Assembly (NCBI RefSeq): GCF_013394305.1
Contig: NZ_AP019810.1
Span: 1,681,501-1,745,500 of the forward strand
Origin: Enterococcus mundtii
GTDB taxonomy: Bacteria; Bacillota; Bacilli; Lactobacillales; Enterococcaceae
Length of the DNA: 64,000 nucleotides
Reading direction: 5' to 3'
Both the position numbers and the translations under genes were made by a program. Under the pieces are notes generated by a model. That model was given only the letters and a program-made list of their open reading frames with translations, was not told where the DNA came from and searched no databases. This document shows, one piece after another, positions 1 through 64,000 of the stretch. Numbering within the stretch: position 1 is the first letter of the stretch; each line of letters begins with the position of its first letter.

Positions 1-22
1 TCGGATAAGGAGGACAAACATA

Positions 23-202
23 ATGGCTGAATTAAAAGTAACTTTAAAACGCAGTATTATCGGACGTCCTCAAAACCAACGCGATACTGTTAAAGCGTTA
101 GGTCTTACAAAGATTAACAGTTCTGTGGTTAAGCCTGCTAATGAAGCAATCAAAGGCATGATCAACACTGTTTCTCACTTAGTGGACGTTGAAGAAGTTT
201 AA
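23..202 (+). CDS. rpmD: 50S ribosomal protein L30
   Basis: Encodes a 59-residue L30, a small protein of the large ribosomal subunit. The N-terminal [16 protein letters not shown] segment is typical of bacterial L30, and the length matches the short bacterial form. The start is set by AAGGAGG at 7-13, nine bases before the ATG. rplO follows 48 bases downstream on the same strand, the usual spc-operon order. The operon's earlier genes lie outside the window. Confidence 0.97.
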
Positions 203-250
203 TTAAACAAATAAAATAAGAACTAGGACAATTAAGGAGGTGCCAAACCT

Positions 251-690
251 ATGAAACTTCATGAATTAAAACCCGCTGAAGGTTCACGCCAAGTACGTAA
301 CCGTGTTGGTCGTGGTACTTCTTCAGGTAACGGAAAAACTGCCGGACGTGGTCAAAAAGGACAAAAAGCTCGTTCAGGCGGTGGTGTACGTCTAGGATTC
401 GAAGGGGGACAAACACCATTATTCCGTCGTTTACCAAAACGTGGATTTACAAATGTTAACCGTAAGGACTACGCAGTCGTTAATTTAGATGTCTTGAATC
501 GCTTTGAAGACGGAGCTGAAGTAACTCCTGTTGCTTTAGTAGAAGCTGGAATCGTGAAAAACGAAAAAGCTGGAATCAAAGTTTTAGCTAACGGAGAATT
601 GAACAAAAAGTTAACTGTGAAAGCAGCTAAATTCTCAAAAGCAGCACAAGAAGCAATCGAAGCGGCTGGTGGCTCTGTTGAGGTGATCTA

Positions 691-691
<1 letters not shown>
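251..691 (+). CDS. rplO: 50S ribosomal protein L15
   Basis: 146-residue L15, a late-assembly protein of the large subunit that contacts 23S rRNA. The basic, glycine-rich N-terminal half ([15 protein letters not shown], then [18 protein letters not shown]) is the rRNA-binding extension of the family, and the C-terminal part is the globular domain. An AGGAGG-type site precedes the ATG. Its TAA stop shares one base with the secY ATG (TAATG), so translation of the two genes is probably coupled. Confidence 0.98.
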
Positions 692-2693
<2,002 letters not shown>

Positions 2694-2732
2694 CACGATT
2701 GCCCGTAGCCGACTTGCATTAAGCAGTTACTC

Positions 2733-2761
2733 TTGTCAAGTTCAATAAATTATGATAGAAT
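2733..2761 (+). promoter_or_regulatory. Predicted promoter before infA
   Basis: TTGTCA at 2733-2738 and TAGAAT at 2756-2761 with a 17-base spacer form a good housekeeping promoter in the adk-infA gap. It would give infA-rpmJ-rpsM-rpsK-rpoA-rplQ transcription separate from the spc operon. Confidence 0.6.
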
Positions 2762-2883
2762 ATGTCAGTCCGACTTCTAGAGAATCCTCTAGATGATCCA
2801 TTTTGAGAATTTTGAGGTGGGAACTGCAGTTTCCGCCATTTTATCGTGTGAAAATGCGAAACAAGTACAAGGAGGTACTGTGC

Positions 2884-3102
2884 GTGGCAAAAGAAGATAT
2901 GATTGAAGTCGAAGGTACAGTCGTCGAAACTTTGCCGAATGCAATGTTTAAAGTTGAACTAGAAAACGGACACCAAGTTCTTGCTACTGTTTCAGGTAAA
3001 ATTCGTATGCACTACATTCGTATTCTACCTGGTGACAAAGTGACGGTTGAATTGTCTCCATATGATTTAAACCGTGGCCGTATTACTTATCGCTTTAAAT
3101 AA
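2884..3102 (+). CDS. infA: Translation initiation factor IF-1
   Basis: 72-residue S1-like OB-fold protein that binds the 30S A site during initiation. I chose the GTG at 2884: it sits seven bases after AAGGAGGT and gives [19 protein letters not shown], exactly the family start and length. An in-frame extension upstream to 2803 is non-homologous leader sequence. First gene of the alpha-operon part, 32 bases before rpmJ. Confidence 0.98.
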
Positions 3103-3134
3103 TTGTACTCCGTAAAACTACAGGAGGTATTATC

Positions 3135-3251
3135 ATGAAAGTAAGACCATCAGTAAAACCAATGTGTGAACATTGTAAAGTAATTCGTCGTAAAGGACGC
3201 GTTATGGTGATTTGCCCAGCAAATCCAAAACATAAACAACGTCAAGGATAA
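3135..3251 (+). CDS. rpmJ: 50S ribosomal protein L36
   Basis: 38-residue L36 starting [16 protein letters not shown]. Cysteines at residues 11, 14 and 27 and the late histidine form the zinc ribbon, so this is the zinc-containing (C+) paralogue. CAGGAGG precedes the ATG. It lies between infA and rpsM, its usual position, and is easy to miss because of its size. Confidence 0.97.
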
Positions 3252-3268
3252 ATGGAGGTGCACTAAAT

Positions 3269-3634
3269 ATGGCTCGTATTGCAGGAGTAGATATTCCTCG
3301 TGATAAACGTGTAGTAGTTTCACTTACTTATATCTATGGTATTGGTAACACTACTGCGAAACAAATCTTAGCTAATGCTGGCGTATCTGAAGATGTTCGC
3401 GTTCGTGAATTAACGAATGAACAAACAGATGCTATCCGTGCAGAAGTAGATAAATTAAAAGTTGAAGGGGATCTTCGTCGTGAAGTGAACTTAAACATCA
3501 AACGCTTGATGGAAATCGGTTCTTACCGTGGAATCCGTCACCGTCGTGGATTGCCTGTTCGTGGACAAAACACGAAAAACAATGCACGTACTCGTAAAGG
3601 CCCAGCTCGCGCTATCGCTGGCAAGAAAAAATAA
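3269..3634 (+). CDS. rpsM: 30S ribosomal protein S13
   Basis: 121-residue S13, a head protein of the small subunit that contacts the P-site tRNA and the L5 bridge. It begins [22 protein letters not shown], which is diagnostic. The C-terminal tail ([11 protein letters not shown], then TRKGPAR) is the basic tRNA-contacting extension. A TGGAGGTG site precedes the start. Followed 27 bases later by rpsK. Confidence 0.98.
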
Positions 3635-3661
3635 TTCTTAAGTGAAGGAGGTTAAATCTTC

Positions 3662-4051
3662 ATGGTAGCAAAAAAAGTGAATCGTAAACGCCGTGTGAAA
3701 AAGAATATAGAAGCTGGGATTGCACATATCCACTCTACATTCAACAACACAATCATCATGATCACTGATACTCACGGAAATGCTTTAGCGTGGTCATCAG
3801 CTGGTTCATTAGGTTTCAAAGGAAGCAAAAAATCAACTCCTTTTGCCGCTCAAATGGCAGCAGAAACAGCTACAAAAGCAGCAATGGAACACGGATTAAA
3901 AACTGTTGAAGTAACAGTTAAGGGACCTGGTTCTGGACGTGAAGCAGCAATTCGTTCATTACAAGCAACAGGTTTAGAAGTGACTGCAATTCGTGACGTG
4001 ACTCCAGTTCCTCATAATGGTGCCCGCCCTCCAAAACGCCGTCGTGTTTAA
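3662..4051 (+). CDS. rpsK: 30S ribosomal protein S11
   Basis: 129-residue S11 of the small-subunit platform. Diagnostic sequences are the central [17 protein letters not shown] and the C-terminal [28 protein letters not shown] site lies 12 bases upstream. Standard alpha-operon placement between rpsM and rpoA. Confidence 0.98.
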
Positions 4052-4130
4052 TGAGTGCCTCTCATTTTGAGTTCTATTAGTAACGTCATTGAACAAGACA
4101 CTTTTCGTTTTGAAAGGGGTAAAGATAAGA

Positions 4131-5069
4131 ATGATTGAGTTCGAAAAACCAAGAATCGCAAAAATTGATGAAGAAAAAGATTATGGCAAGTTCATCGTTG
4201 AACCTCTTGAAAGAGGGTATGGGACTACTTTAGGGAATTCCCTACGTCGTATTTTATTATCTTCTTTGCCAGGTGCTGCCATCACTAATATTCAAATCGA
4301 TGGTGTACTGCATGAATTCTCTACCATCAAAGGTGTTAGAGAAGACGTCACTCAAATCATCTTGAACATTAAAGGTTTAGCACTGAAAATGTATGGTCAA
4401 GAAGAAAAAACCCTTGAGATCGATATTACCGGACCTGCTACAGTAACTGCTGGCGATATTATCGTTGATAGTGAGGTAGAAATTCTTAACAAAGATATGT
4501 ACATCTGCAGTGTATCTGAAGGTGCTACGTTCCATGCTCGCCTAACGGTGAAACCAGGACGTGGTTATGTTCAAGCAGATGAAAACAAAAAAGAAGATAT
4601 GCCAATTGGTGTTCTTCCAGTCGATTCAATCTACACGCCTGTACGTCGTGTCAACTACCAAGTAGAAAACACACGTGTTGGACATCGTGAAGATTTTGAT
4701 AAATTGACAATGGAGATCTGGACAGATGGTTCAATCGAACCATTGGAAGCAATGAGTTTATCTGCAAAAATCATGACTGAACATTTAGACATCTTTGTCA
4801 ACCTAACTGATGAAGCGAAAAACGCTGAAATCATGGTCGAAAAAGAAGAAACACAAAAAGAAAAAATGTTAGAAATGACGATTGAAGAATTAGACTTATC
4901 TGTTCGCTCTTATAATTGCTTAAAACGTGCAGGAATCAATACTGTACAAGAACTTACGAATAAATCTGAGCCAGAAATGATCAAAGTCCGTAACTTAGGA
5001 CGTAAATCATTGGAAGAAGTTAAAGCAAAATTGCATGACTTAGGTTTAGGTTTACGTAAAGAAGATTAA
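4131..5069 (+). CDS. rpoA: RNA polymerase alpha subunit
   Basis: 312-residue alpha subunit. The N-terminal domain (about 1-230; [18 protein letters not shown]) dimerises and binds beta/beta'. After an acidic linker, the C-terminal domain (about 245-312) with [16 protein letters not shown] contacts UP elements and activators. I chose the ATG at 4131, preceded by GAAAGGGG, because [13 protein letters not shown] is the conserved start; an in-frame ATG at 4089 would add a non-homologous N-terminus. Followed by rplQ. Confidence 0.98.
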
Positions 5070-5095
5070 ACCTTTTACGAAGGAGGGAAACCAAC

Positions 5096-5476
5096 GTGAG
5101 TTATCGTAAACTAGGACGCACATCTAGCCAACGTAAAGCGATGTTGCGTGATTTAACAACTGACTTATTAATTAATGAACGTATTGTGACTACAGAAGCT
5201 CGTGCGAAAGAAGTTCGCTCAACTGCTGAAAAAATGATCACTTTAGGCAAACGCGGAGACTTACATGCACGTCGTCAAGCTGCGGCTTTCGTACGTAATG
5301 AAGTTGCTAGCGTGCGTGAAGAAAATGAGGAAATCGTTATCGAATCAGCTTTACAAAAGTTATTCAACGATATTGCACCTCGTTATGCTGAACGTCAAGG
5401 TGGCTACACTCGTATCTTGAAGACAGAACCAAGACGCGGAGACGGAGCACCAATGGTTGTCTTAGAACTTGTCTAA
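5096..5476 (+). CDS. rplQ: 50S ribosomal protein L17
   Basis: 126-residue L17 near the peptide exit tunnel. The start is a GTG placed eight bases after GAAGGAGGG, giving [19 protein letters not shown], the conserved N-terminus. The C-terminal [19 protein letters not shown] motif is diagnostic. It is the last gene of the alpha operon, followed by a large terminator structure. Confidence 0.98.
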
Positions 5477-5493
5477 AATCACACTAATAACAT

Positions 5494-5616
5494 CACTTTA
5501 TGGATGATTCTTTTAGAGTGTTATGATGTTGGAAGTTACTTATTCCGAGTCTAGCTCAGCGCTGCTCCCCAAGCGATTCGTTTGGGGAGTATGCACTCAT
5601 CATAAAGTGTTTTTTT
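5494..5616 (+). terminator. Branched terminator after rplQ
   Basis: An outer arm CACTTTATG-GATGA at 5494 pairs with TCATCATAAAGTG ending at 5610 (one bulged base) and is followed by a run of seven T. Inside lies a separate perfect stem, CTCCCCAA / TTGGGGAG (5565-5589). The long-range closing stem with a branched interior is unusual for a simple terminator. Confidence 0.7.
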
Positions 5617-5662
5617 GTACCTTCAATTAACTGTCAAGACAGTCTTGAAGGTATAAAAAAAC
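5609..5662. repeat. Long inverted repeat overlapping the rplQ terminator
   Basis: The T-run of the upstream terminator is also the first half of an 18-base inverted repeat: GTTTTTTTGTACCTTCAA pairs with TTGAAGGTATAAAAAAAC, with one G-T pair. The two structures therefore compete for the same bases, as in an attenuator. It lies about 80 bases before ecfA1. Confidence 0.6.
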
Positions 5663-5744
5663 ATTTTAAAAATCAGAAATGATTGAAAACTAAGCAGTTT
5701 TTTGATAGGGTTAATAGGAACTTTAGGATGAAGAGGGAGTACTT

Positions 5745-6584
5745 ATGGAGCCGATTATTGAATTAGGAAAGATTAATTACAAATACCAACCAGAAGATTT
5801 ACGACCAGCATTGAAAGATGTTTCTTTCACGATCAATAAAGGAGAATGGATCGCGATTATCGGGCACAATGGTTCTGGTAAATCAACGCTTGCAAAAACG
5901 ATCAATGGCTTACTCCTTCCTGAGTCTGGGACGGTCAAAGTTGGTAATCAAATACTAAATGAAGAGAATATATGGACGATCCGCCAAAAAGTCGGCATGG
6001 TCTTTCAAAATCCGGACAATCAATTTGTTGGATCAACAGTAGAGGATGATGTGGCCTTTGGTTTAGAGAATCAAGGAATTCCTCGAGAAGAAATGATCGT
6101 TCGAGTGAAAGATGCTCTTGAAAAAGTTCGAATGTCTGATTTTGCGACAAGAGAACCGGTTCGTCTTTCCGGTGGACAGAAACAACGTGTGGCGATTGCC
6201 GGTGTTGTAGCCCTCCGACCAGAAATCATCATCTTGGATGAAGCAACAAGTATGTTAGATCCTGAAGGTCGTGAAGAAGTCATCACAACGATCAAAGAAA
6301 TCAAAGAGGAAAGTCAACTGACCGTTATTTCAATCACGCATGATATTGATGAAGCAGCTAATGCAAATCGTATTTTCGTGATGAAAGAAGGCGAACTAGT
6401 GAATGAAGGAACACCGAAGGAGATTTTCTCTGCCGGACCTGAACTAATCAATCTAGGGTTAGATTTGCCTTTTCCTGAAAAACTAAAAAGTGCCTTGAAA
6501 GAACGTGGCATTGAAGTGCCTAAAGAATACATGACAGAAGAAAGGATGGTGGATTGGTTATGGACATCCGTTTTGAAAAAGTAA
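5745..6584 (+). CDS. ecfA1: ECF transporter ATPase EcfA1
   Basis: 279-residue ATP-binding subunit of an energy-coupling factor transporter. Walker [10 protein letters not shown] is at residues 40-48; the ABC signature is LSGGQKQRV; Walker B is [13 protein letters not shown], followed by the switch histidine in SITHDID. With EcfA2 and EcfT it forms the shared energy module that drives several vitamin-binding S components. One such S component, BioY, is encoded far away at 52.3 kb. Its 3' end overlaps ecfA2 by 25 bases. Confidence 0.96.
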
Positions 6585-7429
6585 ACTTTACGTACCAACC
6601 GAACACACCATTCGAGCAACGAGCTTTATTTGATATTGACTTGTTGATCAAAGAAAACAGCTACACTGCATTAGTGGGTCATACTGGAAGTGGGAAATCC
6701 ACCTTGCTTCAGCATTTGAATGCGTTGATCAAACCGACGGAAGGAACCGTCCAAATCGGCGATCGTCAGATCAAACCCGATACAGATAATAAAAATTTGA
6801 AACCGATTCGAAAAAAAGTCGGTATTGTTTTTCAATTTCCAGAGGCACAGTTGTTTGAAGAAACGGTCGCAAGAGATATTGCGTTTGGCCCAAAAAACTT
6901 TGGTGTAAGTGAGGAAGAGGCGACTCTACTGGCAAAGGAAACCTTAGAACAAGTCGGCTTAGATGAGACGTATTTAGAACGCTCGCCTTTCGAGCTGTCA
7001 GGTGGTCAAATGCGACGTGTAGCGATTGCCGGTGTTCTAGCTATGAAACCCGAAGTTCTCGTCTTAGATGAGCCAACAGCTGGGTTAGATCCACAAGGAA
7101 GAAAAGAAATGATGGATATGTTCTGGCGTTTGCATAAAGAACAGCAAATCACGATTGTATTAGTCACCCATTTGATGGATGATGTGGCAAACTATGCCGA
7201 TTTTGTTTATGTATTGGAGAAAGGTCGCATTGTTAAGTGCGGAGAACCAAAAGAAGTCTTCCAACATCTTGAATGGTTAAAAGAACGGCAGTTAGGGGTA
7301 CCAACAGCCACTGAGTTTGCAGAGGAACTACGTGTAAAAGGCATCCATTTTGATGAATTGCCGATTACTGCAGACGCATTAGCGGACCAATTGGTCAAAA
7401 TGGTGGGAGGTACTGCTCATGATGAATAA
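6560..7429 (+). CDS. ecfA2: ECF transporter ATPase EcfA2
   Basis: 289-residue second ATPase of the ECF module. Walker [10 protein letters not shown] is at residues 40-48, the signature is LSGGQMRRV, and Walker B is [13 protein letters not shown]. The ATG at 6560 is preferred over an in-frame TTG at 6554: GGATGGTGG gives good spacing and [14 protein letters not shown] is the normal beginning. It overlaps ecfA1 upstream and ecfT downstream, so the three are a tight translational unit. Confidence 0.96.
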
Positions 7430-8216
7430 ATTGATTTTTGGTCGTTATATGCCTGGAGACTCATTTATCCATCGGTTAGATCCACGTGCAAAGTTATTGG
7501 CAAGTTTCTATTTTATCGGCATTATCTTCTTAGCCAATAACTGGCAGACATATGCCTTATTAGCGGCGTTTACCTTATTTGCTGTTTTCTTGTCAAAAGT
7601 AGATATCAAATTCTTTATTCGAGGTATCCGTCCATTGATCTGGTTGATCCTATTCACTGTAGGCTTACAAGTACTGTTTACAAGTGGTGGAGAAACGTAT
7701 TGGAGTTGGGGGATTTTCAATATCACTCAATTTGGTGTCATGAACGGACTATTTATTTTTTGTCGGTTTGTTTTGATCATCTTTATGTCCACTTTATTGA
7801 CACTGACAACGCCGCCTTTAGAATTATCCGATGCGATCGAATATTTGTTACGACCATTGAAAGTTGTTCGCTTTCCAGTACATGAAGTATCGTTGATGCT
7901 TTCGATCGCTTTACGTTTTGTGCCGACATTGATGGACGAAACCGAAAAAATCATGAATGCACAGCGCGCGCGTGGTGTTGACTTTGGCGAAGGAAGTCTA
8001 GTGCAAAAAATGAAAGCGGTGATTCCTTTACTGATTCCGCTATTTGTCAGCAGTTTCAATCGTGCGGAAGATCTAGCTACAGCGATGGAAGCAAGAGGCT
8101 ACCAAGGTGGGGAAGGTCGGACAAAATACCGTATCCTTCACTGGCACTTACAAGATACTATTGTTATGGTTGCTTTTGGGCTTATGACCATCGTACTAGT
8201 GTTTATCCGTAGCTAA
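7419..8216 (+). CDS. ecfT: ECF transporter transmembrane subunit EcfT
   Basis: 265-residue membrane scaffold of the ECF transporter, with about five to six hydrophobic segments. Two Ala-Arg-Gly coupling motifs are present, in QRARGVDF and EARGYQGG; these dock into the two ATPases. It overlaps the end of ecfA2 by 11 bases. Either of two adjacent ATG codons (7419 or 7422) may be used. truA follows 35 bases later. Confidence 0.95.
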
Positions 8217-8251
8217 ACTTATCAAAGATGAATGAGAACAGGGGAAGATGA

Positions 8252-8998
8252 ATGGTACGCTATAAAGCAATCATTGCCTATGATGGTACCCAGTTCAATG
8301 GTTTTCAGAAACAACCTAACGGACGAACGGTCCAAGAAGAACTGGAAAAAACCTTAAAGAAGATGGCAAATGGAAAAGAAATCACGATTTTTGGATCTGG
8401 ACGGACAGATGCAGGGGTTCATGCAATCGGTCAAGTCATCCACTTTGATTATCCAGAAGAGCGACCTTTGGAACGTATGCGTTTTGGGTTAGATACGCAG
8501 TCGCCAGAAGATATTGCTGTAAAAAGTGTGGAGATTGTGCCAGAAACTTTTCACGCACGCTATCTAGTGAAAGAAAAAACCTATCAATTCAAAGTAGATA
8601 TCGGAAAACCACGTAGTCCCTTCCGTAGACATTATGCAAGCTATTTTCCTTATCCAATAGATGTAGCAAAGATTGAACGAGCATTGCCTGATTTACTTGG
8701 TACGCATGATTTCACTTCGTTTTGTGCTTCTGGAAGTTCTATTGAAGATAAAGTACGGACTATCTATGAAGCCAGTTTACAGGTCAATGAAGCAGGCGAT
8801 GAGTTGACGTTTACGTTTCGTGGTGATGGCTTCCTTTATAAAATGATTCGCATTTTAGTTGGAACGTTGTTAAAAATAGGCAACGATCGTTTGCCAGAAG
8901 ATTGTCTGCCGGAAATCATTGCAAAAAAAGACCGCAATGCAGCAGGTCCGACTGCTCATCCGGAAGGGTTATACCTATACGAAGTAAAATATGAATAG
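8252..8998 (+). CDS. truA: tRNA pseudouridine(38-40) synthase
   Basis: 248-residue TruA, which converts U38-U40 of tRNA anticodon arms to pseudouridine. The catalytic aspartate is D53 in GSGRTDAGVHAIGQV. FRGDGFLYKMIRILVGTL near the C-terminus is also conserved. It follows ecfT with a short gap, the common firmicute order, and ends at a strong hairpin terminator. Confidence 0.97.
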   Translation: MVRYKAIIAYDGTQFNGFQKQPNGRTVQEELEKTLKKMANGKEITIFGSGRTDAGVHAIGQVIHFDYPEERPLERMRFGLDTQSPEDIAVKSVEIVPETFHARYLVKEKTYQFKVDIGKPRSPFRRHYASYFPYPIDVAKIERALPDLLGTHDFTSFCASGSSIEDKVRTIYEASLQVNEAGDELTFTFRGDGFLYKMIRILVGTLLKIGNDRLPEDCLPEIIAKKDRNAAGPTAHPEGLYLYEVKYE

Positions 8999-9010
8999 CA
9001 TACAAGAAAA

Positions 9011-9044
9011 AAGCGTTTCGGCAATCACCGAAACGCTTTTTTTA
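9011..9044. terminator. Bidirectional terminator truA / YfhO-like gene
   Basis: An AAGCGTTTCGG / CCGAAACGCTT stem with an 8-base loop is followed by T on the plus side and by A before it, so it can serve both convergent genes. The T-run overlaps the stop codon of the minus-strand gene. Confidence 0.85.
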
Positions 9045-11714
9045 TCTTACGCGACGACGTTCACGTCTTGGACGGTGATCATCGTTTTCGTTTATAGGAT
9101 CAATAACGCCGCGAAACGGCTGACGTTTACGAAGGTACCATAGATACAAGATAAACAAGGCAATACATCCAATAAAGAGAAGTAAGCCAGGAATGAATCC
9201 TTTTGGCATGTAACTAAAAGTAATCGTATGTTCACCTTCAGGAACTTCCACCATCAAAAAGGCATCTTGGAATTTCTTCACAGGAACTTTTTCGCCATCG
9301 ATTTTAGCGGTCCAACCACCATCATAAGGGATAGTCGTGGCTATCATCGTTTTTTCAGTCGCGGTTACTTTTCCTGTAGCTGTTCGACCGGTAGTAGTCA
9401 TCTCTACACCGTTATTTCTGATTTGGTTGATTGCGGCTTGATACGCTACGACATCAAGTCCGACCACTTGTGGTTCCATAAAGCTGACTTCTTTGGTCCC
9501 ATAGAAGCTTGCAGTGAAGGTAACTGTTGTGTCTTGTGGGTAATAACCTAAATCATAATATTGGCCAGTAATGTTAATTTGAGATTTTCTAGATACGCCA
9601 TTGACGGTAATAGTTGCTGTAGAGCTTTCTAACTGTGCGAAATTCGTTGGAAACAGGCTGAGATATGCTTGGGTATTCGCAGGTACTTGGACTTCCCAAG
9701 TCAATTCTTTTGGTTGATTATTCGCTGTTTCACTATAAGTGACCCCATTTGTCGTTGTTGTGATCTTCGTGTTCTGTTGACTTTTTAGGGTTGGTTTGTA
9801 AAACGTAAAGAATGATTGATTCAACCCAGAAAGAGCATTCATCAAATTTGTTTGACTAGTTAGATTATCACCTATCGGCTGTTCGATCTTATTGATCGTC
9901 AAAGGTGCTTTAAAGGCTAATGGCACAGCATTACTATTTTCGTACAAAGTATAGTTGTCCGTTTGTTCGACGGATTGGAAGCCGTATTTATTAAAGCTAC
10001 TGTCGTTTTTAGCAATATTGTATTTGATTCCCGTAAATCCATCCATCAACAAGGTGTTATTATTGTAGCGAATGTTCAAATTTGTTCCTCTAGAACGGAA
10101 GCCTAAAGTATCCAAGTAAGAGGAAGAGTTACGATTTCTGATTGAGGAGAACATACTGATTCCACTATAACCATAATTGATCGAATCATTCGGTGAAACA
10201 GGATCAAGGTTTTCTAATCGATAAAACGTATCGGAATCCTTTTTCGAGGCATCAACTAACGTTTTGATTTCAGGATAAGGTTCGGTATACAAACTTCTTG
10301 AGGCATAATTCCAATCATCGAGAATGCCATGGATCATACTGTTGGTATTGACTGCGGCTTCTGCTGTCATCAATAGTAACAGAAGAATACTCAAACGTTT
10401 CAGATCAAATGGGTGTTGTTGGAATAAACCAATCGTCAATGCGTAGAGCGCTAAAAAGACTAACGTCAAAACAAAGGATGTGAGCGTGACATACGTGTAA
10501 CTGCCATCTGGTTTGATTCCCCATGCTGTAGCAAAAGCAGTAGCTAGTACAATGATGACGCCTAGCAATCGCTTCTGATCCTTCTCCTGTAGCTGTTCCC
10601 AACTATGAGCCGCTAACAAGAGTACGAGAAATGAAAAGAGATAGGCATAACGGAATAAGAACATATTTGGTGCGTGCATCCCATGCCAGAATAAATTCAA
10701 AGGAACGAAATAGAAGCTAGCAATCAAGATCGCGAATAGCCCACCGAACAACAACTTATTTTTCAAGGGGAATTTGCGACTGACAAAATACAAGAGGCAT
10801 AATGCTAAAGGAAACAACCCAGCATAGATAAATGGGATCGATCCATATTTCGTCGTGTCATAAACACCCACCATGTTTTTCATCAATAAATCTAAATAAG
10901 AAGTTGCTTCCGTCTTCAATGAAGTGATCTGCGTCAACGCTTCGCCATTGGCACGTAGATCGAGAATGGCAGGCAGGATGATCACCATCGATGCACCTCC
11001 TGCTAATAAAGAGGTGATCCCATAAGGTAAAATCGTTCCTTTGTACCTCCGCCAATTCGTCAGTAGTCGTGTAACAAAGTATAAAAAGGAGAAGACCCCG
11101 ACCATGAAGCCCATATAAAAACTGGATAAGAACAAAAGCAAGTAACTAACAAACAATAAAATAGGTTTCTTTTGGTCCATCACACGATGGATACCTAAAA
11201 TGATCAGAGGAAGATAGACGAAGGTGTCTAACCACATGATGATCTCTGAATGGGCAGTGATAAATGAAATCGACGCATAACTGACACTTAATGCGACTTG
11301 CCCCCAATGTGGAATGCGATAGGTACGCGCTAGAAACCAGAAGGATAAACCTGCTGAACCAACCTTTAGTAAGGTGATGAGATACAAGGCATCTGGCATC
11401 AATTGATTCGGGAACAATAAAACGAGTGGTGTGAAAAGTCCACCTAAATAATAAGAAATCAATGATAGATAATTTAAGCCAAGTGAGGCATTCCACGTGT
11501 AAAAAATGCTTTGTTTCCCTAACAACATATTACGGAAGCTTGCATGAAAGTTTGAAAATTGTGAGAAAGCATCACTAGCCAAGATGCTCCGATCACTTCC
11601 TGGATAAATACCGATACTTAAATAAACCAATAAAAGAATCAGCAAAGGGATAAAGAAGCTAGCAGCTGCATAGCGGCCGTTTTCTTTTAAGAATTTTTTC
11701 AATGTTGTTTTCAT
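9042..11714 (-). CDS. YfhO-family polytopic membrane protein
   Basis: 890-residue membrane protein of the YfhO family, whose characterised members act in glycosylating lipoteichoic acid or related cell-wall polymers. There are roughly a dozen hydrophobic helices in the first ~480 residues, then a long extracytoplasmic region (~490-840), a final membrane helix (~843-868) and an Arg-rich tail ending RRERRRVR. The layout resembles GT-C glycosyltransferases; the exact substrate here is not shown by the sequence. It stands alone, convergent with truA and followed by a shared terminator. The N-terminus MKTTLKKFLKENGRYA is ordinary. Confidence 0.85.
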   Translation of the reverse strand: MKTTLKKFLKENGRYAAASFFIPLLILLLVYLSIGIYPGSDRSILASDAFSQFSNFHASFRNMLLGKQSIFYTWNASLGLNYLSLISYYLGGLFTPLVLLFPNQLMPDALYLITLLKVGSAGLSFWFLARTYRIPHWGQVALSVSYASISFITAHSEIIMWLDTFVYLPLIILGIHRVMDQKKPILLFVSYLLLFLSSFYMGFMVGVFSFLYFVTRLLTNWRRYKGTILPYGITSLLAGGASMVIILPAILDLRANGEALTQITSLKTEATSYLDLLMKNMVGVYDTTKYGSIPFIYAGLFPLALCLLYFVSRKFPLKNKLLFGGLFAILIASFYFVPLNLFWHGMHAPNMFLFRYAYLFSFLVLLLAAHSWEQLQEKDQKRLLGVIIVLATAFATAWGIKPDGSYTYVTLTSFVLTLVFLALYALTIGLFQQHPFDLKRLSILLLLLMTAEAAVNTNSMIHGILDDWNYASRSLYTEPYPEIKTLVDASKKDSDTFYRLENLDPVSPNDSINYGYSGISMFSSIRNRNSSSYLDTLGFRSRGTNLNIRYNNNTLLMDGFTGIKYNIAKNDSSFNKYGFQSVEQTDNYTLYENSNAVPLAFKAPLTINKIEQPIGDNLTSQTNLMNALSGLNQSFFTFYKPTLKSQQNTKITTTTNGVTYSETANNQPKELTWEVQVPANTQAYLSLFPTNFAQLESSTATITVNGVSRKSQINITGQYYDLGYYPQDTTVTFTASFYGTKEVSFMEPQVVGLDVVAYQAAINQIRNNGVEMTTTGRTATGKVTATEKTMIATTIPYDGGWTAKIDGEKVPVKKFQDAFLMVEVPEGEHTITFSYMPKGFIPGLLLFIGCIALFILYLWYLRKRQPFRGVIDPINENDDHRPRRERRRVR

Positions 11715-11907
11715 TACAATTCAGTCACCAAATTTCTATTTGAAGTTATCATTAGTTTATCACATTCATGATTTTACTTGCTGAAAATACAACCAAATTC
11801 ATAAAAAAATTACATTTGAAATTAAATAACATTTGTGAGTTTAAATTACATTTACATTAAGAAAATAACACAAAATAAGAAAACACTTTCTACTTTAAAA
11901 TAAAGTG

Positions 11908-11936
11908 TTGACAGGCGTTTGCAAATACGTTACGTT
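11908..11936 (+). promoter_or_regulatory. Predicted promoter of a small RNA
   Basis: TTGACA at 11908-11913 and TACGTT at 11931-11936 are separated by 17 bases. An ACACTTT / AAAGTGT inverted repeat (11883-11908) abuts the -35 box and could be an operator. No coding gene follows on this strand. Confidence 0.45.
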
Positions 11937-11942
11937 TTATTT

Positions 11943-12050
11943 GTAACAATTATAAAAAAACATATACTTATCACTATCTGAGGGATAGTGGCACATAAAA
12001 GAAGACTTAAAACAATTATCTGGGTGATTGATTGTTTTAAGCCTTTTTTA
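11943..12050 (+). ncRNA. Candidate small RNA, about 108 nt
   Basis: In the 446-base gap between two minus-strand genes, a promoter-like pair is followed by a first stem (CACTATC / GATAGTG, 11972-11990). Then comes a perfect 11-bp terminator stem (CTTAAAACAAT / ATTGTTTTAAG, 12006-12041) with CCTTTTTT. Start, hairpin and intrinsic terminator in order are what a stand-alone sRNA shows. I recognise no known family. The minus-strand reading has a weaker T tail. Confidence 0.45.
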
Positions 12051-12109
12051 TTTTTTCTTCTTAAGTTTCATGTAGTTGAGGAAATGTCTCTCATTTGATA
12101 ATGATTCGC

Positions 12110-12145
12110 AAAAAATAAAAACCGTTCATTTTGTTGAACGGTTCA
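12110..12145 (-). terminator. rpmB terminator
   Basis: On the minus strand, AACCGTTCA pairs with TGAACGGTT across a 6-base loop, then TTTATTTTT follows, 16 bases after the rpmB stop. Confidence 0.8.
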
Positions 12146-12160
12146 AATCATTTCATTCAA

Positions 12161-12349
12161 TTATACGCGTTCAACTTTTCCTGATTTCAACGCACGAGTT
12201 GACACCCAAACTTTTTTAGGTTTGCCGTCAATCAATACGCGAACTTTTTGTAAGTTAGGTTTAACTGTACGTTTTGTTGAGTTCATCGCATGTGAACGGT
12301 TGTTTCCACTTTTTGTCTTGCGACCTGTAAAGTAACAAACTTTTGCCAT
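12161..12349 (-). CDS. rpmB: 50S ribosomal protein L28
   Basis: 62-residue L28 of the large subunit. It begins [22 protein letters not shown], which is diagnostic. The ATG at 12349 follows AAAGGAGGAAATT; an upstream in-frame extension has no homology. The two-cysteine zinc motif of C+ forms is absent. It is divergent from the Asp23-like/fakA operon, a conserved firmicute arrangement. Confidence 0.97.
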
Positions 12350-12620
12350 GTAAATTTCCTCCTTTGCCTTGATTTGGAGCAATAGTAAATTCAGCTCATA
12401 CCAGAATAACATATCATATGGCGTAGGAATTTGCAAGCATATTTTCATAGAATTGATTGACATTTTCAGTGATTAATTGTAACGTGAACAAAGTCTTTTC
12501 CTAATTTTTTTCAATGGTTTTTGAGTACTTTAAGGGAACAACCTTTTATTTCGGTTGACGCTATGATAAAATGTGATAGTAGAAAAATGGGAATATTTTA
12601 CCCGTTAAGGAGGCTCATTC

Positions 12621-12983
12621 ATGGCTGTAAAAATTCAAACGTCAGCTGGAACCATTGAAATTACCAATGATGTCATCGCAACAGTTGTTGGTGGTGCCGC
12701 AACAGATGTATTTGGTGTTGTAGGAATGGCTAGCAAGAATCAAATCAAAGATAATATCACTGAAATTTTGCGTAAAGAAAATTACTCAAGAGGAGTAGTT
12801 GTCCGCCAAGAAGCTAATGGGATCGCAGTAGATGTTTATACAATCATTAGTTATGGCACAAAAATTTCAGAAGTTTCTCGTAATGTCCAAGAAAAAGTGA
12901 AATATAACTTGGAGACTTTACTAGGTGTTACAGCCAATTCAGTAAATGTCTTCGTGCAAGGTGTTCGTGTACTGCCAGACTAG
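12621..12983 (+). CDS. Asp23/Gls24 family protein (YloU-like)
   Basis: 120-residue cytoplasmic protein of the Asp23/Gls24 (DUF322) family. ITNDVIATVVGGAATDVFGVVGMASKN is split over the family's N-terminal motif, and NVFVQGVRVLPD is the typical end. Its place directly before a DAK2-domain gene and opposite rpmB matches B. subtilis yloU. Family members are envelope-associated or stress-linked; the precise role of this small member is not settled. AAGGAGG at 12607 sets the start. Confidence 0.92.
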   Translation: MAVKIQTSAGTIEITNDVIATVVGGAATDVFGVVGMASKNQIKDNITEILRKENYSRGVVVRQEANGIAVDVYTIISYGTKISEVSRNVQEKVKYNLETLLGVTANSVNVFVQGVRVLPD

Positions 12984-13034
12984 GCAGGAGACTTGCTGAC
13001 TGTTCAGCAGTCGATCTGAAGGAGGATTATCTAG

Positions 13035-14717
13035 GTGAGTGTAACAGAAATTAGTGCAAGCCAATTCCAGGAAATGGTTCAGTCCGGTGCGAATCGGCTA
13101 CAAAAAAATGCAGAATACGTCAATTCCCTAAATGTATTCCCGGTTCCCGATGGAGATACCGGTACCAATATGAATTTATCAATGACAAGTGGTGCAAAAG
13201 CCGTTGTTGATTCTACCTCTGAAAAGGTAGGAGAATTAGCAGCGCTGTTATCTAAAGGTTTATTGATGGGGGCAAGAGGAAACTCTGGGGTTATTTTATC
13301 TCAGTTGTTCCGTGGTTTTTCAAAACAAATCCCTGATGTGACTGTTTTGACAGCAACAGATTTAGCTGCAGCTTTTACTCATGGGGTCGAAACAGCTTAT
13401 AAAGCAGTAATGAAACCTGTCGAAGGAACGATCCTGACAGTCGCAAGAGAAGCTGCCAAAGCTGGTGAGAAAAAAGCAAAATCAACAGATGATGTGATCG
13501 AAGTCATGACTGCGGTCGTTAAAGGTGGGAAACGTGCGTTAGCAAAAACACCTGATTTATTGCCTGTATTAAAAGAAGTAGGCGTTGTTGATAGTGGCGG
13601 TCAAGGACTATTATTCGTATACGAAGGTTTTTTAACTGCGTTGAATGGTGAATACCAAGCAGACGAGGTCTATGAACCATCTCCTGCTCAAATGGACGAT
13701 ATGGTAAATGCAGAGCATCATCGTAGTGTGCAAGGTCAGTTAGCAACTGAGGATATCCATTATGGTTACTGTACAGAAATCATGGTGAAGATCGGTGAAG
13801 GTCCAACTGTAGATAGTACATTTGATTATGAAGAGTTTCGTAACTATCTAGATGGCCTTGGGGATTCCCTGTTAGTGGTCAATGACGATGAAATCATCAA
13901 AGTACACGTTCATACAGAAAACCCTGGGGAAGTCATGAATTACGGACAGAAATTTGGTTCCCTAGTGAAAGTCAAAGTGGACAACATGCGTTTGCAACAT
14001 GAAACGATCTTAGAACATGACCAAGCCCCTTCAGCGCCGGTCGCACAAACGAAGCCTCGTGTACCTTACGGGATCGTTGCCATCGCAGCCGGAAAAGGTG
14101 TGCAAGAGTTATTTGAAAGTCTAGGAGCAAACTACGTGATCAGTGGTGGACAGACGATGAATCCAAGTACGGAAGATATCGTGAAAGCGATCAATGAAGT
14201 GAATGCAGATAAAGTCATCATCTTACCGAATAACAAAAATATCTTTATGGCAGCTGATCAAGCGGCTGAAGTGGCTGAACTTCCAGTTGCTGTTGTTCCA
14301 TCAAAAACAGTTTCTCAAGGATTGACAGCGATGTTGTCCTTCAATGAACAAGCAACGTTAGAAGAAAATAAAGAAACGATGACAGATGTGCTTTCAAGTG
14401 TTGTCAGTGGTCAAGTGACACATGCGATCCGCGACACGATGATCGACGGAGTGAAAATCACAGAAGGTGATTTCTTAGGGATGATCGATGGGAAAATCGT
14501 GATCTCTAATCCAGAAATCTTAGCGACATCACTTGCTACATTAGAGCAAATGATCAACGAGGATACTGAGATCGTCACGATATTAACCGGAGAAGACGGG
14601 TCTGCAGAGCAAGCACAAGCATTTGCGGCTCAACTGAGCGACAAATATCCTGAGTTAGAAATCGAGATCCATCAAGGAGATCAACCTGTCTATCCTTATT
14701 TATTTTCTGCTGAATAA
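13035..14717 (+). CDS. fakA: Fatty acid kinase subunit FakA (DAK2/YloV)
   Basis: 560-residue protein with an N-terminal DAK2 kinase domain (NVFPVPDGDTGTNMNLSMTSGA and ARGNSGVILSQLFRG hold the nucleotide and metal-binding aspartates). A central and a C-terminal domain follow (from about residue 340). It phosphorylates fatty acids held by FakB partners, so exogenous fatty acids can enter phospholipid synthesis through the PlsX/PlsY route; plsX is 2.2 kb downstream. The start is GTG 13035 after GAAGGAGG. No fakB is present in the window. Confidence 0.93.
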   Translation: MSVTEISASQFQEMVQSGANRLQKNAEYVNSLNVFPVPDGDTGTNMNLSMTSGAKAVVDSTSEKVGELAALLSKGLLMGARGNSGVILSQLFRGFSKQIPDVTVLTATDLAAAFTHGVETAYKAVMKPVEGTILTVAREAAKAGEKKAKSTDDVIEVMTAVVKGGKRALAKTPDLLPVLKEVGVVDSGGQGLLFVYEGFLTALNGEYQADEVYEPSPAQMDDMVNAEHHRSVQGQLATEDIHYGYCTEIMVKIGEGPTVDSTFDYEEFRNYLDGLGDSLLVVNDDEIIKVHVHTENPGEVMNYGQKFGSLVKVKVDNMRLQHETILEHDQAPSAPVAQTKPRVPYGIVAIAAGKGVQELFESLGANYVISGGQTMNPSTEDIVKAINEVNADKVIILPNNKNIFMAADQAAEVAELPVAVVPSKTVSQGLTAMLSFNEQATLEENKETMTDVLSSVVSGQVTHAIRDTMIDGVKITEGDFLGMIDGKIVISNPEILATSLATLEQMINEDTEIVTILTGEDGSAEQAQAFAAQLSDKYPELEIEIHQGDQPVYPYLFSAE

Positions 14718-14755
14718 TACAGCCTGAAGCCGATAGATAAAGCAGAAAATCATTT

Positions 14756-14807
14756 GAAAGGATCTTCGGTCAACGATTTGCAAATCGTTGACCAAGTTCC
14801 TTTTTTT
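14756..14807 (+). terminator. Terminator between fakA and recG
   Basis: A 26-bp perfect palindrome (14768-14793, arms GGTCAACGATTTG) is extended outward by AAGGA/TCCTT pairing and followed by seven T. The recG ribosome-binding site begins within ten bases of the T-run, so recG needs read-through or its own promoter. Confidence 0.75.
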
Positions 14808-14826
14808 GTTAAAGGAGGGAAATCTT

Positions 14827-16863
14827 ATGCGTTCGTTAGCTGATCCAGTCACAGTGCTGGCAGGTGTTGGTCAAAAAAGAGCGGATAGCTTGGCTAGTCT
14901 AGGCATCCATACAATCGAAGACTTATTAACTTACTATCCTTTTCGTTATGAAGATATCCAAGAAAGAAATCTAAACGAAATCCAAGACCAAGAAAAAGTT
15001 ACATTAAAAGGGTTAGTTGTCTCTCCGCCAGTAATGAGTCGTTTTGGCTACAAAAAAAGCCGTCTGCAGTTTCGAATGATGCAAGAACATGAAGTATTCA
15101 ATGTTTCTTTCTTCAATCAGCCCTATTTGAAAGATAAAGTCATTTTATCTGAAGAAATCGCAGTTTATGGGAAATGGGATGCGAAACGTAAAGCACTAAA
15201 TGGGATGAAGATCCTTGGTTCGCAAAGTCCAGATGATTTCTCTCCGATCTATCATGTCAACAAATCCATTCGCCAAACGACACTGGTCGATCTGATCCGT
15301 CGAGGGTTTAGTGAGTATGGTGATTTGATTGAAGAAAATTTACCACTATCTTTAATTGAAAAATACCGTTTGCTTGATCGTCCAACTGCTGTAAGAAGTA
15401 TGCATTTTCCGCAAAATCATGAGGAAAATCATCAAGCCAAACGACGGATTGTTTTTGAAGAATTCTTTTTTTTCCAGATGCAGTTACAAGGACTGAAAAA
15501 AGCCGAAAAGTCTGAAAAGAATGGCTTAGAGATCCTTTATGATGTGGAACGATTAAAACAATTTACGAAAAAGTTGCCGTTTGAATTAACGACGGCACAA
15601 AAACGTGTCACTAATGAAATTTGCCGTGATCTCCGTAATCCACACCATATGCAGCGTTTGTTGCAAGGGGATGTGGGAAGTGGAAAGACCGTTGTTGCTG
15701 CGATTGCTTTATATGCGACAGTGACTGCTGGCTTTCAAGGAGCGTTGATGGTCCCAACAGAAATATTGGCGCAACAACATGTGGAAAGTTTATCCCAATT
15801 ATTTGACCCAAATGAAGTGACCGTTGCGTTATTGACCGGATCAACGAAAGCAAAAGAACGTCGCGAGCTATTAGAACGGTTAGAAAATGGGGAAATCGAT
15901 ATCGTTGTGGGAACACATGCACTGATTCAAGAAGGTGTCGCATTCCAAAATCTGGGTTTAGTGATCACCGATGAGCAACATCGTTTTGGCGTGAACCAAC
16001 GAAAAGTATTGCGTGAGAAGGGTTGGCGTCCAGATGTGTTGTTTATGACTGCCACCCCTATCCCTCGAACTTTAGCAATTACAGCATACGGCGAAATGGA
16101 TGTATCTGTAATCGACGAGCTTCCCGCTGGACGGATTCCGATCGAAACAAGATGGGTCCGAACACCTCAATTAGATAGCGTGCTAGAATGGACCTATAAA
16201 GAATTGCGCAGAGGGCATCAAATGTATGTGATTTGTCCATTGATTGAGGAGTCCGAAGCGTTAGATGTGAAAAATGCAGTGGAAATTTACGAAAAACTTC
16301 GTGAGTTATTTGCACCAGAATATGAAGTTGGCTTGTTGCATGGTAAAATGAAGAATCAAGAAAAAGATCAGATCATGGAAACATTCAAAGAAAATCAACT
16401 CCAGATCTTAGTGTCAACCACAGTGATCGAGGTCGGTGTCAATGTGCCGAATGCAACGGTCATGTTGATCATGGATGCGGATCGTTTTGGATTAGCTCAG
16501 CTGCATCAGTTGCGTGGGCGTGTCGGTCGAGGAAGTGAGGCTTCTTATTGTATCCTCGTGGCAAATCCGAAAAATGAACTGGGTGTCGAACGAATGAAAA
16601 TCATGACAGAGACCACGAATGGCTTTATCTTGAGTGAAAAGGATTTAGAATTACGAGGGCCTGGAGAGGTATTTGGCTTCCGTCAATCCGGCTTGCCAGA
16701 ATTTGCGATCGCAGATCTAGTAACAGATGGGAATGTCTTAGAGGTTGCCCGTGAAGAAGCTGCGGCAATCTGGCAAATCAAAGACTGGCAGTTATTACCT
16801 GAATATCAACCATTAACAGCCAAGTTGCAATTAGGCGAACAAGATAATCGTTATTTTGATTAA
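14827..16863 (+). CDS. recG: ATP-dependent DNA helicase RecG
   Basis: 678-residue branched-DNA helicase that remodels stalled forks and Holliday junctions. The N-terminal wedge/OB domain spans about 1-250. The helicase core has Walker A LLQGDVGSGKTVVA, motif II DEQHRFG, motif III FMTATPIPRTLA and motif VI QLRGRVGRG. The ATG at 14827 follows AAAGGAGGG; an upstream TTG extension is leader sequence. plsX follows with a 46-base gap. Confidence 0.97.
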   Translation: MRSLADPVTVLAGVGQKRADSLASLGIHTIEDLLTYYPFRYEDIQERNLNEIQDQEKVTLKGLVVSPPVMSRFGYKKSRLQFRMMQEHEVFNVSFFNQPYLKDKVILSEEIAVYGKWDAKRKALNGMKILGSQSPDDFSPIYHVNKSIRQTTLVDLIRRGFSEYGDLIEENLPLSLIEKYRLLDRPTAVRSMHFPQNHEENHQAKRRIVFEEFFFFQMQLQGLKKAEKSEKNGLEILYDVERLKQFTKKLPFELTTAQKRVTNEICRDLRNPHHMQRLLQGDVGSGKTVVAAIALYATVTAGFQGALMVPTEILAQQHVESLSQLFDPNEVTVALLTGSTKAKERRELLERLENGEIDIVVGTHALIQEGVAFQNLGLVITDEQHRFGVNQRKVLREKGWRPDVLFMTATPIPRTLAITAYGEMDVSVIDELPAGRIPIETRWVRTPQLDSVLEWTYKELRRGHQMYVICPLIEESEALDVKNAVEIYEKLRELFAPEYEVGLLHGKMKNQEKDQIMETFKENQLQILVSTTVIEVGVNVPNATVMLIMDADRFGLAQLHQLRGRVGRGSEASYCILVANPKNELGVERMKIMTETTNGFILSEKDLELRGPGEVFGFRQSGLPEFAIADLVTDGNVLEVAREEAAAIWQIKDWQLLPEYQPLTAKLQLGEQDNRYFD

Positions 16864-16909
16864 CAGATTATCAATACTTTCAAAATGATGACAAGGAGTG
16901 GAAATAATA

Positions 16910-17911
16910 ATGAGAATTGCAGTAGATGCAATGGGCGGAGATCACGCACCACAAGCCATTGTGGAAGGAATCGCTCTAGCACAAAAAGATTTCCCTGAGT
17001 TGGAATTTGTTCTTTACGGTAAAGAATCAGAGATCAAAAAATATTTGACAGACGAAAAAAATATCACAATCGTCCATACTGACGAAAAAATCAATAGTGA
17101 TGACGAACCAGTTAAAGCGATCCGTCGCAAGAAAACTGCTTCAATGGTTTTAGCTGCCCAAGCAGTTAAAAATGGGGAAGCAGATGCGATTTTTTCAGCA
17201 GGAAATACAGGAGCCTTACTAGCAGCTGGCTTGTTTATTGTTGGACGCATCAAAAACATCGAACGCCCTGGACTAATGTCCACATTGCCAGTTATTGGCA
17301 AAGAAGGCGAAGGGTTTGATATGCTAGATTTAGGTGCAAATGCAGAAAACAAACCAGAGCATCTTTTACAATATGGTATTTTAGGGTCATTTTATGCAAG
17401 AAAAGTTCGTGGTATCGGACGACCTCGTGTCGCATTGCTCAATAATGGGACGGAAGAGACTAAGGGCAGTGAATTGACAAAACAAGCCTTTGAACTTTTG
17501 CAAAATGAAACAAGCTTGAACTTCATTGGCAATGTGGAAGCGCGTGACTTACTAAATGGTGTGGCAGACGTCGTAGTAACCGATGGTTTTACCGGAAATG
17601 CAGTGTTGAAATCCATTGAAGGCACAGCGATGAATATGATGACCTTATTGAAATCTGCCATCTTGAATGAAGGCATCAAAGGTAAAATGGGTGCATTACT
17701 GCTAAAAGACGGTTTGCGCTCTTTGAAATCTGAAATGGACTATTCAAAACATGGAGGAGCTGTTTTATTTGGATTGAAAGCACCAGTTATCAAAACGCAT
17801 GGTGCAACTGGACCAGATGCAGTTCGCTATACGATCCGTCAAATCCATACAATGCTTGAAACCAATGTTGTAGGACAACTGGTGGAGCAATTTGAGAAAA
17901 AAGAGGACTAA
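16910..17911 (+). CDS. plsX: Phosphate acyltransferase PlsX
   Basis: 333-residue soluble enzyme converting acyl-ACP to acyl-phosphate for PlsY, the first committed step of phospholipid synthesis. It starts [14 protein letters not shown], the family hallmark, with [12 protein letters not shown] further in. The ATG at 16910 is after AAGGAGTGG. The neighbour acpP encodes the carrier it uses and fakA supplies the same pool, so the cluster is functionally coherent. Confidence 0.97.
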
Positions 17912-18030
17912 ATTTTCTACGAATTGACAAGCTGATGGAGAAAAAAGGGTGGACATTCCAAAAAATTGTCAGTAAAATTAGCTATGGTGAAGAAAACGTA
18001 GTAGTTCTAAGAATTGTGGGGGTGAAAAAA

Positions 18031-18273
18031 TTGACGCGCGAAGAAGTATTTAATAAGGTAGCTAAAATCATTTCAAATCACTTTGAAATGGATACAGACA
18101 AAGTGACAGATGAATTGAACATTAAAGATGATCTGAAAGCTGATTCAATTAGTATCATGGAATTTGTTCTTGAACTGGAAGATGAATTCGGTACAGAGAT
18201 CTCTGATGAAGATGCTGAACAAATCGAAACAGTCGGCGGTGCCGTGGATTATATCAGCAAACACTTGAAATAA
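18031..18273 (+). CDS. acpP: Acyl carrier protein
   Basis: 80-residue acidic carrier of acyl chains. The phosphopantetheine serine is S39 in KADSISIMEF, followed by the helix VLELEDEFGTEISDEDAE. I place the start at TTG 18031, six bases after GGGGGTG, because it gives the conserved TREEVFNKVAKII start. A GTG at 18022 is the alternative (three extra residues). In most Firmicutes rnc-smc-ftsY follow directly; here 12.7 kb intervene. Confidence 0.93.
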   Translation: MTREEVFNKVAKIISNHFEMDTDKVTDELNIKDDLKADSISIMEFVLELEDEFGTEISDEDAEQIETVGGAVDYISKHLK

Positions 18274-18328
18274 ATTGAATAAATACACATCAACTGATGA
18301 ATGAATTGGCAAAAGCCAATTTCAACTC

Positions 18329-18381
18329 AAAGCCAAGAAGTCAGAAATAGTTTAGCTATTTCATGGTTTCTTGGCTTTTTC
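18329..18381 (+). terminator. acpP terminator
   Basis: AAAGCCAAGAA pairs perfectly with TTCTTGGCTTT (18368-18378), with an inner GAAATAG/CTATTTC hairpin, followed by TT. Confidence 0.8.
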
Positions 18382-18859
18382 AGTCATAATTATTTAAAAA
18401 AAAGAGTTTTTTTAAAGAGAAGAAATATGTCACAACATTCGATAGAAAGAGGTAGTTTCACAACATATCTATTTCGTATGTATTGTATAATTATGCTTTT
18501 ATAAAATATGACACCTCTTAGGTTAAAACTGTTTTTTATATAAAAAGTGATTTTTGCAGATTTTTATAATGATTCTTAATTTATAAAAATAGTAGGATAA
18601 AGAGAAGGTTAGCCACATACCTCATTTTTTTTTAATCTTCTTTAGGAGCTGACATAGCTACGTAAGATTTTTCAGACAATTCTGGCAACAGTGTGAAATA
18701 ATCTTGCAATATAAAACGGTTTTCTATATAATTATTAATAATTAATTACACACTCCTTAGAATGCTACTTATTTAATTTTTTTTGCTAAGTTGTTATTCA
18801 GTGTAGGATTATTTTTTTTATTAAAAACTTCCATCGAGGGAGCAGAGAGGGGTATTCGA
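18382..18859. other. Gene-free AT-rich opp leader region
   Basis: 478 bases with no supportable coding sequence. It holds the opp promoter and a long AT-rich untranslated leader. No recognised riboswitch or T-box motif was found. Confidence 0.6.
18704..18732 (+). promoter_or_regulatory. Predicted promoter of the opp operon
   Basis: TTGCAA (18704-18709), 17-base spacer, TATAAT (18727-18732). The transcript would carry about 120 untranslated bases before oppD. Confidence 0.65.
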
Positions 18860-19864
18860 TTGTCAGATAACCAATTATTAGATGTTCAGAACCTACACAC
18901 AGGCTTCCGTCTAAAAGATGAATACTACGATGCAGTAGACGACGTTTCTTTTACTTTAGATAAAAACGAGATCTTAGCCATCGTTGGTGAGTCTGGTTGC
19001 GGGAAAAGTACGTTAGCTACAACGATTATGGGATTATTAGATCCTAACAATACAAAGATCACAGGGGAGATCATGTACAATGATTTAAATTTAATTGAAT
19101 TAAATGAAACATTGTATAACAAGATCCGCGGAAATGATATTGGGATGATTTTTCAAGATCCATTATCTGCACTAAACCCTTTGATGAGAATTGAAGACCA
19201 AATCAAAGAAGGTTTGTCTTACCATACAAAAATGACTGCTGAGCAAAGACAAGCACGTGCATTAGAATTACTAGAACAAGTAGGGATTCCGAATCCTGCA
19301 CGAGTTGGACGTCAGTATCCTCATGAGTTGTCAGGTGGGATGAGACAGCGGGTGATCATCGCGATTGCGATTGCATGTAAGCCACCGATCATTATCGCGG
19401 ATGAACCAACGACTGCCTTGGACGTAACGATCCAAGCACAGATCCTTGACTTACTGAAAGATTTACAAGAAGAAACTAAAACTGGGATCATCTTGATCAC
19501 ACATGATTTAGGTGTCGTAGCTGAAATGGCGGATCGTGTTGCTGTGATGTATGGTGGACAATTTGTTGAAGTTGCAGGAGTCAAAGAGTTATTTGAAAAT
19601 CCAAAACACCCATATACACAATCATTGCTAAATTCGATTCCACAAGAAGGAAATCACGAGGCAGAGTTACATGTGATTGAAGGCGTAGTCCCTTCATTAA
19701 AAAATATGCCACGAACAGGTTGCCGATTTGCGCCACGGATTCCTTGGATCCCAGCAAGCGCTCACGAAGAAAATCCAGTCTTGCATGAAATCGCACCGAA
19801 TCATATGGTACGTTGCTCATGTTATAAACATTTCCACTTTAGAGACGAAAAAGGAGAGGTGTAG
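18860..19864 (+). CDS. oppD: Oligopeptide ABC transporter ATPase OppD
   Basis: 334-residue ATPase of a peptide importer. Walker A GESGCGKST is at residues 43-51, the signature is LSGGMRQRV, and Walker B is IIIADEPTTALDV. A C-terminal extension carries the GCRFAPRIPW peptide-transporter motif, though the usual metal-binding cysteine set looks reduced. The start is TTG 18860 after GAGAGGGG; further upstream sequence is not OppD-like. It abuts oppF without a gap. Order D-F-B-C-A matches lactococcal opp. Confidence 0.93.
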   Translation: MSDNQLLDVQNLHTGFRLKDEYYDAVDDVSFTLDKNEILAIVGESGCGKSTLATTIMGLLDPNNTKITGEIMYNDLNLIELNETLYNKIRGNDIGMIFQDPLSALNPLMRIEDQIKEGLSYHTKMTAEQRQARALELLEQVGIPNPARVGRQYPHELSGGMRQRVIIAIAIACKPPIIIADEPTTALDVTIQAQILDLLKDLQEETKTGIILITHDLGVVAEMADRVAVMYGGQFVEVAGVKELFENPKHPYTQSLLNSIPQEGNHEAELHVIEGVVPSLKNMPRTGCRFAPRIPWIPASAHEENPVLHEIAPNHMVRCSCYKHFHFRDEKGEV

Positions 19865-20809
19865 ATGTCAGAATTAATTACAATCAAAGATTTGAAAGTT
19901 CACTATCCTATTCGCAGTGGGTTTTTCAACCGAGTAACAGACCATGTCTATGCAGTAGACGGTGTCGATTTTATTATTGAAAAAGGAAAAACATACGGAC
20001 TAGTTGGAGAATCAGGTTCTGGGAAGTCCACAACCGGAAAAGCGGTTGTCGGCCTAGAAAAAGTGACTTCTGGCCAAATCATGTATGAAGGAAAAGACGT
20101 CACGAAAAGAAGTAACCGCAAAAAAATCGGCTACAACAAAGACGTCCAAATGATCTTTCAAGATTCAATGTCTAGTTTAAATCCTAAAAAACGAGTACTG
20201 GACATTATCGCTGAGCCGATCCGTAACTTTGAACGCTTGAGCGATCAGGAAGAAAAGAAAAAAGTCAAAGGCTTATTGGACATCGTTGGGATGCCAGAAG
20301 ATGCGTTATACAAATATCCTCATGAATTTTCTGGTGGACAAAGACAGCGTTTAGGGGTTGCCCGAGCAGTAGCAACGAATCCTAAATTGATTGTTGCTGA
20401 TGAACCTGTATCTGCCCTAGACTTATCTGTTCAGGCACAAGTATTGAACTTTATGAAACGCATCCAACAAGAATTTGGTTTGAGCTATTTATTCATCTCT
20501 CATGACTTGGGTGTCGTAAAACACATGTGTGACAACATCGCGATCATGTACAAAGGTCGATTTGTTGAAATCGGTACACGAGAAGATATCTATAATGATC
20601 CGCGCCACATCTACACAAAACGCTTACTATCTGCGATTCCACGAATTGATGTAGACAATCGGGAAATACAAAAACAAAACCGACGAAATGTTGAACGTGA
20701 GTATATCGAACATCAAAAAGATTACTACGATACAGCAGGGCGAGTGTATGATTTACGTACACTAACCACTACACACAAAGTAGCGTTGAAAGATGGAGGT
20801 GCTAGCTAA
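19865..20809 (+). CDS. oppF: Oligopeptide ABC transporter ATPase OppF
   Basis: 314-residue partner ATPase. Walker A GESGSGKST is at residues 48-56, the signature is FSGGQRQRLGVARA, and Walker B is LIVADEPVSALDLS. The ATG is the first codon after the oppD stop, and its last base is shared with the oppB ATG (TAATG), so D, F and B are coupled. The C-terminal region (about 255-314) is more variable, as is normal. Confidence 0.95.
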   Translation: MSELITIKDLKVHYPIRSGFFNRVTDHVYAVDGVDFIIEKGKTYGLVGESGSGKSTTGKAVVGLEKVTSGQIMYEGKDVTKRSNRKKIGYNKDVQMIFQDSMSSLNPKKRVLDIIAEPIRNFERLSDQEEKKKVKGLLDIVGMPEDALYKYPHEFSGGQRQRLGVARAVATNPKLIVADEPVSALDLSVQAQVLNFMKRIQQEFGLSYLFISHDLGVVKHMCDNIAIMYKGRFVEIGTREDIYNDPRHIYTKRLLSAIPRIDVDNREIQKQNRRNVEREYIEHQKDYYDTAGRVYDLRTLTTTHKVALKDGGAS

Positions 20810-21771
20810 TGTGGAAAACGATTCTACGAAGAGTTCTTTTGATGATCCCACAAGTGATCATTCTTAGTGTGTTGATCTTTATGCTAGCGCAAGCCATGCC
20901 TGGAGATCCGTTTACAGGATTGATCAACCCAAACCAAGATCCAGCTGTGATCGAGCAGATGCGTCAGGCAGCGGGCTTGAATGATCCTTGGTATGAACAA
21001 TATTTCCGTTGGGTCGGAAATGCCTTACAAGGTGATTTTGGACAAAGTTTCTTGTATAAGCGTTCGGTTTCCTCTTTGATTGGAGAACGAATCGTCAATA
21101 CTTTATATTTATCTATTTTAACTGTTATTATTACGTACTTGATTGCTGTACCACTAGGTATGTTAGCTGGTCGATACCAAAATTCGATTTTGGACAAAGC
21201 TGTTGTTATTTATAACTTCTTCAGTTTTGCTGTTCCATTATTCATTTTCGGATTGATCATGTTGTTTGTTTTTGGCTATCGTTTAGGTTGGTTCCCAACA
21301 AGTGGTTCTCAGACTTTAGGTTTCCAGGGAGGATTTTTCGCTCAATGGATGGATCGATTGCAATACATTTTATTACCATCGATCACACAGGCCTTTTTAG
21401 CCACAGCAGTAACGATCCAGTATTTACGAAGTGAAGTCATTGATTCGAAATCCTTAGACTTTGTACGTACAGCTCGTTCCAAAGGGGTGCCGACAAACAA
21501 AGTATTCAGTCGTCACATTTTCCGTAATGCAGCATTGCCGATGGCATCTCAAATGGGGTATGAAATCACTTCATTGATTGCTGGTTCTGTCGTTATCGAA
21601 AAAATCTTTGGTTATCCTGGTGTCGGAAAATTGTTTATTGACTCAATCGGTCAACGTGATTATACCGTAATCACAGCCTTAGTCTTGATTTTAGGAATCG
21701 CAACGCTCGTCGGAACACTGCTGTCAGATATTATCATGAGCATTGTTGATCCGCGTATACGAATCCAATAA
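20809..21771 (+). CDS. oppB: Oligopeptide ABC transporter permease OppB
   Basis: 320-residue permease with six predicted membrane helices. The first helix is followed by the ...MPGDPF motif typical of OppB/DppB. The EAA-type loop RTARSKGVPTNKVFSRHIFRN, split over about 220-240, contacts the ATPases. It starts on the last base of oppF; oppC follows 28 bases later. Confidence 0.95.
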   Translation: MWKTILRRVLLMIPQVIILSVLIFMLAQAMPGDPFTGLINPNQDPAVIEQMRQAAGLNDPWYEQYFRWVGNALQGDFGQSFLYKRSVSSLIGERIVNTLYLSILTVIITYLIAVPLGMLAGRYQNSILDKAVVIYNFFSFAVPLFIFGLIMLFVFGYRLGWFPTSGSQTLGFQGGFFAQWMDRLQYILLPSITQAFLATAVTIQYLRSEVIDSKSLDFVRTARSKGVPTNKVFSRHIFRNAALPMASQMGYEITSLIAGSVVIEKIFGYPGVGKLFIDSIGQRDYTVITALVLILGIATLVGTLLSDIIMSIVDPRIRIQ

Positions 21772-21799
21772 AAAAATCAAACAGAAGGGAGAATCGATC

Positions 21800-22714
21800 A
21801 TGAGTGATAAAAACAAAGAAGTTGCGCAAGAAAGTATCCCACCAATGGGTATACGAATGATTGCACGAGAATTCAAAAAAGATAAAGTAGCCATTTTTTC
21901 ACTGGCTTTGTTAGTTGTTTTACTATTAGTTATTTTTATCGGGGCGATCTTTATTGACCAAGATAAAGTAATGTTTGTTAGTATTTTTGATAAGTATGCT
22001 GAACCTGGCGCCATCTCTTCTCAAGGATCAAAATTCCTTTTAGGAGCAGATGAAGGTGGACGTGATGTCTTCGGTCAATTGATCATCGGAGCAAGAAACT
22101 CTGTGATGATCGGTTTTGCGATTACGATCATTACGTCGATCATCGGAGTAGGACTTGGAATTCTTTCAGGGTTTTATGGTGGGATCATTGATAACGTATT
22201 GATGCGTATTGTTGATTTTATTATGATTTTACCGATCATGTTGATCATTATCGTGTTTGTTTCGATCATTTCGCGCTATAACGTTTGGTCATTTATTTTT
22301 ATCATGAGTGCATTTTATTGGGTTGCTAAAGCCCGATTATTCAGAAGTAAGACGTTATCAGAAGCTAGACGTGATTATGTCAGTGCTTCAAAAACGATGG
22401 GAACAAGTGATTTCAAAATCATGTTCCGTGAAATCATGCCAAACCTTAGTTCATTGATCATCACCAACTTAACAATGAACTTTGCGGCAAATATTGGGAT
22501 CGAGACCACTTTGACTTTCTTAGGCTTTGGATTGCCAGCTAATGTACCTAGTTTAGGAACATTGATCGGTTATGCAAGTAATGGTGAAGTTTTAGTGAAT
22601 CGACAATGGATTTGGTTACCCGCGTCAATTCTAATTTTAGTGTTGATGTTGAGTATAAACTACGTTGGACAAGCATTTAAGCGCTCTGCAGATGCGCGAC
22701 AACGTTTAGGATAA
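21800..22714 (+). CDS. oppC: Oligopeptide ABC transporter permease OppC
   Basis: 304-residue second permease. The N-terminus has a cytoplasmic tail before the first helix near residue 35. LGADEGGRDVFGQLIIGAR is the OppC/DppC periplasmic-side motif, and SASKTMGTSDFKIMFREIMPN is the ATPase-docking loop. The ATG at 21800 follows GAAGGGAGA; an in-frame upstream start would overlap oppB and is not family-like. Confidence 0.94.
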   Translation: MSDKNKEVAQESIPPMGIRMIAREFKKDKVAIFSLALLVVLLLVIFIGAIFIDQDKVMFVSIFDKYAEPGAISSQGSKFLLGADEGGRDVFGQLIIGARNSVMIGFAITIITSIIGVGLGILSGFYGGIIDNVLMRIVDFIMILPIMLIIIVFVSIISRYNVWSFIFIMSAFYWVAKARLFRSKTLSEARRDYVSASKTMGTSDFKIMFREIMPNLSSLIITNLTMNFAANIGIETTLTFLGFGLPANVPSLGTLIGYASNGEVLVNRQWIWLPASILILVLMLSINYVGQAFKRSADARQRLG

Positions 22715-22739
22715 GAGAAGTGAAGGGGGAAAATAGGAT

Positions 22740-24521
22740 ATGAAGAAAACGATTTTTGGATTTGTCACACTGCTATCTGTGGGAGCATTAGCAGCGTGTG
22801 GAAATGGCGGCGGAACTAGCTCGTCAGGTAATAATTCAGCAGATAATGGGGATAAAAGTGAATTGACTTTCCCATTAGCTACAACGAATAATGATGAAGC
22901 AATCGAAGATGGACAGCTAGATGTGGCAGTAGCAACAGATAGTCAGTTCAAAGGATTATTCCAATGGGAATTTTACCAAGATGCCTTTGATGCAGCGTTT
23001 ATGGCGCCTTCACATGAACCATTGTTTACAAATGATGATAACTTCACGATTACAAACGATGGAGCAGCCTCATTAGAATTAGATGAAGATGCAAAAACAG
23101 CAACAATCACACTTAAAGACAACGTAAAATGGTCTGATGGTGTCGATGTCACAGCAGATGATGTTATTTTCCCTTATGAAATCATCGGAAACTCTGAATA
23201 CACTGGTATCCGTTACGATGATACATTCCGTAACATCGTTGGTATGGAAGAATATAACAGCGGTAGTGCAGATACGATTTCTGGAATTACAAAAGTAGAT
23301 GATAAAACTGTTAAAATCGAATATAAAGAAATGAACCCAAGCATGCTTCAAGCAGGTGGTGGAATTTGGACATATGCAGCACCAAAACACACACTTGAAG
23401 GAATTGCTATCAAAGACATGGAATCAAGTGATCAAGTTCGTAAGAACCCTGTGACATTTGGTCCTTACTATATGAGTAACATCGTTGCTGGTGAATCAGT
23501 AGAATTCTTACCAAATGAATACTACTGGAATGGTACACCACAATTGAAGAAAATCACAATGAAATCATTACCAACAGCAAGTGCAACAGAAGCATTAAAT
23601 TCAAAATTATATGACATGATTTTCCAAATGCCAACAGATACGTATGACACATACAAAGATATCGCTGGTTATACGAATCTAGGACGTCAGCAAACTTCAT
23701 ACACTTACTTAGGTTTCAAACTAGGTAAATGGGATGCTGAAAGTGGAAGTGTAGAATATGATCCAAACTCAAAAATGGCTGACAAAGCATTACGTCAAGC
23801 AATGGGCTATGCTTTAGACAATGCGGCAGTAGGTGAACGTTTCTATGCTGGTTTAAGAAGCAATGCAACTTCATTGATTCCACCAGTATTTGAAAGTTTC
23901 CACGATGCAGATCTAAAAGGCTTCACTCAAGATCTTGATAAAGCCAACAAATTATTGGATGATGCAGGATATAAAGATGTTGATGGCGATGGTATCCGTG
24001 AAGACAAAGATGGTAACAAGTTGACAATCAACTTTGCGTCAATGGCAGGTGGCGAAACAGCACAACCATTAGCAGATTACTACGTACAACAATGGAAAGA
24101 GATTGGTTTAGATGTTCAATATACAACAGGTCGTCTGATCGAATTCAACTCATTCTATGATCGTTTGGAAAATGATGATCCAGAAATCGATATCTACCAA
24201 GCAGCTTGGAGTACAGGAACAGATCCAAATCCAAGTGGACTATGGGGTGCAAATGCAGCGTTCAACTACACTCGTTTTGAGTCAGAAGAAAACACAAAAT
24301 TGATCAATGATATCAATTCAAGTGCAGCATTTGATGCAGATTACCAAAAAGAAGCTTACAAAAAATGGCAAGAATACGCATTTGAAGAAGCTTTTGCTAT
24401 TCCAACATTGTTCCGTAACGAAGTATTACCAGTAAACGACCGCGTCAAAGATTGGAACTGGGCATATGATGCTGTCAATCCATGGGCTGTTGTATCTGTA
24501 ACTTCCGATTCACGTTCATAA
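22740..24521 (+). CDS. oppA: Oligopeptide-binding lipoprotein OppA
   Basis: 593-residue extracellular lipoprotein that captures peptides for OppBCDF. The signal ends in the lipobox LAAC with the lipidated cysteine at residue 20, followed by a low-complexity Gly/Ser/Asn tether. The rest is a class C (SBP type 5) binding domain; LDDAGYKDVDGDGIREDKDG is a recognisable family stretch. It is the last gene of the operon. Besides nutrition, Opp importers bring in signalling peptides, which is relevant to the regulator at 29.7 kb. Confidence 0.95.
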   Translation: MKKTIFGFVTLLSVGALAACGNGGGTSSSGNNSADNGDKSELTFPLATTNNDEAIEDGQLDVAVATDSQFKGLFQWEFYQDAFDAAFMAPSHEPLFTNDDNFTITNDGAASLELDEDAKTATITLKDNVKWSDGVDVTADDVIFPYEIIGNSEYTGIRYDDTFRNIVGMEEYNSGSADTISGITKVDDKTVKIEYKEMNPSMLQAGGGIWTYAAPKHTLEGIAIKDMESSDQVRKNPVTFGPYYMSNIVAGESVEFLPNEYYWNGTPQLKKITMKSLPTASATEALNSKLYDMIFQMPTDTYDTYKDIAGYTNLGRQQTSYTYLGFKLGKWDAESGSVEYDPNSKMADKALRQAMGYALDNAAVGERFYAGLRSNATSLIPPVFESFHDADLKGFTQDLDKANKLLDDAGYKDVDGDGIREDKDGNKLTINFASMAGGETAQPLADYYVQQWKEIGLDVQYTTGRLIEFNSFYDRLENDDPEIDIYQAAWSTGTDPNPSGLWGANAAFNYTRFESEENTKLINDINSSAAFDADYQKEAYKKWQEYAFEEAFAIPTLFRNEVLPVNDRVKDWNWAYDAVNPWAVVSVTSDSRS

Positions 24522-24534
24522 TCAACAAATGATA

Positions 24535-24590
24535 AAACCGAATCAGTTCGAGATAGGATTCTCCTATTCTCGGCTGGCTCGGTTTTTTTT
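24535..24590 (+). terminator. opp operon terminator
   Basis: Outer AAACCGA/TCGGTTT and inner CGAGATAGGA/TCCTATTCTCG arms form a long stem with a run of eight T. Confidence 0.85.
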
Positions 24591-24750
24591 AATAAGTAGG
24601 TCTGTGAAAGTTTTGTCACCATCAATCATTAATACATAACGAATAAACTATGGATGTTTTTTAATTAGGAAAAACAAGGAAATGTTTGTTTTTTAAGGAT
24701 GAAAAATATATAATAAATATGAAAATAAATAAATTTAAAGAGAGTAGAGG

Positions 24751-24815
24751 GTATGTTTCATATATATACTTACTTTATCGACATTTTGAAATACTAAATC
24801 AAAAATAAAACATAC
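24751..24815 (+). promoter_or_regulatory. Inverted repeat closing the bacteriocin leader
   Basis: GTATGTTT (24751-24758) and AAACATAC (24808-24815) are perfect complements 49 bases apart; the second arm ends two bases before the AAGGAGA ribosome-binding site. In RNA this would place the site at the base of a stem, a possible translational control. Function is inferred only. Confidence 0.35.
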
Positions 24816-24828
24816 AAAGGAGAATTTT

Positions 24829-25212
24829 ATGAAAAACAAAAAATTAGTTGTTAGTGTTATTGGAACTGTTGCTGCTATAGGAGTATTTGTCTCAATCGAT
24901 CAAGTAAGTGCGTCAGAAATGAATGAACCTTTGATTATATCAAGCTATGCAAATATATTTGATATGGATATTGTGCAAGAACAAGCAGTAATGATTCAGC
25001 CGAAAATCACAATGGATACATTTTATGGCGGAGTAACCGGTATTCCTGGATTTGGTACAGTATGGGGAGAATTTACGCCATCTAGTAGAAGAGTCACAGT
25101 TCAGGCGAAGGGAACAAAAACTGTTAATGTCACAGGAGGACCTAGAGTAGAAGTAAGAGCAGAAGCTCCACGTGCATTTACGGGAAATACCTCTGGATGG
25201 TGGTGGGCATAG
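24829..25212 (+). CDS. Lactococcin 972-like bacteriocin precursor
   Basis: 127-residue secreted peptide. A classical signal peptide (positive start, hydrophobic 7-21, cleavage near VSA-SE at about residue 28) precedes a mature region. Its C-terminal part (RRVTVQAKGT, GGPRVEVRAEAPRAFTG, ending GWWWA) matches the lactococcin 972 pattern of a V/A-K-A strand and an aromatic C-terminus. Identity is low, so the call rests mainly on the next two genes, which are the membrane protein and ABC ATPase always paired with this bacteriocin class. Lactococcin 972 binds lipid II and blocks septation; that this one does so is inference. Confidence 0.72.
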   Translation: MKNKKLVVSVIGTVAAIGVFVSIDQVSASEMNEPLIISSYANIFDMDIVQEQAVMIQPKITMDTFYGGVTGIPGFGTVWGEFTPSSRRVTVQAKGTKTVNVTGGPRVEVRAEAPRAFTGNTSGWWWA

Positions 25213-25384
25213 AGATTTAAGAACCTAAGACAAATTTTTTATACAGTATTACCCGAGCTATATAGAGATTACTGCTACGGTCAGGTTGTTACTAGAAGTC
25301 AACAATCTCTTCAGTGATATCTCAAATACAGTTCGGGTATTTAAATATTTGAAAACATATTTTAGGTCCTTTTTTTCTTTCATT

Positions 25385-27355
25385 ATGAAAAAAATCTATC
25401 GAGGGTTATTTATAGTTACAGTGTTAAGTTTCCTTTATGCCATTTCTTTTATCGGAAATGAAGGAATCAAGAGTGCTATCCCAAATGCTCATTCGGGCAT
25501 TGTGATTGAAGAAGCGAGTGGGACGATTGAGGAAATCAATCAAAAAATTTCTGCTTATGCAAAAAAACATCAAATTGCTATACATAAACTGGTTTTTAGA
25601 ATTGGCGCTTCTGGTGAGACGACAAAGGAAATTTATACCTTTGACAAGGTGGAACGTTCGGAATACTTTTTTCCACCTATAAAATCGGATGTTGCCACCT
25701 ATTTTTATGATTACACAGAGATGCAACATCAAGATGCGCTGGGTACTTATATTGTAACAGAAGCCCCTCCATCTGGAATGATTGCTGATTTTCATGATCA
25801 AGGAATCAAATTGGAGATTGAGGAGATAAAATGGTTCCAGTTATTGACAGCGGGTTTATTAATGAGTATTGGACAACTCTTCTTTATTCTATTTTTCTTT
25901 GTGATCTTAGCTTTACTGTTTTACAAAGCTTCTCTTCGTAAGAAAATTGGTGTGATTGAGATGTTAGGACATCGTTGGCTGATAGTGTCCTTCAAGGATA
26001 GTTTCATTGATAGTGCGATTTTTACTCTCTTGATGGTTGCTTTTTCTTGGTGGTTTCCACAATTACAGTTTCTTTATCGACCGATTTTTTTGGGGGGGCA
26101 TTTAATGATTTGGATTCTTCAATTATTTACGAGTGGGATTATTTTTTCGTTCGGTACGATTTCAGATAAAATAAAAGGAAGGAAACCTTACCGATTATTA
26201 TTTAGTTTGAACCTTTTATTAAAGATCATCATCTTCACGTTTGTTACGGTGCAAGCCAGTACATTATCAAATAAAGTAATGGAGACGCGTGAACTTGAAC
26301 AACAGCTCTCCCAATGGACAAGAATTCCTGACTATTATCAGTTAGCATTTAGTAGAGACACAAGTCTACTTGTAGACCCGGCAAAAAGTAAAGACGTGCG
26401 AAAGAAAGCACAAGCGTTGATCAATTCACGGTTACTTCCCTTGTTGGAAAAATCAGAACAGTCAGGTGGGATTTTTCTAAGAGACAATGAACTTGGTCAT
26501 AGTAGTCCGACACTAAATTATATTGAAAATGACGCTTTTTGGTTAAGTAATCATCATGCCGTACAAGAATTGGCTATCAAGGATGCTGAAGGTCAATCGA
26601 TACACTCATTAGATGATTCTTTTTTCTATCTGCTCATCCCTGAAAATAAGCGAATGTATACAGAAATGATCATTCAAGAAGCAGAGAATGAACTTGATTT
26701 TTATCAAAATTCTTTTGAGTACGAGACGAAAGCATATGAGGGGGAATTAAAAGTTCTCTATACGCAAGCAAACCAAGTCCTTTTTAACTATAACTTCCAA
26801 CCCTATGAAAAAAATTTTTCTTCCAATCCAATTATCGTTTCCATGTCATTGCCATTGATCCAACCAAATATTGAAATATGGATACAGGATATTTCAAATG
26901 GGACTTACTTGTTTCGAGACCCTCAACTTGTCCAAGCATTTATTAAAGAAAATCATATGGAACATGATTTTTATGGATTGATTGCTGTAAAAGAAAGCAT
27001 CAATCAATCTCTTATGGGTGTGAAACGTGAATATTATACAACCCTTAGTATTTTGTTCTTGATCCTTATTGGTTTTGTTTTTATTCAAGTTTATTTGAGT
27101 TTACTGTATGTGGAAATGAATAAGAAAAAACTGTTTCTCAAATATATTGCTGGTTGGGCTCTGCTACAGAGGCATCACAGATATTATAAAATAATATTAA
27201 CCATTTCTACCGTTGTTGCGTTGATCTTACTACTCATCAATCATGCTTGGTGGCAGATTTTAATTCTATTACTATTATTTGAATTATGTATACTTTTATT
27301 CACTACGTATTTATCAGAAAAAAGAAAACGTCTGGAGGTGATCAAATATGATTGA
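25385..27355 (+). CDS. Bacteriocin-associated integral membrane protein (DUF1430-type)
   Basis: About 656 residues. A hydrophobic N-terminal anchor is followed by an extracytoplasmic domain, membrane helices near 160-300, a second large outer domain, and further helices at the C-terminus, an FtsX/MacB-like plan. Such proteins accompany lactococcin 972-type peptides and work with the adjacent ATPase in export or producer immunity. The start is uncertain: ATG 25385 gives MKKIYRGLFIVTVLS but has a poor ribosome-binding site. A TTG at 25286 is the other in-frame choice. It overlaps the ATPase gene by 8 bases. Confidence 0.8.
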   Translation: MKKIYRGLFIVTVLSFLYAISFIGNEGIKSAIPNAHSGIVIEEASGTIEEINQKISAYAKKHQIAIHKLVFRIGASGETTKEIYTFDKVERSEYFFPPIKSDVATYFYDYTEMQHQDALGTYIVTEAPPSGMIADFHDQGIKLEIEEIKWFQLLTAGLLMSIGQLFFILFFFVILALLFYKASLRKKIGVIEMLGHRWLIVSFKDSFIDSAIFTLLMVAFSWWFPQLQFLYRPIFLGGHLMIWILQLFTSGIIFSFGTISDKIKGRKPYRLLFSLNLLLKIIIFTFVTVQASTLSNKVMETRELEQQLSQWTRIPDYYQLAFSRDTSLLVDPAKSKDVRKKAQALINSRLLPLLEKSEQSGGIFLRDNELGHSSPTLNYIENDAFWLSNHHAVQELAIKDAEGQSIHSLDDSFFYLLIPENKRMYTEMIIQEAENELDFYQNSFEYETKAYEGELKVLYTQANQVLFNYNFQPYEKNFSSNPIIVSMSLPLIQPNIEIWIQDISNGTYLFRDPQLVQAFIKENHMEHDFYGLIAVKESINQSLMGVKREYYTTLSILFLILIGFVFIQVYLSLLYVEMNKKKLFLKYIAGWALLQRHHRYYKIILTISTVVALILLLINHAWWQILILLLLFELCILLFTTYLSEKRKRLEVIKYD

Positions 27356-27974
27356 AGCCAAAGAAATCACTAAAAAGTACAAAGGAAAAGTGATTTTTGA
27401 AAACGTATCTTTACATGTAGAGACTGGTTCAATAACTGTGATTACTGGAAGCAGTGGTGTAGGGAAAACGACGTTACTGAATTGCTTAGGACAACTGGAG
27501 CCCATAGATTCTGGTGAAATATGGATAGACAATCAATTCCTTCACCGTAAAAGTAAAAAACGTTTCTTTCGTGAGTATGCAGGATTTTTATTTCAGAACT
27601 TTGCATTGATCGATAATGAAACGGTCAAGCAAAATTTACAGTTAGTAGTAAAAAAAGAGGAAAAAATGATTGCTGCGCTCCGCAAGTTCCAAATGGAAGA
27701 TTCATTGCACCAAAAAGTATTTCGTTTAAGCGGTGGTGAGCAACAACGAGTAGCTTTAGCTCGCTTGTTTTTGCAAATCCCTAAAATCGTTTTTGCAGAT
27801 GAGCCCACTGCCTCTTTGGATAAAGGAAATCGGCAACTTGTGATCGAAGCATTGAAAGAATTGAATGAGCAAGGAGTGACGATCGTCTTAGTCACCCATG
27901 ATTTAGATTTGGCAGAACAACTAGGTGGGCAAGTTGATATGAATGAACTGATAAATAGAAGGAAGTTAGTGTAG
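27348..27974 (+). CDS. Lactococcin 972-group ABC transporter ATPase
   Basis: 208-residue stand-alone ATPase of the MacB/LolD type. Walker A GSSGVGKTT is at residues 34-42, the signature is LSGGEQQRVALARLF, and Walker B is IVFADEPTASLD, with VTHD as the switch. The short length and pairing with the membrane protein fit the lactococcin 972 export/immunity group. AGGTGATC precedes the ATG inside the end of the previous gene, so the two are co-translated. Confidence 0.88.
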   Translation: MIEAKEITKKYKGKVIFENVSLHVETGSITVITGSSGVGKTTLLNCLGQLEPIDSGEIWIDNQFLHRKSKKRFFREYAGFLFQNFALIDNETVKQNLQLVVKKEEKMIAALRKFQMEDSLHQKVFRLSGGEQQRVALARLFLQIPKIVFADEPTASLDKGNRQLVIEALKELNEQGVTIVLVTHDLDLAEQLGGQVDMNELINRRKLV

Positions 27975-28256
27975 GTATAAGCATATAATGAATTGCGATA
28001 CAGCCAATAAAAATCAAGGGAAAATATTAACGATCGTCTTTTTACACTTGTTTAGTGAGGAAGGATTTCCTGAGTTTCGCTCGATTTCCATCACATATTG
28101 TAAAGCTAACTTAGAGAACTTCTTCTCGGAGATTAACCAGCGAATGACTTAATGGCATAAGCTGAATTGTAAAAAAATAGGATTCAAAATTAGGGAAAGA
28201 TAGTCCAATTAAGTATCGATTAACGGATAAATTTTACAAGTATTCATAATAAAATA
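27975..28256. other. Gene-poor gap after the bacteriocin operon
   Basis: About 280 bases. A 54-codon open frame (27988-28152, plus strand) has no ribosome-binding site and no recognisable motif; it may be a gene remnant. Nothing else is supportable. Confidence 0.4.
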
Positions 28257-28296
28257 CGACGATCTCACTCTGATAGAAAAAGAGATGAGATCGTCG
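28257..28296. terminator. Convergent terminator in the accessory island
   Basis: CGACGATCTCA pairs perfectly with TGAGATCGTCG, with a CTCT/AGAG inner extension. On the minus strand ATTTTATT follows. It separates the plus-strand bacteriocin operon from the minus-strand secreted-protein operon. Confidence 0.65.
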
Positions 28297-28415
28297 CTTA
28301 AGTTTCTATTGATCTTTTGAGAGGGAGTGGTTTAGTATTGTACTGTTTAAAAAATTTTGTGTCATAGTTTATCTGTTCTCTAAGGCTGTGCTACTTTAGC
28401 TAAGATAAATAGTAG

Positions 28416-28586
28416 CTAAAAATGATTCTTTTCTTTTATTGTTTTTATTGCTTCAATCAACTCAGTCTCGATTTTACTTTTTGAGCGTAGCAAGCCAATT
28501 ATTTCATTTAACTGTGCAACGATTTTTATTATACCGACAAAAACAACAACAAAAGTAAAACTAGATATTGAAAAAATTGTAATCAC
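28416..28586 (-). CDS. Small single-pass membrane protein coupled to the secreted protein
   Basis: 56 residues, starting at a GTG that overlaps the upstream stop as GTGA, the standard sign of translational coupling. Residues 3-24 (IFSISSFTFVVVFVGII and on) form one membrane helix. The rest is a charged amphipathic tail (LRSKSKIETELIEAIKTIKEKNHF in parts). No homologue is recognised. By position and build it resembles the small immunity or holding proteins encoded behind secreted antimicrobial proteins; this is inference. Confidence 0.7.
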   Translation of the reverse strand: MITIFSISSFTFVVVFVGIIKIVAQLNEIIGLLRSKSKIETELIEAIKTIKEKNHF

Positions 28587-29257
28587 CAGCTTGCATTATA
28601 TTTTGACGACCATAATTCGTCAGTTAACGTCACTCGAACGGTTCCGGCATTTCCGTGACTAGACACAAGACCACGGGCGCTCGCCGTTTTTCTAACTAAT
28701 TCACCTGCAATTAAGTTACAAATAGCAACAATCACTGCACCAGCAACTGTAATTCCACATGTAACAGCAAGAGCATCTAATATGGCACTATACAATACAC
28801 TACCTCCAGCTCCCATGACAAGTCTATCATAGAAATTATAGACAGACGTTTTACCAGTGCTAGTATTATAGTACATATTCCAGCCACCATTTTGCAGTTT
28901 GCCACCTACGCCTGCTACTGCACGAGAACTATAACTAGCACCATCAAACTCTTTCAGCAAATCATTGATGTTGTTCTTTACATCTTTGACTGTCATATTC
29001 ATTACTTTCTTTTCAAAAGCAGTAGCAACGCTATTTTGAGTTGATGGTGTATTAGGTAGAGAACTAGAATATCTTAACTGTGCATCGTTCATTAATTCAG
29101 CAATTGTTTTGTCTTCAAATTTTTTTACTTGGACCACTTTTTGATTCTCACTATCTGATGCGTAAACAACAGAACTTAGTGAAGGAACTAATGGTGTTGC
29201 TAATGTTACTATTGCTATAGAGGTAGTTAAGAGCACTTGGAATTTGTTTATTTTCAT
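28583..29257 (-). CDS. Secreted protein with hydrophobic C-terminal segment, unknown family
   Basis: 224 residues. A signal peptide runs to about VVYA-SD (residue ~33). The mature part has a polar N-terminal half (EDKTIAELMNDAQLRYSS, then NNINDLLKEFDGASYSS). Next is a Gly/aromatic stretch (GGWNMYYNTSTGKTSVYNFYD). A 40-residue hydrophobic glycine/alanine-rich segment with two cysteines follows (GAGGSVLYSAILDALAVTC and beyond, about 140-180), then a polar tail ending KYNASW. I do not recognise it. Its hydrophobic hairpin and the coupled 56-residue membrane protein suggest a secreted membrane-active effector with cognate protection. GGAAGG gives a clear start. Confidence 0.75.
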   Translation of the reverse strand: MKINKFQVLLTTSIAIVTLATPLVPSLSSVVYASDSENQKVVQVKKFEDKTIAELMNDAQLRYSSSLPNTPSTQNSVATAFEKKVMNMTVKDVKNNINDLLKEFDGASYSSRAVAGVGGKLQNGGWNMYYNTSTGKTSVYNFYDRLVMGAGGSVLYSAILDALAVTCGITVAGAVIVAICNLIAGELVRKTASARGLVSSHGNAGTVRVTLTDELWSSKYNASW

Positions 29258-29328
29258 ACTATTCGACCTTCCATTATATGTAATTTTTTGATATTACGGA
29301 TAGATTTTGAAAAAATTTTGTTCAACTG

Positions 29329-29379
29329 CTACAAATTGACAACTTCCCAACCAAATAATATCATTAAAGATGAAATCAT
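29329..29379 (-). CDS. Candidate short hydrophobic peptide pheromone
   Basis: A 16-codon gene, MISSLMILFGWEVVNL, with a perfect AGGAGG four bases before the ATG. It lies 71 bases upstream of the secreted-protein gene on the same strand and is divergent from an Rgg-family regulator. Rgg regulators are commonly controlled by short hydrophobic peptides encoded next to and divergent from them; those peptides are exported, trimmed and re-imported by Opp. The hydrophobic C-terminal half (LMILFGWEVVNL) is the likely signal. Very short, so not supported by length alone; the site, position and composition together are the evidence. Confidence 0.6.
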   Translation of the reverse strand: MISSLMILFGWEVVNL

Positions 29380-29424
29380 TTTTCCTCCTATTTATAGTAG
29401 ATTTAAAGTTTTTATCTTCCGATT

Positions 29425-29444
29425 ATTGTAGGGAAACTTTACAA
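29425..29444 (-). promoter_or_regulatory. Promoter and inverted repeat before the peptide gene
   Basis: On the minus strand TACAAT (29430-29425) is a fair -10 box about 46 bases from the peptide ATG, with no good -35. TTGTA-N9-TACAA spans the region, so a dimeric regulator could bind over the promoter. A poor -35 is typical of Rgg-activated promoters. Confidence 0.4.
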
Positions 29445-29689
29445 ACCTTTGTTCTTTTTATTAATGTTTTCTCAAGTAATGTTCCTTATTTGGATTAGGT
29501 CAATTTCTAGTTTATCAAGATATGTGATTACCAAATAAATATGATTATCAGTGTTATAGATTAGATGCTTACTGCGTTATTATTTAGTGTATTACTAAAT
29601 GTGATAATGTATCTTAGTTGTATAATAAGGTTATTTGATAGTTTGTACCAAAGTTAGTCAAAAATAAGTAGAAAATTTGGTGATTTTAT

Positions 29690-30544
29690 ATGGAACATGG
29701 GGAATTGATTAAAAAATTAAGAACCGATAGAAAAATAACGCGAAGAGATTTGAGCGAAGGGGTACATTCGATAAGCGCATTACAGCGGTTTGAAAATGAT
29801 ACCGCTAGAATTGACATAGATACCATTTGGCAATACTTGGAAAGAATGAATATCCAAATAGATGACTACTATTTGGAGTATTATAACTATCAATTAAGTA
29901 AAAAAGAGCACTTACGAAAAAAATTTAGGAGTGCAATTATTTCTGAGTATCATGCAAAAGAGTATCTAGACAACTTACAAGAAGAATATAAAAAAAGTAA
30001 CGACATTTTTTTTCTGTATCTAATTGTTCAAATAAAAGCAGTTGCTGAAAAATTACCAAATTATAAACTTGGTAAGATAGATGAAAATGAATCAAAAAAA
30101 ATTTTGGATTATTTGAACAGGATAGAGGAGTGGGGATATTTCGAATTAGCAATGTATACTAATTGTTTAGGACTCTTTAAAAAGGAATACCGATTATTTC
30201 AATATAAGGATGTGCTCAATCAGTTTAGGAAATTTAAAGGTATACCTAAATATCAACATGCATTAATAAAATTTATTATAAATTCAATCATTTTAGAATT
30301 TTCTGATAAAAATTACGATAGAATTTTGGATTTGTTAGGAATTTTGTATGATGAAACAAAGGACTCAGATTACTTAAAAGGAAGAATTTATTGGAAATTT
30401 TTTTTCCGATTGTATCAGTCTGTCGTTGGGGATTTGGAATTTGATGGCTCGATAGCTATTGAGATGCTAAGGCTGCTTGGATATGAAGAAGAGGCAGTAA
30501 ACTTTTTGGATATTGAAAGAACAATCTTGGACGATCATACATAA
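29690..30544 (+). CDS. Rgg/GadR/MutR-family transcriptional regulator
   Basis: 284 residues. The N-terminal helix-turn-helix (about 1-60) reads ELIKKLRTDRKITRRDLSEG, then SISALQRFENDTARIDIDTIW, the Rgg signature of XRE-type domain followed by R/E-x-DTARI. The remainder is an all-helical TPR-like peptide-binding domain with many aromatic residues. The gene is AT-rich compared with the core genes. It is divergent from the short peptide and secreted-protein genes, its probable targets. TATAAT at 29621 is a likely -10 box. Confidence 0.88.
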   Translation: MEHGELIKKLRTDRKITRRDLSEGVHSISALQRFENDTARIDIDTIWQYLERMNIQIDDYYLEYYNYQLSKKEHLRKKFRSAIISEYHAKEYLDNLQEEYKKSNDIFFLYLIVQIKAVAEKLPNYKLGKIDENESKKILDYLNRIEEWGYFELAMYTNCLGLFKKEYRLFQYKDVLNQFRKFKGIPKYQHALIKFIINSIILEFSDKNYDRILDLLGILYDETKDSDYLKGRIYWKFFFRLYQSVVGDLEFDGSIAIEMLRLLGYEEEAVNFLDIERTILDDHT

Positions 30545-30557
30545 ATTAGTTTGTCGA

Positions 30558-30700
30558 GTTAACAAGATGCATTAATCAGATCAGATATACTTTCACACCT
30601 ATAAAATCTGATGTTGTTCCTTATTTTTTAAGATTACATAGAAATGAAAAAGAACAAGATTTGTTCAGTGCTTATATTGTAATGAAAGTACTCCTATTAA
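30558..30700 (+). pseudogene. Remnant of a second bacteriocin-type membrane protein gene
   Basis: These ~140 bases align with 25645-25790 inside the intact DUF1430-type gene: shared blocks include CACCTATAAAATC, GATGTTG, GATTACA, and CTTATATTGTAA. Translated in shifting frames it gives TPIKSDV, DYIEM and AYIV against PPIKSDV, DYTEM and TYIV. At least two frameshifts and no flanking gene remain, so it is a relic. Confidence 0.75.
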
Positions 30701-30791
30701 AATATTTGGACATTGTTTAAATATACGTGTGCTAAATTATACTGACTGAATAATCGCTGATTCCAACTACAATTAATATAACTTTAAACAG

Positions 30792-30823
30792 GCATTTTCT
30801 GTTTTTTGGAAAGTGCTTTTTTT
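30792..30823 (+). terminator. Terminator at the right edge of the island
   Basis: GCATTTTC pairs with GAAAGTGC (one G-U) and is followed by seven T. It now serves no intact gene other than possibly the regulator; it may be left from the decayed operon. Confidence 0.6.
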
Positions 30824-30937
30824 GTTCTTTGATAAGTAATTAGCTGGATTTAGGAACATTACAAGGTTTAGTATACTTTTATGAAAAAGAATCTTCAACA
30901 AGGTTTATAAAGCTTTTCATACCTTTTGTCTCAACCA

Positions 30938-30966
30938 TTTCATATTTTATAAAAAACCAGTATAAT
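30938..30966 (+). promoter_or_regulatory. Predicted rnc promoter
   Basis: TTTCAT (30938-30943), 17 bases, TATAAT (30961-30966), about 40 bases before the rnc start. Confidence 0.5.
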
Positions 30967-31006
30967 AAGGAAGTATTGAAAAAATAGCCATAAAGGAATG
31001 TGGGAA

Positions 31007-31699
31007 ATGGACAATCAGCTAACAAAAGAATTGAAAGAAAAGTATAGCATCGTTTTTCACGATTTAAACTTACTTGAACAAGCTTTTACCCATTCATCCT
31101 ATGTGAATGAGCATCGCAATTTGCAACTATCCGACAACGAACGTCTTGAGTTTTTAGGAGATGCTGTATTAGAGTTGATGGTTTCTGAATATCTGTATCG
31201 TTTGTATCCAGATATCCCAGAAGGAAAATTGACCAAAACTCGTGCAGCTATCGTACGTGAAGATAGTTTGTCCAAATTTGCCAAGGAATGTCGTTTTGAT
31301 CAGTACATCCTGTTAGGAAAAGGTGAGGAGAACTCAGGCGGACGAACCCGTCCAGCGCTTCTTTGTGATCTGTTTGAAGCCTTTTTAGGAGCGTTGTACC
31401 TTGATCAAGGATTTGACGCAGCACATGCGTTTATTGAAACGGTGATTTTTCCGAAGGTGCGTGCCGGTGCTTTTTCCCATGAGATGGATCATAAAACAAG
31501 ATTACAAGAAGTATTGCAAAAAGCTGGAGACGTGTTGATTGAATATCGTTTGATCAATGAAGAAGGTCCAGCACACGAACGTATTTTTTGGATCGAAGTA
31601 TACGTGGATGATCGGTTGATTGGAACTGGACAAGGAAAATCGAAAAAACTAGCAGAACAAGCTGCTGCTGAGAATGCTTTAGCAGCACTAAGTAAGTGA
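31007..31699 (+). CDS. rnc: Ribonuclease III
   Basis: 230-residue double-strand-specific endonuclease that processes rRNA and mRNA. The catalytic signature [13 protein letters not shown] is at residues 45-57 and the second acidic cluster is in [18 protein letters not shown]. The C-terminal dsRNA-binding domain ends [16 protein letters not shown] chose ATG 31007 because AAAGG lies about nine bases upstream; ATG 30998 is almost on top of that site. smc follows after 12 bases. Confidence 0.96.
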
Positions 31700-31711
31700 G
31701 GGAAAGACTTC

Positions 31712-34700
31712 GTGTATTTAAAACGCATTGAAATAGCCGGCTTTAAATCATTTGCAGATAAAACAATCATTGAGTTTGAAAATAGTGTCACAGCGGTCGT
31801 TGGACCAAACGGTAGCGGAAAAAGTAATATTACTGAGGCTATCCGTTGGGTACTAGGAGAACAGTCTGCAAAAAGCCTTCGTGGTGGGAAAATGCCGGAT
31901 ATTATTTTTGCCGGTTCTGATTCCCGTAAACAATTGAATGTCGCTGAAGTAACCGTCGTATTAGACAACTCTGATCATTACTTGCCACTAGAGTATAGTG
32001 AGATCAGTGTAACACGTCGTTACCGTCGGACAGGTGAAAGCGACTTTTTCATCAATAAACAACCTTGTCGTTTGAAAGACATCCAAGAATTATTTATGGA
32101 TTCTGGCTTAGGGAAAGAATCATTTTCGATCATCTCTCAAGGAAAAGTCGAAGCGATTTTTAGTAGTAAGCCAGAAGACCGACGAGGGATTTTTGAAGAA
32201 GCAGCTGGAGTCTTGAAATACAAACAGCGCAAGAAAAAGGCGGAGCAAAAGCTTTTTGAAACAGAGGATAATCTAAGCCGTGTCCAAGATATCATCTATG
32301 AACTTGAAGAGCAATTAACTCCTTTGGCCGCCCAGAGTGAGGCTGCGAAGGAGTTTTTACGATTAAAAGAAACATTGACTAACACAGATATCTCTTTGAT
32401 GATTGCTGAAATCAAAGCGGCAAAAAAAGAGTGGGATGAACGACAACTACAATTAGATCAGTTCAACCAATCACTAACATCCTTAACGACACAGATCCAA
32501 ACAAAGGAACAGTTATTAGCCGACAAACGCAAACAAAATAACCAGGCCGACCGTATGATCGAAAAAAATCAACAAACGTTATTAGCGTTGTCAGAAAAAT
32601 TAAAGCAAACAGAAGGACAAAAAGAAGTATTACTTGAGCGAACGAAGCATACTCAAAAGAGCTCAAAAGAATACCAAGCTTCTTTAACTGAAGTGCAAGA
32701 AAAAGTGGCTCATTTTGAAGAATTACAAGCGACTTTGACCCAAGAAGTCAGTCAAAAAGAAGCAGAGATCCAACAGGCTGAAAAAGCACTGATGAGTACG
32801 CAACAAGAATTGGAAAAATACCAAAAATCAACCAAAGAATTGTTGGCAGAATTACGCGATCAGTATGTCGATCTGATGCAAGAACAAGCAACTGTCGGCA
32901 ATGAATTGAAGTACTTGGAGCGTCAATATGTTCAAGAGACATCTAAAAGTCAGCAAACACTAGCCAAACAATCGGAAGTGGAAGCGAATGTTGCGGAAAT
33001 GTCCGCCAAGCAAATCGAGTTGACAGAGCGACATGAAAAGCTACAGCAAGCATTGAATGAGGTCAAAGCGTCACTTGAAGTTGTGCAAACAAAAGGAAAA
33101 CAAGCACAAGAGCGCTTGGCAAAAGAACAGCCCAAAATGTATCAACTGATGAACCAAGTCCAACAATTACGGGCACGTCAGAAAAGTTTACAAGAAATCC
33201 AAGAAAATTACTTTGGCTTCTATCAAGGTGTTCGTTTGATCTTGCAACAAAAGCAACGCCTCTCTGGGATCGTTGGTGCGGTTGCTGAATTGATCGATGT
33301 TCCAGCTGATTATACATTGGCAATCGAAACAGCTTTGGGTGGTTCAGCGCAACATGTCATTGTTGAAAATGAAGGCGATGCACGTCAAGCGATCACTTAT
33401 TTGAAACAACAAAAAGGCGGACGAGCAACGTTTCTACCATTAACGACAATCAAACCTCGTCAATTACCTGCACATATTTTTGCACAAGCGCAAACAGTTG
33501 ACGGGTTTATCGGGATCGCTAGCGAACAAGTGACTTATCCCGAACAGATCCAGACAATCGTTCACAATCTATTAGGGACGATTCTATTAGCAAAAGACTT
33601 AGCAAGTGCCAATGCCATTGCCCAACAGATTCGTTACCAGTATCGTGTGGTCTCACTAGAAGGTGATGTCATGAATGCCGGTGGTTCAATGACTGGTGGG
33701 GCGACGAAGCGAGGCAATCAAGGAAGTTTATTTGCACAAAATCAAGAATTAAAACAATTGACGAGTGAGTTTCAACAAGCGGATCAGGAGTTGCAAAGTC
33801 AAGAAAAGAAAGTCCAAGCATTGCAACAAGAAGTCACGGTTTTGGCAGAAGAACAAGAACTTCTGCGGACACAATGGGAACAGTTACGCTTTGAAGAACA
33901 AGAAGTAGCAAATCAACGACAAAATGTGGCCAACGAACTCACTCGTTTTGAAAAAGAACAGCAAATCTCAAGTTATGAAACGCGTGAACTGCAACAATTC
34001 ATGGAGAATTACCAAAAACAACAGGCAGAGCTTTTGGCAAAACAGCAAGAACTAGAAGTACAACGCCAAGAGATCGATGCTGAAATCAGTTCATTGAGTC
34101 AAGAAAGTGACAAGATGGAAGAACGTCGCGCGCAGATCCAGGAAAAACAAGCACAGGAGCAAGCCTCATTAGCCGTATTGAAAGAGCAATACAATCACTT
34201 ACAGATCCAACTACGTGGCGCACGCGTACAAAAAAATGAGGCATTAGCCAAACAAGAAGGACTAGAACAACAACTGCATGCATTGACTGCGGACTTCTCT
34301 GATCACGAACTGACAGAAGAAAGTTTAGATCAACGAATTGCTGATTTAGCGACAGAAAGAGATCGCTTAAAAGCTTCTCTAGAAGACGCCAAACAGTCAC
34401 GTGAAGAAATGCAAACGACTATCGATGCGTTGGATGCCGACCTATTAGCTGAAAACCGTAAACAAAAAGAACTTTTGACAGAGCAGTCACAGTTAGAGGT
34501 CCAAAAGAATCGTGCGGAAATGATTTTGGACAATCATCTGAATTACCTGCAAACGGAGTATCAGATGAATTATGAAAAAGCCTGTGAATCTTATGAAGAA
34601 ACAACGGATGTAGCGAATAGCCGGGTAGAAGTTGCTTCGTTGAAACAACAAATCGATCGTTTAGGCCCAGTAAATCTAAACGCCATTGAGCAGTATGAGC

Positions 34701-35293
34701 AAGTGAATGAACGTCATACCTTTTTGGCTGCGCAACGGGATGACTTATTATCGGCTAAGGATCAATTATTTGAAACAATGGATGAAATGGATGATGAGGT
34801 ACGGACTCGTTTCAAAGAAGTTTTTGAAGCAATCCGCCAAGAATTCAAAATCGTTTTCCCAAATATGTTTGGTGGCGGTCGCGCAGAGCTTGTGTTGACT
34901 GATCCGACTGATTTGTTGCAGACAGGGATTGAAATCGAAGTTCAGCCTCCAGGTAAAAAACTACAAAGTTTAAGTTTACTTTCAGGAGGAGAACGTGCAT
35001 TGACTGCGATTGCGTTGCTCTTTTCGATTATTCGTGTCTGCCCCGTACCGTTTTGTATCCTTGATGAGGTCGAAGCTGCGCTAGATGAAGCCAATGTCAA
35101 ACGCTTTGGTCGCTATCTCAGCGAGTTCCAAGACGATATACAGTTTATTGTAGTGACGCATCGTAAAGGGACGATGGTTGCTGCGAATGTCTTATACGGT
35201 GTGACCATGCAAGAGTCTGGGGTTTCAAAAATCGTCTCTGTCCGTATGGAAGACATCAATGAAGAAGGAAGAATGAGTGAAACGAAAGTGTAG
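31712..35293 (+). CDS. smc: Chromosome segregation protein SMC
   Basis: 1193-residue condensin ATPase. Walker A GPNGSGKSN is at residues 32-40. Two long coiled coils (about 165-500 and 680-1030) flank a hinge around 515-670 with GGSAQHVIVENEGDA and GGSMTGGATKRGNQG. The C-terminal head has the signature LSGGERALTAIALLF and Walker B CILDEVEAALDEAN. The start is GTG 31712. With ScpAB (not in the window) it compacts and separates chromosomes. Conserved order rnc-smc-ftsY. Confidence 0.98.
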   Translation: MYLKRIEIAGFKSFADKTIIEFENSVTAVVGPNGSGKSNITEAIRWVLGEQSAKSLRGGKMPDIIFAGSDSRKQLNVAEVTVVLDNSDHYLPLEYSEISVTRRYRRTGESDFFINKQPCRLKDIQELFMDSGLGKESFSIISQGKVEAIFSSKPEDRRGIFEEAAGVLKYKQRKKKAEQKLFETEDNLSRVQDIIYELEEQLTPLAAQSEAAKEFLRLKETLTNTDISLMIAEIKAAKKEWDERQLQLDQFNQSLTSLTTQIQTKEQLLADKRKQNNQADRMIEKNQQTLLALSEKLKQTEGQKEVLLERTKHTQKSSKEYQASLTEVQEKVAHFEELQATLTQEVSQKEAEIQQAEKALMSTQQELEKYQKSTKELLAELRDQYVDLMQEQATVGNELKYLERQYVQETSKSQQTLAKQSEVEANVAEMSAKQIELTERHEKLQQALNEVKASLEVVQTKGKQAQERLAKEQPKMYQLMNQVQQLRARQKSLQEIQENYFGFYQGVRLILQQKQRLSGIVGAVAELIDVPADYTLAIETALGGSAQHVIVENEGDARQAITYLKQQKGGRATFLPLTTIKPRQLPAHIFAQAQTVDGFIGIASEQVTYPEQIQTIVHNLLGTILLAKDLASANAIAQQIRYQYRVVSLEGDVMNAGGSMTGGATKRGNQGSLFAQNQELKQLTSEFQQADQELQSQEKKVQALQQEVTVLAEEQELLRTQWEQLRFEEQEVANQRQNVANELTRFEKEQQISSYETRELQQFMENYQKQQAELLAKQQELEVQRQEIDAEISSLSQESDKMEERRAQIQEKQAQEQASLAVLKEQYNHLQIQLRGARVQKNEALAKQEGLEQQLHALTADFSDHELTEESLDQRIADLATERDRLKASLEDAKQSREEMQTTIDALDADLLAENRKQKELLTEQSQLEVQKNRAEMILDNHLNYLQTEYQMNYEKACESYEETTDVANSRVEVASLKQQIDRLGPVNLNAIEQYEQVNERHTFLAAQRDDLLSAKDQLFETMDEMDDEVRTRFKEVFEAIRQEFKIVFPNMFGGGRAELVLTDPTDLLQTGIEIEVQPPGKKLQSLSLLSGGERALTAIALLFSIIRVCPVPFCILDEVEAALDEANVKRFGRYLSEFQDDIQFIVVTHRKGTMVAANVLYGVTMQESGVSKIVSVRMEDINEEGRMSETKV

Positions 35294-35301
35294 GGGACGA
35301 A

Positions 35302-36111
35302 ATGATCAAATTAATCGCTATCGATTTAGACGGAACACTATTGAACGAAGAAAAGAAAATCTCATCTGAGAATAAACAAGCTTTGGCTCAAGCAAAAACA
35401 CAAGGGGTAAAAATCGTTTTATGCACGGGGCGTCCGTTAGCAGCGATGGCTCACTATTTACAAGAATTAGGTTTAGTCGAAGAAGGCGATTATAGCATTA
35501 CCTTCAACGGTGGCTTAGTCCAGAAAAATGATACTGGTGAAATCATCGAGAAAAAAGCGATGTCTGTGTCTGATATCCATCGTCTTTATGCGTTGGCACA
35601 AGAACTAGACTTACCGTTAGACGTCTTATCAGATAATGTCGTCTTGCAATTACCTAGTGCGCCTCAAAAGCAATCGATGTACAATGTATTAAACAACTTA
35701 TTGCAATTCCAACCAGCAGTACTAGCTGATATCACAGATGAGTTTGTGTTGAACAAAGCAGTCATTGCCTATGAGCAAGAAGAACTAGATGCAAAAATCA
35801 AGGAGATTCCAAGCGCTTATTATGAGTCGTATGAAATTATCAAAACGCGCAATGTTTTATTAGAATTTATGCCAAAAGGTGTCACTAAGGCATATGGTAT
35901 TTCTTTATTAGCAAAAGATTTAGGACTTGAACGTAGTGAGATCATGGCAATCGGAGATGAGGAAAATGATCTACCGATGATCGAATACGCAGGACTTGGT
36001 GTAGCCATGGAAAATGCGGTGCCTTTTGTCAAAGAAGCCGCTGATCATGTCACGGCAAGTAACATCGAACATGGGGTAGCAAAAGCGATCCAACAATTTG
36101 TTTTAGTGTAA
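35302..36111 (+). CDS. Cof-type HAD phosphatase
   Basis: 269-residue member of the HAD IIB (Cof/YidA) phosphatases. Motif I is DLDGTLL (D8, D10), motif II CTGRP, and motif IV GDEENDLPM. Such enzymes dephosphorylate small sugar phosphates or cofactors such as FMN; the substrate here is unknown. It starts 8 bases after smc and ends 12 bases before ftsY, so it is cotranscribed with both. Confidence 0.92.
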   Translation: MIKLIAIDLDGTLLNEEKKISSENKQALAQAKTQGVKIVLCTGRPLAAMAHYLQELGLVEEGDYSITFNGGLVQKNDTGEIIEKKAMSVSDIHRLYALAQELDLPLDVLSDNVVLQLPSAPQKQSMYNVLNNLLQFQPAVLADITDEFVLNKAVIAYEQEELDAKIKEIPSAYYESYEIIKTRNVLLEFMPKGVTKAYGISLLAKDLGLERSEIMAIGDEENDLPMIEYAGLGVAMENAVPFVKEAADHVTASNIEHGVAKAIQQFVLV

Positions 36112-36123
36112 AGGAGGTATACT

Positions 36124-37122
36124 ATGGGATTTTTTGATAAGATCAAACGAGCCTTTACTGGTGAAGAAGCACCAGAAGAAGTAGAAGTACAAGAGAAATA
36201 TGATAAGGGTCTAGAAAAGACCCGTAAAACGTTCGGTGAACGAATGAATGAACTGTTTGCGAATTTCCGTACGGTCGATGAAGATTTCTTCGAAGAATTG
36301 GAAGAAACATTGATCGGTGCAGATGTCGGCTTTGAAACAGCCATCAAGATCACTGAAGCGTTACGCCAAGAAGTGAAGCTAAGAAATGCCAAGAAACCAG
36401 CTGAGATCCAAAATGCGATCATCGAAAAATTAGTTGAGCTTTATGAGCAAGAAGGCATCGATGAAGTCAATACATTGAACCTCCAAGAAGAAGGATTGAC
36501 AGTGATCCTCTTTGTTGGTGTCAATGGTGTAGGAAAGACGACGAGTATCGGTAAATTAGCACATCAATACAAAACGGAAGGCAAAAAGGTATTGTTAGCC
36601 GCAGCAGATACCTTCCGTGCGGGTGCGATCGATCAGTTAGTCGTTTGGGGAGAACGTGCAGAAGTTGAAGTGGTTCGAGGCAAAGCTGGTGGCGATCCTG
36701 CGGCAGTCGTTTACGATGCCATCGAAAAAGCCAAAGAACAACAAGCAGATATTTTACTTGTTGATACAGCTGGACGTCTGCAAAACAAAGTCAATTTGAT
36801 GAACGAATTAGAGAAGATCAAACGTGTGATCCAACGAGAATTACCAGAAGCACCACATGAGATCTTACTTGTGTTAGATGCGACGACAGGGCAAAATGCC
36901 ATGGTCCAAGCGAAACAGTTCAAAGAAACCTCTGATGTGACAGGGCTAGTTTTAACAAAATTAGACGGTACAGCTAAAGGTGGAATCGTCTTAGCCATTC
37001 GTAATGAATTGCACCTGCCGGTCAAACTTGTTGGTTTGGGTGAAGGCATCGATGATTTAGAAGCTTTTGATCCAAATGACTTTGTCATCGGTCTATTTAA
37101 AGGCTTATTGAAAGAAGAATAA
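36124..37122 (+). CDS. ftsY: Signal recognition particle receptor FtsY
   Basis: 332-residue GTPase that docks SRP-ribosome complexes at SecYEG. A short acidic N-terminus (EEAPEEVEVQEKYD) precedes the NG domain: G1 GVNGVGKTTSIGKLA, G3 DTAGR, G4 TKLDGTAKGG and a C-terminal GLGEGIDDLEAFDPNDF. AAGGAGGT precedes the ATG. ffh does not follow here. Confidence 0.98.
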   Translation: MGFFDKIKRAFTGEEAPEEVEVQEKYDKGLEKTRKTFGERMNELFANFRTVDEDFFEELEETLIGADVGFETAIKITEALRQEVKLRNAKKPAEIQNAIIEKLVELYEQEGIDEVNTLNLQEEGLTVILFVGVNGVGKTTSIGKLAHQYKTEGKKVLLAAADTFRAGAIDQLVVWGERAEVEVVRGKAGGDPAAVVYDAIEKAKEQQADILLVDTAGRLQNKVNLMNELEKIKRVIQRELPEAPHEILLVLDATTGQNAMVQAKQFKETSDVTGLVLTKLDGTAKGGIVLAIRNELHLPVKLVGLGEGIDDLEAFDPNDFVIGLFKGLLKEE

Positions 37123-37521
37123 ACAGTATATGAGCATAAGTTCATCTAAAGAGCTTGTAACAAAGGTGTTCAACTTCAAGAAATAAAAAAGAAGCCACGG
37201 GAATCGTTCTTTAAATTTCCGTGGTTTTCCCTTTATTTTTGAAGAGGTTCCGTTTGTTTCAGGCTCTTTTTTCTCCTTCCAATGGACTAGCGATATTCAA
37301 GGAACAATATTTCGAGTATAAACCAAAAATGAACCAGCGATTTTTTTGACTGTGTCCTGTCTGGCTATGTGCTATCTTATTGTTCAGTTTGGAGTCATTT
37401 TCCTACAATATCAGCTGTTTTTTTAAAAAAACACCCCTTTTTTCTCATTTTCAAACAATTTCATTCTTTTTCTTGGCGGTTTTTACTATAATGAAACATA
37501 TGAATTGGAGGACATTTAACC
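37123..37521. other. ftsY-gshAB gap with terminator and diverged repeat copy
   Basis: About 400 bases without a gene. It holds a terminator (37191-37228). A stretch at about 37155-37250 resembles the dispersed intergenic repeat seen at 40.4, 44.5, 52.2 and 53.6 kb (GTGTTC, ACTTCAAGAAATAA). TATAAT at 37487-37492 is a likely gshAB -10 box. Confidence 0.5.
37191..37228 (+). terminator. ftsY terminator
   Basis: CCACGG (37195-37200) pairs with CCGTGG (37219-37224), extended by GAA/TT, followed by TTTT. Confidence 0.65.
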
Positions 37522-39807
37522 ATGAACTATAAAGAATTATTACTGCATCCTCGTTCACTACCATTCATTAGTCAAGCCCGTTTTGGGGTTGAACGTGAAG
37601 GGCAACGTGTGAACTTCTCTGGAAAGTTGGCAACAACCGATCATCCTGAGGTTTTTGGGGATCGTACGTATCATCCATACATCCAGACAGATTTTAGTGA
37701 AACTCAAGTCGAATTGATTACTCCGGTCACGGATTCTATCAACGAACTTTTTAAATACTTGGAAGCAATCTACGACGTTGCTTCACGCTCAATGGCAGAT
37801 GATGAAATGATCTGGCCTTTAAGTATGCCTCCGGCTTTACCTGAAAAAGACGAAGAGATCATGATTGCGAAGCTTTCTAATTTTGAAGATGTCTTGTATC
37901 GTCGTTATTTAGCAAAGGAATATGGCAAACGCAAGCAAATGGTCAGCGGCATCCATTTCAACTTTGAGTTTGGTGATGATCTTTTACAATCCTTGTTTGT
38001 ACAACAAACAGAGTTTACCGACTTTGCAGCATTTAAAACAGAATTATATTTTAAAACAGCACAGAACTTCTTGCGTTATCGTTGGTTGATCACTTATTTG
38101 TTTGGGGCGTCACCTCTAAGTGAAGACCACTATTTTGTCGGCAAGCCAGCACCAGCAGAACCGGTACGCAGTATTCGTAATAGTTCCTATGGTTATACGA
38201 ACCATCCGAATGTCAAAGTATCCTATGCGTCAATGCAACAATATTTAACCGATATTGAAAAAATGGTGGAAGAAGGCAAGTTATCCGAAGAAAAAGAATT
38301 CTATGCACCGATCCGTTTTCGTGGTGGAAAACGTGTAGCTGATTTAGCAAAATCAGGTATTCGCTATATTGAACTGAGAAATATTGATTTAAATCCTTAC
38401 GCACGTGTAGGGATCAGTCAAGCACAAGTTCAGTTTTTACAATCGTTCTTAATGTATATGATATGGATGGAACATGACGTAGCAGTCGATGCATGGGTCG
38501 AAGAAGGCGAGCAGCGAAATGAACACGTGTCGTTAGAAAACCCTATGGATCAAACTGCTTTTTATGATGAAGGAATGCTGCTTCTTCAAGGCATGAAAGA
38601 GATGCTTGTAGCTTTAGGACAATCCGAATGCCTACCATTGATCGATGACATGATCGCACAATTGGATGAACCACGTGAAACATTGGCAGGCAAGATTTAT
38701 CAGCAAGCACAACAAACAAGCCAGCATGACTTTGCTTATACTTTAGGAAAACAGTATGAAGAAGAAAGTCATGAACGTTCGTATCAATTAGCGGGATTTC
38801 GTGACATGGAGCTGTCGACACAGATTCTGATGTTTGATGCGATCCAAAAGGGCATCGAAGTAAAGGTCATAGATGAATCAGATCAATTTTTACGTCTACA
38901 GCATCAAGAGCATATCGAATATGTAAAAAATGCCAATATGACAAGTAAAGACAGCTACATTGTGCCACTGATCATGGAAAATAAAACAGTCACTAAAAAA
39001 GTGCTAAAAGAGGCCGGATTCCGTGTACCTGAAGGAGCCGAATTTACTTCAATCGAAGAGGCTTTGAACGCTTATCCACGATTTGCAGAACAAGCCTTTG
39101 TTATTAAACCTAAATCGACCAATTATGGGTTAGGGATCACGATCTTCAAAGAAGGAGCATCTTTAGAAGATTACCAGGCTGGTTTAGCAATCGCTTTTCG
39201 TGAAGATACTTCTATACTGGTTGAAGCATTCATGCCTGGAACAGAATATCGCTTCTTTGTGATCGATGGGCAAGTAAAAGCGATCTTACTTCGTGTTCCT
39301 GCCAATGTTGTGGGTGACGGAAAACGGACGGTGGAAGAACTTGTCGCTGAAAAAAACCTAGATCCATTAAGAGGCAGTCACCATCGTGCACCATTGGAAT
39401 TGATCCAGTTAGGTGAACTTGAGCAGTTGATGTTAAAAGAGCAAGGACTAACCATCCATTCTGTACCTGAAAAAGATCAAATCGTGTATTTACGCGAAAA
39501 TTCCAATATCAGTACAGGTGGCGATTCAATCGACGTAACAGATGAATTTTCAGACGCGTATAAACAAATTGCCCAACAAGCAGTGGAAGCCCTAGGAGCG
39601 AAAATCAGCGGCATCGATTTGATCATTCCTGATAAAGATATCGATCCTCAAACAGATGACCAAGCCTATGGCATCATTGAAGCAAACTTCAATCCAGCGA
39701 TGCACATGCACGTTTACCCATTTGCTGGCCAAGGCAGAAGACTGACAATGAATGTCTTAGAGCTGTTGTATCCTGAAGTGATCAACAGACAAGAAGAGAC
39801 TAAATAA
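37522..39807 (+). CDS. gshAB: Bifunctional glutathione synthetase GshAB (GshF)
   Basis: 761-residue fusion making glutathione in two steps. The N-terminal glutamate-cysteine ligase spans about 1-500 (GVEREGQRVNFSGKLATT, SGIHFNFEFGD, RFRGGKRVADL, IRYIELRNIDLNPYA split across the active site). The C-terminal ATP-grasp domain is unlike E. coli GshB (FVIKPKSTNYGLGITIF, EYRFFVIDGQVKAILLRVPAN, GIIEANFNPAMHMH). The fusion is typical of enterococci, streptococci and listeria. Monocistronic, with TTGGAGG before the ATG and a strong terminator behind. Confidence 0.97.
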   Translation: MNYKELLLHPRSLPFISQARFGVEREGQRVNFSGKLATTDHPEVFGDRTYHPYIQTDFSETQVELITPVTDSINELFKYLEAIYDVASRSMADDEMIWPLSMPPALPEKDEEIMIAKLSNFEDVLYRRYLAKEYGKRKQMVSGIHFNFEFGDDLLQSLFVQQTEFTDFAAFKTELYFKTAQNFLRYRWLITYLFGASPLSEDHYFVGKPAPAEPVRSIRNSSYGYTNHPNVKVSYASMQQYLTDIEKMVEEGKLSEEKEFYAPIRFRGGKRVADLAKSGIRYIELRNIDLNPYARVGISQAQVQFLQSFLMYMIWMEHDVAVDAWVEEGEQRNEHVSLENPMDQTAFYDEGMLLLQGMKEMLVALGQSECLPLIDDMIAQLDEPRETLAGKIYQQAQQTSQHDFAYTLGKQYEEESHERSYQLAGFRDMELSTQILMFDAIQKGIEVKVIDESDQFLRLQHQEHIEYVKNANMTSKDSYIVPLIMENKTVTKKVLKEAGFRVPEGAEFTSIEEALNAYPRFAEQAFVIKPKSTNYGLGITIFKEGASLEDYQAGLAIAFREDTSILVEAFMPGTEYRFFVIDGQVKAILLRVPANVVGDGKRTVEELVAEKNLDPLRGSHHRAPLELIQLGELEQLMLKEQGLTIHSVPEKDQIVYLRENSNISTGGDSIDVTDEFSDAYKQIAQQAVEALGAKISGIDLIIPDKDIDPQTDDQAYGIIEANFNPAMHMHVYPFAGQGRRLTMNVLELLYPEVINRQEETK

Positions 39808-39826
39808 ATCATGAACCTGTAGGACA

Positions 39827-39875
39827 AAAAAATCATCCACATCACTAGATTTATCTAGTTTGTGAATGATTTTTT
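39827..39875 (+). terminator. gshAB terminator
   Basis: AAAAATCATCCACA pairs with TGTGAATGATTTTT around an inner CTAGATTTATCTAG hairpin, ending in T-rich sequence. Confidence 0.8.
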
Positions 39876-39949
39876 GTTTTGCCACAGGTACATACGAACG
39901 CTGACAAATTTTGATTAGAAACTCAAAGAATCGAGTGAACTTTTAGAAA

Positions 39950-40390
39950 TTATTTGAATAATCGGTCCCAAAAGCTTTTTTTCTTTGGTTGTTCTTCTTC
40001 TTGTTTCGTTGGATATTTTTCTTCTACGTCAATAACGGGCTCATTCACCGCTTCTTTGGCCGCAATCAGTAGACCAATACTTTGCGGATCTTCAGAAACA
40101 TGATCGTTTACAACCGTGAATTTCGTTTGATTTTTCGTTGCCAATTGGATGTATTGATTCTGGATATCCAGGGGTAAGGTCCCGTTTATCAGAATAAATG
40201 CTTCTGGTCGTTTCTCTAGTTCTTGTAGGAACTTTTCTTTATTTGTCGGCTCATTCATTTCAGCAACGGTCATACTGAGGTAGCAACGTTCACGAAAGGT
40301 ACCTAGGTATTTATGCTGTTCTTCTGGGTTGACCAAGGGCGTGCCATACATTCCTTTGTCCAAATGATTTTTCAATTCATCTGATGCCAT
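39950..40390 (-). CDS. YueI family protein (DUF1694)
   Basis: 146-residue cytoplasmic protein of the YueI/DUF1694 family. LKNHLDKGMYGTPLVNPEEQHKYLGTFRERCYLS is split over the family's N-terminal block. AILINGTLPLDIQNQYIQLA-type sequence and SIGLLIAAKEAVNEP follow, then a Lys/Glu-rich tail ending KKKSFWDRLFK. Function is not established for the family. AGGAGGAAATTGG precedes the ATG. Single gene, divergent from the iron operon. Confidence 0.85.
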   Translation of the reverse strand: MASDELKNHLDKGMYGTPLVNPEEQHKYLGTFRERCYLSMTVAEMNEPTNKEKFLQELEKRPEAFILINGTLPLDIQNQYIQLATKNQTKFTVVNDHVSEDPQSIGLLIAAKEAVNEPVIDVEEKYPTKQEEEQPKKKSFWDRLFK

Positions 40391-40429
40391 CCAATTTCCT
40401 CCTTTGTTGTTTTAAGTCATTATAACATA

Positions 40430-40622
40430 GAGGTTGTGACAGAAGCATTTTGACCTGATCAGTAAGATAGAAAATTGAAAAATAGTTTTTCATATTTTGT
40501 CATTTTCTAGCTTGGTGTTGAAGGTTAGCTTTTGGATCACCGTGTAGCCAGGTTGTGAGAAAGTCGTTTAGCTCCAAGCATTAAGGCAGAAATTGAGAAA
40601 TAGCTTCCCACATTTTTAAGGT
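40430..40622 (-). repeat. Dispersed intergenic repeat, copy A
   Basis: Read on the minus strand, GGTGATCCAAAAGCTAACCTTCAA, in parts, then an AT-rich hairpin, then CTTCTGTCACAACCTC matches copy B at 44.46 kb nearly base for base at the ends. AGGTTGTGA occurs twice (40431 and 40550), the second starting a further partial unit with TTTAGCTCCAAGCATTAAGGCAGAAA. So the element is modular. Confidence 0.65.
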
Positions 40623-40705
40623 CAGAAACAAAAATGAATTTTATTTTTGTATCGTACACGTATTCTAAAATTTATAGGGATTGTTCTTATTTCATTAAAA
40701 AACGG

Positions 40706-40754
40706 TTGCTTTTGTTCAATGCTTCACTTAGAATAAGAATGAGAATCATTCTCA
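40706..40754 (+). promoter_or_regulatory. Promoter with Fur box for the iron operon
   Basis: TTGCTT (40706-40711), 17 bases, TAGAAT (40729-40734), followed directly by TGAGAATCATTCTCA (40740-40754), a perfect 7-1-7 palindrome of the Fur-box type. Binding there would cover the transcription start and repress the operon when iron is plentiful. Confidence 0.8.
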
Positions 40755-40773
40755 GTTAGCGAGGTAAAGGGAA

Positions 40774-41724
40774 ATGCGCGTGGGTCGCTTGATGGTTTTG
40801 TTAGTTATTTTAAGTATATGTTCGCTATTTATTGGCGTGTCTCGAGTGGAATTCATGGAGATTATCCGATTTGAAGGACAGAGTATGCAATTGTTGTTGG
40901 CGACACGTTTTCCGCGAACGATCTGTTTAGTACTGGTAGGGGCAACGAGTAGTATTTGTGGGTTGATCATGCAACATCTGACTCAAAATAAATTTGTTTC
41001 ACCAACGACAGCTGGCACGATGGATAGTGCGAGATTGGGTATCTTAGTGGTGATGCTCTTTTTACCGAATGCTTCTTTGTGGATTCGTTCAGCAACTGCA
41101 TTTTTATTTGCGTTTGCAGGTACGCTCTTATTTTTATCTTTTGCACAATTTTTTCCACAAAAAAATCAGCTGATGTTACCATTGATCGGCGTGATGCTAG
41201 GAAATATTATCGGCTCTGCTGCAACATTTTTCGCCTATCAGTTTCAGTTAGTACAAAATATGTCTTCATGGCTACAAGGAAATTTTGCAACAGTCATACG
41301 GGGAAATTATGAATTATTGTATGTAACGATTCCTTTATTACTTATCTTATCTTTTTTTGCCTATCAATTTACGATCGTAGGCTTAGGTGAATCGTTCGCA
41401 GTGAATTTAGGGATGAATTATCGCAACATGCAACTACTAGGGATTGGCCTTGTTTCTTTAGCCAGTGCGATCACTTTAATCATGGTTGGGACGATTCCTT
41501 TCTTGGGAGTGATCATTCCAAATATCACAGCAAAGCTCTATGGGGATCAGGTACATAAAACGTTAGGAATTACCGCCATTTTTGGTAGTATCTTTTTGCT
41601 TATCTGTGACATGATCGCTCGTCTTGTGATTTTTCCTTATGAAATCCCAGTCAGCGTCATCGTAGGGATCATCGGTGGTTTGATTTTCCTTTACTTGTTA
41701 GTAAGGGGGCGCAAACATGGGTAA
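40774..41724 (+). CDS. Iron(siderophore) ABC transporter permease 1
   Basis: 316-residue FecCD-family permease with about nine membrane helices. TRFPRTICLVLVGATSSICGLIMQ is split around the family's first conserved block, and VSLASAITLIMVGTIPFLGVIIPNI includes the ATPase-coupling region. Order permease-permease-ATPase-binding protein matches B. subtilis YclNOPQ and Vibrio Fat systems for siderophore iron. A Fur box lies 20 bases upstream. It overlaps the next gene by 8 bases. Confidence 0.9.
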   Translation: MRVGRLMVLLVILSICSLFIGVSRVEFMEIIRFEGQSMQLLLATRFPRTICLVLVGATSSICGLIMQHLTQNKFVSPTTAGTMDSARLGILVVMLFLPNASLWIRSATAFLFAFAGTLLFLSFAQFFPQKNQLMLPLIGVMLGNIIGSAATFFAYQFQLVQNMSSWLQGNFATVIRGNYELLYVTIPLLLILSFFAYQFTIVGLGESFAVNLGMNYRNMQLLGIGLVSLASAITLIMVGTIPFLGVIIPNITAKLYGDQVHKTLGITAIFGSIFLLICDMIARLVIFPYEIPVSVIVGIIGGLIFLYLLVRGRKHG

Positions 41725-42676
41725 AAAGATCACTGGTCTATTTTTTATTTTGTCTCTACTCGTGATTGGCGTGACGATCGGCTATTTGACTATCAACACG
41801 TATGGTAATTGGGCTTTTGCATGGGCCTTACGAAGCAAAAAAATCATGGCGTTCATTTTAGTGGCACTCGCGACAAGCAGTGCGACCGTTAGTTTCCAAA
41901 CGATTACCCAAAATCAATTTTTGACACCTTCTGTGTTAGGGCTCGATTCCCTCTATGTACTTGTTCAAACCCTCCTCTTTTTCTTGATTGGTGGGGTGAC
42001 GATGCTTCAGCAAACAGGCACAGCCTTTTTCTTAGTCAACGTGGCATTGATGGTTGGCTTAAGCCAGTTATTGTTTTTCTTTTTATTACGAAAAGAAGCC
42101 CCTAACTTATTCTTATTATTGATGACGGGGATGATTTTAGGGACACTTTTCAATAGTATCAGTACGTTTTTACAAGTGGTGATGGACCCGAATGAATATG
42201 ATTTGTTGCAAGGGAAGTTATTTGCTAGTTTCGGTAATGTCCAGACCGCCTACCTCCTACCTGCTGCATTGTTGATTGGCTGTTGTTGGGTGTTCCTTTT
42301 TTATAAAAGACATTTTCTGGATGTCTTTCATCTAGGGAAGGATCAAGCAACGAACCTTGGGATTGAGACAGAGCGTTTTCAATTTTCTATTCTTTGTTGT
42401 GTCAGCTGGTTGACAGGAACAGCCACTGCTTTGGTGGGACCAATCACCTTTCTTGGATTTATTGTCGCAAACGTCAGCTATCGTTTGTTTGCAACGTATC
42501 GTCATGGTGTTTTGCTACTAGGAAGTTTTTTGATTGCTTTCTTGTTTTTGACTGGGGGACAATTGATCGTTGAGCAAGTGTTTGGGTGGAACACGACGGT
42601 CAGTGTGGTTGTAGAGTTCACAGGGGGTATTTACTTTATTACAAAATTGATTCGAGAAAGGAAGGAACTGGGATGA
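41717..42676 (+). CDS. Iron(siderophore) ABC transporter permease 2
   Basis: 319-residue second FecCD-type permease, YclO-like. SKKIMAFILVALATSSATVSFQTITQN is split across the conserved N-terminal block; LGIETERFQFSILCCVSWLTG and VGPITFLGFIVANV form the coupling and core regions. It starts within permease 1 and ends in ATGA overlap with the ATPase gene, so the three membrane/cytoplasmic components are translationally linked. Confidence 0.9.
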   Translation: MGKKITGLFFILSLLVIGVTIGYLTINTYGNWAFAWALRSKKIMAFILVALATSSATVSFQTITQNQFLTPSVLGLDSLYVLVQTLLFFLIGGVTMLQQTGTAFFLVNVALMVGLSQLLFFFLLRKEAPNLFLLLMTGMILGTLFNSISTFLQVVMDPNEYDLLQGKLFASFGNVQTAYLLPAALLIGCCWVFLFYKRHFLDVFHLGKDQATNLGIETERFQFSILCCVSWLTGTATALVGPITFLGFIVANVSYRLFATYRHGVLLLGSFLIAFLFLTGGQLIVEQVFGWNTTVSVVVEFTGGIYFITKLIRERKELG

Positions 42677-43428
42677 TCAATTTGAATAGTGTCGAGAAGT
42701 CTTACCAAGGAAAAACGGTCGTCGAGGCCTTGCAATTGGAAATCTCGGATCAACAATTGACAGCCTTCATCGGTCCAAACGGCGCAGGAAAGTCAACCGT
42801 TCTTTCTATGATCAGTCGTTTGATTCCTAAAGATGCAGGTGAGATCTACTTGGATCACAATGAAGTAAAAGCTTGGAAGTCCAAAGAGATGGCAAAAAAA
42901 CTAGCTATTTTGAAACAATCTAATGAGATCAGTATGAAAATCACAGTCGAGGAGCTTGTATCGTTCGGGCGTTTTCCTTATTCGAAAGGAAAGCTGACAA
43001 CGAAAGACCATCAGATCATCGAAGAATCACTCCAGCATCTAGGGTTGGAAGAACTGAAGGACCAAACGATCGACACGCTTTCTGGTGGTCAGTTGCAACG
43101 AGCGTATATTGCGATGGTTCTTGCGCAAGATACTGATTACATTTTGCTGGATGAACCACTCAATAATCTCGATATGAATTTTGCGGTACAAATCATGCAA
43201 ATTTTAAAGCGCCTTGTACAAGAATTAGGAAAAACGATCATCATTGTGTTACACGATATCAACTTTGCAGCGAGTTACGCAGATGAAATCGTCGCAATGA
43301 AACAAGGGAAGTTATTTAGACAAGGCAAAACGAACGATATTATTAAAAAAGAAGTACTAGATCAATTATACGAAATGGACATTCGAATCTGTGAAATCGA
43401 AGGACGCAGATTTTGTCTTTATTTCTAA
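42673..43428 (+). CDS. Iron(siderophore) ABC transporter ATPase
   Basis: 251-residue FecE/FepC-type ATPase. Walker A GPNGAGKST is at residues 34-42, the signature is LSGGQLQRAYIAMVL, Walker B is YILLDEPLNNLD, and the switch is VLHDINFA. The ATG at 42673 overlaps the permease stop (ATGA) and has AAGGAACTGGG-like Shine-Dalgarno sequence; an upstream in-frame extension is permease sequence in another frame. Confidence 0.94.
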   Translation: MINLNSVEKSYQGKTVVEALQLEISDQQLTAFIGPNGAGKSTVLSMISRLIPKDAGEIYLDHNEVKAWKSKEMAKKLAILKQSNEISMKITVEELVSFGRFPYSKGKLTTKDHQIIEESLQHLGLEELKDQTIDTLSGGQLQRAYIAMVLAQDTDYILLDEPLNNLDMNFAVQIMQILKRLVQELGKTIIIVLHDINFAASYADEIVAMKQGKLFRQGKTNDIIKKEVLDQLYEMDIRICEIEGRRFCLYF

Positions 43429-43449
43429 AAACTACGAAGGAGCGTCAAA

Positions 43450-44403
43450 ATGAAGAAAACAGTTTTAGGATTTTTAGTCATAGCATCATTAGGATTAGCA
43501 GCATGTGGAAATAACGAAGCACAAACGAGTGAAACAAAAGCATCAAGTACTGTCACAACGGATACAATGTTGACAGTCAAAGATAGCAATGGTGAGTCTG
43601 TAGAAGTGCAACAAAACCCTGAGAAAGTTGTAGTGTTCGACAATGGATCATTAGATACGCTTGATGCATTAGGTGTTGGAGACAAAGTCATAGGAGCGGC
43701 AACTAAAAATTTACCTGCTTACTTAGAAAAATATCAAGAAGTTGAATCTGCTGGAGGAATCAAAGAACCAGATTTGGAAAAAATCAATGAGATGCAACCA
43801 GATTTGATTATTATTTCCGGTCGTCAAAGTGATTATCAGGAACAGTTGAGCCAAATTGCCCCAACACTATATTTAGCAATGGATGCAGAAAAGCCATGGG
43901 AATCGATGCAAGAAAATGTGACAACATTGGCAAAGATTTTTGATAAAGAAAAAGAAGCAGAAGAAAAATTAACAGATTTAACGAAACAAATCGATGAAGT
44001 GAAAGAGAAAGCCAGCGCGCTTGATCAAACAGCTTTAGTTACTTTAGTGAATGAAGGGCAACTTTCAGCATATGGTTCAGGTTCACGTTTCGGACTCGTT
44101 CATGATTTATTTGGCTTTAAACAAGCCGATGATCAAATCGAGGCGTCTACACATGGTCAAAGTGTTTCTTATGAATATGTTTTAGAGAAGAACCCAGGGA
44201 TTTTATTTGTGATTGATCGTACCAAAGCAATTGGTGGAGATACAAGCAACGATAACGTAGCTGCCAATGAATTAGTGGCACAAACAGATGCCGGTAAAAA
44301 TGATCAAGTAATTTCATTGCAACCAGATGTATGGTATTTGAGTGGTGGTGGACTTGAATCAATGAACTTGATGATTGAAGATGTCAATCAAGCGCTAAAA
44401 TAA
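43450..44403 (+). CDS. Iron(siderophore)-binding lipoprotein
   Basis: 317-residue class III (Fhu/Cbr-type) binding protein. The lipobox is LAAC with cysteine 19, then an Asn/Glu/Thr tether. The two lobes are joined by a long helix (KEKEAEEKLTDLTKQIDEVKEK region). VVVFDNGSLDTLDALGV and DLIIISGRQSDYQEQL are typical. It captures a ferric siderophore, perhaps of the petrobactin/catechol class by YclQ analogy; the ligand is inferred. Last gene of the Fur-controlled operon. Confidence 0.92.
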   Translation: MKKTVLGFLVIASLGLAACGNNEAQTSETKASSTVTTDTMLTVKDSNGESVEVQQNPEKVVVFDNGSLDTLDALGVGDKVIGAATKNLPAYLEKYQEVESAGGIKEPDLEKINEMQPDLIIISGRQSDYQEQLSQIAPTLYLAMDAEKPWESMQENVTTLAKIFDKEKEAEEKLTDLTKQIDEVKEKASALDQTALVTLVNEGQLSAYGSGSRFGLVHDLFGFKQADDQIEASTHGQSVSYEYVLEKNPGILFVIDRTKAIGGDTSNDNVAANELVAQTDAGKNDQVISLQPDVWYLSGGGLESMNLMIEDVNQALK

Positions 44404-44458
44404 TTTTTCAATGAATAACTAAGAAAATGAGCCTGGTACATCAGTCATCTTGCATCCT

Positions 44459-44585
44459 ACAACTGAATAAACGGTGTTCCAGAAGTAGCACCTTCAAAAA
44501 ATAAGCCGAGAAACCCAAAATTTGAAAAACAATTTTCGGGTTTCTCGGCTTATTTCTCGGAGCTAGGCACTTCTATCACAACCTC
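44459..44585. repeat. Dispersed intergenic repeat, copy B (terminator-like)
   Basis: The best-preserved copy. A perfect 18-bp stem (AAATAAGCCGAGAAACCC at 44499 with its complement at 44538-44555) is flanked by AAACGGTGTTCCAGAAGTAGC and CTAGGCACTTCTATCACAACCT in pieces. It lies between convergent genes and could terminate transcription both ways. Confidence 0.75.
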
Positions 44586-44589
44586 TGAT

Positions 44590-44712
44590 TCAATGGGTGA
44601 TTGTTTGATCGTTAGGAAAATCTAGTGTAAGGGTAAATTCATTATCGACTTCATAAGGATCGATTCGTGGGGTTGTATCATGGAAAAAGTGAGCAAGCCA
44701 TTGTCGGAACAT
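44590..44712 (-). CDS. Small hypothetical protein, 40 residues
   Basis: MFRQWLAHFFHDTTPRIDPY and then EVDNEFTLTLDFPNDQTITH, 40 residues, preceded by a perfect AAAGGAGG six bases before the ATG. The first ten residues could form a short amphipathic helix. It follows the 98-residue gene by 67 bases on the same strand and was probably cotranscribed. No family recognised. Confidence 0.6.
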   Translation of the reverse strand: MFRQWLAHFFHDTTPRIDPYEVDNEFTLTLDFPNDQTITH

Positions 44713-44779
44713 AAGATCGCCTCCTTTGATTTGATTAAAGGATACAAGGCGAACCTTAGAGAAAGCTTAAAGCATAGAA

Positions 44780-45076
44780 TCAAGCATGTGTTTCGGCTAA
44801 TGCTTGATAATTGACGATCTTGACTTGACGATAAAAGTCAGCTGGCAGTTTTGACCAACGTTTCAAAAGTTGATAAAAATAACTATCTTCCGCTTTGATT
44901 TTGTACTCACTTAAAATCAATCCGAAGTAGTTTGGTTTTTTCTTTGCTAATTTGTGATAGATCGACAATGCTTTTTCTTTGTCTTCATCAACAAATAGTG
45001 TTTTGACTTCAATATAAGATCCTTCAATGTTCTGCGTTTCTTCAATAAAGTAAATGCTTTTTATATACTCTGTCAT
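44780..45076 (-). CDS. Hypothetical protein, 98 residues
   Basis: 98-residue soluble protein, rich in Lys, Glu and Tyr, without signal or membrane segment. ALSIYHKLAKKKPNYFGLILSEYKIK resembles a TPR-like helical hairpin, split here around residues 36-61. CTGGAGGTC lies before the ATG. I do not recognise the family. It heads a two-gene unit with the 40-residue gene. Confidence 0.7.
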   Translation of the reverse strand: MTEYIKSIYFIEETQNIEGSYIEVKTLFVDEDKEKALSIYHKLAKKKPNYFGLILSEYKIKAEDSYFYQLLKRWSKLPADFYRQVKIVNYQALAETHA

Positions 45077-45295
45077 AAGTAAGACCTCCAGCGCTTGTTT
45101 AGTTGTTAAGATAACAATAGCTAAAATTTGTTAATAAATCGTGAACAAATAATTATTCTTTTTCAGCAATTGTTTAAGTTTTTTCGCTTATCTATAGTTA
45201 ATCTGTTATTTTAAGGAGATATTAAGTTTTGTCTTGCTTCTTTCCGTGAATTTCGATACAGTAATTTAAACTAAAGAAAAAAGTAGGGGATGCAC

Positions 45296-45874
45296 ATGGA
45301 ATTATTGATCAATCGAAACTTAGTGTTTGCAGAAAATCGTGTCATAGAAACGGAACGTCTGATTTTAAGACCAATCACATTGGAAGACGTAGAAGATATA
45401 TTTGAATATGCCCATGATGTAGAAACGACCCGCTTTGTTTTCCCTCGACATCAGTCGATCGAAGATACAAAAATCAGTGTTGCGAATTTTTTTATGGCAT
45501 CACCGCTTGGAAAATATGCTATTGAATGGAAAGAAAACCGCAAGATGATTGGTACGATCGATTTGCGGATACAAGAAGGCGATGATACGGCTGAATTAGG
45601 TTACGCTTTAAATAAAAAGTATTGGGGAAAAGGAATCATGCCGGAAGCTGGAAAAGCGCTTCTGAAATTGGGCTTTGAAAAAATGGATCTCGTAAGGATC
45701 TTTGCTTATCATAATACGAAAAATAGTAAATCGGGACGAGTGATGGACAAGTTAGGAATGAGAGAAGAAGCTGTGATTCCTGATGCAAAACGAGAAAAAG
45801 GAGAAATTATTTCAATCGTTCTTAAAGGAATTACCAAAAAAGCTTGGTTGGAAGGTCACCCAAAAACAAGTTAG
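45296..45874 (+). CDS. GNAT acetyltransferase, RimJ/RimL-like
   Basis: 192-residue acetyl-CoA-dependent N-acetyltransferase. It has ETERLILRPITLEDVEDIFEYA, in parts, the start of RimJ/RimL-type GNAT domains. LGYALNKKYWGKGIMPEAG includes the acetyl-CoA pyrophosphate loop, and SGRVMDKLGMREEA is the C-terminal motif. Substrate unknown (protein N-terminus or small amine). I prefer ATG 45296, six bases after AGGGG, over ATG 45290. Confidence 0.9.
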   Translation: MELLINRNLVFAENRVIETERLILRPITLEDVEDIFEYAHDVETTRFVFPRHQSIEDTKISVANFFMASPLGKYAIEWKENRKMIGTIDLRIQEGDDTAELGYALNKKYWGKGIMPEAGKALLKLGFEKMDLVRIFAYHNTKNSKSGRVMDKLGMREEAVIPDAKREKGEIISIVLKGITKKAWLEGHPKTS

Positions 45875-45921
45875 TTGCAACTTCGTACAAAAATCATTAA
45901 GCTAAAATTGAGGTGATTAAG

Positions 45922-46281
45922 ATGGAATTTATCGTATCAAAAGAAGCGGAAGAACTGCTTCGTGGAAAAGTGAATGACAATGAACAATTATTGCTAGATG
46001 TAGAAGACGGAGATGGACCATTTGCGAATAGCCGGATCACTTGCCAAATCGATACTTCTTTTCGTCTGATTATTGTAGAAAAAGAAACATCGGCAGATCT
46101 AAGCTTATATTCTGAAGTAGTCGATACCCAAATGGGACCAATCAAAATCAAGAAAAGCGCACTCGTTTATTTGGATAATCCGACGACGTTAGCAGTAGAA
46201 CCAACTTACAAGAGTCTGCAACTGAAAGGACCAGGAGGAATCATCAAAAATAACCTCCAAATCGTCACATCAACTATCTAA
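45922..46281 (+). CDS. HesB/IscA-like iron-sulfur biosynthesis family protein
   Basis: 119-residue protein of the HesB-like (YneR/YqkB-type) group. DVEDGDGPFANSRITCQIDTSFRLIIV, in parts, and the late LKGPGGIIKNNLQI match the fold. The three conserved cysteines of true A-type Fe-S carriers are mostly absent (only one Cys seen), so a cluster-carrier role is doubtful. ATG 45922 follows TTGAGGTG. A phosphoesterase gene follows after 18 bases. Confidence 0.8.
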   Translation: MEFIVSKEAEELLRGKVNDNEQLLLDVEDGDGPFANSRITCQIDTSFRLIIVEKETSADLSLYSEVVDTQMGPIKIKKSALVYLDNPTTLAVEPTYKSLQLKGPGGIIKNNLQIVTSTI

Positions 46282-46299
46282 GATTTAGAAGGAAAAAGA

Positions 46300-47196
46300 A
46301 TGGGAAATTTAGCGATCATCAGTGACTTACATGTGGACATCAATCAATTTGGCGAAGCTGAATTAATGCTCTTATGGGAAGTCTTACAACAAAAAAAGAT
46401 TACTCGGCTTCATTTGGCTGGGGATACCGCCAATAAAGTCGATCGTTGTGTCGCAGTCGCTGAATTTTTTGCAGAGCGACTACCAACGACTTTCCATTTT
46501 GGCAATCATGAGTTAGCCGATGTTACTGGCGAAGCAATGATCAGTCATTTTCCAGACGTCCATTTTTTGAATGAGCGCTATATTCCATTAAATGAGAAAA
46601 CCGTGTTATTAGGCATCAACGGTTGGTATGATTACCAATTCTCAGAAGAAAAAGACGTGAAGAAAATCGTTCGGATGAAGCGTTTGTACTGGTATGACCG
46701 CTTGATTGAGCGAGATGGAACGGATCTAGAAGTGAATGATCGAGTAGTAGAAGCAACACGATCATTATTGGATACGCTACACAAAAAGAAAATGAATGTG
46801 ATCTTATCAACCCATTTTGTCCCAAAACAAGAATTCATTGTTTACCAAAACGCGCCTTATGAACGTTGGAACCAACTCAATGCGTTCTTAGGTTCAGCTT
46901 CATTTGGAAAACTACTCGATCAATACGATAATCTTCAACAAGTCGTCTTTGGGCATACACATCGACGGTTTGAGGATAAAGTACTCCAAGGAACGACGTA
47001 TAGTTGTCGGCCGTTTGGCTATTATTACGAATGGCAATTGACACGAGATTTTATCGATGAATATCAATTGATTGATCGTTACAATCCAATGAAATTACGC
47101 GTATTATTACGAACGCATCGTCCAGAATTTAAAGAATACCAGTTACAACATTTAAAAAAAGAGTTTGAACAAGCAGTAACAGTGATTGCTTACTGA
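46300..47196 (+). CDS. Metallophosphoesterase
   Basis: 298-residue calcineurin-type phosphoesterase. Metal-binding motifs in order: ISDLHVD (D9, H11), GDTANK, GNHE, STHF and GHTHRR. These coordinate a two-metal centre. Substrate unknown. The C-terminal ~80 residues (ROF-like MKLRVLLRTHRPEFKEY) are outside the catalytic core. Ends at a hairpin terminator. Confidence 0.9.
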   Translation: MGNLAIISDLHVDINQFGEAELMLLWEVLQQKKITRLHLAGDTANKVDRCVAVAEFFAERLPTTFHFGNHELADVTGEAMISHFPDVHFLNERYIPLNEKTVLLGINGWYDYQFSEEKDVKKIVRMKRLYWYDRLIERDGTDLEVNDRVVEATRSLLDTLHKKKMNVILSTHFVPKQEFIVYQNAPYERWNQLNAFLGSASFGKLLDQYDNLQQVVFGHTHRRFEDKVLQGTTYSCRPFGYYYEWQLTRDFIDEYQLIDRYNPMKLRVLLRTHRPEFKEYQLQHLKKEFEQAVTVIAY

Positions 47197-47206
47197 AAAT
47201 TTGAAG

Positions 47207-47245
47207 ACCACCAAGTATCGATTTAGATGACACTTGGTGGTTTTT
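47207..47245 (+). terminator. Terminator after the phosphoesterase gene
   Basis: ACCACCAAGT pairs perfectly with ACTTGGTGGT, followed by TTTTT. Confidence 0.85.
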
Positions 47246-47752
47246 CATATATTTTTTGGTTTTACTTCATCGATCGTGTAATCTAGCGTTACATCAGATA
47301 ATAAGCTGCCAACTTCTTTTTTCAATTCACTTGTCTAAATGGATTCTTAATCGTTTTTTTGTCTTACTTGTGTCCATAATGATTAAATTCTCTCTTTGAT
47401 GTACAAACTACGACCCTATCCTACCCTTATTTAGGGGGATATACGATAAGAATATTCTTTGTTACTCTATAGTAGAAACTGCTCCGAAGCGAATGGTTAT
47501 ACACTTCGGTTTTTTGTATTGATTTATCTAACCGAGATTTTATTCTTATTTTTGATAAAGATAAAACTTATCATGCCAATCACGAAGAGTACCAAGCCAA
47601 AAAGTAAAGTATGAGTGATGCCGATTGGCTAAGGTGCCACCTGTCCTTGATTAAAAAAAAGTATTGAAGATATCCGATAAACAAAGAAACTGGCATCAAG
47701 ATGATTTAAAGGATATTAAGCCAATCAGAGGATGATTTTAGTTTTGAAATCA
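47246..47752. pseudogene. Gene-free stretch with decayed minus-strand coding remnants
   Basis: About 500 bases. On the minus strand, fragments still read like protein. One is a membrane segment, HTLLFGLVLFVIGMISFIFI, then KNKNKISVR and a stop (about 47536-47610). Another is a C-terminus, LKKEVGSLLSDVTLDYTIDE, then VKPKNI and a stop (about 47256-47325). Stops and shifts interrupt both, so this looks like a lost gene or genes. A plus-strand terminator-like hairpin, CCGAAG/CTTCGG plus T-run, is at 47482-47516. Parent family not identified. Confidence 0.4.
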
Positions 47753-47799
47753 ATAAAAAACGGAAATCTAAGGAATTGCTTCCAAAGATTTCCGTTTTT
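47753..47799. terminator. glpF terminator
   Basis: CGGAAATCT/AGATTTCCG stem with a 16-base loop. On the minus strand it is followed by TTTTTTATTG, 17 bases after the glpF stop. Confidence 0.75.
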
Positions 47800-47815
47800 A
47801 TAGTACTCATTAATT

Positions 47816-48550
47816 TTATGCCATAAATAATGCTTTGTAGACAAATACTGCTACAACACCGGCACAAATTGGTGCAATAACTGGAACCCAAGCGTAATCC
47901 CATTGTGAAGAACCTTTATGTTTCAATGGTAACAACGCATGAACCAAACGAGGTGCAAAGTCACGTGCTGGGTTCAATCCAGGGCCTGTAGGACCACCTA
48001 GTGAAGCGACCAATGTCCAAACTAAGAAACCAAGAGCTAAGTGAGCTGTTCCTAAGTTATCTTGGAAGAAAGGTGCTTTTGTGATACCTAACGCGCCAAA
48101 GAATAAAACGAATGAACCGAAGAATTCGTTGACGAAACCATTGAATTTAGAACCAACACTGTTGATAGTTGAGAAAGTTCCTAAGACATGGTTTACATCT
48201 TCAGTTTGATCATAGTAAGGTTTATAACAAGCGACCACGATCAATTGTCCAAGAGCTGCTCCAAGTAATTGTGCAACGATATAAGGCACGACTTCTGCCC
48301 AAGGGAATAAACCATTAGAGGCTAAAGCGATCGTAAATGCCGGATTGATATGATTTCCGCTAATGCCACCAAAAATCATTGCTGGCATCATCACACCAAA
48401 ACCATAACCAACAGCAATCAGCATCCAGTCACTGCCATATCCTTTTGTTCCTTTTAAATCTACGTTTGCGACAGCACCATTACCTAAAACGATCAATAAT
48501 GCTGTACCAAGTAGTTCCGCCGCTAGACGGGTCATAAGTGAATAATCCAT
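47816..48550 (-). CDS. glpF: Glycerol uptake facilitator (aquaglyceroporin)
   Basis: 244-residue MIP channel with six helices and two half-helices. The two NPA boxes are in GNHINPAFT and GLNPARDFAPR. The aspartate after the second NPAR marks the glycerol-conducting subgroup. ATG 48550 follows TGGAGGG; a further upstream in-frame start lacks a site. No glpK or glpO is adjacent, so this is a stand-alone copy. Confidence 0.93.
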   Translation of the reverse strand: MDYSLMTRLAAELLGTALLIVLGNGAVANVDLKGTKGYGSDWMLIAVGYGFGVMMPAMIFGGISGNHINPAFTIALASNGLFPWAEVVPYIVAQLLGAALGQLIVVACYKPYYDQTEDVNHVLGTFSTINSVGSKFNGFVNEFFGSFVLFFGALGITKAPFFQDNLGTAHLALGFLVWTLVASLGGPTGPGLNPARDFAPRLVHALLPLKHKGSSQWDYAWVPVIAPICAGVVAVFVYKALFMA

Positions 48551-48590
48551 AATACCCTCCATTAATTTATTGAAATATAAAAAAGAAACA

Positions 48591-48636
48591 ACAACACAGC
48601 GGGTGAAGTGTTCCGTAAGAGGTGTACTTCTGTTGT
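48591..48636 (-). promoter_or_regulatory. Hairpin in the glpF leader
   Basis: ACAACA/TGTTGT and GAAGT/ACTTC arms enclose a ~46-base structure upstream of glpF. It could be an antitermination or protein-binding site. The 48637-48974 remainder of the gap has no gene. TACAAT at 48949 preceded by TG is a plausible extended -10 for the divergent regulator. Confidence 0.4.
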
Positions 48637-48983
48637 CGTGATAAGTGCAAAATAAAAAACGACTTCTTTATAGAAAGAAATCCGAGCAACAGTCGACACA
48701 TTGATAAAACCCTATGACACAAAACACCAACCCTAACTATAAATATATCAAAAATAAATAGTGAATTTTATCAAATATTGTTGCTATCAACAAACATTTT
48801 TTGAAAATTTCAGAAAAAATGAAACTGAAATGGAACGAATAATCGCACTATGCACGATGAGTGAATCGTCTACAAAAAGAAGGGGATTACTGTAATTGAA
48901 TGCCTCCTTAGCTTGTCTGTTTTGGTGTTTCAATAAGGATTATATGCTACAATGAGGAAAATAGTCGATAAGGGGTGAAGTCG

Positions 48984-50513
48984 TTGTATTTGTCTTCTGA
49001 GTACTTAAAACGTTTTGACAAAGACTTATATTACAAGGTGCTCTTACTCGAAAGCTTTGAGGATCAGGTAGGGCACACAGCGGCACAACTTGCACAAAAG
49101 GTTCAACTAGACGCACGAAGTGTAACCAGATATTTAGTTGAATTGATCAAAAATTATCAATTATTCAGTGGAAAAGAGCAATCTTTATTTACGAAGAATC
49201 ATCGATCGGGTTATCATTTCTATGATTCTCTGGATCCTATTGAACGTGAACGCTTTTTGATTTACCTCGTGCAAAGTACGCTTAAATACCAGCTATTGCA
49301 CGACATTTTTTTTGAAGAATTTCATACGCTCTATCAATTCTCACAAAAGCATTATATTAGTGAGTCAACTGCTCATCGGAAAATCAATGATTGGAAAGAA
49401 CAATTTTCGAGGTATGGTATCCAACTCAAAAGAGGAAGCTATATTGCGTGTGGGGAAGAAGAAATCATTCGATTATACCTACATATGACTTTTTGGCAGT
49501 TATTTCGTGGTAAAGTTTGGCCCTTCGAAACTATTCCACAACAGGACGTCAAACAAATTGCTGACCAGATTTTACAGTTTTTTGATGTTCGGTTGAATGA
49601 GATCAAGAAACGGCGATTAGAGTATATGTTAGGTGCATTTTTCTTACGTAAATCACAAAAACATTTCGTGGTTTTAAATAATAAAAAACGACAGTTGATT
49701 GAAAAAAATCCACTCTTTGAAGCATTCAGTCAGTGGATGGCGCCTTTTTTTCCAAACTATTTCCAAGGGAAAGAAGAATTAGGTGCACTATTTCTAGTGC
49801 TGATGACCAGAGAAGAATACTATCAATCGTCAGGAATCCGTAAGCAGATTTTTGCTTTTCACCGAAAACAACAAACCGCTCCTTTTATAGCTCTATTAGA
49901 AATGAAGAATGCGTTAGCAGCATACTGTGAAGAAAAGCAGTTGACCGAGGAATCATTCACCAAAGAAGCAGAGAACTATTTGCTAAGTAGTCATCTGTTC
50001 GCGTACTTGTTTCCTCATGCGAAGGAAATGGTTGATGGGGAAGGTAGCAATTTTTCTAGACACTTCGTTAGTGAAAATGAGTCATTGAAACAATGGTTGC
50101 TGAATTTTTTCAATCGTGCAACACAACGTGCAGACGAGTGGGTCTATGAGAATGCGACTTTCTTGATGCGAAGGTATCTAACCGTGTTAAAAACGATGCG
50201 TGTTTTTGATCGACAATTACCAAAAGTCACTATTTTACTGATGACAGACTTTCCTCTTTTTGAAGAAGAATTACTAAAAGAAAACCTAAGGTACTTTTTC
50301 AGAGAGGAGTATCAGTTGTACTTTTTACCAGCGGATTATCGAGGAAGAGAGGTCGATCTATTACTATCCACAAGCAAGATCCATCGCAAACCTTGGGCGG
50401 ATCTAGACTATTTCATCGTCACAGATGAACTTGAACTCTCGGATTATATCCGTTTATTTGATAAAATCAAAGAAATCCAAATAAAGAAAGAGAGAAAAAA
50501 TCATGACATTTGA
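48984..50513 (+). CDS. Mga-like helix-turn-helix regulator
   Basis: About 509 residues. An N-terminal winged helix region (KVLLLESFEDQVGHTAAQLA and SVTRYLVELIKNYQL, about 20-70) is followed by a second Mga-type HTH (ISESTAHRKINDWKEQFSRYGI), a helical PRD-like middle and an EIIB-like C-terminus. Mga/AtxA-type regulators respond to sugar-phosphotransfer status. TTG 48984 has AGGGGTG at good spacing; GTG 48975 is the alternative. It overlaps the next gene by 11 bases, so all four genes to 52158 form one operon. Confidence 0.82.
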   Translation: MYLSSEYLKRFDKDLYYKVLLLESFEDQVGHTAAQLAQKVQLDARSVTRYLVELIKNYQLFSGKEQSLFTKNHRSGYHFYDSLDPIERERFLIYLVQSTLKYQLLHDIFFEEFHTLYQFSQKHYISESTAHRKINDWKEQFSRYGIQLKRGSYIACGEEEIIRLYLHMTFWQLFRGKVWPFETIPQQDVKQIADQILQFFDVRLNEIKKRRLEYMLGAFFLRKSQKHFVVLNNKKRQLIEKNPLFEAFSQWMAPFFPNYFQGKEELGALFLVLMTREEYYQSSGIRKQIFAFHRKQQTAPFIALLEMKNALAAYCEEKQLTEESFTKEAENYLLSSHLFAYLFPHAKEMVDGEGSNFSRHFVSENESLKQWLLNFFNRATQRADEWVYENATFLMRRYLTVLKTMRVFDRQLPKVTILLMTDFPLFEEELLKENLRYFFREEYQLYFLPADYRGREVDLLLSTSKIHRKPWADLDYFIVTDELELSDYIRLFDKIKEIQIKKERKNHDI

Positions 50514-50724
50514 AGAAGTATTGCCACAGTTAAAAACAGGTGCAAAGGTTATTAGAAAAGGTTGGAGTGGATTTGAATTATATGTTGTTCTAGTATCCGA
50601 TGATGAATTTGATGGTTGTCCAGTAACGCCTTATTTTCTGATCAAAACGAGCGACGAAGGATTTTCTAGCTTTGCGCCAACCGTTTGCGATATTCTAGCA
50701 GAAGATTGGATGATCGTTGAATGA
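50503..50724 (+). CDS. DUF2829 (Tad2-like) domain protein
   Basis: 73 residues forming a complete DUF2829 domain: MTFEEVLPQLKTGAKVIRKGW at the start (split), a central YFLIKTSDEG and the C-terminal DILAEDWMIVE. This is the fold of phage Tad2, which sequesters the cyclic nucleotide signals of Thoeris defence, but the domain is also common in Firmicute chromosomes with no known role. It overlaps the regulator gene (11 bases) and the SDR gene (ATGA), an odd place for a phage-type protein. Confidence 0.85.
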   Translation: MTFEEVLPQLKTGAKVIRKGWSGFELYVVLVSDDEFDGCPVTPYFLIKTSDEGFSSFAPTVCDILAEDWMIVE

Positions 50725-51482
50725 CGAATCATTATCCGGACTTAGCGAGTCAAGTCGTCTTTGTGACAGGTGCCGCTCAAGGAATCGGTGCTGCACAAGC
50801 AGAAGCTTTTTTAAATCAAGGAGCGAAAGTATTTGGTGTGGATTTGAAATTAGGTAAGATGGAAGAACTAGCCATAAAATATCCTACGCATTTTATCTCA
50901 TTTCTCGGTGATATTTCACAAAAAGAAGTGATTGAACAAGCGGTCACTACGTGTCATGAAAAAGTCGGCGATATTTCAATCTTATTGAATACCGCAGGGA
51001 TTCTTGATGGCTACAAGCCTTTATTAGACACAGACGAAACACTTTGGAATCGGATCTATGAGGTCAACGTAAGAAGTCTCTTTCGATTAACAAAACAAGT
51101 GTTGCCTGATATGCTCGAACAGCAAACGGGAACGATCATCAATATGGCCTCCATTGCAGGTATGGTGGCTGGCGGTGGTGGGATCGCGTATACGAGTGCC
51201 AAACATGCCATTATTGGGTTCACAAAGCAATTAGCCCTTGATTATGCTGCGCAAGGGATACGTGTAAAAGCCATCGCACCAGGCGCCATCCAAACACCGA
51301 TGAATGCAGCTGATTTTGCAGGTGACGGAGAGATGGCCAAATGGGTCGCAGAAGAAACGCCTGTTAAGCGTTGGGCACAGCCGGAAGAAGTGGCAGAATT
51401 GACGTTATTTCTTGCGACGCCTCAAGCGAGTTATATCCATGGAGCAATCGTTCCAATCGATGGTGGATGGTTGCTTAAATAG
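50721..51482 (+). CDS. Short-chain dehydrogenase/reductase
   Basis: 253-residue classical SDR. The cofactor loop is TGAAQGIG (residues 16-23) and D40 after the second strand favours NAD(H). The catalytic Ser-Tyr-Lys are in NMASIAG and YTSAKHA. SPG-type closing region reads AIAPGAIQTPM. Close to FabG/DhbA-like enzymes; substrate unknown. Starts in the stop of the DUF2829 gene. Confidence 0.92.
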   Translation: MTNHYPDLASQVVFVTGAAQGIGAAQAEAFLNQGAKVFGVDLKLGKMEELAIKYPTHFISFLGDISQKEVIEQAVTTCHEKVGDISILLNTAGILDGYKPLLDTDETLWNRIYEVNVRSLFRLTKQVLPDMLEQQTGTIINMASIAGMVAGGGGIAYTSAKHAIIGFTKQLALDYAAQGIRVKAIAPGAIQTPMNAADFAGDGEMAKWVAEETPVKRWAQPEEVAELTLFLATPQASYIHGAIVPIDGGWLLK

Positions 51483-51510
51483 CTGAAAGAAGAATAAGTG
51501 GGGGAAACGT

Positions 51511-52158
51511 ATGAAAGTGATCGATTGGTTGATGCCTCTTGGAATGGTTAGTGTAGTTGCTTATTTTGTACATGTGTTTCTTGGGCAATACCTTTGGGAA
51601 TCATATGATCCAATCACGACAGACATCAGTTCTTTAACCGCCGTTGGTGCGCCAAATGCGAATTTATTGAATATGATCCTGCTTATCTATGGTATAGGCT
51701 TTTTACTGTTTGTCATTGGAATGGTCGTGAACGCCTTTGAAAAGTATCATGGGATGACTCGGATCGGTTATCTGATTTTTCTTGTGATGGCAAGCACTAC
51801 AGTGGTAGGCTATAAACTATTTCCATTGACAGGCGATAAGGCGGATATGAATTCCCAAAATACGATGCATATTGTTGTGACGATCATTGTCGTATTTACT
51901 ACTATATCGTCTTTATTCCTTATTGGATTTGGTTATCTTAAACAAGAAAAACTACGTACGTTAGGAAAAATATGTATTGCTACCGCCATATTGATCACTT
52001 TTTTTGGCGCATTGAATCCAATTGGAATGGCACAAGGATGGAATATTTTAGGGTTGACGGAGCGAATGGTGATCTTCCCACTGCAAGCCTTTGTTTTCTT
52101 TCTGTCCTTCATCTATACGACGAATAATAAGCTGATAGTGAAAAATGAAATGGTATAA
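51511..52158 (+). CDS. DUF998 family membrane protein
   Basis: 215-residue protein with about six membrane helices. YDPITTDISSLTAVGAPNANLL is the DUF998 hallmark (split around residues 32-53), and LNPIGMAQGWNILGLTERM is a second conserved loop. Function unknown. Last gene of the Mga-like operon, 28 bases after the SDR, ahead of a strong terminator. Confidence 0.85.
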   Translation: MKVIDWLMPLGMVSVVAYFVHVFLGQYLWESYDPITTDISSLTAVGAPNANLLNMILLIYGIGFLLFVIGMVVNAFEKYHGMTRIGYLIFLVMASTTVVGYKLFPLTGDKADMNSQNTMHIVVTIIVVFTTISSLFLIGFGYLKQEKLRTLGKICIATAILITFFGALNPIGMAQGWNILGLTERMVIFPLQAFVFFLSFIYTTNNKLIVKNEMV

Positions 52159-52165
52159 CTGGATG

Positions 52166-52247
52166 ATTATAGAAGTGTCTGGCTATGAGAATAAGCGATA
52201 TCCGCCAAAAAATAGTTGCTCTATTTAGCGGATATCGCTTATTTTTA
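52166..52247. repeat. Dispersed intergenic repeat, copy E, acting as terminator
   Basis: TATAGAAGTGTCTGGCT, then GAGAATAAGC, matches the arm of copy B. It leads into a perfect 16-bp stem (AATAAGCGATATCCGC at 52190 with its complement at 52228-52243) and TTTTT. It sits between convergent genes. Confidence 0.65.
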
Positions 52248-52277
52248 AAGTTTTTCTTTTTTTATCCTATTAATTTT

Positions 52278-52820
52278 TTAAACTAATTTTTGAATGTTGA
52301 ATCGTAATCTTTTTCTTAAAGTAGTGCCAACATAAGCTGCTCCCGTACTTTTGAGCAACTCTGGTAACAAGAAGGGGAAGAACCCACTCAATAGAGCAGT
52401 TTGAATAGACAAATGACTACTAAACGATAACCAAAGAGTTCCTACAGATAAAGCAAGAAGAGAGCCAAATAGATTGGCACACCAAGCATGGAAAAAGCGA
52501 GAATTAGTCTTCTCAATCCACCAACCAATTACGAAAGACTGAAGAATAAAACCAAAAAGGTAGCCACCAGATGGTCCGAATAAGATGCCCATTCCCCCAG
52601 TCATGCCAGAAAAGACGGGAAGTCCGATCAAGCCTAATAAGAGGTACATACAAACTGCGAGAGTACCAGCACGTTTCCCAAGAAACGTGGCGGTCAAGCC
52701 AATCGCAAAAGTCTGACCAGTAAGTGGAATCAATCCTAATGGAATAACAAATTGTGAGAGAACTGCAATGATTGCAGCAAATTCGGCAACGAGTATAAGT
52801 TCTTTTAATGATTTTGTCAT
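52278..52820 (-). CDS. bioY: Biotin ECF transporter S component BioY
   Basis: 180-residue integral membrane protein with about six helices that binds biotin. Conserved sequences are IPLTGQTFAIGLTATFLGKRAG (split), GLIGLPVFSGMTGG, and GPSGGYLFGFILQSF. It has no ATPase of its own and would use the EcfA1A2T module at 5.7-8.2 kb. A BirA-type operator lies directly upstream. Monocistronic. Confidence 0.95.
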   Translation of the reverse strand: MTKSLKELILVAEFAAIIAVLSQFVIPLGLIPLTGQTFAIGLTATFLGKRAGTLAVCMYLLLGLIGLPVFSGMTGGMGILFGPSGGYLFGFILQSFVIGWWIEKTNSRFFHAWCANLFGSLLALSVGTLWLSFSSHLSIQTALLSGFFPFLLPELLKSTGAAYVGTTLRKRLRFNIQKLV

Positions 52821-52830
52821 CCGTTCTCCT

Positions 52831-52894
52831 TTCGTTAACCTTATTTATTTTTGTAGTTAACGAAATTATAGAGGAAGAGAAAATAAATGTAAAG
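52831..52894 (-). promoter_or_regulatory. bioY promoter with BirA operator
   Basis: On the minus strand TTTACA (52894-52889), 18 bases, TATAAT (52870-52865), followed by TTCGTTAAC-N16-GTTAACGAA (52831-52864), a perfect inverted repeat of the Firmicute BirA-box type. Biotin-loaded BirA would cover the transcription start and shut bioY off when biotin is plentiful. Confidence 0.85.
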
Positions 52895-53019
52895 TCTCTT
52901 TATGATATATTTTGAAAAAGCACATAAGAAGTAAGAGTACAAAAATATTTCCAAATGTGAGAAAAAGTATGAATAGCAAGTGTTTTGATACGTGATATAA
53001 TTTTTATATAACATAATCA

Positions 53020-53575
53020 ACTATATTTTGGCACATAGAAAAATGAGGATGATCATTCATGATCTTTCTACAGATAGGTGCCCAACCTAGTCAATGAACT
53101 GGTTTGTTGGTTGAAACGGCCAGTGAACATTCATCGATTTGCCATGGGTAACAAAAAGCTGTTTGACGAATGAATGTGCCAATAATCAGCAACTGTGAAA
53201 GTGACAAGTTAACATGTCTATCCACCATTGATAAAGGGAGAAATTAAGCAGTTGCTTGCTTAAAGGAGACATTTCATTGGAAAAACAATGATGCGAGACA
53301 GTTTATGAAATTTGAAGCATCACACTGTAGAGGACATGTTCTTTTCCTCGTCTAAATCAAGTGGGAAGTGGCAGTTAAAAGCTGTATCTTCAGAGAACAA
53401 TTGAGAATATCAAAAACTTCGCTGTTTTATCACCCAAGTAGCGAATACAAATTGATTTCTCTTGCTATTGTTCGAGTCATGGATGCACCTGAACCTGCTA
53501 AAGCCAACATAAAAAGATAACACTCGACTCAACGAAATACGTACGTTGTTTTGAGGTCTATCTTTTTATGTGTGT
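53020..53575 (+). ncRNA. Large structured non-coding RNA candidate
   Basis: About 556 bases with no open frame but many perfect helices. GGCAC/GTGCC (53030, 53078) encloses TAGAAA/TTTCTA and GATCAT/ATGATC. Next come CCAAC/GTTGG (53082, 53106), ACATTCAT/ATGAATGT (53127, 53170), AGCAACTG/CAGTTGCT (53188, 53249) and TGATGC/GCATCA (53289, 53317). A closing 13-bp stem ACATAAAAAGATA/TATCTTTTTATGT is at 53507-53571. An extended -10 (TGATATAAT, 52993-53001) or TTGATA-16-TATAAC precedes it. Size and host range fit ROOL-type RNAs, but I cannot confirm the family by eye. Confidence 0.6.
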
Positions 53576-53604
53576 CCGAGCGAAGAAAAGACACGGGGAC
53601 ATTA

Positions 53605-53761
53605 TTTCTTATTACTTGGAGCTAATCGGATTTTTTGCAACCTTGATAAACGGTGTTCAAAAAGCAACACTTCGGACATAAGCCAAAAAAATCAAAAATG
53701 AAACAGCCATTTTCGATTTTTCTGGCTTATGCCTTAGTGTTGAGCGCTTCTTTCGCAACCT
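53605..53761. repeat. Dispersed intergenic repeat, copy C
   Basis: GATAAACGGTGTTCAAAAAGC, in parts, CATAAGCC with an AT-rich hairpin to GGCTTATG, then GAGCGCTTCTTTCGCAACCT parallels copy B along its length. A second partial unit (TTGGAGCTAATCGGATTTTT) precedes it, as in copy A. Confidence 0.7.
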
Positions 53762-53764
53762 AAA

Positions 53765-53799
53765 AAAAACCAGCTATCCAAAAGATAGCCGGTTTTTTT
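53765..53799. terminator. rpsD terminator
   Basis: CCAGCTATC/GATAGCCGG stem with A-run before and T-run after, usable on both strands; 19 bases past the rpsD stop. Confidence 0.85.
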
Positions 53800-53817
53800 G
53801 TACCAAAGTTTTTTGAA

Positions 53818-54429
53818 TTATAGGCTTTGGTTGTAGTATTCAACGACAAGTGCTTCGTCGATTTCTGGGTACAATTCGTCACGTTCTGGTAAACGAGTCA
53901 ATGAACCTTCTAATTTTTCAGCGTCAAAGCTTACGAATGCTGGACGTCCAACAGTTGCTTCAACTGCTTCTTTTACAGTTGAGATGTTTTGTGATTTTTC
54001 ACGAACTGAAATCACTTGACCAACTGCAACGTGGTATGAAGGGATATCAACACGTTTGCCATCAACCATGATATGACCATGGTTAACTAATTGACGTGCT
54101 TGACGACGAGTAGTTGCAAGACCTAAACGATAAACAACATTGTCTAAACGTTGTTCTAGTAAGATCATGAAGTTAACCCCGTGTTTACCTTCTTTGATTT
54201 TGCTTGCTTTAACGAACAAGTTACGGAATTGACGTTCGTTCATACCGTACATATGACGTAATTTTTGTTTTTCAGTTAATTGCATACCGTATTCTGATTG
54301 TTTGCCACGGCTGTTTGGTCCATGTTGACCTGGAGCGTAAGGGCGACGTGCTAATTCTTTTCCTGTGCCAGATAATGAAATACCTAGGCGACGAGAAATT
54401 TTCCATGATGGTCCTGTATAACGAGACAT
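53818..54429 (-). CDS. rpsD: 30S ribosomal protein S4
   Basis: 203-residue S4, a primary 16S rRNA binder and assembly initiator. [20 protein letters not shown] is the family start; the S4 RNA-binding domain is visible as [20 protein letters not shown] and [18 protein letters not shown] 54429 follows TTGGAGGAAA; an in-frame upstream extension belongs to the leader. Stands alone, as in Bacillus, where S4 represses its own mRNA. Confidence 0.98.
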
Positions 54430-54608
54430 TAAAATTTCCTCCAATAGATAACTATATTTTTTGGAGTAAAATAATCCGTTAAAAAATTCATAATCGTATA
54501 GTTTGTTCTTCAATCTTCACCTTTGCAGCCGCGGTTACACAATTGAACCCGAAGCGGGGCAACAAACTAGGGACGAGTTATTATTTTTCTGCTGCATTAT
54601 TTTACACG
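54430..54608 (-). promoter_or_regulatory. Structured rpsD leader (S4 autoregulation candidate)
   Basis: On the minus strand a perfect 9-bp stem TAGTTTGTT/AACAAACTA (54569-54499) closes a loop containing a CCCG/CGGG hairpin and GC-rich CCGCGGCTGC, in an otherwise AT-rich leader of about 180 bases. Firmicute rpsD leaders bind S4 in such structures. The exact consensus was not checked. Confidence 0.55.
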
Positions 54609-54614
54609 AACTAC

Positions 54615-54644
54615 AGTATAAGCGATATGACCTATCAATGTCAA
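54615..54644 (-). promoter_or_regulatory. rpsD promoter
   Basis: On the minus strand TTGACA (54644-54639), 18 bases, TATACT (54620-54615), a near-consensus promoter about 190 bases before rpsD. Confidence 0.8.
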
Positions 54645-54752
54645 GAGAATAAGTAGCAAAAAAGCTTTACAAACCCCAGTTCTGTCTATAGAATAAGAGG
54701 GTATATGCCAAAAGCATGAAAATAATTGAACAAATCTTAAAGGAGAAAAGAG

Positions 54753-55550
54753 ATGAACCCAGTATCACCGTTGTTTGAAAAGATTGAGGCATCAATCGAA
54801 AAGAAAGTTGATTTGATCGGAAATAGTTACGCCCGGTATGCCGTGCGTGCTTTATTAGCCAGTTTGTTCTTGACACTTGGAACTGCTGTTGCTTTTTCGA
54901 TTGCGATCAAAGGTGAGCATATTGCTCATGGATTTGGAAAGATACTTTATGCGTTTATGTTTAGTTGGTCGTTAGTCATGATTTTATACATGAATGCTGA
55001 ACTTGGTACCTCAAATATGCTTTATATGTCGGTCGGGGTCCAACGTAAGCGGTTAAAATTAGGTCTAGCTGCAAAAATTCTGTTTACTTGTATTTTATTT
55101 AACTTGATTGGTGGGGTATTATTTGGCTTTTTAATTTCCTTGACAACACCATTCCAAGATCTGCCCATGGATAATTATATGTTAGAGTCGATTGCAGTCA
55201 AATTGACGAAACCGACAACAACTATTTTGGTGGAGGCAATGTTTGCCAACATTGTAGTAAATACAGCGGTATTGATTAGTATGCGAATGAAAGATGATGC
55301 AGGGAAAGTCTTAGCGATTGTTTTCATTATTTTCATTTTTGCTTTTTTAGGCTATGAACACGTTATTGCCAACTTCCCGGCATTTACATTAGCTTATTTT
55401 GTTTCAGGTGGGCAGATGGATGCGATGACTGTTGGTAATGTGATCCACAATCTATCCTTTGCGTTGATTGGGAATTACGTTGGTGGTGGTTTAGTCATTG
55501 GTTTAGGTTATGCATGGTTGAATCAATCAAAATCATCCTATGTTGACTAG
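54753..55550 (+). CDS. Formate/nitrite transporter (FNT) family protein
   Basis: 265-residue pentameric channel of the FNT family with about six helices. NAELGTSNMLYMSVG is the loop of the broken helix, and GYEHVIANFPAFTLAYF is the second, matching the family's EHxxANM region. The central histidine motif is in this stretch. It carries formate, nitrite or a related small acid; which one is not visible. AAAGGAGAAAAG sets the start. An AlkD-like gene follows. Confidence 0.88.
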   Translation: MNPVSPLFEKIEASIEKKVDLIGNSYARYAVRALLASLFLTLGTAVAFSIAIKGEHIAHGFGKILYAFMFSWSLVMILYMNAELGTSNMLYMSVGVQRKRLKLGLAAKILFTCILFNLIGGVLFGFLISLTTPFQDLPMDNYMLESIAVKLTKPTTTILVEAMFANIVVNTAVLISMRMKDDAGKVLAIVFIIFIFAFLGYEHVIANFPAFTLAYFVSGGQMDAMTVGNVIHNLSFALIGNYVGGGLVIGLGYAWLNQSKSSYVD

Positions 55551-55583
55551 TTCGTTCCTTTAAAAATCGAAGGAGGCCATCCC

Positions 55584-56216
55584 TTGGAGACAATTGTTTT
55601 CCCGAATAATAAAGAAAAAGCTCAGCAGATGGAAGCTTACATGAAGCATCATTTCCGATTTGCTGGAGTTCCTAAGCCAGAAAGAGCGTTACTACAAAAG
55701 GCTCTTTTAAAAGAAAGCCAGAAGATACCTATTTCAGACTTACTTTTATTAGTAAAAGATTATTATATGCAGGAAGAACGTGAGTATCAGTATTTAGCGA
55801 TCGATTTAGTCCAAAAGAACGTCAAACGTCTTTCTTTTGATAACTTAGTATGGTTACTTGAGCTTGTCTCACAGAAGGAATGGTGGGACAGTATCGATTC
55901 TTGGCAAAAAGCCTACAGCACGTGGGGAAAACTTCACCAAGAAGTTGAGGCGGTTTTCAAATTATTTGAAGGTCAAGAAGACTTTTGGTTAAGACGAATT
56001 GCGATCACCTTGCAACTAGGGTTTAAAGAACAGACAGATGTCGCTCTACTCGAACGAGCGATTGATGCAGATCGTTCAACAAAGGAATTTTTTATTCAAA
56101 AGGCTATTGGTTGGGCGTTGCGGGACTATAGCAAAACAAATCCACTTTGGGTAAAAGAACAATTGACAAAAGAATTAAGCAAGCTTGCAACGAGAGAAGC
56201 AAGTAAGTATTTATAG
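55584..56216 (+). CDS. DNA alkylation repair protein, AlkD-like
   Basis: 210-residue all-helical HEAT-repeat protein of the AlkC/AlkD glycosylase group. YMQEEREYQYLAIDLV and KEWWDSIDSWQKAYSTWG, with the WWDxxD catalytic region, and IQKAIGWALRDYSKTNP, the invariant C-terminal helix, identify it. It excises alkylated bases without base flipping. The start is TTG 55584 after GAAGGAGG. HAD gene follows after 14 bases. Confidence 0.9.
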   Translation: METIVFPNNKEKAQQMEAYMKHHFRFAGVPKPERALLQKALLKESQKIPISDLLLLVKDYYMQEEREYQYLAIDLVQKNVKRLSFDNLVWLLELVSQKEWWDSIDSWQKAYSTWGKLHQEVEAVFKLFEGQEDFWLRRIAITLQLGFKEQTDVALLERAIDADRSTKEFFIQKAIGWALRDYSKTNPLWVKEQLTKELSKLATREASKYL

Positions 56217-56230
56217 AGAGGCGAGATAGA

Positions 56231-57004
56231 ATGACACGCAAATTAATTGCTTTTGATATCGACGGCACGTTGTTAGATTCCAACAAACAGGCGTTGGATA
56301 GTACAAGGGAAGCCTTGGAAAAACTACGTAAAGATGGACATTTAGTGACGATTGCTACAGGGCGTAGTCGCTTTCACGCACAAGAAGTTATCCGTGATCT
56401 AGCATTTAGCAATTATATTCTATGTAACGGTGCAGCCGGATTTTTGGATCATGAACAAGTCTATAAAAATTTGCTGGATCAAGAACAATTACACAAATTT
56501 ATTCAAGAAGCACAAGAAAAGGCTATTGATACCGCATTTGTTAGTTTAGATTCAATCAAACGCTTTTCATCTAATCGTATCGATATGATGGAAGATGCGA
56601 TGCATTCATTTGGTGCACACTTACCAGAATTGGACGAATACTTTGTTGAAAAACAGGATGTGTATCAAGCGTTAGCTTTCTTTGATCACTCTTATGACCA
56701 ACAATTCAGCGCTTACGATCGTATCCGTTTTGTTCGCTGGCACGAAAATAGTGTCGATGTGGTGCCACACGATGGTTCCAAAGCGGTAACGATCATGAAC
56801 CTAGCCAATCGAGTAGGGATTGCGCCAGAAGACGTCATCAGTTTTGGTGACGGACAAAATGATCGCGAAATGCTTCGTATGTCTGGCATTGGGGTGGCAA
56901 TGGGGAATGCCGTACCAGAAGTCCAAGCGGAAGCAAAAATGGTGACAGATACGAATGATCAAGATGGTATTTGGAAGGCATTGAAAGAGTTAGCTTTGAT
57001 TTAG
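56231..57004 (+). CDS. Cof-type HAD phosphatase 2
   Basis: 257-residue HAD IIB phosphatase. Motif I DIDGTLL (D8, D10), motif II ATGRS, motif III lysine in GSKAVTIMNL, motif IV GDGQNDREM. A second, only distantly similar paralogue to the gene at 35.3 kb. Substrate unknown. Cotranscribed with the AlkD-like gene; ends before a hairpin terminator. Confidence 0.92.
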   Translation: MTRKLIAFDIDGTLLDSNKQALDSTREALEKLRKDGHLVTIATGRSRFHAQEVIRDLAFSNYILCNGAAGFLDHEQVYKNLLDQEQLHKFIQEAQEKAIDTAFVSLDSIKRFSSNRIDMMEDAMHSFGAHLPELDEYFVEKQDVYQALAFFDHSYDQQFSAYDRIRFVRWHENSVDVVPHDGSKAVTIMNLANRVGIAPEDVISFGDGQNDREMLRMSGIGVAMGNAVPEVQAEAKMVTDTNDQDGIWKALKELALI

Positions 57005-57040
57005 GTCATAAACATCATACAACAATAATTTTAGTTAAAA

Positions 57041-57080
57041 AGAGGGCATGCAACAGGATTTTTCTGATGGAATGCCCTCT
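57041..57080 (+). terminator. Terminator after the HAD gene
   Basis: AGAGGGCAT/ATGCCCTCT perfect 9-bp stem; the T tail is weak. The rest of the gap to 57392 has no gene; TATAAT at 57355-57360 is a probable ymdB -10 box. Confidence 0.65.
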
Positions 57081-57392
57081 CTTCTTATGGTTTTTGTATG
57101 ATACATAAACGATACGCCATCATCGTACACGTCGTTTTGGTTTTGAAATTGCTGTTTTGGTTCATGTTCTTCATAGGTTTAGCCCTGTCTATTGTTTACT
57201 TAGTAAAAAGAATTAAAAAATAAATTTTGATCAATTTACATAGTTAGAGAATAAAGTTATAAAAAGCTGATGCTAGTTAGTTCAAAATACCCTTTCTTGA
57301 TATTCTAGAAAAGAGCTTCTTTTACAACCTCTTTCCTTTCTTTACTAAAACACTTATAATATAAGATACGTTAGAAGAGAAGAGGAAATCGT

Positions 57393-58190
57393 GTGCGGGT
57401 ATTGTTTATTGGTGATGTAGTAGGTGCGATGGGTAGAGAAATGATCACAGAATATCTCCCTCGCTTGAAGAAAAAATATCGTCCACAAATGACGATCGTG
57501 AATGGTGAGAATGCGGCTTCAGGTCGTGGGATCACAGAGAAAATCTATAAAAAGTTTCTGCAAGATGGCGTAGATGTCGTGACGATGGGGAATCATACGT
57601 GGGACAATCGTGATATTTTTGAATTTATCGATGATGCGAAAAAAATGGTTCGTCCAGCAAATTTTCCAGAAGGAACGCCTGGACAAGGAATCGTTTTTGT
57701 CAAAGTCAATCAATTGGAACTGGCGGTCATCAATATGCAAGCTCGTTCATTTATGGTTGATTTAGATGATCCATTTCGTAAAATGACCGAGTTAGTCGAA
57801 GAAGCTCGGAAAAGAACACCGATCATTTTTGTTGATTTTCATGGAGAAACGACGAGTGAAAAACAAGCAATGGGCTGGTTTTTAGATGGAAAAGTATCTG
57901 CTGTAGTCGGTACACACACGCACGTTCAAACGAACGATGCGCGAATCTTGCCACAAGGAACGGCGTATTTGACGGATGTCGGTATGACGGGTCCATATGA
58001 TGGAATTTTAGGGATGCGCCGTGAACCAGTGATTGAAAAATTTTTAACGGCTTTACCAAAGCGTTTTGAAGTGGTGGAACAAGGTCGAGGGCTTTTAAGT
58101 GGTTGTATCTTGGACATCGACGACCAGACGGGACAGGCAAAAGATATCCAATTGATCCAAATCAACGATGACCGCCCTTACAGAGAATAG
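57393..58190 (+). CDS. ymdB: YmdB-like metallophosphoesterase
   Basis: 265-residue phosphoesterase of the YmdB group, a cyclic-nucleotide (2',3'- and 3',5'-) phosphodiesterase linked in Bacillus to biofilm regulation and RNase Y. Metal motifs: GDVVGAMGREM (D8), NGENAASGRG (N40 region), GNHTWDN, VDFHGETTSEKQA, GTHTHVQT. The start is GTG 57393 after AGAGGAAA. ricA-like and mutS follow, preserving part of the Bacillus ymdB-ymcA-mutS order. Confidence 0.94.
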   Translation: MRVLFIGDVVGAMGREMITEYLPRLKKKYRPQMTIVNGENAASGRGITEKIYKKFLQDGVDVVTMGNHTWDNRDIFEFIDDAKKMVRPANFPEGTPGQGIVFVKVNQLELAVINMQARSFMVDLDDPFRKMTELVEEARKRTPIIFVDFHGETTSEKQAMGWFLDGKVSAVVGTHTHVQTNDARILPQGTAYLTDVGMTGPYDGILGMRREPVIEKFLTALPKRFEVVEQGRGLLSGCILDIDDQTGQAKDIQLIQINDDRPYRE

Positions 58191-58205
58191 AAAGCGAGAG
58201 AGAAT

Positions 58206-58580
58206 GTGCAGGACAAAACGACGATCCAATTAGAAGTCGACCAATTGGCGACTCTTTTAAAGAAGAATGAAACGATCACACGTTATCAGGAATTGGAACA
58301 TAAAGTGAAACATAGTCGTTACTTGAATCAACAAACAGAAGCATTGAAGCAAGCGCAAAAAGATGCCGCACAATATGCGCATTATGGACAAAAAGAAGCA
58401 GAAAAAGAAGCGATCAAACGGATCGAAGTCTTGACGCAATCTATCGACGAATATCCTTTAGTGATCGCTTACCGCCGTCAATTGATGGAAGCAAATGAGT
58501 TATTGCAACACTTGACTCAAATGATCCAAAATGAAATCAATGAGTATGTAGAGGAGGAGCATAATGCCTCAAAAAACTAA
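58206..58580 (+). CDS. RicA/YmcA-like (YlbF family) regulator
   Basis: 124-residue helical protein of the YlbF/YmcA family. [21 protein letters not shown] and [23 protein letters not shown] are characteristic. In Bacillus the RicAFT complex directs RNase Y to transcripts. GTG 58206 after GAAAGCGAGAG is the likely start. Its end overlaps mutS by 17 bases, and it sits between ymdB and mutS as in Bacillus. Confidence 0.88.
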
Positions 58581-61182
58581 GAACACTCCAATGATGGAAC
58601 AATATCTAAGCATCAAGGCACAATACCAAGATGCTTTTTTGTTCTATCGTCTCGGAGATTTTTATGAATTATTTTATGAAGATGCTGTCAAAGCAGCACA
58701 AATCTTAGAACTGACATTAACTAGTCGAAATCGTAATGCGGATGATCCAATTCCGATGTGTGGGGTACCGCATCATTCTGCACAAGGATATATCGACAGT
58801 TTGATCGAAAAAGGATACAAAGTAGCGATTTGTGAACAAGTCGAAGATCCAAAGACGACCAAAGGCATGGTCAAACGAGAAGTCGTGCAATTAGTGACTC
58901 CTGGAACAGTGATGGATAGTAAAGGATTATCAGCCAAAGACAACAACTTTCTGACGGCAGTAGTTAATCAAGGTTCCGCTTTTGGGTTTGCTTATGCTGA
59001 TTTGAGTACAGGTGAATTAAAAACAGCCCGCTTACTTGATGAAGAAGCTGTCTTGAACGAAACTTCCGCGTTACAAACAAAAGAATTGATTCTAGGAACA
59101 GAGATCAGTGAAACGTTATATGAACAACTAAGCACAAGACTTGGCTTAGTCTTCTCAAAACAAGAAAGTGTAGAAGAAAATGCAGAATTCAATTTTCTAA
59201 CGAGTGAGTTGACGGATGAATTAGAAAAGGAAGCGACTGGAAAGTTACTTACTTATTTAGCAGTCACCCAAAAAAGAAGTTTGGCACATATCCAAAAAGC
59301 GGTCGAATACCAACCAGATCATTTCTTGAAGATGGATTATTATTCTAAATTCAATTTAGAATTAAGCCAGTCGATCCGTACTGGAAAAAAACATGGCACG
59401 CTTCTGTGGTTATTAGATGAAACCAAAACAGCAATGGGGGGACGTTTGCTAAAACAATGGCTTGATCGTCCGCTGATCCAATCCCATCAAATCAATGCTC
59501 GGCAAGAAATGGTGGCATCGCTGATCAATAGTTATTTTGAACGTCTTGATTTACAGAGTGCGTTGACGAAAGTCTATGATTTAGAACGTTTAGCTGGACG
59601 TGTCGCATTTGGTAACGTCAATGGTCGAGATTTGATCCAGTTAAAAACATCATTGCAGCAAGTACCGATGATTCGCGGGTTGATTGAAGGCATCGATCAA
59701 GGACAATGGTCAGAGTTATTAACAGATATGCAGCCAATGGATTCATTAGTGGAACTGATCGAACAAGCGATCCAAGAGGATGCACCTTTACAAATCACTG
59801 AAGGAAACGTCATCAAAGATGGCTTCAATGAACAGCTAGACACCTATCGTTCTGCGATGAGAAATGGCAAACAGTGGTTAGCAGAATTAGAAGCGCGCGA
59901 ACGCCAAAGTACAGGGATCAAAAATTTAAAAGTTGGGTTTAATCGAGTGTTTGGTTACTATATTGAAATCACGAAAGCGAATTTGATGAATGCTGAACTG
60001 GAAAAATATGAACGTAAACAAACCTTAGCCAATGCAGAACGATTTATCACACCTGAATTAAAAGAATTAGAAACACAGATTCTAGAAGCGGAAGAAAAAT
60101 CAGTAGATCTAGAATACCAACTCTTTTTAGCTGTTAGAGAAGAAGTGAAAAAAGCAATCCAGCCATTGCAAACCTTAGCAAAATCATTGAGTACTGTAGA
60201 CGTCTTACAAAGTTTTGCAACGATCAGTGAACGTTATCAATATGTTCGTCCAGAATTAACGAACAAAAAAACATTGGTGATCGAAGAAGGACGTCATCCG
60301 GTGGTAGAAAAAGTATTAGGACATCAAGAATACATTCCAAATAGTGTGATCATGTCGGAAGAAGAAATGATCTTGTTGATCACTGGGCCAAATATGTCTG
60401 GTAAAAGTACGTATATGCGACAGTTGGCATTGACGGTATTGATGGCACAGATGGGCTGTTTTGTTCCGGCGCAAAAAGCAGTGCTGCCGATTTTTGATCG
60501 AATCTTTACTCGAATCGGTGCAAGTGATGATTTGATTGCAGGACAAAGTACCTTTATGGTAGAAATGATGGAAGCCAACCAAGCGTTGCGCCATGCGACA
60601 CCGAACAGTTTGATTTTATTTGATGAACTCGGTCGAGGAACAGCCACTTACGATGGTATGGCATTAGCACAAGCTATCATTGAGTATATCCATCAACACG
60701 TTGAAGCCAAGACATTGTTTTCTACGCACTATCATGAGTTGACAGTGCTTGATACGGAATTGCCGCAATTGAAAAATGTCCATGTTGGTGCAGTCGAAAA
60801 AGATGGCGATGTGGTATTTTTACACAAGATGATGGACGGTCCAGCAGATAAAAGCTACGGGATCCATGTAGCTAAGATTGCGGGTCTACCAGATGAATTA
60901 TTGTCACGTGCCTCTGCGATCTTAGCCTTTTTAGAATCAGGAGAAACGACACACCATGTCTCGGCACTTGAAGCATCTGTCACGAAAAAAAGCGACTACC
61001 CTAAGTCACAAACCAACCAACCAAGCCATCAGGTCAATGAAGAGAGTCAACAACTATCTTTATTTGGTGAAGCAACGGAAGCTGAAACGCAAATCATTGC
61101 TGCATTGAAACAGTTGAACCTACTAGAAATGACGCCAATGGATGCGTTGAATAAATTGTACGAACTGCAAAAACAATTATAG
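58564..61182 (+). CDS. mutS: DNA mismatch repair protein MutS
   Basis: 872-residue mismatch sensor. The N-terminal mismatch-reading Phe-x-Glu is in [11 protein letters not shown]; connector, lever and clamp domains follow. The ATPase has Walker [10 protein letters not shown], Walker [10 protein letters not shown] and a C-terminal helix-turn-helix. A short polar tail (LYELQKQL) holds the beta-clamp contact [16 protein letters not shown] precedes the ATG. mutL follows after 17 bases. Confidence 0.98.
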
Positions 61183-61199
61183 GAAGAAGGTGCTGATCG

Positions 61200-63308
61200 A
61201 TGGCGAAGATCCAAGAATTATCCGAACGCTTGGCCAATCAAATCGCCGCAGGAGAAGTCGTTGAACGACCTGCTTCTGTGGTGAAAGAACTTGTTGAAAA
61301 TGCCATTGATGCCCATAGCTCTCAAATCGATATTCTCGTAGAAGAAGCCGGTTTACGAAAAATCCAAATCATCGATAACGGTGAAGGAATCTTAGCAGAA
61401 GACGTTGAAAATGCGTTCAAACGTCACGCGACGAGTAAAATCCATAACCGTGATGACTTGTTCCGCATTCGGACATTAGGGTTCCGAGGGGAAGCTCTTC
61501 CTAGTATTGCTTCTGTCTCTGAATTGACGATCGAGACAGCCAATCAAGATGAAACACAAGGGACCTATCTTGAATTAAAAGGTGGGGAAGTGTTGACACA
61601 TCGCCCTGCTCCATTGAGACAAGGTACGAAAATCACAGTGAGCAATTTGTTTTTTAACACGCCTGCACGGTTAAAATACGTCAAGACATTACAAACGGAA
61701 TTGGCAAATATAGGCGATATCGTCAATCGACTAGCATTGAGCCATCCCGACATCGCTTTTCGCTTAGTCCATGATGGCAACAAGATGTTAGCAACAGCTG
61801 GTAACGGAGATTTGAAACAAACGATTGCCGGAATCTATGGTTTGGCGACAGCGAAAAAAATGTTGAAGGTTGAAGCAAAAGATCTAGATTTTGAAGTTTC
61901 TGGTTACATTTCTTTACCAGAAGTCACTCGTGCGAGTCGTAATTATCTTTCAACGATCATCAATGGTCGTTTTATCAAGAACTTTTCCTTGAACAAAGCA
62001 ATCGTGGCAGGTTATGGTTCTAAACTGATGGTTGGTCGTTTTCCAATCGCTGTTTTAGAAGTCAAAATGGACCCGTTGCTTGTCGATGTGAATGTTCATC
62101 CAACGAAGCAAGAAGTTCGTCTATCGAAGGAAAAAGAATTGACTGAATTGATTGCACAAGCGATTCAACAAGCACTAAGTCAAGAAAATCTGATTCCTAG
62201 TGCAGCAGACAATTTACGTTTCAAGAAAAAAATCGCCGATCAACCTAAAACGGAACAAATCGAAATCGATCTTTCTTATGCGTTTGAGGAACCACCAAAG
62301 AAACCCCAAAGTTTAAATTTCGATCGCCAGACAGGTACATTTTACGTTGAAGAAAATCCACAAAAATCAACCTATCCTGTTGATAAGTCTGTGGAAAATG
62401 TTGAAAACTCTTCTGTTTTTTCTGAAGATACACTGAATTATCCAGAAAAAGAGGAAAAAACGGTGGATAACTCTGGTGAAAGTGTTGATAACTTTGTAGA
62501 AAAACTAGTGGATAACTTTCAACAAAATCATTTATCCACTGTTGATAACTACTCAGTACAAGAAGAACGAACAGCATCAGTAGAAGAGAAAAGCATAGAG
62601 GAAGAACCAAGATTTGAGCAAGAAGAAACCAAGTTGCATCCCGAGTTTGACATGAGTCAAGATAGCCGAATGTTGGAGAAAGCAATCAGTAAAGTCGAGC
62701 AGGAAGTACCAACACAACGCTTCCCACATCTTGAATATTTTGGCCAAATGCATGGAACCTATTTATTTGCTCAAAGCAATGAAGGCTTATACATCATTGA
62801 CCAACATGCTGCGCAAGAGCGGATCAAATATGAATATTTCCGTGAAAAAATCGGCGATGTTTCAGATGATTTGCAAGAATTACTCGTGCCTTTTGTTTTA
62901 GACTATCCTAATAGTGATGCAATCAAGCTAAAAGAGAAGAAAGAACTATTGGAAGAGGCAGGCATTTATCTGGAAGAATTTGGTCAGAATAGTTTTATCG
63001 TGCGAGCGCATCCGACATGGTATCCAAGTGGGGAAGAAGAATCGATCATTCAAGGGATGATCGACATGTTATTGACAACGGGTGAAGTAAGTGTGAAGAA
63101 ATTCAGAGAAGCCACAGCAATCATGATGAGCTGTAAACGCTCGATCAAAGCGAATCACTACTTGAACGAAGCACAAGCGAGGGTCTTATTAAAAGACTTA
63201 GCAAAATGTGAGAATCCATTCAACTGCCCTCATGGTCGTCCGGTATTGATCCACTTTACGAATTCCGACATGGAACGAATGTTTAAACGAATCCAAGATC
63301 CGCATTGA
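61200..63308 (+). CDS. mutL: DNA mismatch repair endonuclease MutL
   Basis: 702-residue partner of MutS. The GHKL ATPase is N-terminal ([25 protein letters not shown]). The C-terminal domain has the endonuclease site [12 protein letters not shown] and the metal motifs [10 protein letters not shown] and CPHGRP, so this is a nicking MutL. The linker (about 330-500) is long and carries repeated Val-Asp-Asn triplets in residues ~393-450, encoded by near-DnaA-box DNA (separate entry). Confidence 0.98.
62378..62548. repeat. Cluster of near-DnaA-box 9-mers in mutL
   Basis: Seven 9-mers, each one mismatch from TTATNCACA or its complement: TGTTGATAA (62378, 62483, 62540), TGTGGAAAA (62390), GGTGGATAA (62462), AGTGGATAA (62507), TTATCCACT (62532). 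They encode the Val-Asp-Asn repeats of the MutL linker. None is a perfect box. Confidence 0.5.
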
Positions 63309-63336
63309 TCCGCGAGATTCGGAAAGGAAGTTTTTG

Positions 63337-63900
63337 ATGAAAATAGTATTGGCTTCACAGTCGCCTAGAAGAAAAGAATTACTCGGAAGATTAGTGCCAG
63401 CATTTTCGATCCAACCGGCAGATATTGATGAAACGCCTAAGCTAAAAGAAGACCCAGTTGCTTATGTCCAACGAATGGCAGCAGAAAAAGCAGCTGTTGT
63501 ACAAAATAATGAAGAAACGTTAGTCATTGCTAGTGATACTACCGTAGTTCTAGGAAACGAAATCCTTGGTAAACCGGAGGATGATGAAGAGGCAAAACGG
63601 ATGTTACGCAAATTCAGTGGTACGACACACGACGTCTACACAGCCGTCGTAATAACTGATGGGACGCAAGAAGAGTGCATCCTTTCCCAAGCATCAGTCA
63701 CTTTTTATGAATTGACCGATGAAGAGATCGAGCGCTATCTAGCAACTGGCGATCACCGTGATAAAGCTGGGGCGTACGGCATTCAAAGTTACGCAGGGGC
63801 TTTCGTAGAGTCGATTTCTGGCGATTACTATAGTATTGTCGGCTTTCCGATTGGCGCAGTCAATCAGGCGTTGAAAAAATGGCCAGATCTTTTGTCCTAA
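63337..63900 (+). CDS. maf: Maf-type nucleotide pyrophosphatase
   Basis: 187-residue Maf protein, a house-cleaning pyrophosphatase acting on dTTP/UTP and modified nucleotides. SQSPRRKELL at residues 7-16 is the active-site loop; ASDTTVVLG and KPEDDEEAKRML follow, then DKAGAYGIQ. ATG 63337 follows GGAAAGGAAG; a TTG one codon earlier is less likely. Confidence 0.94.
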   Translation: MKIVLASQSPRRKELLGRLVPAFSIQPADIDETPKLKEDPVAYVQRMAAEKAAVVQNNEETLVIASDTTVVLGNEILGKPEDDEEAKRMLRKFSGTTHDVYTAVVITDGTQEECILSQASVTFYELTDEEIERYLATGDHRDKAGAYGIQSYAGAFVESISGDYYSIVGFPIGAVNQALKKWPDLLS

Positions 63901-63937
63901 AATCGTGGACAACTGTATTTAGGTGAATAAAATTAAA

Positions 63938-63979
63938 AACACATGATCCGAGTAGCAAGAAACGGATCATGTGTTTTTT
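63938..63979 (+). terminator. maf terminator
   Basis: AACACATGATCCG pairs perfectly with CGGATCATGTGTT across a 12-base loop, then TTTTTT. Confidence 0.9.
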
Positions 63980-64000
63980 CTGGTTACATTAGTTCATGAC

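Follow-up and report, generated by a model that had tools for sequence, protein, structure and literature searches.

The locus and its regulator

The window analysed here is a stretch of 64,000 nucleotides of Enterococcus mundtii DNA, from a genome of 3.30 Mb in four contigs. On a second contig of this genome, 12 kb are most similar to E. mundtii plasmids (95.3% over 82%). It contains an Rgg-family regulator gene, a divergent gene encoding a 16-residue peptide and, following the latter, genes for a secreted protein and a small membrane protein (Table 1). A preliminary description had read these four parts as an Rgg-peptide signalling module, and direct reading found each of them in place. All four ORFs are open, and the peptide gene has a full Shine-Dalgarno box. 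The start codon of the small gene overlaps the stop codon of the secreted protein gene as GTGA (28583-28586).

Table 1. Features of the locus (positions in the window)
Feature	Positions	Strand	Basis and remarks
Small membrane protein, 56 residues, one hydrophobic stretch, candidate immunity protein	28416..28586	-	GTG start; direct reading
Secreted bacteriocin-like precursor, 224 aa	28583..29257	-	Family alignments and family searches
Peptide gene, 16 residues, MISSLMILFGWEVVNL, candidate signal	29329..29379	-	Direct reading
Shine-Dalgarno box AGGAGG of the peptide gene	29384..29389	-	4 nt before ATG; direct reading
Stretch similar to the left-end tip of an IS110-family element	29379..29463, weaker to 29480	-	Similarity to transposase-bearing copies
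Rgg-family transcriptional regulator, 284 aa	29690..30544	+	HTH and Rgg C-terminal (peptide-binding) domain

The locus is situated between genes encoding a secreted protein, a membrane protein and an ABC ATPase (24829-27974) and a gene at 30998, which we take to be rnc. The gene at 24829 may be lactococcin-972-like, as may neighbours of two related rgg genes (loci L101 and L102, the L102 gene being broken); no Pfam or NCBIfam model confirms this label for the gene at 24829 or for L101.

The peptide and regulator genes are 310 nt apart; in Rgg relatives with such peptides the distance is mostly about 100-120 nt. No terminator-like site was observed in the gap between the peptide and the secreted protein genes. 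A weak promoter-like site (9/12 matching) precedes the secreted protein gene at 29342-29315, and the scanned region contains 13 such sites, only a modest excess over the 7.2 expected by chance (sd 3.0). A TATAAT box 15 nt before the ATG of the same gene was dropped as its promoter, since the expected transcript start falls behind the ribosome site of the gene; this box is also absent from the list produced by the promoter-site scan.

The regulator scores above the curated cut-offs of Pfam Rgg_C (67.1 bits, cut-off 27), Pfam HTH_3 (29.6 bits, cut-off 23) and NCBIfam TIGR01716 (51.4 bits, cut-off 36.9), and having both the HTH and the Rgg C-terminal domain, it belongs to the Rgg/GadR/MutR group. 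Relatives with solved structures, identified by PDB sequence matches, include RopB (5dl2 and 6dql). In the Rgg tree the clade of the window Rgg has a support of 92/92, or 100/99 with the locus L067 included, although the tree contains no RopB and has several long branches, so that the placing of the window Rgg is unsure. The closest intact relative is encoded at L067/L096 (46%), and the Rgg gene of L065/L094 is frameshifted.

The peptide gene and the DNA upstream of it

The regions upstream of Rgg relatives were examined for short Shine-Dalgarno-led frames. In two other genera, frames of this type with 12-23 residues and a Trp-Glu-Val (WEV) core are divergent from an Rgg relative, among them MYP[ND]SPWEVEVF and 23-residue frames with FPWEVVE. 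The Rgg/WEV pairs inspected in other genera adjoin other kinds of gene. The preliminary description had made its proposal depend on conservation of the peptide frame in related loci, and the core does recur near Rgg genes. It had also considered the Trp-Glu core to be distinctive of this peptide; the PWEVE and PWEVV peptides near Rgg genes of two other genera show that it is not.

The nucleotide pattern SD...ATG...TGGGARGTNG, built on the core already seen upstream of Rgg relatives, occurs at 38 places in the 106 genomes of the family, against five for the reversed pattern. Thirty of the 38 places were read, yielding 11 in-frame peptides of at most 34 residues, and an Rgg gene is present in the locus for ten of these, the window included. 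Seven of the ten had been known before the pattern was made, two (genomes G038 and G047) are new, and the tenth is the window itself. The distance to the Rgg gene is about 102-120 nt in eight cases, 310 nt in the window and about 1.1 kb in G038, where an acetyltransferase-like gene (judged by eye) lies between the two. The eight places without loci comprise one read later (G013:C45; locus L152, a 332-aa protein), a second place in G047 with the same peptide as L134, a second place in G007 with the same letters as places already read, and five left out of reading (G073:C7, G088, G095, G100 and G104). The gain from the pattern search is two additional cases, together with the observation that frames this short are nearly absent where no Rgg gene is near. 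The one exception, MLFLNWEVAHENL in G009 (L125), was not accepted as a signal, since it overlaps with the beginning of an oxidoreductase-like gene (judged by eye) and no Rgg gene is nearby. A GWEV string with no obvious start was observed upstream of the Rgg genes at L088 and L090.

Within the clade of the window Rgg, four of the five close relatives have a short Trp-containing frame 102-119 nt from the Rgg gene: MCNILNTYGLWYPTQPTNNY, MIDLLILLVTWLSIEPLR, MISFFDLWWPVFPRK and MDSYLAIWFLINPRD in L099, L100, L101 and L102, respectively. Some of them have a weak Shine-Dalgarno box or a GTG start. In these nearer relatives Trp is present and WEV is absent; no convincing peptide was found upstream of the Rgg genes of L067/L096 and L065/L094. 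A Trp-containing frame at 95-125 nt occurs in 15 of 36 Rgg upstream regions compared to 3.83 expected from shuffles, but L079, L090 and L113 among the 15 look like chance, and the regions are not independent, with related loci remaining and some counted repeatedly. The set of 36 was obtained by dropping regions with no Rgg N-terminus, with less than 300 nt upstream or with identical last 150 nt; it does not include L095, L097, L098 and L106.

Since the Trp-Glu-Val core recurs in Shine-Dalgarno-led short frames near enterococcal Rgg genes, the peptide frame is unlikely to have arisen by chance. The Rgg clades with WEV peptides are only about 30% identical to the window Rgg. These clades are so distant from that of the window that the common core may be either ancient or a product of convergence. 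A search of literature texts with four peptide strings retrieved only an unrelated match.

Immediately upstream of the peptide gene, the window contains a stretch 79% identical to the tip of transposase-carrying copies of an IS110-like element. The tip abuts the Shine-Dalgarno box of the peptide gene, as it abuts that of the neighbouring gene in other copies. The window fragment 29370-29480 matches two plasmids. Two plasmid copies retain a similarity of about 80% along 431 bp, a length that reaches into the transposase gene, and the stretch was therefore taken as the left end of the element. The element is found in 26 plasmid records, including that of V. teuberi, and in the five records inspected besides the latter an IS110-family transposase is annotated beside it. 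In 20 of the 106 family genomes there are 28 copies, the window included. A whole or partial IS110-family transposase is present in the fetched flanks of 15 copies; the 13 copies without one in these flanks include the window, one 100% copy and some at contig ends. In 22 of the 28 copies a frame of 15 or more residues starts after the tip, within 18 nt of it, and in 17 copies the frame after the tip has at least 37 residues.

The window copy consists only of the outer 85-110 nt, with no transposase nearby, and beyond 29480 no similarity to the other copies was found. For this reason we consider it a coincidence that in the L160 copy the distance from the start codon of the neighbouring gene to the transposase is also about 310-320 nt. 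The stretch would explain a part of the 310 nt between the peptide and Rgg genes. It is probably foreign DNA at the place where an Rgg-dependent promoter of the peptide gene would be expected, and the link from the Rgg and peptide to the secreted protein gene may have been changed or broken. Other roles were considered for this leader. It matches no riboswitch or other Rfam family at the gathering level, permissive scans produced only chance-level matches, and its fold is no better than that of shuffled sequences. A shared Rgg operator was judged unlikely, because a complete or partial IS110-family transposase lies in the fetched flanks of 15 of the 28 copies. One possibility is a stand-alone leader of the same origin, given the 13 copies with no transposase there.

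The secreted protein family and its small partners

The secreted protein has a signal peptide (approximately residues 1-33), a pro-region, an FDGA...NGGWN motif, a Gly/Ala-rich hydrophobic segment and a C-terminal tail. Its N-terminal hydrophobic segment ends with VVYA/SDS, the cleavage site being judged by eye. No Pfam or NCBIfam family, bacteriocin families included, matches the protein. Searches of PHROGs, PDB sequences and Pfam with the protein and its relatives gave nothing useful, and the structure model is too poor to use (mean pLDDT 38.8).

Relatives were found by six-frame searches. The single protein matches seven of the 106 genomes of the bacterial family, and a six-row profile that includes the window extends this to 14; a 12-row profile detects the family in 25 of 396 genomes of the order, several of them only over the signal and pro-region. 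Plasmids, phages and viral contigs contain no match to the protein or to a three-row alignment. Genome contigs contain none to the single protein, and three loci of two species match the three-row alignment. Alignments A1-A3 show that the members have a signal peptide and a pro-region in common, together with (Y/F)(D/E)GA-like and GGxN motifs; their hydrophobic C-terminus varies and is rich in Gly and Ala in most cases. The same genome encodes a paralogue (G000:C1:1663160-1663765), also with an overlapping small membrane ORF. The preliminary description had recognised neither effector; the secreted protein turns out to belong to an unnamed family with a paralogue in this genome.

The pairing with a small membrane gene is a recurrent feature. 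A small membrane ORF of 51-97 residues follows on the same strand after 10 of the 12 intact family members (the rows of alignment A2, broken copies being left out), the exceptions being L017 and L044. For comparison, among window ORFs of at least 180 residues only one of 43 has such a follower, namely the secreted protein gene itself, and none of the 42 others does; all such ORFs were counted, likely spurious antisense ones included, with the exception of those ending, as read on their strand, within 600 nt of the window end. At three degraded toxin loci (L015, L018, L053) the small membrane gene is open beside scraps of the toxin gene. The preliminary description had suggested that the secreted protein is antimicrobial-like and that the small membrane protein is coupled to it, and these counts support this view. 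The recurrence in relatives of a secreted precursor with an adjoining small membrane gene is the pattern of a bacteriocin and, by this criterion of pairing, of a candidate immunity protein.

The EntV gene of G016, which has a score of 217 bits with the EntV family model (NCBIfam NF058576; membership is a score over 130 bits), is likewise followed by an overlapping membrane ORF, of 65 residues. The start of this gene is matched by positions 2-79 of the 12-row window-family profile (E 2.3e-4). The secreted protein itself was rejected as an EntV member, as it has no match to the EntV model up to E = 1. The proteins of L014, L047 and L099 weakly match the first part of the model (E 0.031, 0.015 and 0.095, respectively). 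The link of the secreted family to EntV appears to be confined to this first part, and such matches could arise from signal peptides alone.

None of the other fetched loci of the secreted family has an Rgg gene in its flanks. The search of Rgg relatives, proposed earlier for the peptide together with the same two effectors, produced the short Trp-containing frames described above in four of five close relatives and, at L099 (genome G001), the same layout with a different secreted protein. The order at L099 is an Rgg gene, a divergent Trp peptide gene, a gene for a 192-aa secreted protein and a gene for a 54-aa membrane protein. Similarity of this secreted protein to the window family is limited to approximately the first 80 residues, and its C-terminus is different. 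This repeat of the whole order is the best support for a coupled module.

Two sister genomes lack parts of the locus. G008 has the same neighbours and lacks the window region 28848-30903, which encodes approximately the first 137 toxin residues, the peptide and Rgg. Its toxin remnant carries stop codons, and its small gene is open and identical to that of the window in 163 of 171 bases. Eight codons are changed, seven non-synonymously and one synonymously, so that purifying selection is not seen in the small gene. G012 lacks 25437-30409 and retains the tail of the Rgg gene. The breakpoints differ, from which we infer two separate partial losses of a module that already occupied this site before the genomes diverged.

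Possible function and comparison with known systems

On balance, gene order and family comparisons suggest that the locus probably encodes a bacteriocin and immunity pair controlled by peptide signalling through Rgg. The Rgg protein would be both cytoplasmic receptor and transcription factor, and its cognate signal would be the 16-residue peptide or a C-terminal part of it around GWEVVNL. The peptide would leave the cell, return at high density and bind the Rgg C-terminal domain via its Trp-containing core; the bound Rgg would then activate the peptide gene together with those that follow it. The product would be a bacteriocin precursor exported by the Sec pathway and set free first by signal peptidase and subsequently by an extracellular protease, and the coupled small membrane protein would protect the producer. 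We infer that the peptide is exported, imported and bound, that the operon is under this control, and that processing, killing and immunity take place. The IS110-like stretch lies between the receptor and peptide genes, and therefore the original control may be weakened or rewired. The overall interpretation given earlier holds for the Rgg with a divergent peptide of recurring core and for the antimicrobial-like pair, and fails in that the effector is not a lone one and Trp-Glu is not peculiar to this peptide.

It seems somewhat unlikely that the secreted and small protein genes are a self-standing bacteriocin/immunity pair with its own putative promoter, the Rgg and peptide not being its regulators, or no longer so since the arrival of the IS110-like stretch. 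The left end of this stretch directly before the peptide Shine-Dalgarno box would fit such a situation, as would the lack of an adjacent Rgg gene at the other fetched toxin-family loci, the different gene kinds beside the inspected Rgg/WEV pairs of other genera and the weak site at 29342-29315, though such sites are only modestly above chance. However, L099 repeats the order of Rgg, Trp peptide, secreted protein and membrane protein, and there is nothing like a terminator between the peptide and toxin genes. An unlikely explanation is a locus in decay, with receptor and peptide as leftovers of a once working module, partly lost in two sisters, and with nothing expressed. Four open ORFs and the full Shine-Dalgarno box speak against it, despite the deletions in G008 and G012, each with a module scar, and the IS110-like stretch in the promoter region.

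The nature of the effector could also be different. The secreted protein matched no bacteriocin model and has no known activity, which would suit a surface or host-directed factor, the small membrane protein aiding its export or anchoring. We consider this quite improbable: the genes are arranged as in the EntV bacteriocin locus, and small genes that are open in degraded toxin loci suit protection better than export.

Returning to the signalling-controlled bacteriocin pair, a broader proposal can be made tentatively, and it is possible though doubtful. Enterococci would have a separate class of Rgg signals with a Trp(-Glu-Val) core and 12 to 23 residues, which are neither SHP precursors nor leaderless peptides of 8-10 residues. 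In one receptor branch, the signal would control secreted bacteriocins with a common signal and pro-region, in which the killing domain is exchanged together with its immunity protein; in the window, the signal gene would have been rewired by an IS110-family element that inserts at Shine-Dalgarno sequences. If true, this would be an enterococcal peptide code with a searchable signature, a short frame about 100-120 nt divergent from an Rgg gene and having a Trp core, which is open to testing with synthetic peptides. One branch of the code would be linked with secreted bacteriocin-like proteins of a family that changes fast and has been described little, accompanied by candidate immunity genes. 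The pairing would likewise suggest which gene could confer immunity to EntV.

SHP precursors have a basic N-terminus, unlike the window peptide. As in the streptococcal Rgg/SHP systems, a short hydrophobic peptide gene is divergent from rgg; the excerpts of the source describe SHPs of groups I and II with a conserved N-terminal Asp or Glu (PMC13361665). The window peptide has a single Glu, inside GWEVVNL, and no clear acidic start of a putative mature form. The RopB clan and its leaderless communication peptides are similar in combining an Rgg-type receptor with a divergent, Shine-Dalgarno-led, very small peptide, and in having neighbours such as antimicrobial clusters and ABC transporters; the organisms concerned include enterococci (PMC10518010). 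The same work, in its excerpts, treats receptor-peptide pairs in Enterococcaceae, E. malodoratus being tested and E. durans and E. casseliflavus named, and some WEV peptides may already be listed in its figures or supplements. In contrast to the leaderless peptides of 8-10 residues, for which that paper itself names longer exceptions, the window peptide has 16 residues and a Trp-Glu-Val core, and the effector is a secreted bacteriocin-like precursor (PMC10518010).

The secreted protein resembles EntV (enterocin O16, EF1097) of Enterococcus faecalis in having a signal peptide, a pro-region and a bacteriocin C-terminus (PMC9562342, PMC5454873), and the loci share the small membrane ORF overlapping downstream. 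Unlike EntV, which is under Fsr control and processed by gelatinase (PMC9562342), the window family shows no match over the C-terminal part of EntV. In the pneumococcal rtg locus, an Rgg also controls peptides for interbacterial competition; these are double-glycine peptides with a peptidase-containing transporter, in contrast to the Sec-secreted precursor of the window (PMC7018657). In the excerpts of the literature on Rgg with Enterococcus, bacteriocin and related words, no description of this locus was recognised. The locus would thus be a variant of the known Rgg/SHP and leaderless-peptide systems.

IS110-family element at Shine-Dalgarno-like sequences

The left end of an enterococcal IS110-family element directly abuts Shine-Dalgarno-like sequences of many different genes, the start codon lying at most 18 nt from the element tip in 22 of 28 places. 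It is as if the ribosome-binding site were the target of this element. No matching description was recognised in a literature search on the IS110-family left end at Shine-Dalgarno sites.

Candidate operator

Four fetched loci (L082, L088, L090, L093) share the inverted repeat GGAC-GGAAAAATA-GTCC upstream of Rgg, between this gene and the WEV peptide or string, with one base different in L082. This repeat is a candidate operator. None was found by eye in the window.

Related and adjoining candidate bacteriocin loci

The paralogue of the secreted protein is overlapped by a 51-aa membrane ORF and has a response-regulator-like gene (identified by eye) nearby. The membrane ORF at the EntV gene is a candidate EntV immunity gene. 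The repeats in L012, judged by eye, are probably a CRISPR array.

The gene set at 24829-27974 is perhaps a second bacteriocin locus adjoining the Rgg locus, possibly of the lactococcin-972 type. Its membrane protein scores under the TIGR01654 cut-off; its secreted gene is absent from the sister genome G008 and mostly kept in the other, G012. In streptococci, Rgg peptides are taken up by oligopeptide permeases, and such an operon lies just upstream.

Features in the window, fetched loci (L) and genomes (G)
Feature	Position	Remark
IS110-like copies	L160 4001-4318; L168-L171; L172-L199; window 29379-29463	
Paralogue of secreted protein	L049 4488-5272	same genome, G000:C1 about 1662987-1663771
65-aa membrane ORF	L056 1959-2156 (G016)	overlaps end of EntV gene
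Repeats	L012 3877-4478 (G013)	in frame VLELCCFECFQN; beside toxin-family locus
127-aa secreted protein, DUF1430/bacteriocin-associated membrane protein, ABC ATPase	window 24829-27974	
Oligopeptide permease operon	window 18791-24521	named by eye
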